From the NCBI RefSeq assembly GCF_025996515.1, contig NZ_BLRH01000060.1, positions 434,001-498,000 on the forward strand: 64,000 bases of DNA. Direction: 5' to 3'. This stretch comes from Rhizohabitans arisaemae (GTDB lineage Bacteria > Actinomycetota > Actinomycetes > Streptosporangiales > Streptosporangiaceae). The notes beneath the pieces are model-generated. The model was not told the origin of the DNA. It worked only from the letters and a program-made list of their open reading frames with translations, and made no database searches. The position numbers and the translations under genes were made by a program. Below, in pieces: positions 1-64,000 of the stretch; within the stretch, counting starts at the first letter, position 1; every line of letters begins with the position of its first letter.

Positions 1-2
1 CA

Positions 3-929
3 TTGCGGGCAGAGCGTTTCTCAAGTTATCCACAGGCTGTGGACAACGTGATCGACGTTTGCTGCGGCATCGGCGGGGATCTCGTCGCGCTCGCCCGCCG
101 GGGATTGACGGTCGAGGGCGTCGACCTCGACCCGCTCACCGTGGCGGTCGCCCGGGCCAACGTCGCCGCGCTCGGCCTCCAGGATCTGGCCAAGGTCACG
201 GTGGCCGACGCCGCGGAATCCGGCGTCGCGGGCCACGACGCCGTGTTCGCCGACCCCGCCCGGCGGCGGAGCGGCGGTGAGCGGATCTTCGACCCGCACG
301 CGTACTCCCCCTCCTGGTCCACCGTCCTGCGCCTGGTCTCGGGCGCCCGGGCCGGATGCGTCAAGGTCGCCCCCGGAATTCCGCACGAGCTGATCCCCGC
401 CCGTGCCGAGGCGGAGTGGGTTTCGCACCGGGGCGAGGTGAAGGAGGCCGCGCTCTGGTTCGGCGAGTTCACCTCGGGGGCGGCCCGGAGGGCCACCCTG
501 CTCCCCTCGGGAGAGACGCTCACCCCGGATCCGTCCCTGGGGCCGCCACCCGACGGGCCACCCGGGAAATACCTCTACGAGCCGGACGGCGCGGTGATCC
601 GCGCGCATCTGGTGGCCGAAGTGGCCGCCGCCGTAAACGGATGGCTTCTCGACCCACGCGTGGCATATATCACCTCAAATGAATTAATCGGCACACCTTT
701 CGCCACCGCCTATGAAATTGAGGAGGTGCTGCCCTTTTCCCTGAAAAAGCTGCGCGCGGTACTCCGGCATCGAGGCGTCGGCACGGTCACCGTCAAGAAA
801 CGCGGATCAGCGGTTGACGTGGAGAAACTACGCAAGGATCTCAAGCTCGACGGCGATCGCAGCGCAGTCGTGGTACTCACCCGAATCGGCATAAAACCAT
901 ACGCAATCCTCTGTAACCACCTCCGGTGA
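3..929 (+). CDS. THUMP-like class I SAM-dependent methyltransferase (5' truncated by window edge)
   Basis: The open frame runs into the window edge, so the N-terminus is missing; relatives usually carry an extra helical N-terminal segment, and the TTG at base 3 is probably internal. The visible 308 residues begin with a Rossmann SAM-binding loop (DVCCGIGGD, residues 18-26), an acidic motif II (GVDLDP, 39-44) and a DPARRR motif (84-89). The last ~70 residues form a basic THUMP-like tail ending IGIKPYAILC. The family is annotated as nucleic-acid methyltransferase-like, but its substrate is not established. It lies beyond tsaD and the two-component genes, in the region where actinobacteria often keep this gene. 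The family call is firm, the substrate unknown. Confidence 0.85.
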   Translation: MRAERFSSYPQAVDNVIDVCCGIGGDLVALARRGLTVEGVDLDPLTVAVARANVAALGLQDLAKVTVADAAESGVAGHDAVFADPARRRSGGERIFDPHAYSPSWSTVLRLVSGARAGCVKVAPGIPHELIPARAEAEWVSHRGEVKEAALWFGEFTSGAARRATLLPSGETLTPDPSLGPPPDGPPGKYLYEPDGAVIRAHLVAEVAAAVNGWLLDPRVAYITSNELIGTPFATAYEIEEVLPFSLKKLRAVLRHRGVGTVTVKKRGSAVDVEKLRKDLKLDGDRSAVVVLTRIGIKPYAILCNHLR

Positions 930-1001
930 GCACGGAAACCGGCGTTCCCCGGGAAAATCATGACCTTTTCCAAGCCGCGTGGAAGTACATCGGCAAACGG
1001 C

Positions 1002-1007
1002 TACAGT
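1002..1007 (+). promoter_or_regulatory. possible -10 box for the coiled-coil gene
   Basis: TACAGT lies 82 nt upstream of the ATG at 1090. No good -35 is visible at 17-18 nt. The assignment rests on the -10 resemblance and the position in the intergenic gap. Confidence 0.3.
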
Positions 1008-1089
1008 AAACACCTGAAATTTTCCCCGCCGATTACCAGCCGCTCAATCGCGCGAGCCGTCCGGCGCCCGAGCGCAAGGAGCCCGAAGG

Positions 1090-2106
1090 ATGGATCACTC
1101 CAATCACACTCTCCTGCGGGCCGGAAGCCAGACCGCCGTCTCCGACCGGATGCGGGAGCTCCTCGCCCAGGCCGCCCAGGACCACGTTTACGAGCAGCGG
1201 ACCCAGGGCGCGGTGCTCGACGAGATCCGGCAGCGGATGGAGGGCACCGAGTGGCTCCTGCGCGAGGTGCGCGAACGTGAACTCGGCGGGCTGAGCAGCA
1301 CCCTGGCCGCGATCGGCGAGCAGCTCGACCGGATGAACCTCCGGGCACCCGGCTGGGCCGAAGGGCTCACCGCCCACCTGGACGCGATCCGCGGCCGGGT
1401 CGAACTCCTCGGCGACCTCTCCCTGCTCGGTACGGACGTGGGCGCCCTCGGCGAGAGCGTGGACGACGTCCTCGGCCGCCTGCAGTCGGTGCTGGACGAA
1501 TCCCGGATCACCGCCGAGCGGCTGGGCGCGGTCGACGGGTCCCTCGCCGACCTCCTGAGGCGGGCGGACGGCCTGGAGAGCGCCGTACCGGCCGCCGGTA
1601 CGGACGTCAGGCTGGCCGTCGAACGCATGGCCGAGGGGCTCGAACGGATCGGCGAACGGATCGACGACCTCCGGCGGAGCACGTCGGCCGAGCTCACCGC
1701 GCTCGGGTCCCGGGTCGAGGAGCGGGTCGAGCTGAGCTGCGCCGAACTCCGGCAGGAGCTCACCCTGCGCATGGACGCGGTGGACCACAGGGTGGGCGAG
1801 CTGGAGGCGGCCCTGGGCGAGCGTCTCCGGGGCCTGGACGGGCGCCTGGAGGCCGTCGACGACCAGCTCGCCTCGACCGGTGCGCGGATCGCCCGGCTCC
1901 CCTCCGCGCTCGACCTCGCCGATCTCCGGCAGCGGCTGATCGACCTCGTCGAGACCCGGCCCGATCACGAACAGTTCGCGGCACTCCTCAACACGGCCGC
2001 CGAGGCGGTCCACAGCGACGTGGCCGACCGTCTGGCCGGCCTGGAGGAGACCCTGCTCGCCCTCGCCGAGGCCCTCCTCCGCCCGGCGCGAAGCGGGAAA
2101 GATTAG
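1090..2106 (+). CDS. coiled-coil protein of unknown function
   Basis: This 338-residue protein has no signal peptide or membrane segment. It is rich in Leu, Glu, Arg and Ala throughout and shows repeated heptad-like segments (for example LGERLRGLDGRLEAVDDQL near residue 240), so a long, probably oligomeric coiled coil is expected. The start is supported by an AAGGAG Shine-Dalgarno at 1076-1081, 8 nt before the ATG. It stands alone between the methyltransferase and the GNAT gene. No enzymatic motif is visible. A structural or scaffold role is possible but is inference only. Confidence 0.7.
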   Translation: MDHSNHTLLRAGSQTAVSDRMRELLAQAAQDHVYEQRTQGAVLDEIRQRMEGTEWLLREVRERELGGLSSTLAAIGEQLDRMNLRAPGWAEGLTAHLDAIRGRVELLGDLSLLGTDVGALGESVDDVLGRLQSVLDESRITAERLGAVDGSLADLLRRADGLESAVPAAGTDVRLAVERMAEGLERIGERIDDLRRSTSAELTALGSRVEERVELSCAELRQELTLRMDAVDHRVGELEAALGERLRGLDGRLEAVDDQLASTGARIARLPSALDLADLRQRLIDLVETRPDHEQFAALLNTAAEAVHSDVADRLAGLEETLLALAEALLRPARSGKD

Positions 2107-2172
2107 CCCCGGACGCACGGAATTCCTCGTGGATTCCGCCTTGGCCGAGCGGATCCGCAATGATGTTTAGGC

Positions 2173-2964
2173 ATGACAACTGAACCTGAGAACCGACTCG
2201 TGGCTCCGGAGATACCCGCCAACGCGGCCGAGTTTCAGCTCTCTCTGGCCCGCGCCCTGGAACTCCGCAGCATCCAGGGCGAAGGGTTCATCGCGGTCGA
2301 CGGCGGCGCCCGCGGCAAGCGTTCCCGGATCATCCTCACCTCCCCGGTCAAGGACGGAAACCGGCTCATCGCCGAGCTGCGGGAGTTCTACGGCACGAAC
2401 CCGGAGGAATCCGGGCTGATCCTGGAGGACCCGTTCGGCCAGGCGGAACTGGAGAGGTACGGCTTCAGCCTGGTCTGGCGGTTCTCCGCCATGATCAGGG
2501 GTGTCTCTCCCCTGCCCGCACCCGACCGGCAGGTCGTGGTGGCACGGGTGCGCGACGAGGAGGCTCTGGCCGAGGCGGAACGTACGATCATCGAGGGTTT
2601 CCCCCTCCCGGACCTCCGGCCGATCCGGCACGGCACGCTGCTGCCCGTCGCCCTGCTCGGCGCACCGGGGTTCACCGTCTGGACCGTCAAGGTGAAGCAC
2701 GTCACCGCGGCCGCCGCGGTGGCCATGACGACCGGGACGAGCGTCGGGCTGTACTGGGTGGCCACCCTGCCCGAGTGGCGAGGCCGCGGCCTCGCCAGGA
2801 CCTTGCTGCTGACGGTGCTCCGCGCCGAGGCCCCGGGGCTGCCCGCCGTCCTGACCGCCACCGAGTCGGGTCTTCCGCTGTATGAGTCGCTCGGCTTCAA
2901 GCCGGTGGGGTCCGCGCGCTGGTGGCGGTGGCGGATGCCGGACCGGGCGGCCTTGATCGCCTGA
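2173..2964 (+). CDS. GNAT family N-acetyltransferase
   Basis: This 263-residue protein has a C-terminal GNAT fold. Motif A (WVATLPEWRGRGLARTLL, about residues 195-212) supplies the acetyl-CoA pyrophosphate loop, and motif B follows as LPLYESLGFKPVG. The first ~130 residues resemble the extended N-terminal part of two-lobed GNAT proteins and carry no recognisable catalytic motif. The substrate cannot be predicted. The stop codon abuts the stop codon of the convergent response-regulator gene with no spacer, so transcripts probably overlap at their 3' ends. No clear Shine-Dalgarno precedes the ATG. Confidence 0.85.
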   Translation: MTTEPENRLVAPEIPANAAEFQLSLARALELRSIQGEGFIAVDGGARGKRSRIILTSPVKDGNRLIAELREFYGTNPEESGLILEDPFGQAELERYGFSLVWRFSAMIRGVSPLPAPDRQVVVARVRDEEALAEAERTIIEGFPLPDLRPIRHGTLLPVALLGAPGFTVWTVKVKHVTAAAAVAMTTGTSVGLYWVATLPEWRGRGLARTLLLTVLRAEAPGLPAVLTATESGLPLYESLGFKPVGSARWWRWRMPDRAALIA

Positions 2965-3621
2965 TCAGGTGGGGCGGACGAGGCCCGACTCGTAGGCCAC
3001 GACCACGGCCTGGGCGCGATCCCTGATCGCCAGCTTGGTGAAGATCCTCCCCACATGGGTCTTCACCGTCTGCTCCGCCACCACGAGCTCCGTCGCGATC
3101 TCGGCGTTGGACAGCCCCCGCGCGATCAGGGAGAGCACCTCCCGCTCCCGGGCGGTCAGCGCGGCCAGGCGGGGGACCGTGGTCAGGCCGACCGGGCGGC
3201 GGCGGGTGAACTCCGAGATCAGGCGCCGGGTCACCGACGGGGCGAGCAGCGCGTCCCCGGAGGCCACCACCCGGACCGCGTGGATCAGCTCCCCCGCCGA
3301 GGCGTCCTTCAGGAGGAACCCGCTGGCCCCCACCGCCAGCGCCTCGTAGACGTACTCGTCCTCGTCGAAGGTGGTGAGCACGAGCACCCGGGCGGGTATG
3401 CCTCTGCTCACGATCTGCGCGGTCGCCTGCAGGCCGTCCATGATCGGCATGCGGATGTCCATGACTACCACGTCCGGGGTGAGCGAACCGGCCAGGGTGA
3501 CCGCCTGCTTCCCGTCCTCGGCCTGGCCCACGACCTCGATGTCCGGGTCGCTCTGCAGGAGGGCCGCGATGCCGTCGCGGATCAGAGCCTGATCGTCGGC
3601 GAGTACCACCCGGATAGTCAT
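2965..3621 (-). CDS. NarL/FixJ-family response regulator
   Basis: This 218-residue transcription factor has an N-terminal receiver domain with the acidic pair D9/D10, phosphoacceptor D55 (VVVMDIRMP) and a conserved Lys in GFLLKDAS, then a C-terminal LuxR-type helix-turn-helix (about residues 150-212, LTAREREVLSLIARGLSNAE). The frame is open further upstream, but MTIRVVLADD is the natural receiver start. A TATCCT -10 box lies exactly 6 nt before this ATG, so the mRNA may be leaderless. The histidine kinase gene just upstream is its likely partner. Target genes are unknown. Confidence 0.93.
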   Translation of the reverse strand: MTIRVVLADDQALIRDGIAALLQSDPDIEVVGQAEDGKQAVTLAGSLTPDVVVMDIRMPIMDGLQATAQIVSRGIPARVLVLTTFDEDEYVYEALAVGASGFLLKDASAGELIHAVRVVASGDALLAPSVTRRLISEFTRRRPVGLTTVPRLAALTAREREVLSLIARGLSNAEIATELVVAEQTVKTHVGRIFTKLAIRDRAQAVVVAYESGLVRPT

Positions 3622-3627
3622 GAGTTG

Positions 3628-3633
3628 AGGATA
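3628..3633 (-). promoter_or_regulatory. -10 box, probable leaderless promoter of the response regulator
   Basis: TATCCT on the minus strand ends 6 nt before the ATG at 3621, so a transcript starting 6-7 nt downstream would begin at the start codon. No clear -35 is visible. It lies in the 41-nt gap after the histidine kinase stop. Confidence 0.55.
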
Positions 3634-3662
3634 GGGTCCCCGGCCCGGGAACCGCACCGGAC

Positions 3663-4889
3663 CTACAGCGGGAGCACCGCCCGAACCGTGAACCCACCGT
3701 CGGCATCGGGCTCGGCGGACAGGCTCCCGCCCAGCAGGGTCACCCGCTCCCGCATCCCGAGCAGCCCGTGGCCGGGCTCGCGCCCCTCCTCCCGCTCCAC
3801 CGGCGACCGACTCGAACCATTCTTGATAAGGAGTGATATTTCCGACTCGTCGTAACCGACGTGGACCTGCACCCACGCACCCGGCGCATGCCTGCGGGCG
3901 TTGCTCAACGACTCCTGCACGATCCTGAACGCCGACAACCCCACCCCGGCGGGAACCGGGGCCGGCGAACCGTCGACCCGGAACCCCACCGCCATCCCCG
4001 CGCCGCGCGCCTCGCCGATCAGCTCCTCGATCCTGGCCAGATGCGGCTGGGGGGCGCGTTCGGCCGCCGCGTCGGTGGAACGCAGCAGCCCCACCACCCG
4101 CCGGGTCTCCGTCAGCGCCTCCTTCGCCGCCACGCGGATCGTGCCGAAGGTTTGTACGGCCTGCTCAGGCAGGTCCGGCATCCGATACGGGGCCGCCTCG
4201 GCCTGAACGGCGATCACCGACATGTGATGGGCGACGATGTCGTGCAACTCCCGGGCGATCCGGGACCGTTCCTCCAGCACCGCCCTGCGCATCGTCTCAC
4301 CACGCCGTTCCTCCTCGCTCACCGCCAGGCTGAGTTCGGCCGTGCGACGCGCTCGGATGGAGTCGCCGAGCACCGGGGGCACCGTGAACACCGCCAGGGC
4401 GAGCAGCGCGATGACGGGGTCCATCTGGGACACCAGCGCACCCGGGAGCCAGATCACCCCCACCGACACGGCGGTGGCGCCGACCACGAGCCGCCGTTCA
4501 TGGACATAGGAGAGGTAGAACAGCACCAGGGCGAAGGCGATACACGCCCCCGGAGCCCACGGCCACCCCGACGACACCGGGACGAAAACCGCGACGGCCA
4601 TGCCGACGAGCATCACCCGCCAGGCGACGAGCGGTGCCCGGGCCGCCCAGAGCAGCGGCAGGGTCTGCAGGAGCGAGACCGGAAGCCCGGCGGCGGCCTC
4701 GATGTGGTTCTCCTCCGACAACGGGAAATAGGTCGCGGAGAACATCCCGAAGGTGAACCCCGTGATCACCAGCCCCGCGGCCCAGGCGATCCACAGCTTG
4801 CGGCGGAGCCGACGCGGGATCGGCGTCCGGTCGGGCACACCGGGCGCCTGCCAGACCGCGTCGACGACGTTCCGTACCAGTTGATACAC
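3663..4889 (-). CDS. NarL-type sensor histidine kinase
   Basis: This 408-residue membrane kinase has about five hydrophobic segments in residues 33-175. A DHp domain follows with H216 (ARELHDIVAHHMSVI) as the phosphorylation site, then a HATPase_c domain with an N-box around SNARRHAPG and a G-box GHGLLGMRERV. It belongs to the HisKA_3 class that pairs with LuxR-type regulators, matching the gene immediately downstream. The N-terminal membrane domain has almost no extracytoplasmic loop, so an intramembrane or envelope signal is plausible (inference). The start is GTG, with a TACGCT box 7 nt upstream. Confidence 0.93.
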   Translation of the reverse strand: MYQLVRNVVDAVWQAPGVPDRTPIPRRLRRKLWIAWAAGLVITGFTFGMFSATYFPLSEENHIEAAAGLPVSLLQTLPLLWAARAPLVAWRVMLVGMAVAVFVPVSSGWPWAPGACIAFALVLFYLSYVHERRLVVGATAVSVGVIWLPGALVSQMDPVIALLALAVFTVPPVLGDSIRARRTAELSLAVSEEERRGETMRRAVLEERSRIARELHDIVAHHMSVIAVQAEAAPYRMPDLPEQAVQTFGTIRVAAKEALTETRRVVGLLRSTDAAAERAPQPHLARIEELIGEARGAGMAVGFRVDGSPAPVPAGVGLSAFRIVQESLSNARRHAPGAWVQVHVGYDESEISLLIKNGSSRSPVEREEGREPGHGLLGMRERVTLLGGSLSAEPDADGGFTVRAVLPL

Positions 4890-4896
4890 ACCGGCG

Positions 4897-4902
4897 AGCG
4901 TA
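4897..4902 (-). promoter_or_regulatory. -10 box, probable leaderless promoter of the histidine kinase
   Basis: TACGCT on the minus strand lies 7 nt before the GTG start at 4889. It sits in the gap after tsaD, consistent with independent transcription of the two-component pair. Confidence 0.5.
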
Positions 4903-4931
4903 CGTGACCGCCTGGTACCCCGCCGTCCCTC

Positions 4932-4950
4932 GCCGGGACCAAGTCCCGGC
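4932..4950 (-). terminator. hairpin downstream of tsaD
   Basis: A perfect 7-bp stem GCCGGGA/TCCCGGC with a 5-nt loop starts 13 nt after the tsaD stop. There is no T-tract, so it may be a GC-type or factor-assisted terminator. Confidence 0.4.
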
Positions 4951-4963
4951 TAGCTCTCCGGTG

Positions 4964-5998
4964 TCAGGCGGTGACCATCGTGATGGGCATGGAGGAGTCC
5001 GCCGGGATCGTGAGCTCGGACGGCGAGACCCCCGAGGAAACCAGTTCGGACCCGAGCGCCGCCACCATCGCGCCGTTGTCGGTGCAGAGCCCCGGCCGGG
5101 GCACGCGCAGCCGTACCCCCACCTGCTCGCAGCGCTCCTGCGCCAGCGCCCGCAGCCGGGAGTTGGCCGCCACACCGCCGCCGATCAACAGGTGGTCGAC
5201 ACCGTGCAGACGGCACGCCGCAAGCGCCTTGCGGGTGAGGACGTCCACCACCGCCTCCTGGAACGACGCCGCCACGTCCGCGATGTTCATCGAGCCGCCG
5301 TTCTTCTCCACATACCGGGCCACCGCCGTCTTCAGCCCGGAGAACGAGAAGTCCAGCGTTCCGTCGTCGGCCTTGCCCCGGGGGAAGGGGATGGCCGACC
5401 CCGACCCCTCCCTCGCGACCCGGTCGATGTGCGGCCCACCCGGGAACGGCAGCCCCAGGACCCGGGCCACCTTGTCGAACGCCTCACCCGCCGCGTCGTC
5501 GACCGTCGACCCGAGCGAGGTCACCCCGTGGGCCACGTCCGGGACGAGCAGCAGCGAGGAGTGACCCCCGGAGACCAGCATCGCGATACACGGCTTGGGC
5601 AGCGGTCCGTGCTGGAGCTGGTCCACCGCGACATGGGCGGCCAGATGGTTCACCCCGTAGAGCGGCTTGCCCAGGCCGTACGCGAACGCCTTCGCCGCGG
5701 CGACCCCCACCAGCAGTGCGCCCGCGAGCCCCGGCCCCGCCGTGACCGCGATCGCGTCCAGATCCGCGAGCTTCACCCCGGCTTCCCGCAGCGCGCGGTC
5801 GACCGTGGGCATCATCGCCTCAAGGTGCGCCCGGGACGCCACCTCCGGCACCACACCGCCGTACCGGGCGTGCTCCTCGACGCTCGAAGCCACCGCGTCG
5901 ACCAGCAGTGTGTGCCCGCGCACGATGCCGATCCCCGTCTCGTCACAGGACGTCTCAATGCCCAGGACCAGCGGCTCCGTCTTCACCGGCGTGCCCAT
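4964..5998 (-). CDS. tsaD: tRNA N6-adenosine threonylcarbamoyltransferase TsaD
   Basis: TsaD transfers the threonylcarbamoyl group to A37 of ANN-decoding tRNAs to make t6A, working with TsaB and TsaE. The 344-residue protein begins [13 protein letters not shown], the typical ASKHA-fold start. It has the metal-binding pair in VNHLAAH and the nucleotide-binding segment LVSGGHSSL. An ATG 18 nt upstream is in frame, but GAGGGG placed 5 nt before the ATG at 5998 favours MGTPVKTEP as the start. It is the last gene of the acpS-to-tsaD run and is separated from rimI by a 220-nt gap with no gene visible. Confidence 0.97.
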
Positions 5999-6218
5999 GT
6001 CATCCCCTCGTGTCATCAGGCCTGGCTGCGCGGCCGTACCTGGAATCTACCGGCACGCCGTACCACCCGGTGCTCTTTGGCCAAGCGCGGCCCGGACACC
6101 CGAAACGGCGGCCGCCCACGGCAGGCACGGTCACAGCGGCGACCCGCACGGGAGACCACGCGGTACGGCCGGCGGCGGCGAAAGCCCGTACCGGGCGCTC
6201 GGCGAACACGGGAACGGG

Positions 6219-6680
6219 TCAGGGACCCGTGTCGCGTCTCATGACGATGGCGTCCACGCCGTCGTCATAGTAGCGGCGGCGCAGGCCGATCTTCTCGAAG
6301 CCGAATCGGGTGTACAGGTCGCGGGCCCGGGCATTGTCGGCCCGGACCTCCAGGAACACCTCCTTGACCCCGCGGCGGGCCGCCTCGTCGAGCAGCTCGC
6401 CGAAGAGCGCGCGGCCGATCCCCATGCCCTGGCGGTCGGTGCGGACCGCGATGGTCTGCACGTCGGCCTGGTCGGCGACGGCGGCGAGCCCCGCGTAGCC
6501 CACGATCTCACCGTCGAGTTCGGCGACGACGTAGTGGCGGGTCCGCGACCGATCGTCGAGTTCTCCCCGCATGGTGCTCTCGCTCCACGCGTCGAGGGGG
6601 AACATCGCCTGCTCCAGGGCGAGCACCGGGCCGAGGTCGGCTTCGGTCATCGCGCGCAGGGTCGCCGGGGCCCGGCTCAC
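6219..6680 (-). CDS. rimI: ribosomal-protein-alanine N-acetyltransferase-like GNAT, RimI
   Basis: This 153-residue single-domain GNAT enzyme is expected to acetylate an N-terminal alanine, classically that of S18; in actinobacteria RimI can be broader. The acetyl-CoA loop is RTDRQGMGIGRALF and the C-terminal part is YTRFGFEKIGLRRRYY, both typical of RimI. The GTG at 6680 overlaps the tsaB stop as GTGA, so translation is coupled; an internal ATG ten codons later is a weaker alternative. The tsaB-rimI-tsaD order is widely conserved, which supports the name. Confidence 0.93.
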   Translation of the reverse strand: MSRAPATLRAMTEADLGPVLALEQAMFPLDAWSESTMRGELDDRSRTRHYVVAELDGEIVGYAGLAAVADQADVQTIAVRTDRQGMGIGRALFGELLDEAARRGVKEVFLEVRADNARARDLYTRFGFEKIGLRRRYYDDGVDAIVMRRDTGP

Positions 6681-7345
6681 AGCACGGTCACCTTCTTGGG
6701 CGGCCCGGGGATCTTGGCGTCGGGACGGCGGAGGTAGATGGGCCGCGGGTCGGTCAGCACGGCGCCGGCGGTCCGCCCGGCGGCGATCTCCTCGGCGGCG
6801 AGCGCGGCGAGCGCCGCCGCGGAGGGGTGTTCCGGCGCGCCCGCCACGATTCTGGCGGCGCCGACGGCCTCGGGGTAGAGCTTGGCTCCGTACCCGAGTA
6901 TCGGCAGGTCGCCGGGGACGTCGCCGGGACGGTCCACCGCGGGGCCGCGGACCCGGGTCCTTTGTCCGGCGTACTCCGCCCAGAAGACCTCCTTGCGCCG
7001 CGCGTCGGTGGCGACGAGGAACGGGCCGGTCAGGCCCGACTCGTAGGCCAGCACGTCGAGGGTGCACACCCCGTAGGAGGAGACGCCGAGCGCGGTGGCG
7101 AGCGCCTGGGCGGTCATCAGCCCCACGCGCAGCCCGGTGTACGGGCCGGGGCCGGTGCCCACGGCGATGTGGGTGATCTCCTCACGGGCGACCCCGGCGT
7201 CGCCGAGTACGGCGGAGACGCCGGGCATGAGCAGCTCTCCATGGCGCCGGGCGTCGATCACGGTCGACTCGGCGAGGGTGCGCCTGCCGTCGTGGAGGGC
7301 CACGGTGACGGCGGGGGTAGCGGTATCAAAGGCCAAGACCAGCAC
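6677..7345 (-). CDS. tsaB: tRNA threonylcarbamoyladenosine biosynthesis protein TsaB
   Basis: TsaB is the catalytically inactive ASKHA partner that dimerises with TsaD in t6A synthesis. The 222-residue protein starts VLVLAFDTATPAVTVAL and contains the conserved GTGPGPYTGLRVGL loop. The frame stays open upstream, but this GTG lies 4 nt after the sortase stop codon and matches the usual family start. Its end overlaps rimI by 4 nt. Unusually, sortase and surface-protein genes separate it from tsaE. Confidence 0.95.
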   Translation of the reverse strand: MLVLAFDTATPAVTVALHDGRRTLAESTVIDARRHGELLMPGVSAVLGDAGVAREEITHIAVGTGPGPYTGLRVGLMTAQALATALGVSSYGVCTLDVLAYESGLTGPFLVATDARRKEVFWAEYAGQRTRVRGPAVDRPGDVPGDLPILGYGAKLYPEAVGAARIVAGAPEHPSAAALAALAAEEIAAGRTAGAVLTDPRPIYLRRPDAKIPGPPKKVTVL

Positions 7346-7349
7346 GAAC

Positions 7350-7910
7350 TCAGAGCGTAGTCCGTTTCCGCGGTGCCGTGGCCGCCGCGTAGACGATGAG
7401 GTTCTCCTCGTACTCGCCTTTCGCCTGATCGAAGGCTCCGCCGCAGGTGACGAGGCGGAGCCCTTCGCCGCCGTACACCTTCTTCGCCGGGAACCTGTCT
7501 TTGTGCACCCGTTCCACGGAGTCGACACGGTACGCAACGGTCTTGCCGTCGCTGCGGCTGACCCGGATGACGGCGCCTTTGCGAAGGTCTTTGAGCCGGT
7601 AGAAGACGGCGGGGGCGGTTTTGGTGTCCACGTGACCGATCACCACGGAGGCTCCCCCGTCACCGGGGACGGCGCTGAGTTCGAACCACCCGGCAACCTT
7701 CGGTTTGGAGTACGGCGGCAGCTCGACCTCGCCGTCGCCGACGAGACCGAGCCGGATGAGCGGAGCCTTGATCTCCAACGCCGGGATGTCGATCGCCGTG
7801 GGGGTCACGGCCGGGGGTTCGGGCTCGCCCCGCCCGCTCCCGATCGCGTAGAGAACGGCGGCGGTCACCAGGCCCGCGGCGGCGATCCGCGTCCACTCCC
7901 GTTTTGCCAC
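7350..7910 (-). CDS. class F-like sortase with atypical active site
   Basis: This 186-residue membrane-anchored transpeptidase-like protein has an N-terminal membrane segment (about residues 8-24), a Pro-rich linker, and a sortase barrel with His93 (VIGHVDT) and Cys156 (LVTCGG). The TCGGAFD...YEENLIVYA end resembles actinobacterial class F enzymes. No arginine occurs between Cys156 and Arg181 in the tail, so the third catalytic residue normally found after the cysteine is not apparent. The gene directly upstream encodes a secreted protein with a C-terminal membrane anchor and is the obvious candidate substrate. The start is GTG, 12 nt after that gene's stop. Confidence 0.88.
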   Translation of the reverse strand: MAKREWTRIAAAGLVTAAVLYAIGSGRGEPEPPAVTPTAIDIPALEIKAPLIRLGLVGDGEVELPPYSKPKVAGWFELSAVPGDGGASVVIGHVDTKTAPAVFYRLKDLRKGAVIRVSRSDGKTVAYRVDSVERVHKDRFPAKKVYGGEGLRLVTCGGAFDQAKGEYEENLIVYAAATAPRKRTTL

Positions 7911-7922
7911 GTCGCGATGGGG

Positions 7923-8462
7923 CTACCGCAGGCCGCGGCGGCGAAGGAGGAAGACGGCGGCGCCGACGAGCAGCCCGGCGACGAGCACGACACCCAAGGT
8001 GGGCGCGCCCTCGTCGTCATTGTCGGCCACACCCGCCGCGGTGCCGCCGCCACCCGCCTTGGGGGCCTTGGTGGGCACGGTGCCGAGGATCTCCAGCTCC
8101 GCCTCGCCGGTGTGGTTGGACTCGCAGGTCACGTTGACCGTGTAGGTCCCGGGGACCAGGTTCTTGCTGAGCTCGGCCACCCCGGAGACCACGAGCGGAT
8201 TCTCCGCGTCGGGCTCCAGGTTGACCGGCTCGAAGGCGAGGCTGGACGTGGCGAGCGCCCGAACCTGGGTGTCCCCGGTCTTCGGGCACTCAGCCGTGAT
8301 CTTGATGTCCTGCCCGGCCCCGCTGAGCGTCTTGGCGGGGGTCAGCGTGACTTTGATCTCCTGGCTCCCGGCGGCGGCCGGGGCCGCGAGCCCGAGGAGC
8401 GAGACTCCGGCGATCAATCCGACGACCAACCCTGTGGCGAACCTTTGCCTGGCCCTCTTCAC
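7923..8462 (-). CDS. secreted protein with C-terminal membrane anchor, putative sortase partner
   Basis: This 179-residue protein has a signal peptide (basic KRARQR, hydrophobic core, AAPAAAG cleavage region near residue 32) and an Ig-like extracellular region of about 100 residues with two cysteines (ITAECPK, NVTCESN). A Gly/Asp-rich linker, a C-terminal membrane helix and an RRRGLR tail follow. This is the layout of a cell-wall sorting signal, but no LPXTG-like motif precedes the helix; the sequence there reads NDDEGAPTLG. GAGGAG lies 8 nt before the GTG start. It may be a substrate of the adjacent sortase or simply a membrane-anchored protein. Confidence 0.8.
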   Translation of the reverse strand: MKRARQRFATGLVVGLIAGVSLLGLAAPAAAGSQEIKVTLTPAKTLSGAGQDIKITAECPKTGDTQVRALATSSLAFEPVNLEPDAENPLVVSGVAELSKNLVPGTYTVNVTCESNHTGEAELEILGTVPTKAPKAGGGGTAAGVADNDDEGAPTLGVVLVAGLLVGAAVFLLRRRGLR

Positions 8463-8533
8463 CCGCAGCGCTCCTCTGCACCTCGCCGGTGATCAACTAC
8501 TTGGACGCCTACAAAGCAGACAGAGCCATAGTA

Positions 8534-8543
8534 AAAGATCTTT
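8534..8543. promoter_or_regulatory. AT-rich palindrome AAAGATCTTT upstream of the surface-protein gene
   Basis: A perfect 10-bp palindrome lies in the AT-richest patch of the 124-nt gap between tsaE and the surface-protein gene. A TACTAT -10-like box overlaps its edge on the minus strand (8528-8533). It could be an operator, but nothing in the sequence identifies a regulator. Confidence 0.3.
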
Positions 8544-8586
8544 AGCTCCAGCGGGGATATCCGAGCGCGTTACTTTGCCGTCGGGC

Positions 8587-9057
8587 TCATTCCGCGCCGA
8601 CCCCGAGCTCGACCGGGATGACCGCCCAGCGGGGGCCGACCCCGGTGAGGGCCAGGCTCCGCTCCTCGCCGGTCTCGTCCCGTATGATCTCGACCTCCAG
8701 CCGGTCCTCGGTCAGCCCCTCGACGAGCCCCTCACCCCACTCCACGACGGTGACGGACTCCGCGAGCGAGGCGTCCAGGTCGAGCTCGTCCACCTCAAGC
8801 AGCCCGCCGAGCCGGTAGGCGTCCACGTGGACGAGCGGGGGCCCGCCGCACAGCGAGGGGTGAACCCTGGAGATCACGAAGGTGGGCGAGGTGATCGGCC
8901 CGCGGACACCGAGCCCCTCGGCGATCCCCTGGACCAGGGTGGTCTTCCCGGCACCGAGCGATCCGGTGAGGATCACGAGGTCACCGGGGCGCAGAGCCCC
9001 GGCGAGCCGGACCCCGAACTCACGCATCATCGCCGCCGTTGAGATCATCATTGCCAT
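8587..9057 (-). CDS. tsaE: tRNA threonylcarbamoyladenosine biosynthesis ATPase TsaE
   Basis: TsaE is the P-loop ATPase that drives turnover of the TsaB-TsaD complex. The 156-residue protein has the Walker A sequence GSLGAGKTT (32-40), the family signature SPTFVISR, and VHVDAYRL and VVEWGEGL further on. Its ATG overlaps the stop codon of the hydrolase gene (TGATG), implying coupled translation. The C-terminal ~35 residues extend beyond the minimal fold, as is common in actinobacteria. Confidence 0.96.
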   Translation of the reverse strand: MAMMISTAAMMREFGVRLAGALRPGDLVILTGSLGAGKTTLVQGIAEGLGVRGPITSPTFVISRVHPSLCGGPPLVHVDAYRLGGLLEVDELDLDASLAESVTVVEWGEGLVEGLTEDRLEVEIIRDETGEERSLALTGVGPRWAVIPVELGVGAE

Positions 9058-10112
9058 CAGGCCGCTCCCTGCCGCGCGGCCCGCCGAATCAGCTCGCGGA
9101 GCGCCTCGTTGACGATACCGGGGTGTTCCAATTGCACCAGGTGCGAGGAGCCGGGCACGGTCACCAGCGTCGATCCGGCGACGGCCTCGGCCATGGCCTT
9201 GCTGTGGTCCGGTGGCGTGAGCCAGTCCTTCTCGCCCACCAGGATGGTGGTCGGCACCCCGTCCAGGACGTCGAGCGCCGCGAGTTTGTCGTGGGACATC
9301 AGCAGCGGGTAGAAGTCGGCGATCACATCCATCGGGGTCGACCGGATCATCACCTCGACGAAGTCCACCAGGGTGGGGCTCACGTTCCTGGGATCGCCGA
9401 ACCCCAGGTGCCGCAGGGAGAGGAAGGCCACGTCGGTGCCGACCTGACGGCCCCGCTCCACCAGTGCCGAACCGCGCCCGAGCACCGCCACGGTGGGCCG
9501 GACGGTACGGTGCACCATCTTGGCGAGCAGCGCGGGAAGCCCGAGCGTGACCTCGGCGAGCTTGCCCGCCGAGGTGGAGACGAGGGCGACGCCGCGGATC
9601 CGCTCGCCGAAGAGTTCGGGGTGCCGGTCCGCCAGCGCCATGATCGTCATGCCGCCCATGGAGTGCCCGACCAGCACCACCGGCCCGGGCGCGAGCTGCT
9701 GCAGGACGTCGTAGAGGTCTTCACCGAGGCGGTCCACGGTGCAGTGCTCCTTGGCGCACCGCGGCGACCTGCCGTGGCAGCGCTGGTCCCACAGCACCAG
9801 CCGGTCGGTTTCCTTCAGGTCGCGGCGCTGGTAGTGCCAGGAGTCGAGGTTGAGCGTGTACCCGTGGCAGAAGACCACGGTGAGGGGGGCGTCCTCGGGC
9901 CCGTCCACCTCGGCGTAGAGTTCGAGCCCGTCGGAGGTGGTGACCGGGGTGGGGCGGCCGCGGAGCTCGCCCAGCGGCTCGTTCGCCTCGGGGTCGGGGC
10001 CCAGCCTGATCCGCCCGACGGCGTACCGCTTGGCCAGCGCCGCCGCGGCGACGCCCGCGGACGCGGCACCGACGATGGCCCCGGCGATCCCGACCCTGCG
10101 CCGTGTCGTCAT
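9057..10112 (-). CDS. alpha/beta hydrolase
   Basis: This 351-residue protein has an N-terminal hydrophobic segment (about residues 8-28) that may be a membrane anchor or uncleaved signal, then an alpha/beta hydrolase domain. The nucleophile is S151 in GHSMGG, the oxyanion strand is VVFCHGYTLN, the probable acid is the Asp in VGEKDWLTPP, and the probable catalytic His is in PGSSHLVQLEHP. AGGGGG lies 6 nt before the ATG. It sits between alr and tsaE, a position where actinobacteria commonly keep such a hydrolase. The substrate is unknown. Confidence 0.9.
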   Translation of the reverse strand: MTTRRRVGIAGAIVGAASAGVAAAALAKRYAVGRIRLGPDPEANEPLGELRGRPTPVTTSDGLELYAEVDGPEDAPLTVVFCHGYTLNLDSWHYQRRDLKETDRLVLWDQRCHGRSPRCAKEHCTVDRLGEDLYDVLQQLAPGPVVLVGHSMGGMTIMALADRHPELFGERIRGVALVSTSAGKLAEVTLGLPALLAKMVHRTVRPTVAVLGRGSALVERGRQVGTDVAFLSLRHLGFGDPRNVSPTLVDFVEVMIRSTPMDVIADFYPLLMSHDKLAALDVLDGVPTTILVGEKDWLTPPDHSKAMAEAVAGSTLVTVPGSSHLVQLEHPGIVNEALRELIRRAARQGAA

Positions 10113-10122
10113 CCATGACCCC

Positions 10123-11262
10123 CTAAGGACGTTCTACCGGGTAAACGCGTGAAACACGCGGTCCGATCCCGGTCACGATCTCGTACGTGATGGTGTTCAG
10201 GCAATCGGCCCACTCCTGTGCGGTCGGTTCGCCGTGGTCGCCGGGCCCGAAGAGGATCACCTCGTCTCCCGCGGCGAGCTCGTCGTCCCCCACGTCCACG
10301 AGAAACTGATCCATGCAGACCCGTCCGGCGATCGTACGCCGGACACCGCCCACCAGCACCTGGCACGTGTTGGATCCGTGGCGGGGGATCCCGTCCGCGT
10401 AGCCGATCGGGACCAGCCCTACGGTGGTCCTGCGTTCGGTGACGTAGCTGTGCCCGTAGGAGACCCCGGACCCGGAGGGAACCCGCTTGGCCAGGGCGAT
10501 CCGCGCGGCCAGCGTCATCGCCGGGCGCAGGCCGAAGTCGCCGAGCCGAGGGATCGGGTTCAGCCCGTACGCGGCGATGCCGAGGCGGACGAGGTCGTAG
10601 TGGGCCTCGGGCACGGTGAGCGTCGCCGCTGAGTTAGCTATATGACGCTTTGCCCCACTAACACCCACTTTTTCCGCATAATTCACAGCATCATCGAACA
10701 GCTCCAGCTGGTCGGCGATCGACGGATGCCCCGGCTCGTCGGCGCAGGCGAAATGCGACCAGAGGCCGACGATCCGCACCAGCCCCTCGGCCTGGAGCGC
10801 CAACCCGTGCTCGACCAGCGCGGCCCACTCGGCCGGGGTGGCGCCGCCCCGGGTGATCCCGGTGTCGACCTTCAGATGGATCCTGGCCGGACGTCCGGTA
10901 CGGCGAGCGGCCCCGGCGATCTCGTCCAGAAGCCACCCCACGCCCGCGGAGAGCTCGATCCCCTCCGTCAGCGCCCGGTCCAGCTCCGCGCCCGGGGGAA
11001 GGATCCACGCGAGCACCGGCGCGGTGATCCCCGCCGCGCGCAACTCCAGCGCCTCCTGGATGAACGCCGTGCCGAGGCAGGTCGCCCCCGCCTCCAGCGC
11101 CGCACGGGCGCACGCGACCGCGCCGTGGCCGTACCCGTCCGCCTTGACCACCATCATCACCTCGGCACCCGGTGCGCGCCCACCGAGCGACGAGACGTTG
11201 TGCCGTATCGCGGAAAGATCCACCCTCGCCTCTGCGGGGGACGCCGATGTGAGGAAACCCAT
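10123..11262 (-). CDS. alr: alanine racemase
   Basis: Alr is a PLP enzyme that interconverts L- and D-alanine for peptidoglycan. The 379-residue protein has the PLP-binding lysine K40 in VVKADGYGHGA, and the second catalytic base is the tyrosine in GVSYGHSY. Length and motifs are standard. It starts 12 nt after the nnr stop and is followed by the hydrolase, so it probably lies in the acpS-led operon. Confidence 0.96.
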   Translation of the reverse strand: MGFLTSASPAEARVDLSAIRHNVSSLGGRAPGAEVMMVVKADGYGHGAVACARAALEAGATCLGTAFIQEALELRAAGITAPVLAWILPPGAELDRALTEGIELSAGVGWLLDEIAGAARRTGRPARIHLKVDTGITRGGATPAEWAALVEHGLALQAEGLVRIVGLWSHFACADEPGHPSIADQLELFDDAVNYAEKVGVSGAKRHIANSAATLTVPEAHYDLVRLGIAAYGLNPIPRLGDFGLRPAMTLAARIALAKRVPSGSGVSYGHSYVTERRTTVGLVPIGYADGIPRHGSNTCQVLVGGVRRTIAGRVCMDQFLVDVGDDELAAGDEVILFGPGDHGEPTAQEWADCLNTITYEIVTGIGPRVSRVYPVERP

Positions 11263-11274
11263 CCCCCCAGTTTG

Positions 11275-12762
11275 TCAGGTCTGCGCAGGTCGGCGGGCCG
11301 GTGCCCCGAAAGTCGAGGCGTCGCGGACCGAGCGGATCGCGGCCGGAAGGGCCGCCAGGACGTCGCCCGCGGTGATCGGAGCCGACGACTTCCCGTCCCC
11401 GGACGCGGCGATCCGCCCGGCCAGACCGTGCAGGTACGCCGCGGCCGAGGCCGCGTCGTAGGCGGACAGTCCCCCCGCCAGCAACGCCCCGGCGAGCCCG
11501 GAGAGCACGTCGCCGGTCCCGCCGGCGGCGAGCCAGGGGGTGCCGGTGAGGTTGACCCGGACCGCGTGCCCTTCCTGGGCGATCAGGGTCGTGGACCCCT
11601 TCACCAGCACGGTCGCGCCGAGCTCCGCGGCGGCCCGGCCCGCCGCTTCGAGCCGGTTGCCCTCGATGAACTCGCGCGACTCACCGAGCAGGCGGGCGAG
11701 CTCGCCGGCGTGCGGGGTGATCAGAGTCGGCGCGGGCCGGTCCAGCAGGGTGGGATCCGCCGCGCAGAGGGTGAGGGCGTCGGCGTCGACCAGGACCGGG
11801 ACGTCGGAGTCGAGGACGGCCCGGAGCCGCTCCAGGCTCTGCCGGCCGGTCCCGAACCCCGGGCCGATCACCCAGGCCTGGACCCGGCCCGGCCCGATCA
11901 CGGCCTCGGGCCAGTGGGCCCGCACCTGCCGTACCGGCTCGTCCGTCGAGTCGAACCGGACCAGCCCGGCCCCGCCCCGGAGCGCCCCGCCGACCGCCAG
12001 CACCGCCGCCCCGGAGTACTGCGCGCTGCCCGCCGCGACGCCGAGCACGCCCCTGCGGTACTTGTCCGACTCGGCGGCCGGGGTGGGCAGCAGTTCGGCG
12101 ACGTCGGACGCCTCCAGCGCGGTGAGGTCGGGATCGCGCAGGTACGGCCCGAGGCCGATGTCCACCAGTTCGACGGTCCCGGTGTGGCTCGCCCCGGGGT
12201 CGACGAGCAGGCCCGTCTTGTACCCGCCGAAGGTCACCGTCAGATCCGCCCGGACCGCCGCCCCCGCCACCACGCCGGAGCTCGCGTCGACCCCGCTCGG
12301 CACATCCACCGCCACGACCCGGGCCCGGGCCCGCGCCGCCAGCGCGGCCAGGGTGGCCTGCGGCTGACGCAGCGCGCCCACCCCGCCGATGCCGACGAGT
12401 CCGTCCACGATCAGGTCGGCCCTCTCCATGATCCGGCTGTCCTCGCCGACGGCGTCGTGGATCCGCCCCCCGGCGGCGCGGAGCGCGGCGAGGCCGCCCG
12501 GATGGGTCTTGGCGCCGGCCAGGATCGCGTCGACCCGGGCGCCGCGCCGGGCGAGGACGGCCCCGGCGTAGAGGGCGTCCCCGCCGTTGGCGCCACCGCC
12601 GATCAGCAGGACCACGCGGGAGCCGTACACCTCGGTGAGCAGGTGGACGCAGGCCGCCGCGAGCCCGCCCGCCGCCCGGCGCATGAGGGTGCCCTCCGGC
12701 ACCCGCGCCATCAGGGCGTGCTCGGCTCTGCGGATCTCCTCGACGGAGTAGGCGGCTTTCAT
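11275..12762 (-). CDS. nnrD/nnrE fusion: bifunctional NAD(P)H-hydrate epimerase / ADP-dependent dehydratase
   Basis: This enzyme repairs hydrated NAD(P)H. The N-terminal YjeF_N epimerase domain (about residues 1-210, [16 protein letters not shown]) interconverts R- and S-NADHX. The C-terminal ribokinase-like domain (about 220-490) dehydrates S-NADHX using ADP and carries the [10 protein letters not shown] catalytic loop. The 495-residue length fits a full fusion. The ATG at 12762 overlaps the acpS stop as ATGA; the longer upstream frame is not needed. The acpS-nnr-alr order is common in actinobacteria. Confidence 0.95.
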
Positions 12763-13109
12763 CCCTCCGCCACCACCATTGCGATAGCCATCCCCCCATC
12801 GTGGCTCAGAGAGACGTGCCACCGGGTGACGCCGCGCTCGTCGGCGGCGGACGCGACGGTCCCGGCGACCCGCAACTCGGGCTTCCCGTGTTCGCCGACC
12901 TGGATCTCGGCGTCGATGTGGCGGAGACCCGGCGGGGCGCCCAGGGCCTTGGCCACCGCCTCCTTCGCCGCGAATCTGGCCGCCAGGGAGCGGATGGCGA
13001 GCGCCTGTTCACCCTCGGTGAACAGGCGCTTACGCAGGCTCGGGGTCCGTTCCAGCGTGGCGGCGAACCGCCCGATGTCGACGATGTCGACGCCTATCCC
13101 AAGGATCAC
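12759..13109 (-). CDS. acpS: holo-[acyl-carrier-protein] synthase
   Basis: AcpS transfers 4'-phosphopantetheine from CoA to the serine of acyl carrier proteins. The 116-residue protein shows the Mg-binding aspartate in [11 protein letters not shown] (D8) and [13 protein letters not shown], where the KE pair is typical of the family. The GTG start has no Shine-Dalgarno; instead a TACCGT box lies 6 nt upstream, suggesting a leaderless mRNA that starts the acpS-nnr-alr run. CoaA, the first enzyme of CoA synthesis, is encoded 3.5 kb away. Confidence 0.95.
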
Positions 13110-13115
13110 CCGTCC

Positions 13116-13121
13116 ACGGTA
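13116..13121 (-). promoter_or_regulatory. -10 box, probable leaderless promoter of acpS
   Basis: TACCGT on the minus strand ends 6 nt before the GTG at 13109. It falls in the 39-nt gap after the PhoX-like gene stop. Confidence 0.5.
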
Positions 13122-13148
13122 CGCCGACGGGTGCCCGGCCGCGCGAGG

Positions 13149-14573
13149 CTAGAAGCCGCCGCGGTGCCAGGGGCCCCAGATCGCGAAGGACAGGCCCCGG
13201 CTCGACTGGATGTTCACATAGAGGGTGTGACCGCCGGGGCCGAACGTGGATCCCGCGAACTCCGCCCCGCCGTCCCCGGGGACCGGCGCCAGCCGGGAGA
13301 AGTCGAAGATCTCACCCCGGCGGGTAAGCCCGCGCAGGTAGTTGTCGCCGCCGCCGTCCTCGCAGAGCACCAGCGTGCCCCGCGGACTGGTGGTGATGTT
13401 GTCCGGCAGGTCGAGCGTCATCGAGCCGGGCGACTCGTACAGCAGGCGGAGCCGACTGCTCCAGGTCTCGTACGCCCAGATCTGGCCGCGACCCTTCCCG
13501 AACCCCGAGGGCGGGGTGTCGCCGGGGGCGGTGGCCCCGCCCTGGGTGGAGACGAAGTACACCGTGCCGTGGTGGTGGACCGCGCCCTCCAGCCGGGAGA
13601 AGAGCGCGGCACCCTCGGCCCGGCCCTGGCCGCCGACGGCCTGCAGCGCGGTGTCGTTGCTCGGCGTCCCGGTGAACGTGGGGTCCGGGTCGTCGATGTC
13701 CACCCACTCCACGTCGTAGGCGACCCCGGCCGGCTGGGCCAGGGAAAGGTCCTTGCCCGGCTGGTCGCGGACGGCGAGCATCTGCAGGCGGCCCCCGTCC
13801 AGGATCCGCCGGGCGGCCACCGGATGCCGCGGCGGCAGGTAGCGGTAGAAGCCGGAGGGGAAGGCGAAGTTGTCCTCGGTGAGGTAGATCGCCCCCTTCC
13901 TCGGATCGCAGACCGCGGCTTCGTGGGCGAACCGGCCGGCGGCGCGGATCGGCCGCGCCGTGGCCGTACCGGTCGCCGGCACCTCGAAGATGTAGCCGTG
14001 CTTCTGGGTGAGCTTGGAGTTGTCCTGGCCGGTGAAGTCGTTGCCCACGTCGGGGCCGTTGACCGTCTCCTCGCAGGTGACCCAGCTGCCCCAGGGCATC
14101 GCCCCGCCGGAGCAGTTCATCTGGGTGCCGGTCAGGCTCGGCCCGCTGGAGACGACCCGGCCGTCCCGGGTCACCGTGAGCGTCGCGGTACCGCCGCCCG
14201 TGGCCGGATCGTAGGCCTTGGCCGGGTCGCCGAACGCCCCGACCGGCCCGTTCACCTCGTGGTTGCGGACCAGGATCGCGGTGCCGCGCGGGCCTCTGAA
14301 GGCCGCCATCCCGTCGTGGCGGCCCGGGGTCGGGCTGCCGTCGGTGAACGCCTCGCCGGCCGGGTTGAACGAGCGGTAGCGGAACCCTTCCGGAAGGTGG
14401 AGCCGGACCACACCGTCCCGTTCGTCGGGGACCGCCTGGAGCGGGCCGTAGCCGGCGGCCGGTCGTGTGGCGCCTTGTGCGGCTGCCGCGGCGACGCCGG
14501 AGAACGGCCCTCCGGCCAGTGTGGCTCCTGCGGCGACTACCGTACTCCGTGCGAGGAAGCGGCGACGATCCAT
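13149..14573 (-). CDS. Tat-exported PhoX-like (DUF839) phosphatase family protein
   Basis: This 474-residue protein opens with a twin-arginine signal ([13 protein letters not shown]) and a hydrophobic stretch ending near AAAAAQG, so folded export is expected. The mature part has DUF839/PhoX features such as [35 protein letters not shown] and [11 protein letters not shown], which in characterised PhoX proteins line a calcium/iron active site. Alkaline phosphatase activity is family knowledge and was not tested here. A GTG 12 nt upstream is in frame, but AGGAG spacing favours the ATG at 14573. No pho box could be recognised. Confidence 0.88.
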
Positions 14574-14677
14574 GCGGCTTTGCACTCCTAACCTGGCCGG
14601 ACTACCCGATCCCCGAGTCGCGCCACACTAACCCTTGCCGACATTCCGACATATGGCACATCACTACAAGATCTCCC

Positions 14678-16519
14678 CTACTCCACCGTGACGGACTTGG
14701 CGAGATTGCGGGGTTGGTCCACGTCGTGTCCCTTGGCGCTCGCCAGCTCGCACGCGAAGACCTGGAGCGGGACGGTGGAGACCAGCGGCTGAAGGAGCGT
14801 CGGGACCGCGGGGATGCGGATCAGGGTGTCCGCGTAGGCGGTCACGCTGTCGTCGCCCTCCTCGGCGATGACGATCGTCTTGGCCCCGCGGGCCCGGATC
14901 TCCTGGATGTTGGAAACGATCTTGTCGTGGATCACCTTCCGCCCGTGCCCGGGGACGACCACCACCACCGGGAGCCCCGGCTCGACCAGCGCGATCGGAC
15001 CGTGCTTGAGCTCACCCGCCGCGAAACCCTCCGCGTGCATGTACGCGAGCTCCTTCAGCTTCAGGGCGCCCTCCATGGCGACCGGGAAGCCGACGTGGCG
15101 GCCGAGGAACAGCACGCAGCGCTCGGCCGCGAGCGACCGGGCCAGGTCGCGGACCGGACCGATCGTGGTGAGGACCTCCTGAATCTTGGAGGGCATCGTC
15201 TCCAGCTGCTCGATGACGTCCTCGATCTCGTCGCCGAAGAGCACCCCCCGGACCTGCCCGAGGTAGAGGGCGACCAGGTAGCAGGCGACCAGCTGGGTGA
15301 GGAACGCCTTGGTGGAGGCCACCGCGACCTCGGGCCCGGCGTGGGTGTAGAGGACACCGTCGCTCTCCCGGGGGATCGTGGAGCCGTTCACGTTGCAGAT
15401 CGCCAGCACCTTGGCCCGCTGCTCACGCGCGTACCGTACGGCCATGAGCGTGTCCATCGTCTCGCCCGACTGGGAGATCGCGATGACCAGGGTGTCCCGG
15501 GTCAGGATGGGGTCCCGGTAGCGGAACTCGGAGGCCAGCTCCACCTCGCAGGGGATGCGGGTCCAGTGTTCGATCGCGTACTTGGCGATGAGCCCCGAGT
15601 GGAAGGCGGTGCCGCACGCGACGATCACGATCTTGTCGCAGTCCCGCAGATCCTGGTCCGACAGGCGCATCTCGTCCAGCACGAGGCGGCCGTCGGCGCC
15701 CACCCGGCCGAGCAGGGTGTCGGCCACCGCCCGCGGCTGCTCGGCGATCTCCTTGAGCATGAAGTACTCGTAGCCGTCCTTCTCGGCGGCCGAGGCGTCC
15801 CAGTCGACGTGGTAGTCCCGGGTCTTGGCGGGCCTGCCGTCGAAGTCGGTGATGGTGATCGAGTCCCGGCGCAGCTCCACCACCTGGTCCTGGCCGAGCT
15901 CGATCGCCTCCCGGGTGTGCGCGATGAAGGCGGAGACGTCGCTGCCGAGGAAGTTCTCCCCCACACCCCGGCCCACCACGAGCGGCGAGTTGCGCCGGGC
16001 GCCGACGACCAGGCCCGGGTCGGCCGTGTGCACCGCCAGAAGCGTGAACGCCCCCTCCAGGCGACGGCAGACGTTGCGCATCGCCTCGCCCAGGGTGACC
16101 CCCGCCGTCTCCTCCTCCAGCAGGTGCGCGACGACCTCGGTGTCGGTGTCGGAGCGAAGCTCGTGCCCGCGCTCCTCCAGTTCGGCCCGGAGCGCGGCGA
16201 AGTTCTCGATGATGCCGTTGTGGATGACCGCGATCTGCCCTTTGCAGTCCCCGTGCGGATGGGCGTTGCGGTCCGTCGGCGCGCCGTGGGTGGCCCAGCG
16301 GGTGTGCCCGATGCCCACGGTCGCGGGCGGCTGGGGCAGACCGGCCAGGGCGTCGCGGAGGTTGATCAACTTGCCCGCGCGCTTCTCCATGACGATCTCT
16401 CCGTCGGCGACCACCGCGACCCCGGCCGAGTCGTATCCCCGGTACTCCAGCCGGGCAAGACCCGCCACCACGACGTCCAAGGCCTGCTGATCACCGACGT
16501 AACCCACGATTCCGCACAT
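14678..16519 (-). CDS. glmS: glutamine--fructose-6-phosphate aminotransferase
   Basis: GlmS makes glucosamine-6-phosphate, the first committed step towards UDP-GlcNAc. The 613-residue protein starts MCGIVGYVG, where Cys2 is the glutaminase nucleophile. A class II amidotransferase domain (about 1-240) and two SIS sugar-isomerase domains follow, ending LAKSVTVE. The frame is open well upstream, but the N-terminal Cys fixes the start. A TAACCT box lies 7 nt before the ATG. It is divergent from coaA. GlmM, the next enzyme, is encoded at 22-23 kb. Confidence 0.97.
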
Positions 16520-16526
16520 GCGGGCC

Positions 16527-16532
16527 AGGTTA
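16527..16532 (-). promoter_or_regulatory. -10 box, probable leaderless promoter of glmS
   Basis: TAACCT on the minus strand ends 7 nt before the glmS ATG at 16519, within the 78-nt divergent gap shared with coaA. Confidence 0.5.
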
Positions 16533-16585
16533 TCGGGTGGACGTCTTCCGGGCGCCCAGGCGCAGGCCGTACGGAACCGTGTCAG

Positions 16586-16591
16586 TACAGT
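16586..16591 (+). promoter_or_regulatory. -10 box, probable leaderless promoter of coaA
   Basis: TACAGT ends 6 nt before the coaA ATG at 16598. No Shine-Dalgarno is present between box and start. Confidence 0.5.
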
Positions 16592-16597
16592 TCCCCC

Positions 16598-17536
16598 ATG
16601 AGCAACGGCTGGACGAACGGTTCGAATCCGTATGTGGAACTCAGCCGGGGCCAGTGGCAGGCGTTGCGCCGGAACACGCCGCTCACCCTGACCGAGGACG
16701 AACTGGAGGAACTGCGCGGCGTCGAGGACCCCATCGATCTCACCGAGGTCACCGACATCTACCTGCCCCTCACCAGGCTGCTCAACCTGCACTTCACCGG
16801 CTCCCGGGAACGCGGGGGCGCGGTCTCGGCCTTCCTCGGCGAGCAGGGGCCGCCCCCGCCGTACGTGATCGGGATCGCGGGCAGCGTCGCCGTCGGCAAG
16901 TCGACCACCGCGCGGCTGCTGCACACCCTGCTGGCCCGCTGGCCGGAGCACCCGCACGTCGAGCTGATCACCACGGACAGCTTCCTCCACCCCAACCGGA
17001 TCCTGGAGGAGCGCGGGCTCATGCACCGCAAGGGGTTCCCGGCCAGCTACGACCGCCGGGCGCTCGTCCGGTTCGTCGCCGCGGTCAAGGCGGGCGCGCC
17101 CGAGGTCAGCGCACCGGTCTATAGCCATCTTGAGTACGACATCGTGCCAAATGTCATCCAGACCATAAAAAATCCGGACATCCTTATTGTCGAAGGGTTG
17201 AACGTCCTGCAGCCGGCCCCGGCGCACGCCCTGGCGGTCTGCGACTTCTTCGACTTCTCCATCTATGTGGACGCCAAGGTGGAGGACGTCCGGGACTGGT
17301 ATGTGGAGCGTTTCAACAAGCTCCGGCGGACCGCGTTCGCCGACCCCAAGTCCTACTTCCGGCACATCGCCGAGCTCTCCGACCGGGAGGCCGTCGAGTT
17401 CGCCCGGAACGTGTGGCGGGAGATCAACGAGCGCAACCTCGTGGAGAACATCGCCCCCACCCGGGGCCGCGCCGACCTCGTGCTGCAGAAGGGGCCCGAC
17501 CATTCGGTGCGCAGAGTTCGGCTGCGCCGGACCTGA
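16598..17536 (+). CDS. coaA: type I pantothenate kinase
   Basis: CoaA phosphorylates pantothenate with ATP, the first step of CoA synthesis. The 312-residue protein begins with the family signature [14 protein letters not shown] and has the P-loop GSVAVGKST (95-103). [20 protein letters not shown] and YIDAK-like (YVDAKVEDV) segments follow, all standard for prokaryotic type I kinases. The long frame open upstream is not coding, because it reads antisense to glmS. A TACAGT box sits 6 nt before the ATG. Regulation by CoA feedback is known for the family. Confidence 0.97.
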
Positions 17537-17542
17537 GGGCTC

Positions 17543-17548
17543 TAGAGT
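17543..17548 (+). promoter_or_regulatory. -10 box, probable leaderless promoter of the DUF389 gene
   Basis: TAGAGT ends 6 nt before the GTG start at 17555 and lies in the 18-nt gap after coaA, so the gene may be transcribed separately despite the close spacing. Confidence 0.45.
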
Positions 17549-17554
17549 CGTGCT

Positions 17555-18541
17555 GTGCTACATGTCCGCGTGATCTCCCCCGGGGATCGGACCGAGCAGG
17601 TCGTCCGGATCCTCACCTCGGACCTGGGGATCACCAATGTGATCGTGCTGCCCGGCGCCGCCAGGGAGCCCGTGGGGGACGTGATCCTCTGCGACGTGGC
17701 GCGGGAGGCCGCCAACGACCTCCTCGAACAGCTGTGCGCGCTGGGTCTGGACGTCGACGGGTCGATCGCCGTGGAGCGGGTGGACGTGTCGCTCTCCGAG
17801 GCGGCCGAGGAAGCCAAGGAGGAGGCGCCGGGGGACAGCGAGGACGCCGTCGTCTGGGAGGAGTTCGCCCAGCGCACCCGGGAGGAGTCCCGGCTCACCT
17901 GGGCCTTCCTGGTGTTCCTCACCCTGGCCACCCAGCTCGCCGGGATCGCGGTGCTCACCGACTCCCCGATCCTGATCGTGGGCGCGATGGTCCTGGGGCC
18001 GGAGTTCGCGGCGGTCGCCGCCATCTGCTTCGGCCTCATCCAGCGGGACGGCAGGCTGGTCGCCGTCGCGACCCGGACCCTGGTGGCCGGATTCACGGTG
18101 GCGATTCTCCTCACCTTCAGCTGCGCGCTGGTCGCCTACGGGCTGGGCTGGATCGAGCCGGAGATGCTGGCGGCGGAGGACCGGCAGACCGCATTCATCG
18201 TCAAGCCCGACAAATGGGCATTTATCGTTGCATTGTTGGCTGGTGTGGCGGGTGTCCTCTCCATCACCGCGGGCAAGTCCACCGCACTGGTCGGGGTCTT
18301 CATCTCGGTGACCACGGTGCCGGCCGCCGGCAACGTGGCCGTGGCCCTCGCCCTCGCCTCCTGGGGCAACGTCGCCGGGTCGCTGATCCAGCTCTCGATC
18401 AACGTCCTGGGCATGGTGATCGCGGGCATCCTCACCCTGCTGGTGCAGCGCGCGATCTGGCGTCGTACTTCCCGCCTACGACCGCCGGTCGGCCGTTTGC
18501 CCGATGAGGCCGCCCCCGACTCATCCCCAGGTCGTAGATGA
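17555..18541 (+). CDS. DUF389 integral membrane protein
   Basis: This 328-residue protein has a soluble N-terminal domain (about residues 1-110) with an ACT-like feel, then about six membrane helices (about 115-300) bearing the DUF389 hallmarks VGAMVLGPEFAAVAAI and VGVFISVTTVPAAGNVAVAL. The C-terminus is a polar Arg/Pro tail. The family has no established biochemical role. It lies between coaA and an ABC exporter, with its own probable -10 box. The start GTG gives LHVRVISPGD, as in relatives. Confidence 0.9.
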   Translation: MLHVRVISPGDRTEQVVRILTSDLGITNVIVLPGAAREPVGDVILCDVAREAANDLLEQLCALGLDVDGSIAVERVDVSLSEAAEEAKEEAPGDSEDAVVWEEFAQRTREESRLTWAFLVFLTLATQLAGIAVLTDSPILIVGAMVLGPEFAAVAAICFGLIQRDGRLVAVATRTLVAGFTVAILLTFSCALVAYGLGWIEPEMLAAEDRQTAFIVKPDKWAFIVALLAGVAGVLSITAGKSTALVGVFISVTTVPAAGNVAVALALASWGNVAGSLIQLSINVLGMVIAGILTLLVQRAIWRRTSRLRPPVGRLPDEAAPDSSPGRR

Positions 18542-18583
18542 AACTCGGTCCCAGGGTAGATCTCCCGGCCGTACTCGGGTCGA

Positions 18584-18589
18584 TACAGT
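18584..18589 (+). promoter_or_regulatory. -10 box, probable leaderless promoter of the ABC cluster
   Basis: TACAGT ends 6 nt before the ATG at 18596, the same arrangement and hexamer as upstream of coaA. It would start the four-gene ABC transcript. Confidence 0.5.
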
Positions 18590-18595
18590 GCGATC

Positions 18596-19522
18596 ATGTC
18601 TATCCTCGCCACCGAGGGACTGTCGAAGCGCTTTCCACGGGTGACCGCTCTGGACCAGCTCACGGTGAACATCGGACCGGGAGTCACCGGTCTGGTCGGA
18701 GCCAACGGAGCCGGTAAGTCCACGCTGATCAAGATTCTCCTCGGCCTGCTGCGGCCGACGAGCGGACGGGCGACCGTGCTCGGCCTCGACATCGCCTCCC
18801 AGGGGGAGGAGATCCGGCGCGTCGTCGGCTACATGCCGGAACACGACTGCCTTCCCCCCGATGTCAGTGCCACCGAGCTCGTCGTCCACCTGGCGAGACT
18901 GTCCGGGCTGCCGAGAACCGCCGCCCGGGAGCGCGCCGCCGACACCCTCCGGCACGTCGGCCTGCACGAGGAGCGCTACCGTCCGATCGGCGGATACTCC
19001 ACCGGAATGCGGCAGCGGGTCAAACTCGCCCAGGCGCTCGTCCACGACCCGCGACTGGTCTTCCTCGACGAACCCACCAACGGACTCGACCCGGCCGGCC
19101 GGGACGACATGCTCCGCCTGATCCGGCGGATCGGCACCGAGTTCGGGATCAGCGTGCTCGTCACCTCCCATCTGCTGGGGGAACTGGAGCGCACCTGCGA
19201 CCACGTGATCGTGATCGATGCCGGAAGGCTGCTCCGCTCCTCCGGCATCGACGACTTCACCCAGGGAACCCACACCGTCTCGGTCGAGGTCGAGGAGGGG
19301 CAGGCCGAGTTCGCCGAAGCGCTGACCCGGGCGGGCCAGCGGGTCGAGGCGGACGGAAGGCTGCTTGTGATCAAAGTCGTCGACGACTCGACCTACGACG
19401 CGGTCCGTGACATCGCGTCCGACCTGGACCTCGGGCTGATCCGGCTGGAGCAGCGACGGGGACGCATCGAGGACGTCTTCCGCGAGCGGGACCACGCGCA
19501 GGGGGGTGCCGAGCGTGTCTGA
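18596..19522 (+). CDS. ABC transporter ATP-binding protein (first module)
   Basis: This 308-residue ATPase of an ABC-2-type exporter has Walker A GANGAGKST (about residues 40-48), signature YSTGMRQRVKLAQ, Walker B LVFLDEPTNGLDP and the H-loop TSHLL. A C-terminal extension of about 90 residues follows, common in YxlF/CcmA-like exporters. It pairs with the overlapping permease gene. It is clearly paralogous to the second ATPase at 20.4 kb, sharing the GPGVTGL lead-in. The substrate is unknown. Confidence 0.92.
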   Translation: MSILATEGLSKRFPRVTALDQLTVNIGPGVTGLVGANGAGKSTLIKILLGLLRPTSGRATVLGLDIASQGEEIRRVVGYMPEHDCLPPDVSATELVVHLARLSGLPRTAARERAADTLRHVGLHEERYRPIGGYSTGMRQRVKLAQALVHDPRLVFLDEPTNGLDPAGRDDMLRLIRRIGTEFGISVLVTSHLLGELERTCDHVIVIDAGRLLRSSGIDDFTQGTHTVSVEVEEGQAEFAEALTRAGQRVEADGRLLVIKVVDDSTYDAVRDIASDLDLGLIRLEQRRGRIEDVFRERDHAQGGAERV

Positions 19523-20390
19523 ACCCTCCGGCGTCATCCACGACATCGGGTACCGCCACTACGACGGACCGCGGCACGGCCGGGCATACGCCCGTACCGC
19601 GCTGTTCACCAACAGCCTGCGCGGCGCGTTCGGCCTGGGCCGGCCAGCCAAATCCAAGATCATGCCGATGCTCCTCGGGGTCATCATGCTCCTCCCCGCG
19701 ACCGTCTCGATCGCGGTGATGGCCCTGTTGCGCGAGGGACCGCTCTCCTACACCGGCTACGCGGTCACCATGCAGGCCGTCGTCGCGATCTTCCTGGCCA
19801 CGCAGGCCCCGTACCTGGTCGGCCCGGACCAGCGGTACCGAGTCCTCCCGCTGCTGTTCTCCCGGCCGGGCACCCCGACGGACTACATCGTCGCCAAGGT
19901 CGCCGCGATCGTCGGCGCGATGATGATCATCATGGTCCTGCCGATCACGCTGATGTTCGTCGGCGAGATCTTCGTCAACCCGCCGGGGCCCCTGCACACC
20001 GGGGACTACCTCCGGGGCGTCGGCGGGGCGTTCCTATTCGCGATCTTCCTCGGTACGGTCGGCATCGCCCTCGCCTCCCTCACCCCTCGGCGCGGCCTCG
20101 GCGTCGCCTCGGTGATCGCCTTCTATCTGATCACCCTCGCCACCTCCACCGTGCTGTCCGGGGTGCTCGAATCCCTCAGCCACGACACGGCGTCCAGATG
20201 GACCCTGCTGATCAACCCGTTCATGCTCGTCGACGCGATCCAGGTCTGGATCTTCGGCAGCCGACCGGCCCTGGGGATCGACTACCCGAGCGGCGCGGGC
20301 GGCCCGGTCGCGCTCCTCGCCGTACTCCTCCTCATCGGCGCCGCCCTCGCCATCCTGGTGAACCGGTACAGAAAGGCGGCGTCGTCATGA
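19506..20390 (+). CDS. ABC-2 type permease (first module)
   Basis: This 294-residue protein has about six hydrophobic segments (from PMLLGVIMLLPATVSIAV to the C-terminal LLAVLLLIGAALAILV), the layout of an ABC-2 permease. The N-terminal ~60 residues are cytoplasmic and include the motif DIGYRHYDGPRHGR, seen in permeases encoded next to such ATPases. It may start at GTG 19506 or GTG 19515; the latter overlaps the ATPase gene by 8 nt. Its stop overlaps the next ATG (ATGA). Confidence 0.88.
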   Translation: MPSVSEPSGVIHDIGYRHYDGPRHGRAYARTALFTNSLRGAFGLGRPAKSKIMPMLLGVIMLLPATVSIAVMALLREGPLSYTGYAVTMQAVVAIFLATQAPYLVGPDQRYRVLPLLFSRPGTPTDYIVAKVAAIVGAMMIIMVLPITLMFVGEIFVNPPGPLHTGDYLRGVGGAFLFAIFLGTVGIALASLTPRRGLGVASVIAFYLITLATSTVLSGVLESLSHDTASRWTLLINPFMLVDAIQVWIFGSRPALGIDYPSGAGGPVALLAVLLLIGAALAILVNRYRKAASS

Positions 20391-21325
20391 CCGACCACTC
20401 CGCTCCGACCACGATCCACCTCGACGAGGTCTCCCGGTGGTACGGCAACGTCGTCGCGGTCAACAACGTGACCATGCGGATCGGCCCGGGCGTCACCGGC
20501 CTGCTCGGACCCAACGGCGCGGGCAAATCCACCCTGCTGCACATGATGGCGGGCTTCCTCGCCCCCTCCTCCGGCTCGGTCACCCTCGGCCGGGACCGCA
20601 TCTGGCAGAACTCCAAGGTGTACAAGTCCGTGGGGATCGTCCCGGAACGGGAAGCGCTCTACGGCTTCCTGACCGGATGGCAGTTCGTCCTCTCCAGCGC
20701 CAAACTGCACAAACTCGCCAACCCCGTCGAAGCCGCCACCAAAGCCCTCAACCTCGTCGAGATGCTCGACGCTGGCAACCGGCGGATCGACACCTACTCC
20801 AAGGGGATGCGCCAGCGGGTCAAGGTGGCCGCCGCGCTCGTCCACGACCCCCCGGTGCTCCTGCTCGACGAGCCGTTCAACGGGATGGACCCGCGGCAGC
20901 GGCTCCACCTCATGGAGCTCATCACCAGGATGGGCGCGGACGGACGGACCATCCTGTTCAGCTCGCACATCCTCGAAGAGGTCGAGCGGGTCGCCCAGCA
21001 GATCGAAGTACTCGTCTCCGGCCGGCACGCCGCCTCCGGCGACCACCGGGAAATCCGGCGCCGGATGACCAATCGGCCCCACCTGTTCACCATCCGATCC
21101 AGCGACGACCGCAAACTCGCCTCCGCGCTGATCGCCGACGGCTCCACCGGCGGAGTCCGGCTCGGCGAGGACGGGCTCGAGGTGCGGGCGATCGACTTCC
21201 GCGCCTTCACCCGGCTGCTCCCCCAGGCGGCGCGGAAAGCCGACGTGCGCCTGCTCCAGGTCAGCCCGTCCGACGAGGACCTGGAGTCGGTGTTCTCCTA
21301 CCTGATCTCCGGGGGCAGACAATGA
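20387..21325 (+). CDS. ABC transporter ATP-binding protein (second module)
   Basis: This 312-residue ATPase has Walker A GPNGAGKST, signature YSKGMRQRVKVA, Walker B VLLLDEPFNGMDP and the switch His in SSHILEEV. It carries the same kind of C-terminal extension as the first ATPase. The ATG overlaps the permease stop by 4 nt. The two ATPases look like an old tandem duplication, since both share GPGVTGL before Walker A. It pairs with the downstream permease. The cargo is unknown. Confidence 0.92.
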   Translation: MTDHSAPTTIHLDEVSRWYGNVVAVNNVTMRIGPGVTGLLGPNGAGKSTLLHMMAGFLAPSSGSVTLGRDRIWQNSKVYKSVGIVPEREALYGFLTGWQFVLSSAKLHKLANPVEAATKALNLVEMLDAGNRRIDTYSKGMRQRVKVAAALVHDPPVLLLDEPFNGMDPRQRLHLMELITRMGADGRTILFSSHILEEVERVAQQIEVLVSGRHAASGDHREIRRRMTNRPHLFTIRSSDDRKLASALIADGSTGGVRLGEDGLEVRAIDFRAFTRLLPQAARKADVRLLQVSPSDEDLESVFSYLISGGRQ

Positions 21326-21354
21326 CCGCCGCACTCCAAGGGGCACGTCCGTGA
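21322..21354 (+). CDS. 10-codon open frame bridging the ATPase and permease genes
   Basis: The ATG at 21322 overlaps the upstream stop (ATGA). Ten codons later its TGA at 21352-21354 overlaps the GTG start of the next gene (CGTGA). It reads MTAALQGARP. It could act as a coupling frame that delivers ribosomes to the permease start, or be chance. No function for the peptide is proposed. Confidence 0.35.
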   Translation: MTAALQGARP

Positions 21355-22067
21355 ACACGACCATCGCCCAGATCACCTACCGGGGCATGCTCGGCAGCCG
21401 CCGGGTGTTCCTGCTCCTCGGGCTGCCCGTGCTCCTGCTCGCCCTCACCGGGGTCCTCTACGCTCTGGCGAGCTCGCCGGAACGGGTGACGATCCTGCTG
21501 ATGGAGCGGTTCGGGGTCGCCATGATGCTTCCGCTGCTCGGCCTGATCGTCGGAACCGGGGTGATCGGCAGGGAGATCGAGGACGGTGTCATCATGCACC
21601 TGCTCGCCAAGCCGATCCGGCGGGAGGTCGTCTCCGTCACGAAACTGATCGTCGCGGCCTCGCTGATGGCGCTGTTCGGCGCGCTCCCGATCTTCATCTC
21701 CGCCTTCGCGATGATGGGCTGGGAGGCCGACGTCGCCCTTGGCTTCGCCGTCGGCGCGCTCGCCGGCGGAGTCGCCTACGCCGCGGTCTTCCTGCTGATC
21801 TCCATCGTCACCCGGTTCGCCGTCACCGTGGGGATCATCTACGCGCTGATCTGGGAAGGAGTGGTCGGCACCGTCGCCCCCGGCGCACGGGACCTGTCGA
21901 TCCAGCAGTGGACGCTCTCCATCGCCGACGCCGTGTCCTCGTCGGCCTTCCTCAAGAGCCAGGTCGCGCCGGGCTTCGCGATACCGGCACTGATCGTCAC
22001 CACCCTGCTCGCCACGATCCTGGCCGGCCGCCGCCTCCGCTCCCTCACCCTCAGCGGAAGCGAATAA
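21351..22067 (+). CDS. ABC-2 type permease (second module)
   Basis: This 238-residue hydrophobic protein has about six membrane segments, beginning with RRVFLLLGLPVLLLALTGVL and including PLLGLIVGTGVIGREIEDG, the loop typical of ABC-2 permeases. The GTG at 21351 is the likely start; no stronger in-frame start lies between it and the ATPase gene, and a short bridging frame ends on it. It converges with glmM, and a strong shared hairpin separates them. Confidence 0.87.
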   Translation: MNTTIAQITYRGMLGSRRVFLLLGLPVLLLALTGVLYALASSPERVTILLMERFGVAMMLPLLGLIVGTGVIGREIEDGVIMHLLAKPIRREVVSVTKLIVAASLMALFGALPIFISAFAMMGWEADVALGFAVGALAGGVAYAAVFLLISIVTRFAVTVGIIYALIWEGVVGTVAPGARDLSIQQWTLSIADAVSSSAFLKSQVAPGFAIPALIVTTLLATILAGRRLRSLTLSGSE

Positions 22068-22080
22068 CCCGGAAAACCAT

Positions 22081-22117
22081 CTGCCCGCTTCTCACCGCGG
22101 GGGCGAGAAGCGGGCAG
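22081..22117. terminator. bidirectional terminator between the ABC permease and glmM
   Basis: A perfect 13-bp stem (CTGCCCGCTTCTC and its complement) with an 11-nt loop begins one base after the glmM stop. On the minus strand it is followed by ATGGTTTTCC, a short T-run. It can serve both convergent genes. Confidence 0.8.
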
Positions 22118-22118
22118 T

Positions 22119-23456
22119 TCACACCAGGGAGGTACGGACGACGTCGGCGAGGTCGCTGGCCACGGCGTGGGCCTGGTCCTCGGACTCGGCTTCGACCATG
22201 ACGCGGACCATCGGCTCGGTCCCGCTCGGACGGATCAGGACCCGCCCGGACCGCCCCAGCACCCCTTCGGCGTGGGCGACCGCCGCGGCGAGTTCGGGTG
22301 AGGTGGCCGCCCGGCTCTTGTCGACGCCGCGTACGTTGATCAACACCTGCGGGAGGCGGGTCATGACCGACGCGAGCTCGGCGAGCGGCCGCTTCTGCCG
22401 TACCACCTCCGCGAGCAGGTGCAGCGAGGTGAGCAGGCCGTCGCCGGTGGTGGCGTGGTCGAGCATGATGAGGTGGCCGGACTGCTCCCCGCCGAGCGAG
22501 AAGCCGTTGTGCTTCATGGCCTCCAGCACGTACCGGTCGCCGACCGCCGTCTCCACGACCTCGACCCCGGCCGTCCGCATGGCAATCTTGAAGCCGAGGT
22601 TGGACATGACCGTGGCGACCACGGTGTCCTTGGCCAGGCGGCCGCTCTCCTTCATCGCGACCGCGAGGATCGCCAGGATCTGATCGCCGTCCACGACCTC
22701 ACCGGTGGCGTCCACCGCCAGGCAGCGGTCCGCGTCCCCGTCGTAGGCGACACCCACGTCGGCGCCGCTCGCCAGCACCGCGTCCCGGAGCCGGTCCAGG
22801 TGCGTCGAGCCACAGCCCTCGTTGATGTTGAGGCCGTCGGGGGAGGCGCCGATCGTCTCCACGATGGCCCCCGCGCGCAGCAGCGCCTCGGGAGCGACCG
22901 TGTGAGCGGCCCCGTTCGCGCAGTCGGCGACCACCCGCAGGCCGTCCAGCCCGCCGGGCATCGTGGTGAGCAGGTGGGAGACGTACCGGTTGGCCTCGCC
23001 GTAGGCGTCCCGCACCCGGCCGACCGAGGCCCCGACGGGACGGTCCCAGGACTCGCCCAGCCGGCGCTCGATCTCGTCCTCGACCGCGTCGGGCAGTTTG
23101 AGCCCGCCCCGGGCGAAGAACTTGATCCCGTTGTCCGGTGCGGGGTTGTGCGACGCGGAGAGCATCACGCCGACATCGGCGTGGAGCGCCTCGGTGAGGT
23201 AGGCGACCGCGGGCGTCGGCAGCACACCGAGCCGGAGTACGTCGACCCCGGAGGAGGCGAGCCCGGCGACGACCGCCGCCTCCAGAAACTCCCCCGAGGC
23301 GCGGGGGTCACGACCGACAACGGCCACAGGCCGCCCATGCCCTCCGGTGACCCCGAGGGCGTGGGCGGCTGCGACGGAGAGGTCCAGAGCCAGTTCGGCG
23401 GTGAGGTCGCGCCCGGCGACCCCACGGACCCCGTCGGTACCGAACAGGCGGCCCAC
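22119..23456 (-). CDS. glmM: phosphoglucosamine mutase
   Basis: GlmM converts glucosamine-6-phosphate to glucosamine-1-phosphate on the way to UDP-GlcNAc, following GlmS. The 445-residue protein starts [11 protein letters not shown] and has the catalytic serine S102 in MLSASHNP, the Mg-binding DGDADRC loop and the C-terminal phosphate-binding [11 protein letters not shown]. The GTG start overlaps the rpsI stop by one base (TAGTG), so it is coupled to the rplM-rpsI unit. This linkage is common in actinobacteria. Confidence 0.97.
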
Positions 23457-23983
23457 TAGCGCTTGCTGTACTGCGGAGCCTTACGGGCCTTCTTAAGGCC
23501 GTACTTCTTACGCTCTTTGGCGCGGGCGTCCCGGGTCAGGAACCCGGCCTTCTTCAGCGGGGGCCGGTTGGTCTCGGTGTCCAGCGCGGTGAGCGCACGG
23601 GCGAGGCCCATCCGCAGCGCACCGGCCTGGCCGGTCACGCCGCCGCCGTCGATCCGGGCGATCACGTCGAACTGACCCTCGGCGCCGAGCGTGACGAACG
23701 GCTCGTTCACCACCTGCTGGTGCACCTTGTTCGGGAAGTAGACGTCCAGCGAACGGCCGTTGATCCTCCACTGGCCGGTGCCGGGGACGATGCGCACCCG
23801 GGCGATCGCCTCCTTGCGCCGTCCGGTCCCGTAGGAGGAACCGACGACGATCGACTTCAGGGTGGGCGTCTCCTCCACGGGGGCGGACTCGCTGGTGTAC
23901 TCAGACGGGAACTCCCCTTCGGGGAACTCCTCCAGCTCCAGGTCGCCCTCTAGGGGTGTCTCGACGCCGGTGGGCTCAGCCAC
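23456..23983 (-). CDS. rpsI: 30S ribosomal protein S9
   Basis: This 175-residue S9 has an acidic N-terminal extension of about 45 residues, as found in actinobacteria, before the core that begins near [14 protein letters not shown]. The C-terminal tail KAPQYSKR reaches the P-site tRNA. The start is GTG, with GAGGAG 4 nt upstream. It follows rplM by 67 nt and is translationally coupled to glmM. Confidence 0.97.
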
Positions 23984-24050
23984 GGTTCTCCTCTTTGCTT
24001 CCTGGCGGCGTCAGCCGCTGGCTAACACTGCGATTGCGACAGCGGCCGCG

Positions 24051-24494
24051 TTATTGGGCGATCTGGCTGATCTCAAACGGCACCGGCTTCTGGGCCTGGT
24101 GCGGGTGGTCTGAGCCTGCGTAGACCTTCAGCTTCCTGGCCATCTTCCGGCCGAGGGAGTTCTTGGGGAGCATGCCCTTGATGGCCTTCTCGACCGCGCG
24201 GTCGGGGCGCTTGGCGAGCAGCTCGCTGTAGGGCACGGAGCGCAGACCACCGGGGTAACCCGAGTGGCGGTACGCCCGCTTCTGCTCAAGCTTGTTGCCG
24301 GTCAGCACAACCTTGTCGGCGTTGACGATGATGACGAAGTCACCGGTGTCGACGTGGGGTGCGAAGATCGGCTTGTGCTTACCGCGCAGCAGCGTGGCAG
24401 CTTGACTGGCCAGCCGGCCGAGCACGACATCCGCGGCGTCGATGACGTGCCACTGACGCTCGATGTCGCCGGGCTTTGGGGTAAACGTGCGCAC
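24051..24494 (-). CDS. rplM: 50S ribosomal protein L13
   Basis: This 147-residue L13 begins [20 protein letters not shown] and contains the family motif [12 protein letters not shown]. The frame is open upstream, but this GTG matches the usual start and has GAAGG 9 nt before it. It is the first gene of the rplM-rpsI-glmM unit. A long leader of about 175 nt separates it from a well-formed promoter. Confidence 0.96.
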
Positions 24495-24670
24495 GGTAGT
24501 TGGCCTTCTTTGCTCGCGTCTTCGGGCTGACGGAATGTGACAGCTCTTTTTCGATCGGCGTCGTGGTCGGTCCGGGACACACGTCACCTCGGACCTTCCG
24601 TCTCCGTTGATCGGAGAAGACGCCGGACGCGCGCCGCGCATCGGTCGCTAAGGACCAACCCGCACACAAC
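24495..24670 (-). promoter_or_regulatory. rplM 5' leader with hairpins
   Basis: About 175 nt lie between the predicted transcription start and the rplM GTG, with no gene. Two stems are visible: TCTCCG/CGGAGA with a 5-nt loop (24601-24617) and GGTCCG/CGGACC with a 15-nt loop (24569-24595). An autoregulatory or attenuation role is inference only. Confidence 0.4.
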
Positions 24671-24678
24671 GAACTAGC

Positions 24679-24708
24679 AGGATACCGGCACTCGCAGACA
24701 TGGGTCAA
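24679..24708 (-). promoter_or_regulatory. sigma-70-type promoter of rplM-rpsI-glmM
   Basis: On the minus strand TTGACC (24703-24708) is followed after exactly 18 nt by TATCCT (24679-24684), a close match to the housekeeping actinobacterial consensus. It is positioned to drive rplM. Confidence 0.75.
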
Positions 24709-24733
24709 AACGAGTGGTCGCCTGATGGCTTCC

Positions 24734-24794
24734 GAGACCGGTCTCCCCGGTCAGTGTACCGGTGGGAGACCGTCCTGGGGCTCATCCGAGCCCC
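24734..24794. repeat. tandem hairpins in the rplM / CAP-protein divergent region
   Basis: A 12-bp palindrome GAGACCGGTCTC (24734-24745) overlaps a bulged hairpin (24740-24771, stems GGTCTCC and CCGGT around a 6-nt loop). A second perfect 7-bp hairpin GGGGCTC-ATCC-GAGCCCC follows at 24777-24794. They could insulate the two divergent transcripts or bind a regulator. Confidence 0.5.
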
Positions 24795-24857
24795 GCCGCA
24801 AGCTAACAACACAGAGAAATTCGGCGACTTCATTGCCTATATATCACGGCACATCTC

Positions 24858-24863
24858 TATATT
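24858..24863 (+). promoter_or_regulatory. -10 box of the CAP-domain gene
   Basis: TATATT lies in an unusually AT-rich stretch 10 nt before the ATG at 24874. TTGCCT at 24833-24838 could be a -35 with a 19-nt spacer. The transcript would have almost no leader. Confidence 0.45.
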
Positions 24864-24873
24864 TAAGTCCGCT

Positions 24874-25644
24874 ATGTGGCAGACGAAGCGCTTCCGGAAA
24901 ACCGGGCATAGATCACACCGCCTGGTCCACTTCGTCGTGGTCATATCCCTGGGAGCCGTTCTCGCGGTCTGCTACGGGCTCTACCAGCAGGCCCAGGCTC
25001 CCCGGCAGACAGCGACCCTGCAGTTTCACAAGGCGGGGCCCAAACCGTCGACCGCACCACCCAAGCGAGAGCTTTCCCCGCTCACCAGAGTGGTACGGCC
25101 CCGTACGGCCGAGGCGCCCGCCACCGGTCCCGACCGAACACCCGCCGACCAACCCGAAGACCCCCGGGTCGTCCTCGACGGCCGCTCCCTCGCGGACGGC
25201 GGCCAAGGCGGCGATCCCTCATCCCCGTTCGTCGACCCGGCGGGCGACCCCGCCGCGGAGGAACTCGCCTCCCTGGAGGCGAGGGTGGTCCGTCTCTCCA
25301 ACAACGCCCGGGTCCGCGCGGGCTGCCGCCCCCTGCGAGTGAACCAGCGACTCGCGTACTCCGCCCGCCTGCACTCGGCGGACATGGCGGAGAAGGGGTA
25401 CTTCTCGCACACCTCCCCCGAGGGGCTCACGCCGTGGCAGCGGATGGAGCGCGCGGGCTACCGCAACGGGGGCGCGGAGAACATCGGCCGCGGATACCAG
25501 ACCGCGGACGAGGCGGTACGCAGTTGGATGGCGAGCGCCGTACACCGGAAGAACATCCTCAACTGCCGGCTGCGCGCCATCGGGGTGGGAGTCCACCTCG
25601 GACCGGGCGGACCCTGGTGGACCCAGGACTTCGGCTACAGCTAA
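24874..25644 (+). CDS. membrane-anchored CAP (SCP-like) domain protein
   Basis: This 256-residue protein has a basic cytoplasmic N-terminus, one membrane helix (about residues 17-38) and a Pro/Thr-rich linker of about 90 residues. A C-terminal CAP domain (about 130-256) follows, with signatures GYFSHTSPEGLTPWQRM, AENIGRGYQTADEAV and HRKNILNCRLRAIGVG. CAP domains are found in many secreted proteins of varied function, so the role is open. An in-frame ATG at 24700 would add a poor N-terminus that crosses the hairpin region, so 24874 is preferred. It opens a three-gene plus-strand island inside otherwise minus-strand DNA. Confidence 0.87.
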   Translation: MWQTKRFRKTGHRSHRLVHFVVVISLGAVLAVCYGLYQQAQAPRQTATLQFHKAGPKPSTAPPKRELSPLTRVVRPRTAEAPATGPDRTPADQPEDPRVVLDGRSLADGGQGGDPSSPFVDPAGDPAAEELASLEARVVRLSNNARVRAGCRPLRVNQRLAYSARLHSADMAEKGYFSHTSPEGLTPWQRMERAGYRNGGAENIGRGYQTADEAVRSWMASAVHRKNILNCRLRAIGVGVHLGPGGPWWTQDFGYS

Positions 25645-25676
25645 AGGAGGCGAGCTTTTCCGGCTGGGGGAACGAC

Positions 25677-25682
25677 TAGTCT
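25677..25682 (+). promoter_or_regulatory. -10 box, probable leaderless promoter
   Basis: TAGTCT ends 6 nt before the ATG at 25689 of the 267-residue membrane protein gene. No ribosome-binding site lies between. Confidence 0.5.
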
Positions 25683-25688
25683 CATCCC

Positions 25689-26492
25689 ATGGGTTATCCG
25701 GGCGAGGAGGGCGCACGCGGCCGATCGCACCGCCATCAGGAAGACTGGCGTGCCCCCTCCCGGCGCAGACGCCGCAGCAAGCTACCAATGATCATCGCGG
25801 GGGTGGCGTCCGTCGCCCTCGCCATCGCGGCGGGCGTGCTCGTCGCGCTCAGCGGCGACGAGCAGGCCCCGGCCGCCGCGACCGCCCCGACCACCTCGCC
25901 CACCCCGACCAAGAGCCCCCTGGCGGCCGGGGCGGGCGTCACGGGCGAGTACGGCTTCGCCCAGTCGCGGCTGACCGACCCCCTCCCGCTCGCCCTCGAC
26001 GAGGTCTTCCGGAACAAGAAGATCACCAAGGGCGGGCGGACCTACCTCATGACCGTCCGGCGTCTGGACAAGTCCTGCGCCGGCGTGATGCAGGGGACGC
26101 GCCTCCTCAAAGCGATCAAGGGTGCCGGCTGCACCCAGGTCCTCCGGGCGAGCTTCCAGGACTCCACCGGCAAGATCATCGGCACACTCGGCGTCGCCAA
26201 CCTCAAGGACCTCAAGGCCACCCTCCGGGTTCAGAAGACCCAAGGAGGCACCGACTACCTCAAACCGCTGCCCGGAAAGAAAGCCACGAGCGTGCTCGGC
26301 TCCGGCGAGGCCTATGCCGGAATCTGGAAGCACGGGCATTACGCGGTCTTCGTCTGGTTCGGCTACCAGGACGGCCACCGGCCGACCGCCGCCGAACGCA
26401 AGAAGCTCAACCAGGCCGCCGCCGACATCGCGGAAGGCACCGTCTTCCCGGCGCTGGACTCCCGTTCCCTCACCGGAGCGCGCTCCCGCTGA
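25689..26492 (+). CDS. membrane protein with unrecognised two-cysteine extracellular domain (short paralogue)
   Basis: This 267-residue protein has a basic N-terminus (RRRRRSK), one membrane helix (about residues 33-55), a Thr/Pro linker and an extracellular domain (about 98-255). The domain contains the pair C130 and C148 and aligns with the C-terminal domain of the next gene: ALDEVFRNKKIT against ALTEVFPEKQIT, and VFVWFGYQDGHRPT against VFAYATYSDGHTPS. I do not recognise the fold by name. The cysteines probably form a disulfide. A TAGTCT box 6 nt before the ATG suggests its own leaderless promoter. Confidence 0.8.
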   Translation: MGYPGEEGARGRSHRHQEDWRAPSRRRRRSKLPMIIAGVASVALAIAAGVLVALSGDEQAPAAATAPTTSPTPTKSPLAAGAGVTGEYGFAQSRLTDPLPLALDEVFRNKKITKGGRTYLMTVRRLDKSCAGVMQGTRLLKAIKGAGCTQVLRASFQDSTGKIIGTLGVANLKDLKATLRVQKTQGGTDYLKPLPGKKATSVLGSGEAYAGIWKHGHYAVFVWFGYQDGHRPTAAERKKLNQAAADIAEGTVFPALDSRSLTGARSR

Positions 26493-26545
26493 ACCCCACC
26501 GGATTCGGAAATCCGGATAGTCGCGTGACGATTCACGTCAGCCGA

Positions 26546-26551
26546 TACGCT
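26546..26551 (+). promoter_or_regulatory. -10 box upstream of the long paralogue
   Basis: TACGCT ends 8 nt before the ATG at 26560. Just upstream, TGACG-ATTCA-CGTCA (26526-26540) is an inverted repeat that could be an operator. Confidence 0.4.
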
Positions 26552-26559
26552 TGGCGTCT

Positions 26560-28242
26560 ATGCGTGCCCAGGAGCCGGGGTCCGGACACGACAATCAGGG
26601 TGGGGAGGGACCGGCCACTCCGCCACCGAGCTTTGGTCATCCCCCTTATCCCGGGCCCCCGACAGAGTCCGTTGCATCCGAACCGTCGCACCGGGCCGGT
26701 GAGCCCGCCGGGCCGCCGAGGCCCGGTCACGAGCCGTCCCCGGCAGGCCCGCCCGCCGGCTCCCCCGCCCCGTCGGACTGGACCCCGCCGGAGGGTCACG
26801 GCGACGTCTACGACTGGTTCGAATCCCTGCCGCCGGACGAGGAGCCGCCGCGCTCCAACCGTCCCCGGCCCGGTGAGCTCGGCACGCCGGTCTGGCCGCC
26901 GCGGGCCGACGGCGAACCCGAGCAGGGCCCGCCCACCGACCCGGCGTTGCAGCCGTACGTGCACCAGCCGTCACCCGCGCCCGCCCTCCCGCCGGAGCCG
27001 CCACCCGTCCCGGCCCCGATGGAGCCGACCGCGCACAGCCCGATCATCGCGGGGCCGCCCGCCGCACCGGACCCCGGTCCGCCGCCCCCGGACGCCCCGG
27101 CGCCCGCACCGCACCCGCCCGTCTCCGGATCCGGCCGGCCCCAGAGTCCCGGCCCCACCGGGCCGGAGCCGGTCATCCCCGGCCCGCCCCAATCCGGGCC
27201 CGTGGCCGAGCACTTCACCATGCCCCCGCCCCCCTCCGGCACGGAGCCCGGTGCCCCCGGCCTGCCGAACGCCGACGCCTCCCACCAGGTTCCGGGCCCG
27301 CAGACCCCGCCCGACCCGGTGGAGCCGACGCCGCCGGCCCCGGAGCCGGCGGCACCGATCGCCTTCACGAGCCCGGTGCCGCCCACGCCCACCGAGCCCC
27401 GGCCCCAGCAGCCCGGGCCGCCCCCCACCCAGCCGTTCGACGCGTTCAGCCGCACGACCGCGGTGCCCGCGCTCCCGGAGCCCCCGTCGGGCGAGACGCG
27501 GCGGGCCGCGAGCTCCCGGAAGAAGCTCGTGGTGTGGGCCGGAACCGCAGGGGTCGTGATGATCGCCGCGGCCTCGGTCATCTTCGCCGTCCGGGCGACC
27601 CAGGAGAACACCCCGCCCCGGGCGCAGCCGAGGCCCACCCTGGACGCCGTCCCGCCGCTGCCGACCACCGAGCCGCCGAGCCCCGCCCCGGTCGAGCCCT
27701 CCCCCATCCCCACCGACCGGGTCGACTCCGAACGAACCGATGCGAAGTCCCTGGCGCTCACCGAGGTCTTCCCCGAGAAGCAGATCACCATCGCGGGCCG
27801 CGCGTTCACCCGGGTCCAGACCCAGGTCGACGAAGACTGCGGCAAAGCCGCGATGGGGCCCTTCGCCAAGGCCCTCACCCAGCAGAAGTGCCGCAGGGTC
27901 GTCCGGGCCACCTACGTCGACAAGCGACAGCGCTACGCGGTGACCACCGGCATCGCCGTCCTGCCCACCAAGGAAGCCGCGATCCGCGCGGACCGGGCGA
28001 AGAACCTCAAGAGCAACCTCTGGTTCCGGGGACTGCCGAACCCCGACGACCCCGCCGCCACCCGGGTGAACATCGCCGGAGGCTACGCGGCCGGCATGGT
28101 CTGGGGGCGCTACATCGTCTTCGCCTACGCGACCTACAGCGACGGCCACACGCCCTCGCCCACCGAACAGGACCTCGGCCCGGTGAGCAGCGCGTTCCGC
28201 GACTACACCGCGACCCCCATCGAGAAACGCATCACCGGCTGA
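26560..28242 (+). CDS. proline-rich membrane protein with two-cysteine extracellular domain (long paralogue)
   Basis: This 560-residue protein has about 320 N-terminal residues very rich in Pro, Gly and Ala, with scattered acidic patches (VYDWFESLPPDEE). One membrane helix (about 324-343), a Pro linker and a C-terminal domain (about 395-555) paralogous to that of the preceding gene follow. The cysteine pair is C427 and C444, at almost the same spacing as in the short paralogue. A TTG three codons upstream is an alternative start. The disordered N-terminus, if cytoplasmic, could be a binding platform (inference). It converges with truA. Confidence 0.8.
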   Translation: MRAQEPGSGHDNQGGEGPATPPPSFGHPPYPGPPTESVASEPSHRAGEPAGPPRPGHEPSPAGPPAGSPAPSDWTPPEGHGDVYDWFESLPPDEEPPRSNRPRPGELGTPVWPPRADGEPEQGPPTDPALQPYVHQPSPAPALPPEPPPVPAPMEPTAHSPIIAGPPAAPDPGPPPPDAPAPAPHPPVSGSGRPQSPGPTGPEPVIPGPPQSGPVAEHFTMPPPPSGTEPGAPGLPNADASHQVPGPQTPPDPVEPTPPAPEPAAPIAFTSPVPPTPTEPRPQQPGPPPTQPFDAFSRTTAVPALPEPPSGETRRAASSRKKLVVWAGTAGVVMIAAASVIFAVRATQENTPPRAQPRPTLDAVPPLPTTEPPSPAPVEPSPIPTDRVDSERTDAKSLALTEVFPEKQITIAGRAFTRVQTQVDEDCGKAAMGPFAKALTQQKCRRVVRATYVDKRQRYAVTTGIAVLPTKEAAIRADRAKNLKSNLWFRGLPNPDDPAATRVNIAGGYAAGMVWGRYIVFAYATYSDGHTPSPTEQDLGPVSSAFRDYTATPIEKRITG

Positions 28243-28248
28243 CACGCC

Positions 28249-28271
28249 GGGCGGCCTCCCCGGGGCCGCCC
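28249..28271. terminator. hairpin between the convergent long paralogue and truA
   Basis: An 8-bp stem GGGCGGCC/GGCCGCCC with a 7-nt loop begins 6 nt after the plus-strand stop and lies 35 nt beyond the truA stop. There is no T-tract. Confidence 0.5.
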
Positions 28272-28305
28272 GCAGGCCGTACCGGATCCGGGGGTCGCCG
28301 GGTCG

Positions 28306-29154
28306 TCAGGCGCCGGGTTCCCGGGGCGGACGCCGGCCGACGGTGAGCGTGCGGATCCCCCGGGTCTCCTCGGCGCGCCGGGCCAGCTCCGCTTCGCCCG
28401 GGTAGCGGACCTCCTCCAGGGTCAGCCCGTGCGCGGGGGCGACGTTGACGGCGGAGTCCCGGACGCAGGCGGCGAGGACCTCGGCGGGCCACCCCGCCGG
28501 CCTTCTGCCGTCGCCCACCGCCAGCATCGCACCGGTCAGCGCCCGGACCATGGAACGGCAGAACGCGTCGGCCACCACCGTCATCCCGGCGATCCCCGGC
28601 GACTCCCAGGACCAGCGCAGATGCTGGAGCTCCCGGATCGTGGTGGCGCCCTCCTTGGGCTTGCAGTAGGCCGCGAAATCGTGTTCCCCGAGCAGCCGTC
28701 CGGCCGCCGCGTTCATCAGGTCCAGGTCGAGGGGGCGGGGGTGCCAGAGCACCTCGTGCCGGCGGAGCGGATCCACCCCGCCCGGCCGGTCGCAGACCCG
28801 GTAGCAGTACCGCCGGGACAGGGCCGAGAACCGGGCGTCGAAGCCCTCCGGGGCGAGCCCGACCCTGTGCACGCGGACATCGGAGGGGAGGACCCCGGCG
28901 AGCCGCCGTACCAATCCCTCCACGGGAGCCTCGGCCGGCACGTCGACGTGGGCCACCTGCCCGCGGGCGTGTACGCCGGCGTCGGTTCGGCCGGCGACGG
29001 TCAGCTGGGGCGCCTCAAGGCGCAGGATCCGGCCGAGCGCCGCTTCGACGACGCCTTGAACCGTCCGGCGGTCCGGTTGCCGCGCCCACCCGGAGAAGTC
29101 GGTGCCGTCGTAGGCGAGATCCAGGCGCAGCCGTACCGACGGGGTGTCCTCCAC
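28306..29154 (-). CDS. truA: tRNA pseudouridine(38-40) synthase TruA
   Basis: TruA isomerises uridines 38-40 in the tRNA anticodon arm. The catalytic aspartate is in [12 protein letters not shown], and the protein starts with the family sequence [18 protein letters not shown]. Several GTG codons could start it; GGGAGGGAG placed 8 nt before the GTG at 29154 decides for this one, giving 282 residues. It is the last gene of the ribosomal alpha operon, after rplQ, but a terminator-like hairpin separates the two. Confidence 0.95.
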
Positions 29155-29199
29155 GCCGTTCACTCCCTCCCGGTGCCGGAGCACCGGCGTAAACACGGA

Positions 29200-29232
29200 G
29201 AGCCCGGTGCCCCAGGCTGGGACACCGAGCTC
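29200..29232 (-). terminator. terminator-like hairpin after rplQ
   Basis: A 15-bp stem with two G-U pairs and a 3-nt loop (CGGTG/CACCG core) lies 17 nt after the rplQ stop, followed on the minus strand by TCCGTGTTTACG. It may reduce read-through into truA. Confidence 0.6.
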
Positions 29233-29249
29233 CTGGTGAAGCCGGAAAA

Positions 29250-29831
29250 TCAGGCCTTGTCGCCAGTCTCGGGCTTGCCGTCTTCGGTGGCCTCGGTGGT
29301 GACCGCCTCCGTGGTCTCCTCGACCTCGGCCGTGGTCTCCTTGGCCTCCTCCGCGGCCTCCTCGTCGTGGGAGTGTGCTGCGGTCTCCTCGGCGGCGGCC
29401 GCGTTCGCAGCCTCGATCGCCTCGGCGCGTGCGGTCCGGCGGGCGGCCCGGCGCGAGGAGGTGGACGCCGCGACGGCGCCGGTGACGAGTTCGATCACGG
29501 CCATCGGCGCGTTGTCGCCCTTACGGTTACCGATCTTGGTGATCCGGGTGTAACCGCCGGGACGCTCGGCGAACTGCGGGCCGATCTCGGTGAAGAGCCG
29601 GTGCACGATGCTCTTGTCCCGGACGACGGTCAAGACCTGGCGACGGTTGTGCATGTCGCCCTTCTTGGCCTTGGTGATCAGACGCTCGGCGAACGGGCGG
29701 AGCCGGCGAGCCTTCGCGTGGGTGGTGGTGATCCGGCCGTGCTCGAACAGCGAGGTCGCGAGGTTCGACAGGATGTGCCGCTCGTGGGAGGGGCTACCAC
29801 CCAGGCGGGCGCCCTTGGCGGGCTGAGGCAT
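29250..29831 (-). CDS. rplQ: 50S ribosomal protein L17 with long acidic C-terminal extension
   Basis: The L17 core occupies about residues 1-118 ([39 protein letters not shown]). A tail of about 75 residues rich in Ala, Glu and Thr follows, a feature common in actinobacterial L17. AAGGAG lies 6 nt before the ATG. It follows rpoA, as in most bacteria. The tail is likely disordered and its purpose is unknown. Confidence 0.96.
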
Positions 29832-29939
29832 GGTGTTCTCCTTATGAGATCAACCGCTCCGGCCGTGCCAGGCACCGGAGTCGGGCGGGAGGACGGCCGG
29901 GACCCGCGGCCCCGGCCTTTCCCTGGGTGTGACGACGAT

Positions 29940-30956
29940 CTAGTACTGCTCGGTCTCGGCGTACCGGCTGTCGTCGTCGTCCGAGTAGTTGTCCGCCACC
30001 GCGGTCGGGTCGAACCCGGGCGGGGAGTCCTTGAGCGACAGCGACATCTCGTGCAGCTTCTGCTTGACCTCCTCGATGGACTTCGCACCGAAGTTACGAA
30101 TGTCCAGAAGGTCCTGCTCGCTCCGTGCGACGAGCTCACCCACGGTGTGGATGCCCTCGCGCTTGAGGCAGTTGTAGGAACGGACCGTGAGGGTCAGCTC
30201 CTCGATCGGCAGCGCCAGGTCGGCGGCGAGCGCCGCGTCCGTCGGCGACGGGCCGATGTCGATGCCCTCGGCCTCGACGTTGAGCTCGCGCGCCAGGCCG
30301 AACAGCTCGACCAGGGTCTTACCGGCGGAGGCGACCGCGTCCCGCGGCTTCATGCACGGCTTGGCCACCACGTCCAGGATGAGCCGGTCGAAGTCGGTGC
30401 GCTGCTCGACACGGGTCGCCTCGACCTTGAAGGTGACCTTGAGCACCGGGGAGTAGATCGAGTCGATCGGAATCCGGCCGATGTCCTGCCCGGGCTGCTT
30501 GTTCTGCGCTGCGGAGACGTAGCCGCGGCCGCGCTCGACGGTCAGCTCCATCTCCAGCTTCGCCTTGCCGTTCAGCGTGGCGATGTGCAGCTCGGGGTTG
30601 TGCACCTCGACCCCGGCCGGGGGCGAGATGTCGGCCGCGGTGACCTCGCCCGGTCCCTGCTTCCGGAGGTACATGACCACGGGCTCGTCGTGCTCGGACG
30701 AGACCACCAGGGCCTTCAGGTTCAGGATGATGTCGGTGACATCCTCCTTGACCCCCGGCACCGTCGAGAACTCGTGCAGCACACCCTCGATGCGGATGCT
30801 GGTGACCGCCGCCCCCGGGATGGACGAGAGCAGGGTACGGCGGAGCGCGTTGCCGATCGTGTAACCGAAGCCGGGCTCCAGGGGTTCGATGACGAACTTG
30901 GAGCGGTTCTCCTCCAGCTGCTCTTCAAGCAGCGTGGGACGCTGGGCGATAAGCAT
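29940..30956 (-). CDS. rpoA: DNA-directed RNA polymerase subunit alpha
   Basis: The alpha subunit nucleates RNA polymerase assembly and contacts activators and UP elements. The 338-residue protein has the N-terminal dimerisation domain ([25 protein letters not shown]) and the C-terminal helix-hairpin-helix domain ([30 protein letters not shown]), then a short acidic tail. GGGGAG lies 7 nt before the ATG. Two strong hairpins separate it from rpsD. Confidence 0.98.
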
Positions 30957-31026
30957 GTGGGTTCTCCCCTGATTCCGTGACGCCCGCTATATGACGCCAC
31001 GACCGAACTATGCGTTTTGCAATGTC

Positions 31027-31044
31027 GTCGGCGGGGCCGCCGAC
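31027..31044 (-). terminator. second hairpin between rpsD and rpoA
   Basis: GTCGGCGG and CCGCCGAC flank a GG centre; 6 bp would pair with a 6-nt loop. It follows the larger hairpin at 31053-31086. Confidence 0.45.
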
Positions 31045-31052
31045 AACGCGTT

Positions 31053-31086
31053 CGGGGTTGTACGGCGAAATCGCCGTACAACCCCG
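31053..31086 (-). terminator. strong hairpin immediately after rpsD
   Basis: A perfect 15-bp stem (CGGGGTTGTACGGCG and complement) with a 4-nt loop starts 8 nt after the rpsD stop. There is no T-tract. It may attenuate or process the transcript before rpoA. Confidence 0.55.
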
Positions 31087-31094
31087 CGGAGCCG

Positions 31095-31721
31095 CTACTT
31101 GGAGTAGAGCTCAACGATCAGCTGCTCCTGGACCTGCGTGTCGATCTGCTGCCGGACCGGGAGCTGGTGGATGAGAATGCGCATCTTGTCCGGGACGACG
31201 CCGAGCCACGCCGGGACCTGCTTGTCACCGAACTGCGCCCGGGCCACCTCGTACGGCAGCAGGTTGCGCGACTTCTCGCGGATCTCCACGATGTCGTGCT
31301 CCCGCACCCGGTACGAGGGGATGTCGACCTTCTTGCCGTTCACCAGGACGTGGCCGTGGCGCACCTGCTGGCGAGCCGCGTCACGCGACTGGGCGAAGCC
31401 GGCCCGGTAGACGACGTTGTCGAGACGGCTCTCCAGGATCTGGAGGAGGTTCTCACCCGTCTTCCCGGCCTTCTTGTTGGCTTCCTCGTAGTAGTTGCGG
31501 AACTGCTTCTCGAGGACGCCGTACACCCGGCGGGTCTTCTGCTTCTCGCGAAGCTGAAGCAGGTACTCGGTGTCCTTCGGGCGGCCGCGACCGTGCTCAC
31601 CCGGCGGGTAGGGCCGGATCTCGATGGCGCACTTGGCGGACTCGCACTTGCTGCCCTTGAGGAACAGCTTCATCTTCTCGCGGCGGCAAAGCTTGCAGTC
31701 CGCACCCGTATAACGAGCCAT
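31095..31721 (-). CDS. rpsD: 30S ribosomal protein S4 (zinc-binding form)
   Basis: S4 initiates 16S rRNA assembly. The 208-residue protein starts MARYTGADCKLCRREKMK, and C9, C12, C26 and C31 form the zinc site of the C+ type. The S4 RNA-binding domain is at about residues 98-160 (SRLDNVVYRAGFAQSRDAARQ). It follows rpsK by 14 nt in the alpha operon order S13-S11-S4-alpha-L17. Confidence 0.98.
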   Translation of the reverse strand: MARYTGADCKLCRREKMKLFLKGSKCESAKCAIEIRPYPPGEHGRGRPKDTEYLLQLREKQKTRRVYGVLEKQFRNYYEEANKKAGKTGENLLQILESRLDNVVYRAGFAQSRDAARQQVRHGHVLVNGKKVDIPSYRVREHDIVEIREKSRNLLPYEVARAQFGDKQVPAWLGVVPDKMRILIHQLPVRQQIDTQVQEQLIVELYSK

Positions 31722-31735
31722 TGTTCTGTTACCCC

Positions 31736-32140
31736 TCAGACCCTGCGCCGCTTCGGCGGACGGCAGCCGTTGTGCGGAACAGGCGTGACGTCCTGGATGG
31801 ACCCGACCTCAAGGCCGGTCGCCTGCAGCGACCGGATCGCGGTCTCCCGGCCGGAACCGGGGCCCTTGACGAAGACGTCGACCTTGCGCATGCCGTGCTC
31901 CATGGCACGGCGCGCGGCGTTCTCCGCGGCCATCTGAGCGGCGAACGGGGTGGACTTGCGGGAGCCCTTGAACCCCACGTGGCCGGCGCTGGCCCACGCG
32001 ATCACGTTGCCGACGGGGTCGGTGATCGAAACGATTGTGTTGTTGAACGTGCTCTTGATGTGAGCGTGCCCGTGGGCGACGTTCTTTTTCTCCTTGCGAC
32101 GCACCTTCTTCGGCGCGCCCTGGCGGCTCTTCGGAGGCAT
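31736..32140 (-). CDS. rpsK: 30S ribosomal protein S11
   Basis: S11 forms part of the platform near the mRNA exit. The 134-residue protein has the family sequences [19 protein letters not shown] and [14 protein letters not shown] and ends [16 protein letters not shown] lies 10 nt before the ATG. It sits between rpsM and rpsD. Confidence 0.98.
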
Positions 32141-32185
32141 TGCCTAGTAACTCCTGGAGGTCATCGGTCCTGCTGCGTGTGCGGA

Positions 32186-32566
32186 CTACTTCTTGCCCGG
32201 CTTCTTCTTACCGGCGACGGTCTTCTTCTTGCCCTTACGGGTACGTGCGTTGGTCTGCGTGCGCTGACCGTGCACGGGAAGTCCACGACGGTGCCGGATT
32301 CCCTGGTAGCAGCCGATCTCGATCTTGCGGCGAATATCGGCCTGGACCTCACGGCGGAGGTCACCCTCGATCTTGTAGTTCGCCTCGATCCAGTCACGGA
32401 GCGGCACGAGCTGCTCATCGGTGAGCTCGTGCACGCGCAGGTCCCCGCTGATGCCGGTGGCCCTCAGGGTCTCGAGCGCGCGGGTACGGCCAATGCCGTA
32501 CACGTAGGTGAGAGCGATCTCAAGTCGCTTGTCCCGGGGCAGATCTACGCCGACGAGGCGTGCCAT
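32186..32566 (-). CDS. rpsM: 30S ribosomal protein S13
   Basis: S13 lies in the head of the 30S subunit and contacts the P-site tRNA and bridge B1. The 126-residue protein starts [21 protein letters not shown] and has [22 protein letters not shown] and a Lys-rich end. An ATG two codons upstream is in frame, but GGAG 7 nt before 32566 favours this start. A structured 179-nt spacer separates it from rpmJ, with stems CTCGCAC/GTGCGAG (32678-32719) and CCCCGG/CCGGGG near 32655-32674. Confidence 0.97.
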
Positions 32567-32745
32567 CTGCATACTCCTTCGTTTTTCGGAGGTCCTACGC
32601 GCCGCGCCCCTCCACTTCGGCTCCGCCTTGCGGCGTCGCCTGCCCGGGTGAGGGCCCCGGCCTCCGACCGGGGGTCTCTCGCACGGTTCGGGAGCGGAGT
32701 CCGCCGCCGCCTGTGCGAGTGCGATGCGTGTTTACTCTGGGCTGC

Positions 32746-32859
32746 TCAGCCCTGGCGCTGCTTGTGGCGGAGGTTATCGCAGATCACCATCACGCGACCG
32801 TGACGGCGAATAACCTTGCACTTGTCGCAGATCTTCTTGACGCTCGGCTTGACCTTCAT
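32746..32859 (-). CDS. rpmJ: 50S ribosomal protein L36 (zinc-binding form)
   Basis: This 37-residue protein starts [19 protein letters not shown] and ends RHKQRQG. C11, C14, C27 and H32 form the C+ zinc ribbon. It lies between infA and rpsM, the canonical place, and is easily missed because of its size. Confidence 0.97.
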
Positions 32860-32888
32860 AGTCCTTGTCATTCCCCAGACGTCCCATG

Positions 32889-32904
32889 ACCCCGGTGACG
32901 GGGT
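32889..32904 (-). terminator. small hairpin between infA and rpmJ
   Basis: A 6-bp stem ACCCCG/CGGGGT with a GTGA-type tetraloop lies 8 nt after the infA stop. It is too small to be a convincing terminator alone and may tune expression or processing. Confidence 0.35.
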
Positions 32905-32912
32905 AAGGGCCG

Positions 32913-33134
32913 CTACTTGTATCGGTAGACGATCCGCCCGCGGCTCAAGTCGTACGGGCTCAGTTCGACGACCACCCTGTCGTCGGGGAGAATCCGGATA
33001 TAGTGCATCCGCATTCTTCCGCTGATGTGGGCCAGGACCTTGTGCCCGTTGTCCAGCTGCACCCGGAACATGGCGTTCGGGAGCGACTCAACCACAGTGC
33101 CTTCGATCTCGATGGCGCCGTCTTTTTTGGGCAT
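32913..33134 (-). CDS. infA: translation initiation factor IF-1
   Basis: IF-1 binds the 30S A site during initiation. The 73-residue OB-fold protein starts [20 protein letters not shown] and ends RGRIVYRYK, full length for the family. GGAGG lies just upstream of the ATG. A long gap (33135-33662) precedes it, so a promoter for the infA-rpmJ-rpsM-rpsK-rpsD set is expected there. Confidence 0.98.
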
Positions 33135-33662
33135 GTCCTCCGCGCTTCACTGATCGGTCATCTGAGGCAGTTGTTAGCGGGTCGCTAACCTGATCGGCTC
33201 ACTACGCAGCCGCGACCACACAGAAGCCACGTCAAAGAGAGGCACGCATGGTCATAGTGGACCGACAACGGAGTGTACGACACGCGGCACCATAAAGCGA
33301 AACGGGCCATCGCCACAGCGACGGGACCGCATGTCCTCCTGCGCCTAGCATACTCCACGACGCCTCGGTACGCGGCCCCCTCGCCAAGCCGACATGACGG
33401 GTCATTCCCTGCGAACGCCGCACCCGCCCAACCGGTGCTTCCGCCGAAAGCCTCGAATCAGACGGGTACGGCTGCTCGAAGGCCGATCGCGCCGTGCTCG
33501 TCCACACGAGCCCGACCGACGTAGTCCATCATTTCCGCCAAGAGGCCGAATGAGGTATCTAGGCCGGTCGTACCCGTTCCGACGCTGATAACGTTCGGAC
33601 CCCGGCAAGAACTCGCCCAAGCTCGTCCCAGCCAACGGCCAAGGACCCGGCCCCCGAACCGC
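33135..33662. other. 528-nt gene-free region upstream of infA
   Basis: No gene is supported here; the short frames present lack start signals and family resemblance. It contains an inverted repeat GTTAGCG-GGT-CGCTAAC (33173-33189) 39 nt before the infA start, and a TACACT hexamer on the minus strand (33272-33277) that could be a -10 box without a good -35. It probably holds the infA operon promoter. Confidence 0.5.
33173..33189. promoter_or_regulatory. inverted repeat upstream of infA
   Basis: Perfect 7-nt arms GTTAGCG and CGCTAAC are separated by GGT. The site lies 39-55 nt before the infA ATG and may be an operator or leader hairpin. Confidence 0.4.
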
Positions 33663-34091
33663 CTACTTCTTCCCGTCTTGCCGGAAGAACGTGCTCACCA
33701 GCATCACCGCACCCCACGGGAGCATGACCCACAGCGGCCACGGATAGGGAAAGTCGGAGCTCGTCACTCCGACGACGAACCAGATGGCCCAGTTGATGGC
33801 ACTCGCCATGGCCCAGATGCTCCAGGACACACGCAGGCTGTTGCCGTCGTCGGCCTCCTTCACCGCCGGCGCCGGGGCCGGTTCCGGTTTGACCAGCACG
33901 TGCAGGTCCACATCGGGGAGATCCGAGGTGAGCTTCGCCAGCTCGCCCAAGGTCTTCGACCGGTAGAGCTCCTCGACCCGCTCGTTGAACTCGTCTACGT
34001 CGATACGCCCTTGGGCGTAGTGCTCCCTCAGCGACGTCGCGACCCGCTCACGATCACTGTCGGACGCCCGCATCTCCGGGGATGGCGCCAT
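33663..34091 (-). CDS. DUF1707 domain membrane protein
   Basis: This 142-residue protein begins with the actinobacterial DUF1707 helical motif (RASDSDRERVATSLREHYAQGRIDVDEFNERVEELYRS; here about residues 8-45, given by key residues). A Pro linker and two C-terminal membrane helices (about 90-110 and 120-136) follow. The domain's biochemical role is not established. The ATG overlaps the end of map by 38 nt in a different frame, so expression is likely tied to map. The gene sits inside the adk-map-infA order, where bacteria normally have none. Confidence 0.85.
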   Translation of the reverse strand: MAPSPEMRASDSDRERVATSLREHYAQGRIDVDEFNERVEELYRSKTLGELAKLTSDLPDVDLHVLVKPEPAPAPAVKEADDGNSLRVSWSIWAMASAINWAIWFVVGVTSSDFPYPWPLWVMLPWGAVMLVSTFFRQDGKK

Positions 34092-34926
34092 CCTGTCCCG
34101 CTCCCGTCTTCACGTCACGCGTGCGGAGTGCCGTCAGCCGCGCCTCGCCACCGTCGAGCGCGGTGAGCACCCAAGGTCCATTATGTGTCACGGCGACGCT
34201 GTGTTCGAAGTGCGCGGAGGCCTTTCCGTCGGTCGTCACCACGGTCCACTCGTCGGCGAGCACCCGGGTCCGCGGGCTGCCCAGGTTGAGCATCGGCTCG
34301 ACCGCGAAGCACATCCCCACCTCGACGCGCGGGCCCTTCCCTGGCTTGCCGTAGTTCGCGATCCACGGGTCCATGTGCATCTCGGTGCCGATGCCGTGGC
34401 CGCCGTACTCCGGAGGAATGCCGTAGGAGCCCTTACCGCGGACGTAGGACTCGATCGCGTGCCCGATGTCGGACAGTCGCGCTCCGGGCCGCAGAGCGGC
34501 TATTCCGCGCCACAGAGCCTCCTCGGTGACCTCCAGCAGCTTGGTCAGCTCCGGCTTCACCTCGCCCACCGCGACGGTGACGGCCGCGTCGCCGTGCCAG
34601 CCGTCCAGGATCGCCCCGCAGTCGACGGAGATGACGTCGCCCTCCACCAGCTTGCGCTTGGCGGTGGGGATGCCGTGGACGACCTCGTGGTTCACCGAGG
34701 CGCAGATCGTGGCGGGGAAGCCCTGGTAGCCCTTGAACGAGGGGATGGCGCCCTCCGCCCGGATCGCCTTCTCCGCGATCGCGTCCAGATCCAGCGGGGT
34801 CAGCCCCGGCTCGACCGCCTTCCGCACCAGCTCCAGCGTGCGGGCCACCACCAGACCCGCGGCACGCATCTTCTCCAGCTGCTCGGGCGTCTTGATCTGA
34901 ATCGCGACCTTATCCCTCTTGAACAC
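34054..34926 (-). CDS. map: type I methionine aminopeptidase
   Basis: Map removes the N-terminal methionine from nascent proteins using two metal ions. The 290-residue protein has the catalytic segment SVNHEVVHGIP, metal ligands in VISVDCGAILDGWHGDAA and GHGIGTEMH, and the glutamate in FAVEPMLNLG. The GTG at 34926 has GAGGGGG 5-6 nt upstream. The tail after RTRDVKTG extends about 15 residues beyond typical lengths, and this part overlaps the DUF1707 gene. Confidence 0.95.
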   Translation of the reverse strand: MFKRDKVAIQIKTPEQLEKMRAAGLVVARTLELVRKAVEPGLTPLDLDAIAEKAIRAEGAIPSFKGYQGFPATICASVNHEVVHGIPTAKRKLVEGDVISVDCGAILDGWHGDAAVTVAVGEVKPELTKLLEVTEEALWRGIAALRPGARLSDIGHAIESYVRGKGSYGIPPEYGGHGIGTEMHMDPWIANYGKPGKGPRVEVGMCFAVEPMLNLGSPRTRVLADEWTVVTTDGKASAHFEHSVAVTHNGPWVLTALDGGEARLTALRTRDVKTGAGQDGAIPGDAGVRQ

Positions 34927-34983
34927 TGTGACCCCCTCGGAGTTGATGAACGCAGAACGCCGGTCGGGAACTCCCCAAACACA

Positions 34984-35012
34984 ACCGCCACACCCCGGGA
35001 GAGTGTGGCGGT
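34984..35012 (-). terminator. hairpin between adk and map
   Basis: A perfect 10-bp stem ACCGCCACAC/GTGTGGCGGT with a 9-nt loop is followed on the minus strand by TGTGTTTGG. It lies 31 nt after the adk stop and resembles a weak intrinsic terminator. Confidence 0.55.
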
Positions 35013-35043
35013 GTATCAACGCGTGCGGAGCACCGTGGAGTCA

Positions 35044-35697
35044 CTAGTCCGCTAACGGCCGGAGGACGGCCATGGCGCGCTCCGTGATCTCCTCCACCGG
35101 TCCGGTCGCATCGATTCCGACAAGAATTCCCTCATCAGCATAGAACGACACCAAAGGGGAGGTATCCCGCTCGTAGACCTGCAGCCGGTGCCGGACGGTC
35201 TCCTCACGATCGTCGTCCCGCTGGAACAGCTCACCGCCGCAGGCGTCGCAGACCCCTTCCTTGGCGGGAGGGTCGAACACCAGGTGCCACACCTTCCCGC
35301 ACGAGCGGCAGGTCCGGCGACCGGCCAGCCGACGGACCACCTCGTCGTTGTCGACGACCAGCTCCAGGACGATGTCCAGCTTGGTGTCCCACTCGCTGAG
35401 CATCTTCTTCAAGATCTCGGCCTGCGGGACGTTCCTGGGGAACCCGTCGAGCAGGAAACCCTCCTGCGCGTCGTCCTCCGACAACCGGTCCCGGACCATC
35501 GCGATGGTGACCTCGTCGGGGACGAGGTCACCCCGGTCCATGTACTGCTTGGCGAGTTTCCCGAGCTCGGTCCCGCCTGAGACATTCGCACGGAAGATGT
35601 CACCTGTCGATATCTTCGGGATCGACAGGTGCGAAGCGATGAACTGGGCCTGTGTCCCCTTGCCCGCTCCGGGGGGCCCGACCAGAACGAGACGCAC
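35044..35697 (-). CDS. adk: adenylate kinase (zinc-type LID)
   Basis: Adk interconverts 2 ADP with ATP and AMP. The 217-residue long-form enzyme has the P-loop [10 protein letters not shown] (about residues 8-17), the DGFPRN motif and a LID domain with CRSC and CDAC zinc-binding pairs. The GTG start overlaps the secY stop by one base (TAGTG), giving coupled translation. Confidence 0.97.
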
Positions 35698-37007
35698 TAT
35701 CGGAGGAAACCCTCGTAGTTACGCTGCTGGAGCTGGGCTTCGATCTGTTTGACCGTGTCCAATCCGACACCGACGATAATCAGGATGCTCGTCCCTCCGA
35801 ACGGGAAGTTCTGGCTCGCATCGACCAGCGTCAGGGCCACGATCGGCACCAGGGAGAGAAGACCCAGGTACAGCGAGCCCGGCGCGGTCAGCCGCGTGAG
35901 TACGTAGCTCAGGTACTCGGCGGTCGGCCGTCCCGGACGGATGCCCGGGATGAACCCACCGTACTTCTTCATGTTGTCGGCCACTTCAACGGGGTTGAAG
36001 GTAATCGACACGTAGAAGTACGTGAAGAAGACGATCAGCAGGAAGTACGTCGTCATGTAGTACGCGTTGCCGATGTTGTTCGCGAAGTAGGTCTGGATGA
36101 ACCTGATCACTTCGTTGGGGTTCGTGGTGTTGCCGAACAACGTCGCCGCGAGCTGCGGGAGGTACAGCAGCGAGGAGGCGAAGATGACGGGGATGATGCC
36201 CGCCTGGTTCACCTTGAGCGGGATGTAGGTGGAGGTTCCGCCGTACATCCGCCGGCCGACCATCCGCTTGGCGTACTGGACCGGGATACGGCGCTGCGCC
36301 TGCTCCACGAAGACGACCGCGGCGATGATGGCCACACCGACCACCATGACGACGGCGAAGCCGAACGTGTTCGACCGGAAGATCCGGGCCAGCTCCTGCG
36401 GGAAGACCGCGACGACCTGCGTGAAGATCAGAATCGACATACCGTTGCCGATGCCGCGGTCGGTGATCAGTTCACCCAGCCACATGATGACCGAGGTGCC
36501 GGCCGTCATGGTCAGGACCATCACGATCAACGGGAAGATGTCCTGGCTGAGGAGGACCTCCTCCTGGCACTGCGGGAACATCTGCCCGCTCCGCGCGAGC
36601 GCGATGAATGCGGTCGACTGGAGGACCGCCAGCCCGATGGTCAGGTAACGTGTGTACTGCGTAATCTTGGCGGTGCCCGCCTGGCCTTCCTTCTTCAGGG
36701 CCTCCAGGCGTGGAATCACCACCGTAAGAAGCTGAAGAATGATGCTCGCGGTGATGTAGGGCATGATGCCCAACGCGAACACCGAGAGTTGCAACAGCGC
36801 GCCACCACTAAACAGGTTGATAAGGCCGTAAACCCCTGCGGCGTCACTGCTGAGTCCCTGGGCGAGACATTTTTGGATGTTGGAGACGTGCACGCCTGGC
36901 GTCGGCAAGAACGACCCGAGACGGAACAACGCGATGATGCCGAGTGTAAACAGCATCTTGTTACGCAGGTCCGGCGTTCGGAATGCCCGGGTGATCGCGG
37001 TAAGCAC
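35697..37007 (-). CDS. secY: protein translocase subunit SecY
   Basis: SecY is the channel of the Sec translocon. The 436-residue protein has ten predicted membrane helices, the plug-region sequence [19 protein letters not shown], and the cytoplasmic loop with [13 protein letters not shown] that contacts the ribosome. The GTG start has GGAGG 4 nt upstream. It follows the spc operon but is separated from rplO by a strong hairpin. Confidence 0.98.
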
Positions 37008-37095
37008 GGTCCCTCCTGCGCGCCTGTTCGGCGATATCTGTCTGAGTTGAAAGGTCAGCGAGCTCGCGAAACCAAGCGAACTCTAACGCACTGCG

Positions 37096-37127
37096 AGCGT
37101 AGGGGCTCGTCTCGGAGCCCCTACGCT
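37096..37127 (-). terminator. strong hairpin between rplO and secY
   Basis: A perfect 13-bp stem (AGCGTAGGGGCTC and complement) with a 6-nt loop starts 10 nt after the rplO stop. There is no T-tract. It probably attenuates or processes the spc transcript before secY. Confidence 0.55.
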
Positions 37128-37137
37128 TACGCAACAC

Positions 37138-37593
37138 TTACAGCTCGGTGACAGCGCCCCCGGCAGCAGTGATCTTCTCTTTGGCACTCGCCGAGAAGGC
37201 GTGCGCTGTCACGTTCAACGCGACTGAGATCTCACCGGTTCCAAGAACCTTCACCAATTGGTTCTTTCGGACTGCCCCATTCGCGACCAGCGACTCAACG
37301 GTCACCTCGCCACCGGCGGGGTAAAGCTCAGCCAGCTTGTCAAGGTTGACGACCTGGTAGGTCACCTTGAACAGAGCGTTCGAAAAGCCCTTGAGCTTCG
37401 GCACCCGGCGAATGAGGGGCATCTGACCGCCCTCGAAGCCACCGGGAACCGAAGTCCGAGCCTTCGTACCCTTCGTACCACGACCCGCGGTCTTACCCTT
37501 GGACGCCTCGCCACGGCCCTTGCGGACCTTCGACTTGTGCGCGCCGGGGGCCGGCCGCAGGTGATGCAGCTTGAGTGGAGAATTTTCAGCCAT
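37138..37593 (-). CDS. rplO: 50S ribosomal protein L15
   Basis: This 151-residue L15 begins [22 protein letters not shown] and contains [19 protein letters not shown], both diagnostic. It is 2 nt from rpmD in the spc operon order S5-L30-L15-SecY. Confidence 0.98.
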
Positions 37594-37595
37594 GG

Positions 37596-37778
37596 TTACT
37601 CGACCTCTTCAACCACGACGAGGTGCGTCACCACGGAAACCATGCCCCGGATCTCCGGGCGGTCCTCCTTGACGACGACATCGCCAATTCGCTTCAGCCC
37701 AAGCGAACGCAGCGAGTCACGCTGGTTCTGCTTGCCACCGATCTTCGAGCGGACCTGTGTGATCTTCAGACGGGCCAT
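37596..37778 (-). CDS. rpmD: 50S ribosomal protein L30
   Basis: This 60-residue L30 begins [21 protein letters not shown] and has the typical [20 protein letters not shown] stretch. It is packed between rpsE and rplO with 2-nt gaps. Confidence 0.98.
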
Positions 37779-37780
37779 CG

Positions 37781-38410
37781 TCAGCTCCCAACCTTCGCGG
37801 CAGCCGCCGCCTCGGCCAGGCCCTCAGCGCGCGCCTTGAGCATCGCCTTGGGAGCGACGTCCTCGATCGGCAGGCTGCGACGGGCGGCGATCTCCTCGGG
37901 GCGGTTGAGCCCCTTGAGCGCCGCGACGGTCGCGTGCACGATGTTGATCGGATTGTCCGAGCCGAGCGACTTGGACAGAACGTCGTGGATGCCGGCGCAC
38001 TCCAGGACCGCGCGGACCGGGCCACCCGCGATGACACCGGTACCGGCGGAGGCCGGGCGGAGCAGGACCACGCCCGCCGCCTCCTCCCCCTGCACCGTGT
38101 GCGGGATCGTGCCCTGGATCCGCGGCACCTTGAAGAAGTGCTTCTTGGCCTCCTCGACGCCCTTGGCGATCGCCGCGGGCACCTCCTTGGCCTTTCCGTA
38201 TCCGACGCCTACCAGGCCGTTGCCGTCACCGACGACGACCAGGGCGGTGAAGCTGAAGCGCCGGCCACCCTTGACGACCTTGGCTACTCGGTTGATCTTT
38301 ACGACGCGCTCGATGTACGAGACGCCCTTCTCGGCGGCGCCACCGCGGCGATCGTCGCGACGGTCACGCCGCTCGCCGCCCTGGCCGCCGCCCCTGCGTG
38401 GTGCTGCCAT
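37781..38410 (-). CDS. rpsE: 30S ribosomal protein S5
   Basis: S5 helps form the mRNA entry channel and affects decoding fidelity. The 209-residue protein has a Gly/Arg-rich N-terminal extension of about 35 residues, then [21 protein letters not shown] and [19 protein letters not shown]. It lies between rplR and rpmD. Confidence 0.98.
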
Positions 38411-38450
38411 CAGCGGGTTCCCATCTCAGTGTTTTTCGATCGACGGACCA

Positions 38451-38831
38451 TCAGAACTCCAGCCCGCTCTCTCGGGCGCTGTCCGCCAGTGCGGCGAGCC
38501 GGCCCTGATAACGGTTGCCTCCGCGGTCGAACACGACCGCGGTGATGCCGGCGTCCTTCGCCCGCTGAGCGAGCAGCTCACCGACCTTCTTGGCTTTCTC
38601 GGTCTTGGTACCCTCCACACCGCGCATGTCGGCCTCGAAGGTGGAGGCGTACGCGAGCGTGTGGCCCGCGGTGTCGTCCACGATCTGCACGAACAGGTGC
38701 TTGGCGGAGCGGTTCACGACCAGGCGCGGACGCGAGAGCGTACCGACGACTTTCTTGCGGACGCGCCGATGCCGACGCGATCGCCCCAGAACCCGGGCGG
38801 CCGTGTGCTTTCCAGTCTTAGTGAAGGCCAT
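38451..38831 (-). CDS. rplR: 50S ribosomal protein L18
   Basis: L18 binds 5S rRNA. The 126-residue protein has a basic N-terminus ([10 protein letters not shown]), [20 protein letters not shown] and ends [13 protein letters not shown]. It starts 2 nt after the rplF stop. Confidence 0.98.
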
Positions 38832-38833
38832 GA

Positions 38834-39394
38834 CTACTTCCCAGTCTTCCCCTGCTTGAGACGCACGACTTCACCCTGGTAGCGCACGCCCTTGCCCTTG
38901 TAGGAGTCGGGCTTGCGCAGCTTGCGAATCCTCGCGGCAACCTCGCCGACCAACTGCTTGTCGATCCCGTCCACGTACACCAGGGCGTTGACCTTGTCAC
39001 GGCGGACGATCTCAACGCGGAAGCTGATGCCCTCCGGCGCCTCGAACGGCACCGGGTGGCTGTAGCCGAGCTTGAACTCAAGCTTCGTCGGGCCCTGGGC
39101 CTGAACGGTGTAACCGACGCCCTGAATCTCCAGGGTCTTGGTGTAGCCCTGCGACACACCGGTCACCATGTTGGCGATCAGCGTGCGAGACAGCCCGTGG
39201 AGCCCACGGACCTTGTTCTCGTCGTTGGGCCGGGTGACCGTGATGCTGCCGTCTTCCGCGCGAGTGACCTCGATCGGCTCCACGACGTTGTGCGTAAGCG
39301 TGCCCTTAGACCCCTTGACCGTGACATTCTGGCCATCGATGTTGACATCGACACCGCCCGGCACGGGGATGGGCAGCCGTCCAATTCTCGACAT
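38834..39394 (-). CDS. rplF: 50S ribosomal protein L6
   Basis: This 186-residue L6 begins [17 protein letters not shown] and has the C-terminal repeat [15 protein letters not shown] typical of the family. GAGGGGAGG lies just upstream of the ATG at 39394; a longer open frame upstream is not used. It follows rpsH by 19 nt. Confidence 0.98.
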
Positions 39395-39413
39395 GCTGGA
39401 TTTCCTCCCCTCG

Positions 39414-39812
39414 TTACCAGACGTAGGCGAGGACTTCCCCGCCCACACCACGCTTGCCGGCCTGCCTGTCGGTCATCAGGCCCGCGGACGTCGACAGGAT
39501 CGCGACGCCGAGGCCACCGAGAACTCGGGGCAGATTGTCCTTCTTCGCGTAGACCCGCAGTCCGGGCTTGGAAACCCGGCGCAGGCCCGCCAGAGACCGC
39601 TCGCGAGTCGGCCCGAACTTCAGCTCCACCACGAGGTTCTTCCCGACCTTGGCGTCCTCGACGTGCCAGGCTTGGATGTAGCCCTCCTGCTGGAGGATCT
39701 CGGCGATATGCGCCTTGATCTTCGAGTACGGCATCGCGACGGTGTCGTGATACGCCGAGTTCGCGTTTCGCAGACGCGTCAGCATGTCTGCGATCGGGTC
39801 GGTCATCGTCAT
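39414..39812 (-). CDS. rpsH: 30S ribosomal protein S8
   Basis: S8 is a primary 16S rRNA binder and, in E. coli, the translational repressor of the spc operon. The 132-residue protein starts [21 protein letters not shown] and has [27 protein letters not shown] at its end (key residues STSxGxMTDxxAR-like). It is followed by rplF. Confidence 0.98.
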
Positions 39813-39930
39813 GGCCGGTGGCCCTCCTCACCGCGGTTTCCCCGCAAGGGACCTACGGTGTGGTCGTGGATGCTCGGATGAGCGTCCGGATTGTTAGGTT
39901 CTCTCAACGCCGGAGCCCGCGACGGCGGGC

Positions 39931-40116
39931 TTACCAGCTCGACTTGGTGATGCCGGGCAGTTCGCCGCGGTGCGCCATCTCACGGAAGCACACCCGGCAA
40001 AGCCCGAACTTGCGGTAGACGGCGCGCGGCCGACCGCAGCGCGAGCAACGAGTGTACGCCCGGACGCTGAACTTCGGCTTGCGCGCTGCCTTCGCGATCA
40101 GTGACTTCTTCGCCAT
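39931..40116 (-). CDS. rpsZ: 30S ribosomal protein S14 type Z (zinc form)
   Basis: This 61-residue protein has C24, C27, C40 and C43 in RCSRCGRP and [12 protein letters not shown], the zinc ribbon of the short type Z S14. It lies between rplE and rpsH, the canonical place. Actinobacteria often carry a second, zinc-free S14 elsewhere; none is in this window. Confidence 0.98.
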
Positions 40117-40160
40117 GATCAGGTCTCCTTGATGCGATCAACAGCCGCGGGAACGGCTGC

Positions 40161-40730
40161 TCACGCTTCCTTGAACGGGAAGCCTAGGAGCTTCAGCAGC
40201 GCCCGGCCCTGGTCGTCGTTGTTGGCGGTGGTGACAACGGTGATGTCCATACCGCGCTGGCGATCCACCTTGTCGGGGTCCACCTCGTGGAACATGACCT
40301 GCTCGGTCAGTCCGAAGGTGTAGTTGCCCTGTCCGTCGAACTGCTTCGGCGACAGGCCCCGGAAGTCCCGGATACGAGGAAGCGCCGTCGAGAGCAGCCG
40401 GTCCAGGAACTCCCACATGCGGTCCCCGCGCAACGTCACGTGCGCACCGATGGGCATGCCCTCCCGCAGCTTGAACTGCGCGATGGACTTCTTCGCCCGG
40501 GCGACGGCCGGCTTCTGACCGGTGATGGCCGTGAGGTCACGGACGGCGCCCTCGATGAGCTTGGCGTCACGTGCCGCCTCGCCGACACCCATGTTGACCT
40601 TGATCTTGGTCAGCGTGGGCACCTGCATGATGTTCTCGATACCGAACTGCTCACGCAGCTTCGCGATGATCTCATCGCGGTAGCGCTGCTTGAGGCGCGG
40701 GATCGTGCGCTCTTCAACCGTGGCGGTCAT
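40161..40730 (-). CDS. rplE: 50S ribosomal protein L5
   Basis: L5 binds 5S rRNA and touches the P-site tRNA. The 189-residue protein has [23 protein letters not shown]-like [14 protein letters not shown] and [18 protein letters not shown]. Its ATG overlaps the rplX stop (TGATG). Confidence 0.98.
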
Positions 40731-41008
40731 CAGCTGTCCTCACCGCTCTTCGCGGGCTCTTTCTCGTCCTTCAACTTCTTCACGTTACTCACGTGAATGG
40801 GAGCCTCTTGCGTCACGACGCCACCCTGCTTGGCACCGCGGGGGCCCTGGTGGGTCACCTTGCTGTGCTTCTTGATGAGGTTGACGCCCTCGACGACCAC
40901 GCGGTCCTCACTCGGCAGCGCCCGGATGATACGGCCCTTGGCGCCCTTGTCCTTGCCGGCGATGACCTGAACCAGGTCGCCCTTCTTCACATGCAACGTC
41001 TTCGCCAT
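40730..41008 (-). CDS. rplX: 50S ribosomal protein L24
   Basis: L24 starts 50S assembly. The 92-residue KOW-fold protein begins [24 protein letters not shown] directly upstream is in frame, but GGAGG 7 nt before the ATG at 41008 favours the latter. The start overlaps the rplN stop by one base. Confidence 0.97.
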
Positions 41009-41376
41009 CACAGCACCTCCGGGGCGAGCGAGATGATGCGCATGAACTTCTTCTCGCGCAGCTCGCGGCCTACCGGGCCGAAGATACGCGTGCCCCGAGG
41101 GTCACCGCTGTCCTTGATCAGGACAGCGGCGTTCTCGTCGAAGCGGATGTAGGAGCCGTCGGGGCGGCGGCGCTCCTTACGGGTGCGCACCACGACGGCC
41201 TTGACGACGTCACCCTTCTTCACACCCGCAGCGGGAAGGGCGTCCTTCACCGTCGCAACGATGACGTCGCCGATCCCGGCGTAGCGCCGACCCGAGCCAC
41301 CGAGCACCCGGATGCAAAGGATCTCCTTTGCACCCGTGTTGTCGGCGACTTTGAGTCGCGACTCCTGCTGAATCAC
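41008..41376 (-). CDS. rplN: 50S ribosomal protein L14
   Basis: This 122-residue L14 begins [20 protein letters not shown] and ends [10 protein letters not shown]. The GTG start has AGGAG 6 nt upstream. It is the first gene of the spc operon, and a hairpin lies between it and rpsQ. Confidence 0.98.
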
Positions 41377-41431
41377 GTCAAACTCCTGTGTGTCACACCG
41401 GTTCTCTTCCGAGCCTGGTGGTTGCGATCCT

Positions 41432-41451
41432 CAGCCGCGAGGCCGCGGCTG
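41432..41451 (-). terminator. hairpin at the S10/spc boundary (rpsQ to rplN)
   Basis: A perfect 8-bp stem CAGCCGCG/CGCGGCTG with a 4-nt loop starts one base after the rpsQ stop codon. There is no T-tract. Its location exactly at the classical S10/spc junction suggests partial termination or processing. Confidence 0.5.
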
Positions 41452-41452
41452 C

Positions 41453-41731
41453 CTACTTAGCCTTCTCGAGGATCTCCACGACGCGCCAGCGCTTGGTGGC
41501 CGAGAGCGGCCGGGTCTCCATCAGGAGAACGCGGTCGCCGACGCCACAGGCGTTGGCCTCGTCATGGGCCTTGTACTTCGTGGTACGGCGGATGACCTTG
41601 CCGTACAGCGGGTGCTTCACGCGGTCCTCGACGGCGACGACGACGGTCTTGTCCATCTTGTCACCGACGACCAGACCCTCTCGGGTCTTCCGGTAGTTCC
41701 TGGACGACTCTGCGCCCGTCACGTCAGCCAT
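41453..41731 (-). CDS. rpsQ: 30S ribosomal protein S17
   Basis: This 92-residue S17 contains [20 protein letters not shown] and [21 protein letters not shown]. An ATG six codons upstream is in frame, but GGAGGAG 7 nt before 41731 decides the start. It overlaps the end of rpmC by 8 nt and ends the S10 operon. Confidence 0.97.
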
Positions 41732-41960
41732 CGCTCGGCTCCTCCGCAATGGTCACGATGCCGAGCTCCCGCTCCCGCATCACGGTGTAGATGCGAGCGA
41801 TCTCGCGGCGAACGGCGCGCAGCCGCCCGTGACTCTCCAGCTGGCCGGTAGCCGCCTGGAAGCGGAGGTTGAACAGCTCCTCCTTCGCCTCCTTCAGCTT
41901 GGCGACCAGCTCCTCTTCGGTCTGGACCCGCAGCTCACCGGCGGTCAGGACCTTCGCCAT
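41724..41960 (-). CDS. rpmC: 50S ribosomal protein L29
   Basis: This 78-residue L29 has the signature [21 protein letters not shown]. It starts at the ATG overlapping the rplP stop (TGATG); a GTG immediately before is an alternative. It is coupled on both sides, to rplP and rpsQ. Confidence 0.97.
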
Positions 41961-42379
41961 CACGCCTCACCCACTTCACGCTTAACAAAACGGCACTTCA
42001 TCGGCAGCTTGTGAATCGCACGCCGCAGCGCCTCGCGGGCCACGGGCTCAGCCACACCGGAGAGCTCGAACATGACTCGACCCGGCTTAACGTTGGCGAT
42101 CCACCACTCCGGCGAACCCTTACCGGAACCCATCCGGGTCTCGGCGGGCTTCTTGGTGAGCGGCCGGTCCGGGAAGATGTTGATCCACACCTTTCCGCCA
42201 CGGCGGATGTGCCGGGTCATGGCGATACGTGCGGCCTCGATCTGGCGGTTGGTCACATAGGAGTGCTCAAGCGCCTGGATGCCGTACTCACCGAAGACGA
42301 CCCTGGTGCCGCCCTTGGCGGCGCCGCTGCGGTCGGGCCGGTGCTGCTTGCGGTGCTTGACCCTACGCGGGATGAGCAT
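41960..42379 (-). CDS. rplP: 50S ribosomal protein L16
   Basis: L16 sits at the A-site side of the peptidyl transferase region. The 139-residue protein begins [15 protein letters not shown] and has [23 protein letters not shown]. It follows rpsC by 5 nt. Confidence 0.98.
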
Positions 42380-42384
42380 GGGGT

Positions 42385-43227
42385 TCAGCTCCCTTCAGCA
42401 CCCGGCTGCTCGGCCGGGCCCGACTCGGTGCCGACTGCGGTCGCAGCCGACGAAACATTCTCGGACTTGGCGGCCCCGCGGCCGCCCCTCGCGCCACCCC
42501 GGCCCGCGCCGGCGCCGCCGCGTCCACGCTGCGGGCGCTCGGTCCGGTCACGGCGCTGGCTCGCACGAGCGGCGGCACCCGCCGCCTCACGCTCGGCCCG
42601 GCTGGTGGCCGCGTCGCCCTTGTAGATCCACACCTTCACGCCGATGCGGCCGAAGGTCGTACGGGCCTCGTAGAAGCCGTAGTCGATGTCGGCACGGAGC
42701 GTGTGCAGCGGCACGCGGCCCTCGCGGTAGAACTCCGAACGCGACATCTCCGCACCGCCGAGGCGGCCCGAGCACTGCACCCGGATTCCCTTGGCACCGC
42801 TCTTCATCGCGGACTGCATCGCCTTGCGCATGGCACGGCGGAACGAGACCCGGCTCGACAGCTGCTCGGCCACGCCCTGAGCCACGAGCTGGGCGTCGAC
42901 CTCAGGGTTCTTGACCTCGAGGATGTTGAGCTGAACCTGCTTCTTGGTCAGCTTCTCGAGATCACCCCGGATACGGTCGGCCTCGGCACCGCGGCGGCCG
43001 ATGACGATGCCCGGCCGGGCGGTGTGGATGTCGACCTGCACACGGTCGGTCGTCCGCTCGATCTCCACCTTGGAGATGCCGGCCCGCTCCATGCCCTTCT
43101 GCAGCATGCGGCGGATGGCCACGTCCTCGGCGACGTAAGACTTGTACAGCTTGTCGGCATACCAACGGCTCTTGAAGTCCGTGGTGATGCCGAGCCGGAA
43201 CCCGTGCGGGTTAACCTTCTGCCCCAC
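42385..43227 (-). CDS. rpsC: 30S ribosomal protein S3 with Gly/Arg-rich tail
   Basis: S3 lines the mRNA entry channel. The 280-residue protein has the core [13 protein letters not shown], a KH domain around [19 protein letters not shown], and a C-terminal extension of about 65 residues ([18 protein letters not shown]) longer than in E. coli, as is common in actinobacteria. The GTG start overlaps the rplV stop (TAGTG). Confidence 0.98.
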
Positions 43228-43595
43228 TATCGGGTCCTTCCCTTGGGCTTACCTGCCTGCTCGGTCCGGGACTCGACAACGACCGTGATGTGGCTGGTCC
43301 GCTTGTTGATCCGGTACGCGCGACCAAAACCACGCGGCCGGAACCGCTTGAGTGTCGGCCCCTCGTCGACCCAGGCACCGCTCACGACGAGCGTGCCTCG
43401 GTCAAGCTTGTTGTTGTGTTCGGCGTTGGCGATGGCACTCGCCAGCACCTTGCCCACCGGGTCGCTCGCCGCCTGGGGAGCGAACTTCAGCACGGCCTGC
43501 GCCTCCGAAGCGGGCAGCCCGCGAATAAGGTCCACCACACGGCGGGCCTTCCGGGGCGTGACGCGGGCGAACCGCGCCTGGGCCCTGGCTTCCAT
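43227..43595 (-). CDS. rplV: 50S ribosomal protein L22
   Basis: L22 lines the exit tunnel. The 122-residue protein has [20 protein letters not shown] and ends [13 protein letters not shown] plus a short basic tail. An ATG six codons upstream is possible, but GAGGAG 6 nt before 43595 fits best. It is coupled to rpsC. Confidence 0.97.
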
Positions 43596-43666
43596 CGCTT
43601 TCTCCTCTTTCATGGTTGGGTCTGCCTCCTCCGTGGAAGGCCTCCCCGCCAAATGCTTCGGGTTTG

Positions 43667-43945
43667 CTAGCGCCGGCTGCGCCGGTCTTCCTTGACGTGG
43701 CTGCGGAACGTCCGCGTCGGAGCGAACTCGCCGAGCTTGTGGCCGATCATCGACTCGGTGACGAACACCGGGACGTGCTTGCGGCCGTCGTGGACGGCGA
43801 TCGTGTGACCGAGCATGTCGGGCACGATCATGGAGCGCCGCGACCACGTCTTGATGACGTTCTTCGTGCCCTTTTCGTTCTGGACGTCCACCTTCTTCTG
43901 CAGGTGGTCGTCGACGAACGGGCCCTTCTTTAGGCTACGTGGCAT
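43667..43945 (-). CDS. rpsS: 30S ribosomal protein S19
   Basis: This 92-residue S19 begins [19 protein letters not shown] and contains [16 protein letters not shown], diagnostic for the family. It lies between rplB and rplV. Confidence 0.98.
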
Positions 43946-43957
43946 TTCTGCGAGCTC

Positions 43958-44794
43958 CTACCGCTTCTTCCTCTTGCTCCGACGTCGGATGATGAGCCGG
44001 TCGCTGGGCTTGTGTGCCTTACGGGTACGGCCCTCGGGCTTGCCCTTGGGGTTGACCGGGTGGCGACCACCGGAGGTCTTACCCTCACCACCACCGTGCG
44101 GGTGGTCGATCGGGTTCATGGCGACACCACGGACGGTCGGGCGCTTGCCCTTCCACCGGTTACGCCCCGCCTTACCGATGTTGATGTTGCCCTGCTCGGT
44201 GTTGCCGACCTGGCCGACCGACGCACGGCAGCGCACGTCGACCTGGCGCATCTCCCCGGAGGGCATGCGGAGCGTGGCGAGCTGACCTTCCTTGGCCAGC
44301 AGCTGGATCTGCGCCCCGGCGGACCGGCCCAGCTTCGCGCCACCGCCCGGACGGAGCTCCACCGCGTGGATGAAGGTACCGGTCGGAATGTTGCGGAGCG
44401 GCAGGCAGTTACCCGGCTTGATGTCCGAGCCCGGCCCGTTCTCAACGCGATCCCCCTGCTTCAACCCGACGGGGGCGATGATGTACCGCTTCTCCCCGTC
44501 GGCGTAGTGCAGCAGCGCGATACGGGAGGTCCGGTTGGGGTCGTACTCGATGTGAGCGACCTTGGCCGGGATCCCGTCCTTGTCGTGGCGCCGGAAGTCG
44601 ATGATCCGGTACGCCCGCTTGTGGCCACCGCCCTGGTGCCTTGCGGTCACCCGGCCGTGGACGTTACGACCGCCCTTGCTGTGCAGGGGGGCAAGCAGCG
44701 ACTTCTCCGGAGTGCTGCGCGTGATCTCGGAGAAGTCCGAGACGCTCGCGCCGCGACGACCCGGGGTCGTCGGCTTGTACTTTCGGATGCCCAT
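43958..44794 (-). CDS. rplB: 50S ribosomal protein L2
   Basis: L2 is needed for subunit joining and supports peptidyl transfer. The 278-residue protein begins [20 protein letters not shown] and has the conserved [15 protein letters not shown]-type loop ([15 protein letters not shown]), including the histidine important for activity in the family. It lies 12 nt before rpsS. Confidence 0.98.
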
Positions 44795-44869
44795 CTTTTT
44801 CGTTCATCCCTTATCAGTGCTGATATTCGCGTTGGCCGGATCGGCTCAGCGCGCCGCGGTAATCGTTCC

Positions 44870-45172
44870 TCAGCCGACCGGGCCGAAGATGTCGATTCTG
44901 TCGTCGGCGCCGAGGCTCACGATGGCGCGCTTGGTGCTGGGGCGCTGGCCGTAGCCGGCCCGGGTGCGCTTGCGCTTGCCCTGCCGGTTGATGGTGTTCA
45001 CCGACAGGACCTTGACGCCGAAGATCTGCTCGATGGCGATCTTGACCTGGGTCTTGTTGGCGTCCTTGCGCACCAGGAAGGTGTACTTGTTGTGCTCGTC
45101 GATCAGCCCGTAGCTCTTCTCGGAGACCACCGGCTTGATGATGACGTCACGCGGGTCGGGGATCCTGCTCAC
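44870..45172 (-). CDS. rplW: 50S ribosomal protein L23
   Basis: L23 forms the exit-tunnel docking site for trigger factor and SRP. The 100-residue protein has [17 protein letters not shown] and [20 protein letters not shown]. The GTG start overlaps the rplD stop (GTGA). Confidence 0.98.
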
Positions 45173-45819
45173 GCGTCCTCCTCCTTGCTAGCGGAGAGCC
45201 GCGCCACGACCTGGTCGTACGCCGCCTGCGTGAAGACGACGTCGTCGCTGCACAGCACGTCGTAGGTGTTGAGCTGCCCGGCGTCGAGCAGGTGCACCTC
45301 GGCTGCGTTCCGCAGGCTCAGCCAGGTGAGCTCGTCGTCGGCGTCGACGACAAGCAGCACCCGCCTGGCCTGGGTGATCCGGCGCAGCGCCTCAAGCGCG
45401 GCCTTGGTCTTGGGCGTCTCACCCTCGACGAGGGCGGTCACGATGTGCACGCGACCGTGCCCGGCGCGGTCCGACAGGGCGCCGCGCAGGGCGGCGGCCT
45501 TCATCTTGCGGGGCGTCCGCTGCTCGTAGTCCCGCGGTACGGGACCGTGCACGACGCCACCGCCGGCGAACTGCGGCGCACGGGTCGAACCCTGACGGGC
45601 CCGGCCGGTGCCCTTCTGCCGGTACGGCTTCTTACCGCCACCGCGGACTTCGCCACGGGTCTTGGTCTTGTGCGTGCCCTGACGCTTCGCCGCCTGCTGG
45701 GCCACCACGACCTGGTGGATCAACGGAATGTTGACCTTGGCCTGGAAGACGTCCTCCGGCAGCTCAACCGAGCCGGCCTTCGCACCGGCGCCGTCGAGCA
45801 CGTCGATAACGGTGCTCAC
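45169..45819 (-). CDS. rplD: 50S ribosomal protein L4
   Basis: L4 reaches the exit tunnel and in E. coli also represses the S10 operon. The 216-residue protein contains [20 protein letters not shown] and ends with the helical [13 protein letters not shown] region. The start GTG overlaps the rplC stop (GTGA). Confidence 0.98.
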
Positions 45820-46469
45820 TTCGTCGCCCCCTTCTTGACAGCGCTACGGATCATGACAAGGCTGCCGGCGGCACCGGGGATCGCACCCTTGATCAGGATG
45901 AGACCCTTCTCGGCGTCCACGGCGTGAACCTTGAGACTCTGCACGGTGGTACGGACGTTGCCCATCCGTCCCGCCATGCGCAGGCCCTTGAAGACGCGGC
46001 CGGGGGTGGCGCAGCCACCGATGGAGCCGGGGGAACGGTGCTTGCGCTGCGTACCGTGCGAGGCGCCGAGGCCACGGAAGCCGTGGCGCTTCATGACACC
46101 CGCGGTGCCCTTGCCCTTGCTCTTGCCCGTCACGTCGACGTGCTGACCGGCCTCGAAGACATCGGCGGAGATCTCCTGGCCGATGGTGTACTCGGAGGCG
46201 TCATCGGTGCGCAGTTCGACGAAGTAGCGGCGCGGGGTGATCCCGTGCTTGCGCAGGTAGTCGCCGAGCGGTTTGTTGACCTTGCGCGGGTCGACCTGTC
46301 CGAAGCCCAGCTGGATGGCGGAGTAACCGTCACGCTCGGGGGTCCGGACCCGGGTCACCACGCACGGACCGGCCTTGACGACCGTGACCGGCACCATCCG
46401 GTTGTCCTGGTCGAAGACCTGGGTCATGCCGAGCTTCTCGCCCAGAACACCCTTGATCTGCTTAGCCAT
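45816..46469 (-). CDS. rplC: 50S ribosomal protein L3
   Basis: This 217-residue L3 begins [19 protein letters not shown] and has the loop [25 protein letters not shown] near the peptidyl transferase centre (key residues [14 protein letters not shown]). It lies 15 nt after rpsJ. Confidence 0.98.
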
Positions 46470-46484
46470 GTCAGTGCGTTCCCT

Positions 46485-46793
46485 TTAAAGCTTGATCGAA
46501 ATGTCAACGCCGGCGGGCAGGTCGAGTCGCATGAGCGAGTCGACCGTCTTCGGCGTCGGATCGATGATGTCAATCAACCGCTTGTGCGTACGCATCTCGA
46601 AGTGCTCGCGGCTGTCCTTGTACTTGTGCGGCGAGCGGATGACGCAGTACACGTTCTTCTCGGTCGGCAGCGGCACCGGGCCCGCGACCTTGGCGCCGGT
46701 ACGCGTCACGGTCTCGACGATCTTCCGTGCCGAGCTGTCGATGACCTCGTGGTCATAGGCCTTGAGCCGGATGCGGATTTTCTGTCCCGCCAT
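46485..46793 (-). CDS. rpsJ: 30S ribosomal protein S10
   Basis: This 102-residue S10 begins [21 protein letters not shown] and ends [11 protein letters not shown]. The frame is open upstream, but this ATG is the family start. It opens the S10 operon. The 262-nt gap before it contains tuf-terminating hairpins and a TTGACA (46858-46863) that lacks a matching -10, so no promoter is called. Confidence 0.98.
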
Positions 46794-47003
46794 GGTGGCC
46801 TCGGTGTCCTTCGCTGCTCTGTAGGGGGTTCTCCGGCTCCCACCGGACACTCCCTGTCCTGTCAAACCCCATGCGGTCGGCGACCGCGTGCTCTATTGAG
46901 ATTGTCGTACGGCTTGCGCCAGCCGCCCGGTACGCACCGGAGCGGCTCGCGATAGCCGTACACCCTCAACAGCTGTCGCGCGTCACGGCGGCCGGCCCGT
47001 GGA

Positions 47004-47026
47004 CCGAGCCCGTCTCACGGGCCCGG
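47004..47026 (-). terminator. terminator hairpin downstream of tuf (distal)
   Basis: A 9-bp stem with one G-U pair (CCGAGCCCG/CGGGCCCGG) and a 5-nt loop lies directly after the proximal hairpin. Confidence 0.55.
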
Positions 47027-47028
47027 TT

Positions 47029-47045
47029 CGGCGGTCCGGCCGCCG
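47029..47045 (-). terminator. terminator hairpin downstream of tuf (proximal)
   Basis: A 6-bp stem CGGCGG/CCGCCG with a 5-nt loop lies 10 nt after the tuf stop. With the distal hairpin it forms a tandem structure separating the str and S10 operons. Confidence 0.55.
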
Positions 47046-47055
47046 AGAATACGCG

Positions 47056-48249
<1,194 letters not shown>

Positions 48250-48308
48250 TGCTCTCTCTCCTTAGAGATTTCTGACTGGACTTTCGTCTATTCACTCGGG
48301 CACCGGTT

Positions 48309-48329
48309 CCCCGGCCTCACCGGCCGGGG
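48309..48329 (-). terminator. distal hairpin between fusA and tuf
   Basis: A perfect 8-bp stem CCCCGGCC/GGCCGGGG with a 5-nt loop and no T-tract lies 60 nt before the tuf start. It is likely an attenuator or processing signal. Confidence 0.5.
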
Positions 48330-48367
48330 ATCCTTTCCGAGGCTCCTCGCCTTCGTGGCCCCCGTGG

Positions 48368-48402
48368 TGTCCCGGGCGACGATCACCATGGCGCCCGGGA
48401 CA
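48368..48402 (-). terminator. proximal hairpin between fusA and tuf
   Basis: A perfect 11-bp stem TGTCCCGGGCG/CGCCCGGGACA with a 13-nt loop starts 12 nt after the fusA stop. There is no T-tract. Confidence 0.5.
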
Positions 48403-48414
48403 GGGACTCGAAGA

Positions 48415-50514
<2,100 letters not shown>

Positions 50515-50553
50515 TTCTCTCGCGTCCTCGTCGTCTCGTCGTCTTCGCCGGGG

Positions 50554-51024
50554 TTACCAGCGGTAGTGGGCGAAGGCCTTGTTGGACTCGGCCATCTTGT
50601 GGGTGTCCTCGCGCCGCTTGACGCTGGCCCCGAGTCCGTTGCTCGCGTCGAGCAGCTCGTTCATGAGCCGCTCGGTCATGGTCTTCTCGCGCCGGGCCCG
50701 GGAGTACTGCACGAGCCAGCGGAGCGCGAGGGTGGTGCTGCGCGAGGCGCGCACCTCCACCGGCACCTGATAGGTGGCGCCACCGACACGGCGGCTGCGC
50801 ACCTCAAGGGTCGGCTTCACGTTGTCGAGCGCCCGCTTGAGGGTGACGACCGGGTCGTTGCCGGTCTTCTCCTTGCAGCCTTCGAGCGCGTTGTACACGA
50901 TCGACTGGGCAAGCGAGCGCTTGCCGCTCAGCAGGACCTTGTTGATGAGCGCGGTCACCAGCGGCGAGCCGTACACCGGGTCGGTGATCAGCTGGCGGCG
51001 ACCGGGCGAGCCCTTACGCGGCAT
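50554..51024 (-). CDS. rpsG: 30S ribosomal protein S7
   Basis: S7 nucleates assembly of the 30S head and in E. coli regulates the str operon. The 156-residue protein begins [20 protein letters not shown] and ends [13 protein letters not shown]. It starts one base after the rpsL stop codon. Confidence 0.98.
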
Positions 51025-51025
51025 T

Positions 51026-51400
51026 TCAGCTCTTCTCCTTCTTCGCGCCGTAGCGGCTGCGGGCCTGCTTGCGGTTGCGGACGCCCTGGGTGTCGAGCGA
51101 GCCGCGAATGATCTTGTACCGCACGCCGGGCAGGTCCTTCACACGACCGCCACGCACGAGCACCATCGAGTGCTCCTGGAGGTTGTGCCCCACCCCGGGG
51201 ATGTAAGCCGTGATCTCGATTCCGTTGGTGAGGCGCACACGGGCGACCTTACGGAGCGCGGAGTTCGGCTTCTTCGGGGTTGTCGTGTAGACGCGTGTGC
51301 AAACCCCGCGGCGCTGCGGGTTCCCCTTGAGCGCCGGAGTCTTGGTCTTGCTGACCTTCTCCTGGCGGCCCTTGCGGACGAGCTGTTGGATCGTGGGCAC
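51026..51400 (-). CDS. rpsL: 30S ribosomal protein S12
   Basis: S12 controls decoding accuracy. The 124-residue protein has [19 protein letters not shown] and [17 protein letters not shown], with both lysines (K43- and K88-equivalent) that are changed in streptomycin-resistant mutants still present. The GTG start has AGGAGA 4 nt upstream. It opens the str operon, with a promoter about 260 nt upstream. Confidence 0.98.
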
Positions 51401-51659
51401 CGCGTCTCCTGTCTTGCATAGCCGGTTATCGATGAGGTGGTGCTTTCGGCAGGTCCGCCGGTGTCTGACCTGCCTGTTTTCCCTCTCGGCCGACCCCCGT
51501 GGTCGGGCGTGTCGCACCCGGTTTCAACACCAGCCGCGAGCAACCCGGTCCAGACCCGGAGACCCAGTGGGAGAGAGCGCCACGCCCCCCGCCGACGTAC
51601 CCACAGTCGGCTTCAGAGCGCACGCAAGCGAGCCCGTGAACTCACAGGCACGAAGGGAT
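51401..51659 (-). promoter_or_regulatory. rpsL 5' leader with hairpins
   Basis: About 250 nt of untranslated leader are predicted. A perfect 8-bp hairpin GGCAGGTC/GACCTGCC with an 11-nt loop (51448-51474) and a 6-bp hairpin CCGACC/GGTCGG (51490-51506) are visible. The role is unknown. Confidence 0.45.
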
Positions 51660-51688
51660 AGACTACCTACCCCATTGCGCCACGTCAA
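51660..51688 (-). promoter_or_regulatory. sigma-70-type promoter of the str operon
   Basis: On the minus strand TTGACG (51683-51688) is followed after 17 nt by TAGTCT (51660-51665). This is a good housekeeping promoter pointing at rpsL. Confidence 0.75.
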
Positions 51689-52071
51689 AGTGGCAGAATG
51701 GCAACCGCCACAATGGGCGATCGCAACTCGCACCATAGTCCTGTTATCAGGCTCTGCGACGAGTGTACAGCCGGATCACCACTCAACCGAGCATGAAACG
51801 GCAACTTTCCCGCCGCCGGCTCGCCCGCTTATCGGGCTTATGTGGACAGATCCCTCGTGATCAACTCTACCCGATCTTAGATTCGCGGTGCGTCGGCGGC
51901 CCTGCGGGCTCCCACCCTTCCCCGTCGTGATCGACCCGCCGGTCCACCACTCCGCCGGATATTGGCGAAAGCTTCACAAGGCGATGGCCGCGGCATAACC
52001 AAAGCCGCGTTCCGGCGACCGTTGCGCTCCCGCAGCCCATGCTCCACAACGATCGCACCGGAACCGAACGG
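51689..52071. other. gene-free region between the repeat protein and the rpsL promoter
   Basis: No coding frame is convincing here. A 6-bp hairpin CGCGGC/GCCGCG with a 9-nt loop (about 51990-52010) lies downstream of the repeat-protein gene, and GCCCG/CGGGC (51823-51837) is a smaller stem. Neither is a strong terminator. Confidence 0.4.
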
Positions 52072-53931
52072 TCAGACGATCAGCAGGACGACGGTCACGA
52101 TGACGGCGATCGGGGCCAGCAGCATCGCCGCGTAGCCGATGACCGATGCGGCCTTGGCGCTTCCCACCGGCACCGGCGACTCCGCGTTCACGTGATGCGC
52201 CTTGATAACACCGACTACGGCTAGGACGAACCCCACCAAGAATGCAGGTAGCAGGGCGAACCCGGCGATGCTCCAGATCAACGCCTTCCGGCCACGGGCT
52301 TCCAGCTCCTGCCCCGGAGTGCCCCACCCGCCGGGCAAACCCGTCGGAGTGGCGGCCCAACCCGGCTGTGCGGCCCCCGGATAAGGCATCGCCGGAGCCG
52401 GATAGGACGCCGGCCCCTGGACAAACCCATTGGAACCCGGCCCCCACGCCTGCCCCGCCGCAATTCCACCCGGCGCAGGCGGCCGCCCGTCGGCGACCGG
52501 ACCGGGAGTCCACGACGTCTGATCCTCCGGCGGAGCCTCAGCCACGGGCAGAATGGCCCAACCGTCCTCACCGTACCCGTGATCCCGCAAGTCGACGGTC
52601 TGACTCAGATCCGGGTCGACTCCGGCGGGGTGGCTTGCGGGCCGTGGATAGGCACCGGGCGAAGACGACGTCCCCTCCGGGGAGTTCTCCCAAACCGGCC
52701 GTACCCGCCCCGCCCCCGAATCCCCGGGATGGGGAGCAGCCCCTGGTGGAGGCATCGGTACGGGCTGCGCGGGCCACGAACCCAGGCTCGGGGAAGCCGC
52801 CACCGGATGGGCGGGCCACGACCCCGAACCCGGCGGAACCGACTCAGGCGCCGCCGCTGACACGGGGTGCGCGGGCCACGACCCGCCACCGTGCGGAACG
52901 GACCCGGGCGCGGGCGCCGACACCGGGTGCGCGGGCCACGAACCCGCGGACGAACCGGTTCCCTCAGATCCTGACCAGATGTGCCCACCTGCGTAACCGG
53001 GAGGCACGGGGCCGGGGGGAGGCGCCACCGGCCGGGCGGGCCACGAACCCGCGGAAGGGGGAGCGGGCCATCCCTGACCTGCGGCAGGAGGCTCCGGCGC
53101 AGCCATCCCGGGGCCGGACGGAACCGGCCCCGCCGGACCCTGAGTCCCCCCCGGAACCACCACAGGCTGACCCGGCCACGACCCCGCGGAAGGGGGAGCA
53201 GGCCATCCCTGACCTGCGGCAGAAGGCTCCGGCGCAGCCATCCCGGGGCCGGGCGGAACCGGCCCCGCCGGACCCTGCGGAACGTACGTCCCCCCGGGAA
53301 CGGCAGGCTGACCGGGCCACGACCCCATCGGCCGACCCGCTCCACCGGTTTCCGCAGCTCCGGGATGCCCGTGGCCGCCCGCCGAACCGGGGGGCGTCGA
53401 CCCCGACGGAGCCGTTACGGGCTGCGCCGGCCACGACCCGGAACCCGGCGGAGCGGGGTTCGGGGGTGCCGTCGCCGGAGCCCCAGGCGGCGCCATCGGC
53501 GTCGGAGGCGCGGGCGGGGAACCCGTCGGGACCGGTCCAGACGGTGCCTGGCCCGCCAGCCCCGCCGCAGACTCCGAATCGCCGGATTTCAGCGACGGTC
53601 CGGCGACCGGCACGTCGTGGAGGATGCGGCCTTCCCGGTCGATGCCGGCGGGGAGGCTGCCGAGGGAGATCGTCAGTTCGCCGTCGTCGACTCCGGCGGC
53701 CTGGACTCCGGGTTGCGTGGCGAAGGACTGGGTCGGCCAGCGCGATATGCCGAGGTTGTCCATCTCCTCCGATTCCGGCTCGTCAGGCGAGGCCGGCTCC
53801 GCCCGTACCCGGCTCCATGTCGCAACGGCGTCCTGCGGGGTACTTCGGCGGCTGTCCGGGGAGTCAGTGGGATCGGTCCCCCGCTTCGGTGACTCGGGGA
53901 ACGCTTCGCCTCCACCACTCTGTGTAGTCAT
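52072..53931 (-). CDS. Pro/Gly-rich repeat protein with C-terminal DUF4190-like membrane domain
   Basis: This 619-residue protein has a long, probably disordered N-terminal part that includes about eight GSWPxxPV repeats and a 45-residue near-identical tandem repeat. Two C-terminal membrane helices follow (ALIWSIAGFALLPAFLVGFVL and the last ~25 residues), joined by VIKAHHVNAESPVPVGSAKA, a layout like DUF4190 proteins. The ATG has AGGAG 5 nt upstream. It lies alone between rpoC and rpsL, after a strong terminator. The function is unknown. Confidence 0.82.
   Translation of the reverse strand: MTTQSGGGEAFPESPKRGTDPTDSPDSRRSTPQDAVATWSRVRAEPASPDEPESEEMDNLGISRWPTQSFATQPGVQAAGVDDGELTISLGSLPAGIDREGRILHDVPVAGPSLKSGDSESAAGLAGQAPSGPVPTGSPPAPPTPMAPPGAPATAPPNPAPPGSGSWPAQPVTAPSGSTPPGSAGGHGHPGAAETGGAGRPMGSWPGQPAVPGGTYVPQGPAGPVPPGPGMAAPEPSAAGQGWPAPPSAGSWPGQPVVVPGGTQGPAGPVPSGPGMAAPEPPAAGQGWPAPPSAGSWPARPVAPPPGPVPPGYAGGHIWSGSEGTGSSAGSWPAHPVSAPAPGSVPHGGGSWPAHPVSAAAPESVPPGSGSWPAHPVAASPSLGSWPAQPVPMPPPGAAPHPGDSGAGRVRPVWENSPEGTSSSPGAYPRPASHPAGVDPDLSQTVDLRDHGYGEDGWAILPVAEAPPEDQTSWTPGPVADGRPPAPGGIAAGQAWGPGSNGFVQGPASYPAPAMPYPGAAQPGWAATPTGLPGGWGTPGQELEARGRKALIWSIAGFALLPAFLVGFVLAVVGVIKAHHVNAESPVPVGSAKAASVIGYAAMLLAPIAVIVTVVLLIV
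53034..53285. repeat. 135-bp tandem direct repeat inside the membrane-protein gene
   Basis: Two copies, about 53034-53150 and 53169-53285, are offset by 135 bp (45 codons) and nearly identical over about 115 bp. They encode AGPVPxGPGMAAPEPxAAGQ-type units. Further diverged GSWP repeats flank them. Confidence 0.8.
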
Positions 53932-54155
53932 TCAATCTCCTTGCGCGTATCCAATAGGTCCTCGGCAACCTCGACAACACGCGCCTACGCCGCTCATACC
54001 CTCGACTTGTCGGGATATTGCGCCTTTCTTGATGAGATCTACCCTACTTCGTGCAATGTCCAATCAGCCGACCGTGCTCCGAGTGATTCGCAATCCGTAA
54101 TTGTTATCGCAATACCCGTACATGTAAGCATCCCGAATTCGCTGCATAAAAGGTG
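53932..54155. other. gene-free region between the rpoC terminator and the repeat protein
   Basis: This 224-nt stretch is noticeably AT-richer than its surroundings and contains no supported gene. TAGGGT and TTGGAC motifs occur on the minus strand near 54040-54065, but not at a proper spacing, so the promoter of the repeat-protein gene is presumed here and not located. Confidence 0.4.
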
Positions 54156-54193
54156 AAGGGCGCTTGGACCTGAGGTCAGGTCCAAGCGCCCTT
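54156..54193 (-). terminator. intrinsic terminator of rpoBC
   Basis: A perfect 16-bp stem (arms 54156-54171 and 54178-54193, core GGGCGCTTGGACCT) with a 6-nt loop is followed on the minus strand by CACCTTTTATG. It lies 67 nt after the rpoC stop and is the clearest terminator in the window. Confidence 0.9.
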
Positions 54194-54260
54194 CCGCGAA
54201 CCTCGCGGCCGACCGGCGGCCTCCGGGCGACTCACCCGGGGGTGCGAATCCGGCGGAGCG

Positions 54261-58133
<3,873 letters not shown>

Positions 58134-58155
58134 TTGTTATCCCCTCGCTAAAGAA

Positions 58156-61623
<3,468 letters not shown>

Positions 61624-61776
61624 CAGATGTCCTTCCGAGGGCTCGCGGCGGACTGACTACACGCACGCCAGACGACCCGGAACACACGGGATACCCAACC
61701 AGTGAAAACACGACGGTTTCGACCAGCGGAGCACACGTACACGATCATGGGTCGTCAAAGGGCAGCGCAAAGGGGC

Positions 61777-61805
61777 AGTGTAGCCGAATGGCCCACTACT
61801 CTCAA
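61777..61805 (-). promoter_or_regulatory. sigma-70-type promoter of rpoBC
   Basis: On the minus strand TTGAGA (61800-61805) is followed after 17 nt by TACACT (61777-61782). The predicted leader to the rpoB TTG is about 145 nt. Confidence 0.75.
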
Positions 61806-62160
61806 GTCAGTCCCCACTATGCGCTCCACATTGCCCGCAGCATCGCTCGTCCTGGCGGAAACGTCAAGCCCGAGGGCCGACATTTCGACTAACCGATGGC
61901 CGACAAGCTGGGTTTTTCTTCTGTTGCCGCTTCGCGGCGCGCCGGGGGTCGCCGCTGCCTACGACCCGGTCCGACTCACACGCCACTACAAAAACAGGAG
62001 AAACCCTTGCCGACGATCGACGCTGACGAGTCAGGAAGTTCCCCCAAGGGGGACATCCGTAACCCTAGTCTTTGCTAACAATTTAATAACACGCCCCTTT
62101 TTGCTGCTCAGCGGGCCCTTCGCCGCTCGGCTCGCCGATTGGTTCCAGCAAGCGCTTGGC
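61806..62160. other. gene-free region upstream of the rpoB promoter
   Basis: No gene is visible in this 355-nt stretch. It includes an AT-rich island (about 62080-62098) with a TAGGGT (62063-62068 on the minus strand) that could belong to a second, distal promoter, and a GCCGC-TTC-GCGGC stem at about 61926-61938. No rplJ or rplL genes lie in the window, so rpoB is transcribed from its own region here. Confidence 0.45.
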
Positions 62161-62718
62161 TCACTGGCTGGACACCGGGCCGCCGCCGAGGAGGGCGTCC
62201 ATGTTGGCGGCGAGCCAGCGATCCCCGACCTTGACCATGGTGACCCGTACCCGGTTCAAGGTCCGCTGCCACGTCGGCCGCGTGTCCCCTTCCATGATCT
62301 TCTCGGTCTGCTGGTTGATGAAGACGAGCACGTCGACCAGCTCGGGCCCGGCCCGCTCGACGGCGGCGCCCGCCACCGTGACCCGCACGCTCGCCTTGGT
62401 CTTCTTCGCCTCCGGAACGAGCACCGACTGCAGCTTGCGGTGCTCGACCGCGAGGTCGCCGGTGGTGTGCCCCCTGGCCCGGGCCAGGTCGGCCTCGATG
62501 GAGGTGTAGCGGTAGGAGAGCAGGTCCGGGACGTAGGAACGGGCCGCGTCGAGTGCCGCCTCACCGGCGACGCGTCCGCTCTGAATCCACTGGAGATCCC
62601 GGTACATGAGCACGGCCCAGGCCGCCAGGCCCACAATGGCCGCGACCATCAGGGCGAGGGCGCGCCTGAAGGTCAGCGTGCGGCGGACGGCCGCCCAGAG
62701 CCACACCCCGATCACCAC
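62161..62718 (-). CDS. Mce-associated-type membrane protein (downstream member)
   Basis: This 185-residue protein has one N-terminal membrane helix (about residues 18-40) and an extracytoplasmic domain of the Mce-associated / VirB8-like type: YRYTSIEADLARARGHTTGDL, a middle beta region, and the closing VRVTMVKVGDRWLAANMDAL. The GTG start overlaps the preceding stop (GTGA). It is paralogous in layout to the gene before it. Such proteins accompany Mce lipid-import systems, though no mce or yrbE gene is in this window. Confidence 0.8.
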   Translation of the reverse strand: MVIGVWLWAAVRRTLTFRRALALMVAAIVGLAAWAVLMYRDLQWIQSGRVAGEAALDAARSYVPDLLSYRYTSIEADLARARGHTTGDLAVEHRKLQSVLVPEAKKTKASVRVTVAGAAVERAGPELVDVLVFINQQTEKIMEGDTRPTWQRTLNRVRVTMVKVGDRWLAANMDALLGGGPVSSQ

Positions 62719-63224
62719 CCGACGTCCACCGACTTCGCGACCAGCCAGCGGTCCCCGACTTTGACGACCTGCATGCGCCAGCGGTAGAGCCGGTCCTCCG
62801 ATTTCACCTTCTGACCCTGCCAGCGGATCGTGGCGTCCGCGACGACCAGCACCTCCGCGGCGTCGCCGTCGAACGAGACGAGACCGGAGGCGCGAAGGAG
62901 CCCGGTTTCGATGGCCTTGTTCTTGAGGATGGTCTCCTTGAAGGCCTTGTCGCCGTACTCCTGCCGGGCACCGCCGGTGGACGACCGAAGTATCCGCTCG
63001 ATGTCCCGATCCACCGTCCGATAGTCGATGCTCAGCAGGTCGACCGCGTGCCGTCCCGCGGCCTGGACGACCAAGGCGCGCTCGGTCTCGGTGGCCTTGG
63101 CCCGGTTCAGCGCCAACCCGACCAAGACGACGGCCGCCGTCAGCACCGCGAGGAGGGAACCGAGCACGATCAAGACGATCGCGCGTGGATTCCTTAAAGG
63201 ATGAACGGGCTCATAAGGATTCAT
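62712..63224 (-). CDS. Mce-associated-type membrane protein (upstream member)
   Basis: This 170-residue protein has a short cytoplasmic N-terminus, a membrane helix (about residues 15-37) and an extracytoplasmic domain with LLSIDYRTVDRDIERILRSS and the closing RMQVVKVGDRWLVAKSVDV, like its neighbour. AGGGA lies close upstream of the ATG at 63224; a longer open frame upstream is not supported. In M. tuberculosis the Mce ATPase gene mkl lies between rplL and rpoB, so an Mce link next to rpoB has precedent. Confidence 0.8.
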   Translation of the reverse strand: MNPYEPVHPLRNPRAIVLIVLGSLLAVLTAAVVLVGLALNRAKATETERALVVQAAGRHAVDLLSIDYRTVDRDIERILRSSTGGARQEYGDKAFKETILKNKAIETGLLRASGLVSFDGDAAEVLVVADATIRWQGQKVKSEDRLYRWRMQVVKVGDRWLVAKSVDVGW

Positions 63225-64000
63225 TTCCCTGCGCTCTCTCCCATCGCGTCCGATGGCGGTCGTCGGCGTAACACCGCCACGCAGGCCGCCATCTAGAACG
63301 GTGCCAGAGAACCCACGCTGTTTTCCAGACGCGGAAGGCTGAACCGTACACCGATTCCGCATACACGATGAATTGCTCGGCGCGACCCGCCTCGAATGAC
63401 AATCCTCGTGACATCGGCCCGGCCATCCGGATCGAAATCCGCTGGATGCGAATATCGAAATCCGGGAAAAGCGCCGACCGTCCGAACCGATTCGACGGAC
63501 CCCGGGCCCGGCGACACCCGGGTCGCCCGGGCGGACGGGGCCCGAGCATCGGCGAGCCCGGGACAAGCCCGGTGAGAGCCGTGACAAGCTGCGAGAACCC
63601 CTCGTCCGTCACGGCCGGTGACCGACCTGGGCACGCGGGCGGGCGACGGTGTTTCACCGGCGCGACCGAACGGTCCGGCCGCGAAGCCCACACACGTGGG
63701 GCCGCGCAATGGCCATCACCGGAGTCGTCCCGATTCAGCGCCGCCGCAGGCCGTCGGAAAAGCCGGGTGGGATCTGTGCGGTGCGAATCCACTTCCCCGA
63801 AGCGAGTTCGCCCCCGCCTCCGGGTGACTTCATCAGGTGGTATTGCACTGTTCGGGGAATCACCCGACACCTGGAAATTCGAACGTCATCGCGTACGGAG
63901 AAGCCGATCCCGGCCGAACGACGGACTCCCCCACCGGCGGAGCACCCGCACGGACGGCGCCACCCTGGCGCGGGCCCCATGGCCAAGCACCGGCCCCCTG
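63225..64000. other. gene-free end of window
   Basis: No frame in these 776 nt has family resemblance, a good start signal and consistent GC-rich third positions. It should contain the promoter of the Mce-associated pair, but no box could be picked out. It may also hold a decayed gene. Confidence 0.4.

Follow-up and report, generated by a model that had tools for sequence, protein, structure and literature searches.

What are the two membrane proteins, here called P1 and P2, that are encoded in tandem between rplM and truA, and what is the two-cysteine domain that they share? We addressed this question in the window, by which we mean the whole 64,000-nucleotide stretch of DNA analyzed, and in the genomes of relatives. 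The original prediction held that the two proteins have a common C-terminal domain that fits no known family, in a layout that would suit a sensor or scaffold. Our own reading, which we hold at a probability of roughly one half, is that P1 and P2 form the rplM-truA branch within a large, unnamed actinomycete family of single-pass receptors with the PknH fold and would relay through their inner tails. What was computed directly comprises the family and its synteny, the topology, the predicted fold, the conserved cysteines, the fusions to kinases and the overlap with mycosin genes. Table 1 lists the features of the locus.

Table 1. Features of the P1-P2 locus, in window positions, and the second tandem pair of the same genome
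Feature	Position	Strand	Basis or remark
rplM, conserved left flank; rpsI and glmM beyond	24051..24641	-	names read from ORFs
CAP-domain (PF00188) membrane protein	24700..25644	+	Pfam CAP 2e-22; one membrane stretch
P1, 267 aa	25689..26492	+	ORF; short inner part, anchor, outer domain
P1 membrane anchor, residues 34-52	25788..25844	+	hydropathy
P1 outer domain, predicted PknH fold	25956..26450	+	HMM family, AF2, VIA
P1 Cys130; Cys148	26076-26078; 26130-26132	+	conserved pair of outer domain
P2, ~560 aa	26560..28242	+	ORF; 563 aa if from TTG 26551
P2 Pro-rich inner part, ~322 residues	26560..27525	+	motifs MR[GA]Q[DE], PSFG, Y[DES]W[FL]
YDWF (Y[DES]W[FL] motif of P2)	26809-26820	+	
P2 membrane anchor, residues 326-344	27526..27582	+	hydropathy
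P2 outer domain, predicted PknH fold	27721..28221	+	HMM family, AF2, VIA
P2 Cys430; Cys447	27838-27840; 27889-27891	+	conserved pair of outer domain
truA, conserved right flank; rplQ and rpoA beyond	28306..29196	-	names read from ORFs
Second tandem pair (address B, beside lgt)	L009:5228-7364		window genome

The open reading frames of P1 and P2 were found where the original prediction had drawn them, and the shared domain that it described was confirmed. A blastp comparison of the two proteins gave E 2e-19, with 68 of 226 columns identical, anchor counted in; this value and the family recovered by the joint profile (below) rule out chance similarity. The common outer domain spans ~150 residues. 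All of the motifs noted earlier were present: EVFRNKKIT of P1 aligns with EVFPEKQIT of P2, the two cysteines are spaced 18 residues apart in P1 and 17 in P2, and the late motif near the domain end reads VFVWFGYQDGHRP in P1 versus VFAYATYSDGHTP in P2. The proposed contrast between a short P1 N-terminus and a Pro-rich P2 inner part of ~320 residues also held, the latter being computed at ~322 residues. Judged from sequence, translation of P2 more probably starts at ATG 26560 (MRAQEPGS) than at TTG 26551, because the motif MR[GA]Q[DE] occurs in 44/75 orthologous long proteins and in none of five shuffles. GC3 in P2 was 0.90–0.97 in windows over codons 71 to 560 and 0.71 over codons 1–70. Two further motifs of the inner part recur in the long P2 orthologues: PSFG in 66 of the 75 (0–2 in five shuffles) and Y[DES]W[FL] in 29 of them (0 in five shuffles).

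The single-pass, inside/outside layout was likewise borne out. P1 and P2 have a single hydrophobic stretch each, and a membrane stretch lay 130 residues or less upstream of the domain in 261 of 262 family ORFs, a set that merges two collections and counts some genomes twice. By charge, the same ORFs were scored as N-in in 214 cases, tied in 29 and N-out in 18, and this majority places the outer domain outside the cell.

We built a profile from the P1 and P2 outer domains alone, then iterated it on the ORFs of family loci; after two sub-threshold second matches were dropped (92 rows to 90), it converged on 90 copies, spread over the window genome and 27 relatives. Both cysteines were kept in 90/90 copies of this set and in 91/92 rows of a second set (window and named genomes), so that the expected conserved, unnamed family with its cysteine pair was recovered. 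Exactly two cysteines were found in 90/92 domains of the second set, P1 and P2 included, and the pair probably forms a disulfide. Matches occurred in 29 of 41 genomes searched, window genome counted, and the domain was present in 27 of 28 relatives of the same order. The match in G038 covers anchor and linker only (residues 9–82) and was left out of the family set; the L092 region was searched and no domain was found there, and tblastn of P1 alone against the genome contigs gave no match. When the first 12 or 18 candidates per genome were scored, at least 83 of 296 genomes in a class-wide survey matched, Streptomyces-like genomes among them, as did at least 8 of 198 genomes in a phylum sample, all of the same class. 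(The labels Streptomyces-like and Mycobacterium-like rest on genome size and gene content; Streptosporangiales names come from the named-locus search.) The window genome itself holds nine copies. By sequence, the domain of P1 and P2 matches no Pfam or NCBIfam model over the cut-off, and the family is unnamed.

At the window locus, a CAP-domain gene, P1 and P2 run co-directionally on the plus strand, separated by 44 bases and by 58 or 67 bases, and rplM/rpsI/glmM and truA/rplQ/rpoA all lie on the minus strand. The CAP gene probably opens the cluster, and its translation may in fact begin downstream of 24700. Its product also matched YkwD (106.4 bits versus a cut-off of 171) and the divisome lipoprotein DalA (63.8 bits versus 200), both below the cut-off. 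We surveyed the neighbors in named Streptosporangiales loci, the best 80 of 176 relatives from a search with rplM-truA copies; the query being made of such copies, these loci are biased towards the rplM-truA address. Gene rplM was seen in 78/80 and truA in 74/80, and both flanks were visible in 72. In the neighbor survey suggested at the outset, all 72 of these loci hold two copies of the domain, and 69 hold the CAP gene. The motif MG[YF]PG[DE] was present in 55 of the 80 first-position proteins, which backs the P1 start. Eight further loci, four each from f16 (Streptomyces-like) and f47, have one copy beside rplM (8/8), with truA on its other side in six; L303–L305 were scanned for domain and reference genes only.

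Most copies in relatives sit at three fixed addresses. Address A lies between rplM and truA; address B is beside lgt, with tandem pairs in 15/16 loci; and address C adjoins moeZ, with domain genes and mycosin-type subtilases in alternation. In the window genome there are a pair at A, a pair at B, three copies at C, one domain-mycosin pair (L011) and a diverged ninth copy on a kinase (L291). In four genomes (G004, G005, G009, G012) an S8 peptidase match was found ~7–11 kb from the lgt pair.

A tree of 112 rows, from which L288, L289 and L290 (<35 bits) and also L279, L280 and L283 (domain genes missed by the gene caller, though detected in the overlap survey) were left out, resolved several groups. 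Address-B copies grouped together (99/97), as did the short A copies with some single copies (99/97), and the long A copies fell together with single A copies from other genera (98/95). The mycosin-linked copies formed one clade (100/100; 25 from C and L011, six from f16 and f6) spanning families f1, f16 and f6. Copies from f3 and f66 stood apart, and address and clade disagree in places. Because P1 and P2 each have their own orthologues across the order, they are not the product of a recent duplication.

We modeled both outer domains with AlphaFold, which gave a pLDDT of 95.7 and pTM of 0.91 for P1 (92-row alignment) and a pLDDT of 91.5 and pTM of 0.88 for P2 (56-row alignment); the alignments share rows, and the predictions are not fully independent. 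Foldseek returned no match of the P1 model at E <= 1e-3. VIA-align, which re-ranks Foldseek's own list only, placed the extracellular domain of PknH (4esq) first for both models, at Z 8.6, 4.2 A and 137 aligned residues for P1 and at Z 10.8, 3.1 A and 131 for P2. Second was TiME (7cu8, 7cu9), which we take to be Rv3705c (P1: Z 7.4, 4.0 A, 131 aligned; P2: Z 9.2, 3.9 A, 137), and third an Rv0999 orthologue (Z 6.9 and 7.6). MucB (Z 6.4 for P1 and 6.8 for P2) was the first row of non-mycobacterial source, and the lower rows held MucB, RseB and START-like chains at Z 4–7. A best Z of 7–8 is common for models that have no relatives; the P1 score, near this usual background, is therefore weak taken alone, and the P2 score stands clear of unrelated rows. 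The predicted fold thus places the outer domain next to the PknH extracellular sensor domain. The original claim that the domain could not be assigned stands at the level of sequence, where nothing exceeded a cut-off for P1 or P2, and gives way at the level of predicted fold. TiME is reported to have an N-terminal membrane helix, to form rings and to be an outer-envelope tube (PMC11434571). Because a protein of this fold is reported as a tube, the fold is no proof of sensing.

Comparisons with known sequence families gave weaker links. Neither P1 nor P2 matched PknH_C (PF14032) in Pfam at E <= 10, and neither matched DUF7373 (PF24088). In 55 family members, scored without printed cut-offs, the two top-ranked Pfam families, both matched weakly, were DUF7373 in six and PknH_C in four (best 8e-4), the latter being absent from ten members rescanned. 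By hhalign, a rough comparison on a set that keeps L117 and L133 (frames at odds with the listed length), DUF7373 was the nearest profile: the alignment, at 84%, covers 74 columns that begin at the T-x-GVa-x-L-x-d-x-x-a-A stretch and run to a later G-h-Y strand. PknH_C reached 3% over 60 columns, with the first cysteines of both paired. Unlike the present family, DUF7373 shows no conserved cysteine when 21 of its domains are aligned. PDB sequence searches found no relative, the sole match being at chance level (E 1.7), and we found no paper on DUF7373 in the open-licence literature. The match of P1 to CU044_5270 (4e-5, residues 9–77) and similar ones were rejected as mainly anchor and linker; those to TrbK, CwsA, DUF7059 and DsbC_N were weak and unsupported. 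NCBIfam Rv1815 serine proteinase also matched weakly in three of the 55 members (best 1.7e-5), and was absent from ten rescanned.

The likeness to PknH extends to the architecture, with a single membrane pass and the domain outside. Pfam detected no kinase domain and no other output domain in P1 or P2, but kinases carry two of the family's nine copies found in this genome. In the first (L010:7992-10007), a Pkinase domain (6e-46) is followed by a membrane stretch and then the outer domain, and it is this paralogue, rather than P1 or P2, that is a transmembrane Ser/Thr kinase of the PknH receptor type. It has the conserved pair as Cys527 and Cys544, a C-terminal pair (Cys663 and Cys671), and matches of 17.4 and 18 bits to DUF7373, where the cut-off is 27. 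The second (L291:6151-7749) has a Pkinase domain (2.5e-44) and, after it, a divergent form of the outer domain (37.8 bits) that lacks the first cysteine of the pair; its branch is long (3.13) and its place in the tree unsure. No hydrophobic stretch follows the kinase (best window 0.63), and from its sequence this is apparently a cytoplasmic version. The pair is kept outside the cell and lost in this apparently cytoplasmic version, which fits a disulfide, in one case. PknH differs in having two disulfides, and P1 and P2 could form at most one in the domain; neither by this count nor by sequence cut-off is the domain a member of PF14032.

We concluded that the family most probably works like a PknH-type receptor ectodomain. 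For PknH itself, a cleft has been described, and the ligand was unknown at the time of review (PMC3601408, PMC4118811). The outer domain would bind a ligand or a protein partner in the cell envelope, at the window locus perhaps the CAP protein from the gene immediately upstream. The Pro-rich inner tails, which keep short motifs, could act as docking or phosphorylation platforms that relay the state of the envelope inward. P1 and P2 would work together and with the CAP protein, as their common strand, small gaps and conserved order suggest. In paralogues the output would instead be a fused Ser/Thr kinase, or joint work with a co-translated, membrane-anchored mycosin. The early suggestion of a sensor or scaffold fits as a guess; signaling itself is inferred. 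Outside the scope of the original prediction were the paralogues on kinases, the coupling to mycosins and the conserved CAP-P1-P2 order.

The mycosin-linked copies suggest another way to see the family: the domain could be primarily a mycosin partner (chaperone, inhibitor, adaptor or substrate), with the rplM-truA and lgt copies as offshoots that retained the domain and act on different enzymes of the envelope, the CAP protein for example. At address C, L011 and L278, each domain gene is followed by a mycosin-like gene on the same strand. With candidate start codons read from sequence, the mycosin begins 7 bases inside the domain gene in 26/26 distinct cases and 4 bases inside it in all nine cases from f16 and f6 genomes. 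The clade across three families argues for this view, as do the f16 rplM-truA copies, which are its sister (98/81), and the mycosins' D-H-S residues, which could be read in 43 of 49 aligned rows (a total that includes the reference and takes some loci twice; the L082 row may be misaligned). So does a Mycobacterium-like genome (G031) in which EccB, a mycosin match and ORFs of FtsK and WXG size occupy the truA side of the slot. This gene set is ESX-4-like, the latter two ORFs being judged by size and rplM lying beyond the compared stretch. However, no mycosin was found at the window locus or at any of the 80 named rplM-truA loci. The very last residue is a cysteine in 25/25 mycosin-linked domain proteins (L010, L011, L044–L087), with a second cysteine 6–15 residues before it in 24, and the −7 candidate start follows almost automatically from that terminal codon, so overlap and cysteine are not independent evidence. 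Moreover, six mycosins of EccB-bearing genomes (L269–L272, L276, L277) have no domain gene within 1.5 kb on either side; five of them lie ~11 kb or less from EccB. Four further domain genes (L288–L291) have no mycosin within 1.5 kb. Weighing these points, we regard the domain as rather unlikely to be first of all a mycosin partner.

The kinase copy at L010 is followed by three consecutive mycosin-like genes (L010:10001-13672, C28 of the window genome). All three products lack the catalytic Asp and His, two also lack the Ser, and they are apparent pseudoproteases as judged by these residues; L044 and L087 each have one mycosin with similar losses.

A related possibility, that the family supplies the sensory half of a widespread protease-receptor module able to work without type VII secretion, we consider unlikely. 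A PknH-fold receptor would be co-translated with a membrane-anchored mycosin, which would either process the receptor or be kept in check by it; the signal would exit by way of a Ser/Thr kinase or Pro-rich tail, and P1 and P2 with the CAP protein would be the mycosin-free version beside truA. In the window genome, the three mycosin matches above 200 bits each stand after a domain gene, and a family search found no EccB there; EccB was matched in 9 of 21 genomes searched. Judged on EccB, the family in this genome is not encoded with EccB, other Ecc proteins and WXG100 proteins, as a type VII secretion component would be, and MycP (TIGR03921) of that system is the encoded partner of one family branch, not a homologue. 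A Streptomyces-like cluster (L282:310-8475) contains a WXG100 protein, three mycosin-like genes and one domain-mycosin pair; with a pair inside such a cluster, independence from WXG proteins is not general. In the open-licence literature, we found no paper joining mycosin-like with subtilase or Streptosporangiales, and no related one joining moeZ and mycosin.

Returning to the predicted fold, the domain might also be a lipid or glycan carrier or sensor akin to START/Bet v1 and MucB/RseB-type proteins, but the matches to MucB, RseB and START-like chains fall in the common range of Z 4–7, and we find this quite improbable. That the outer domains form TiME-like rings or tubes for passage of protein or lipid across the envelope is very improbable: the second place of TiME for both models, its membrane helix and ring formation, and the hetero-oligomers possible from tandem copies speak for it, but long inner tails and kinase fusions suit it poorly, and no mycomembrane is known from these actinomycetes.

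If the fold holds, many filamentous actinomycetes join the mycobacterial receptor kinases and lipoproteins as carriers of the PknH sensor fold. Mycosins, which have been described as proteases of type VII secretion, gain a co-translated partner in a genome in which EccB was not found. The domain family, order-wide and present in nine copies here, has no Pfam or NCBIfam model that P1 or P2 matches over the cut-off. The PknH fold is known; what would be new is an unnamed family that spreads this fold through filamentous actinomycetes, with one of its branches coupled to mycosins.
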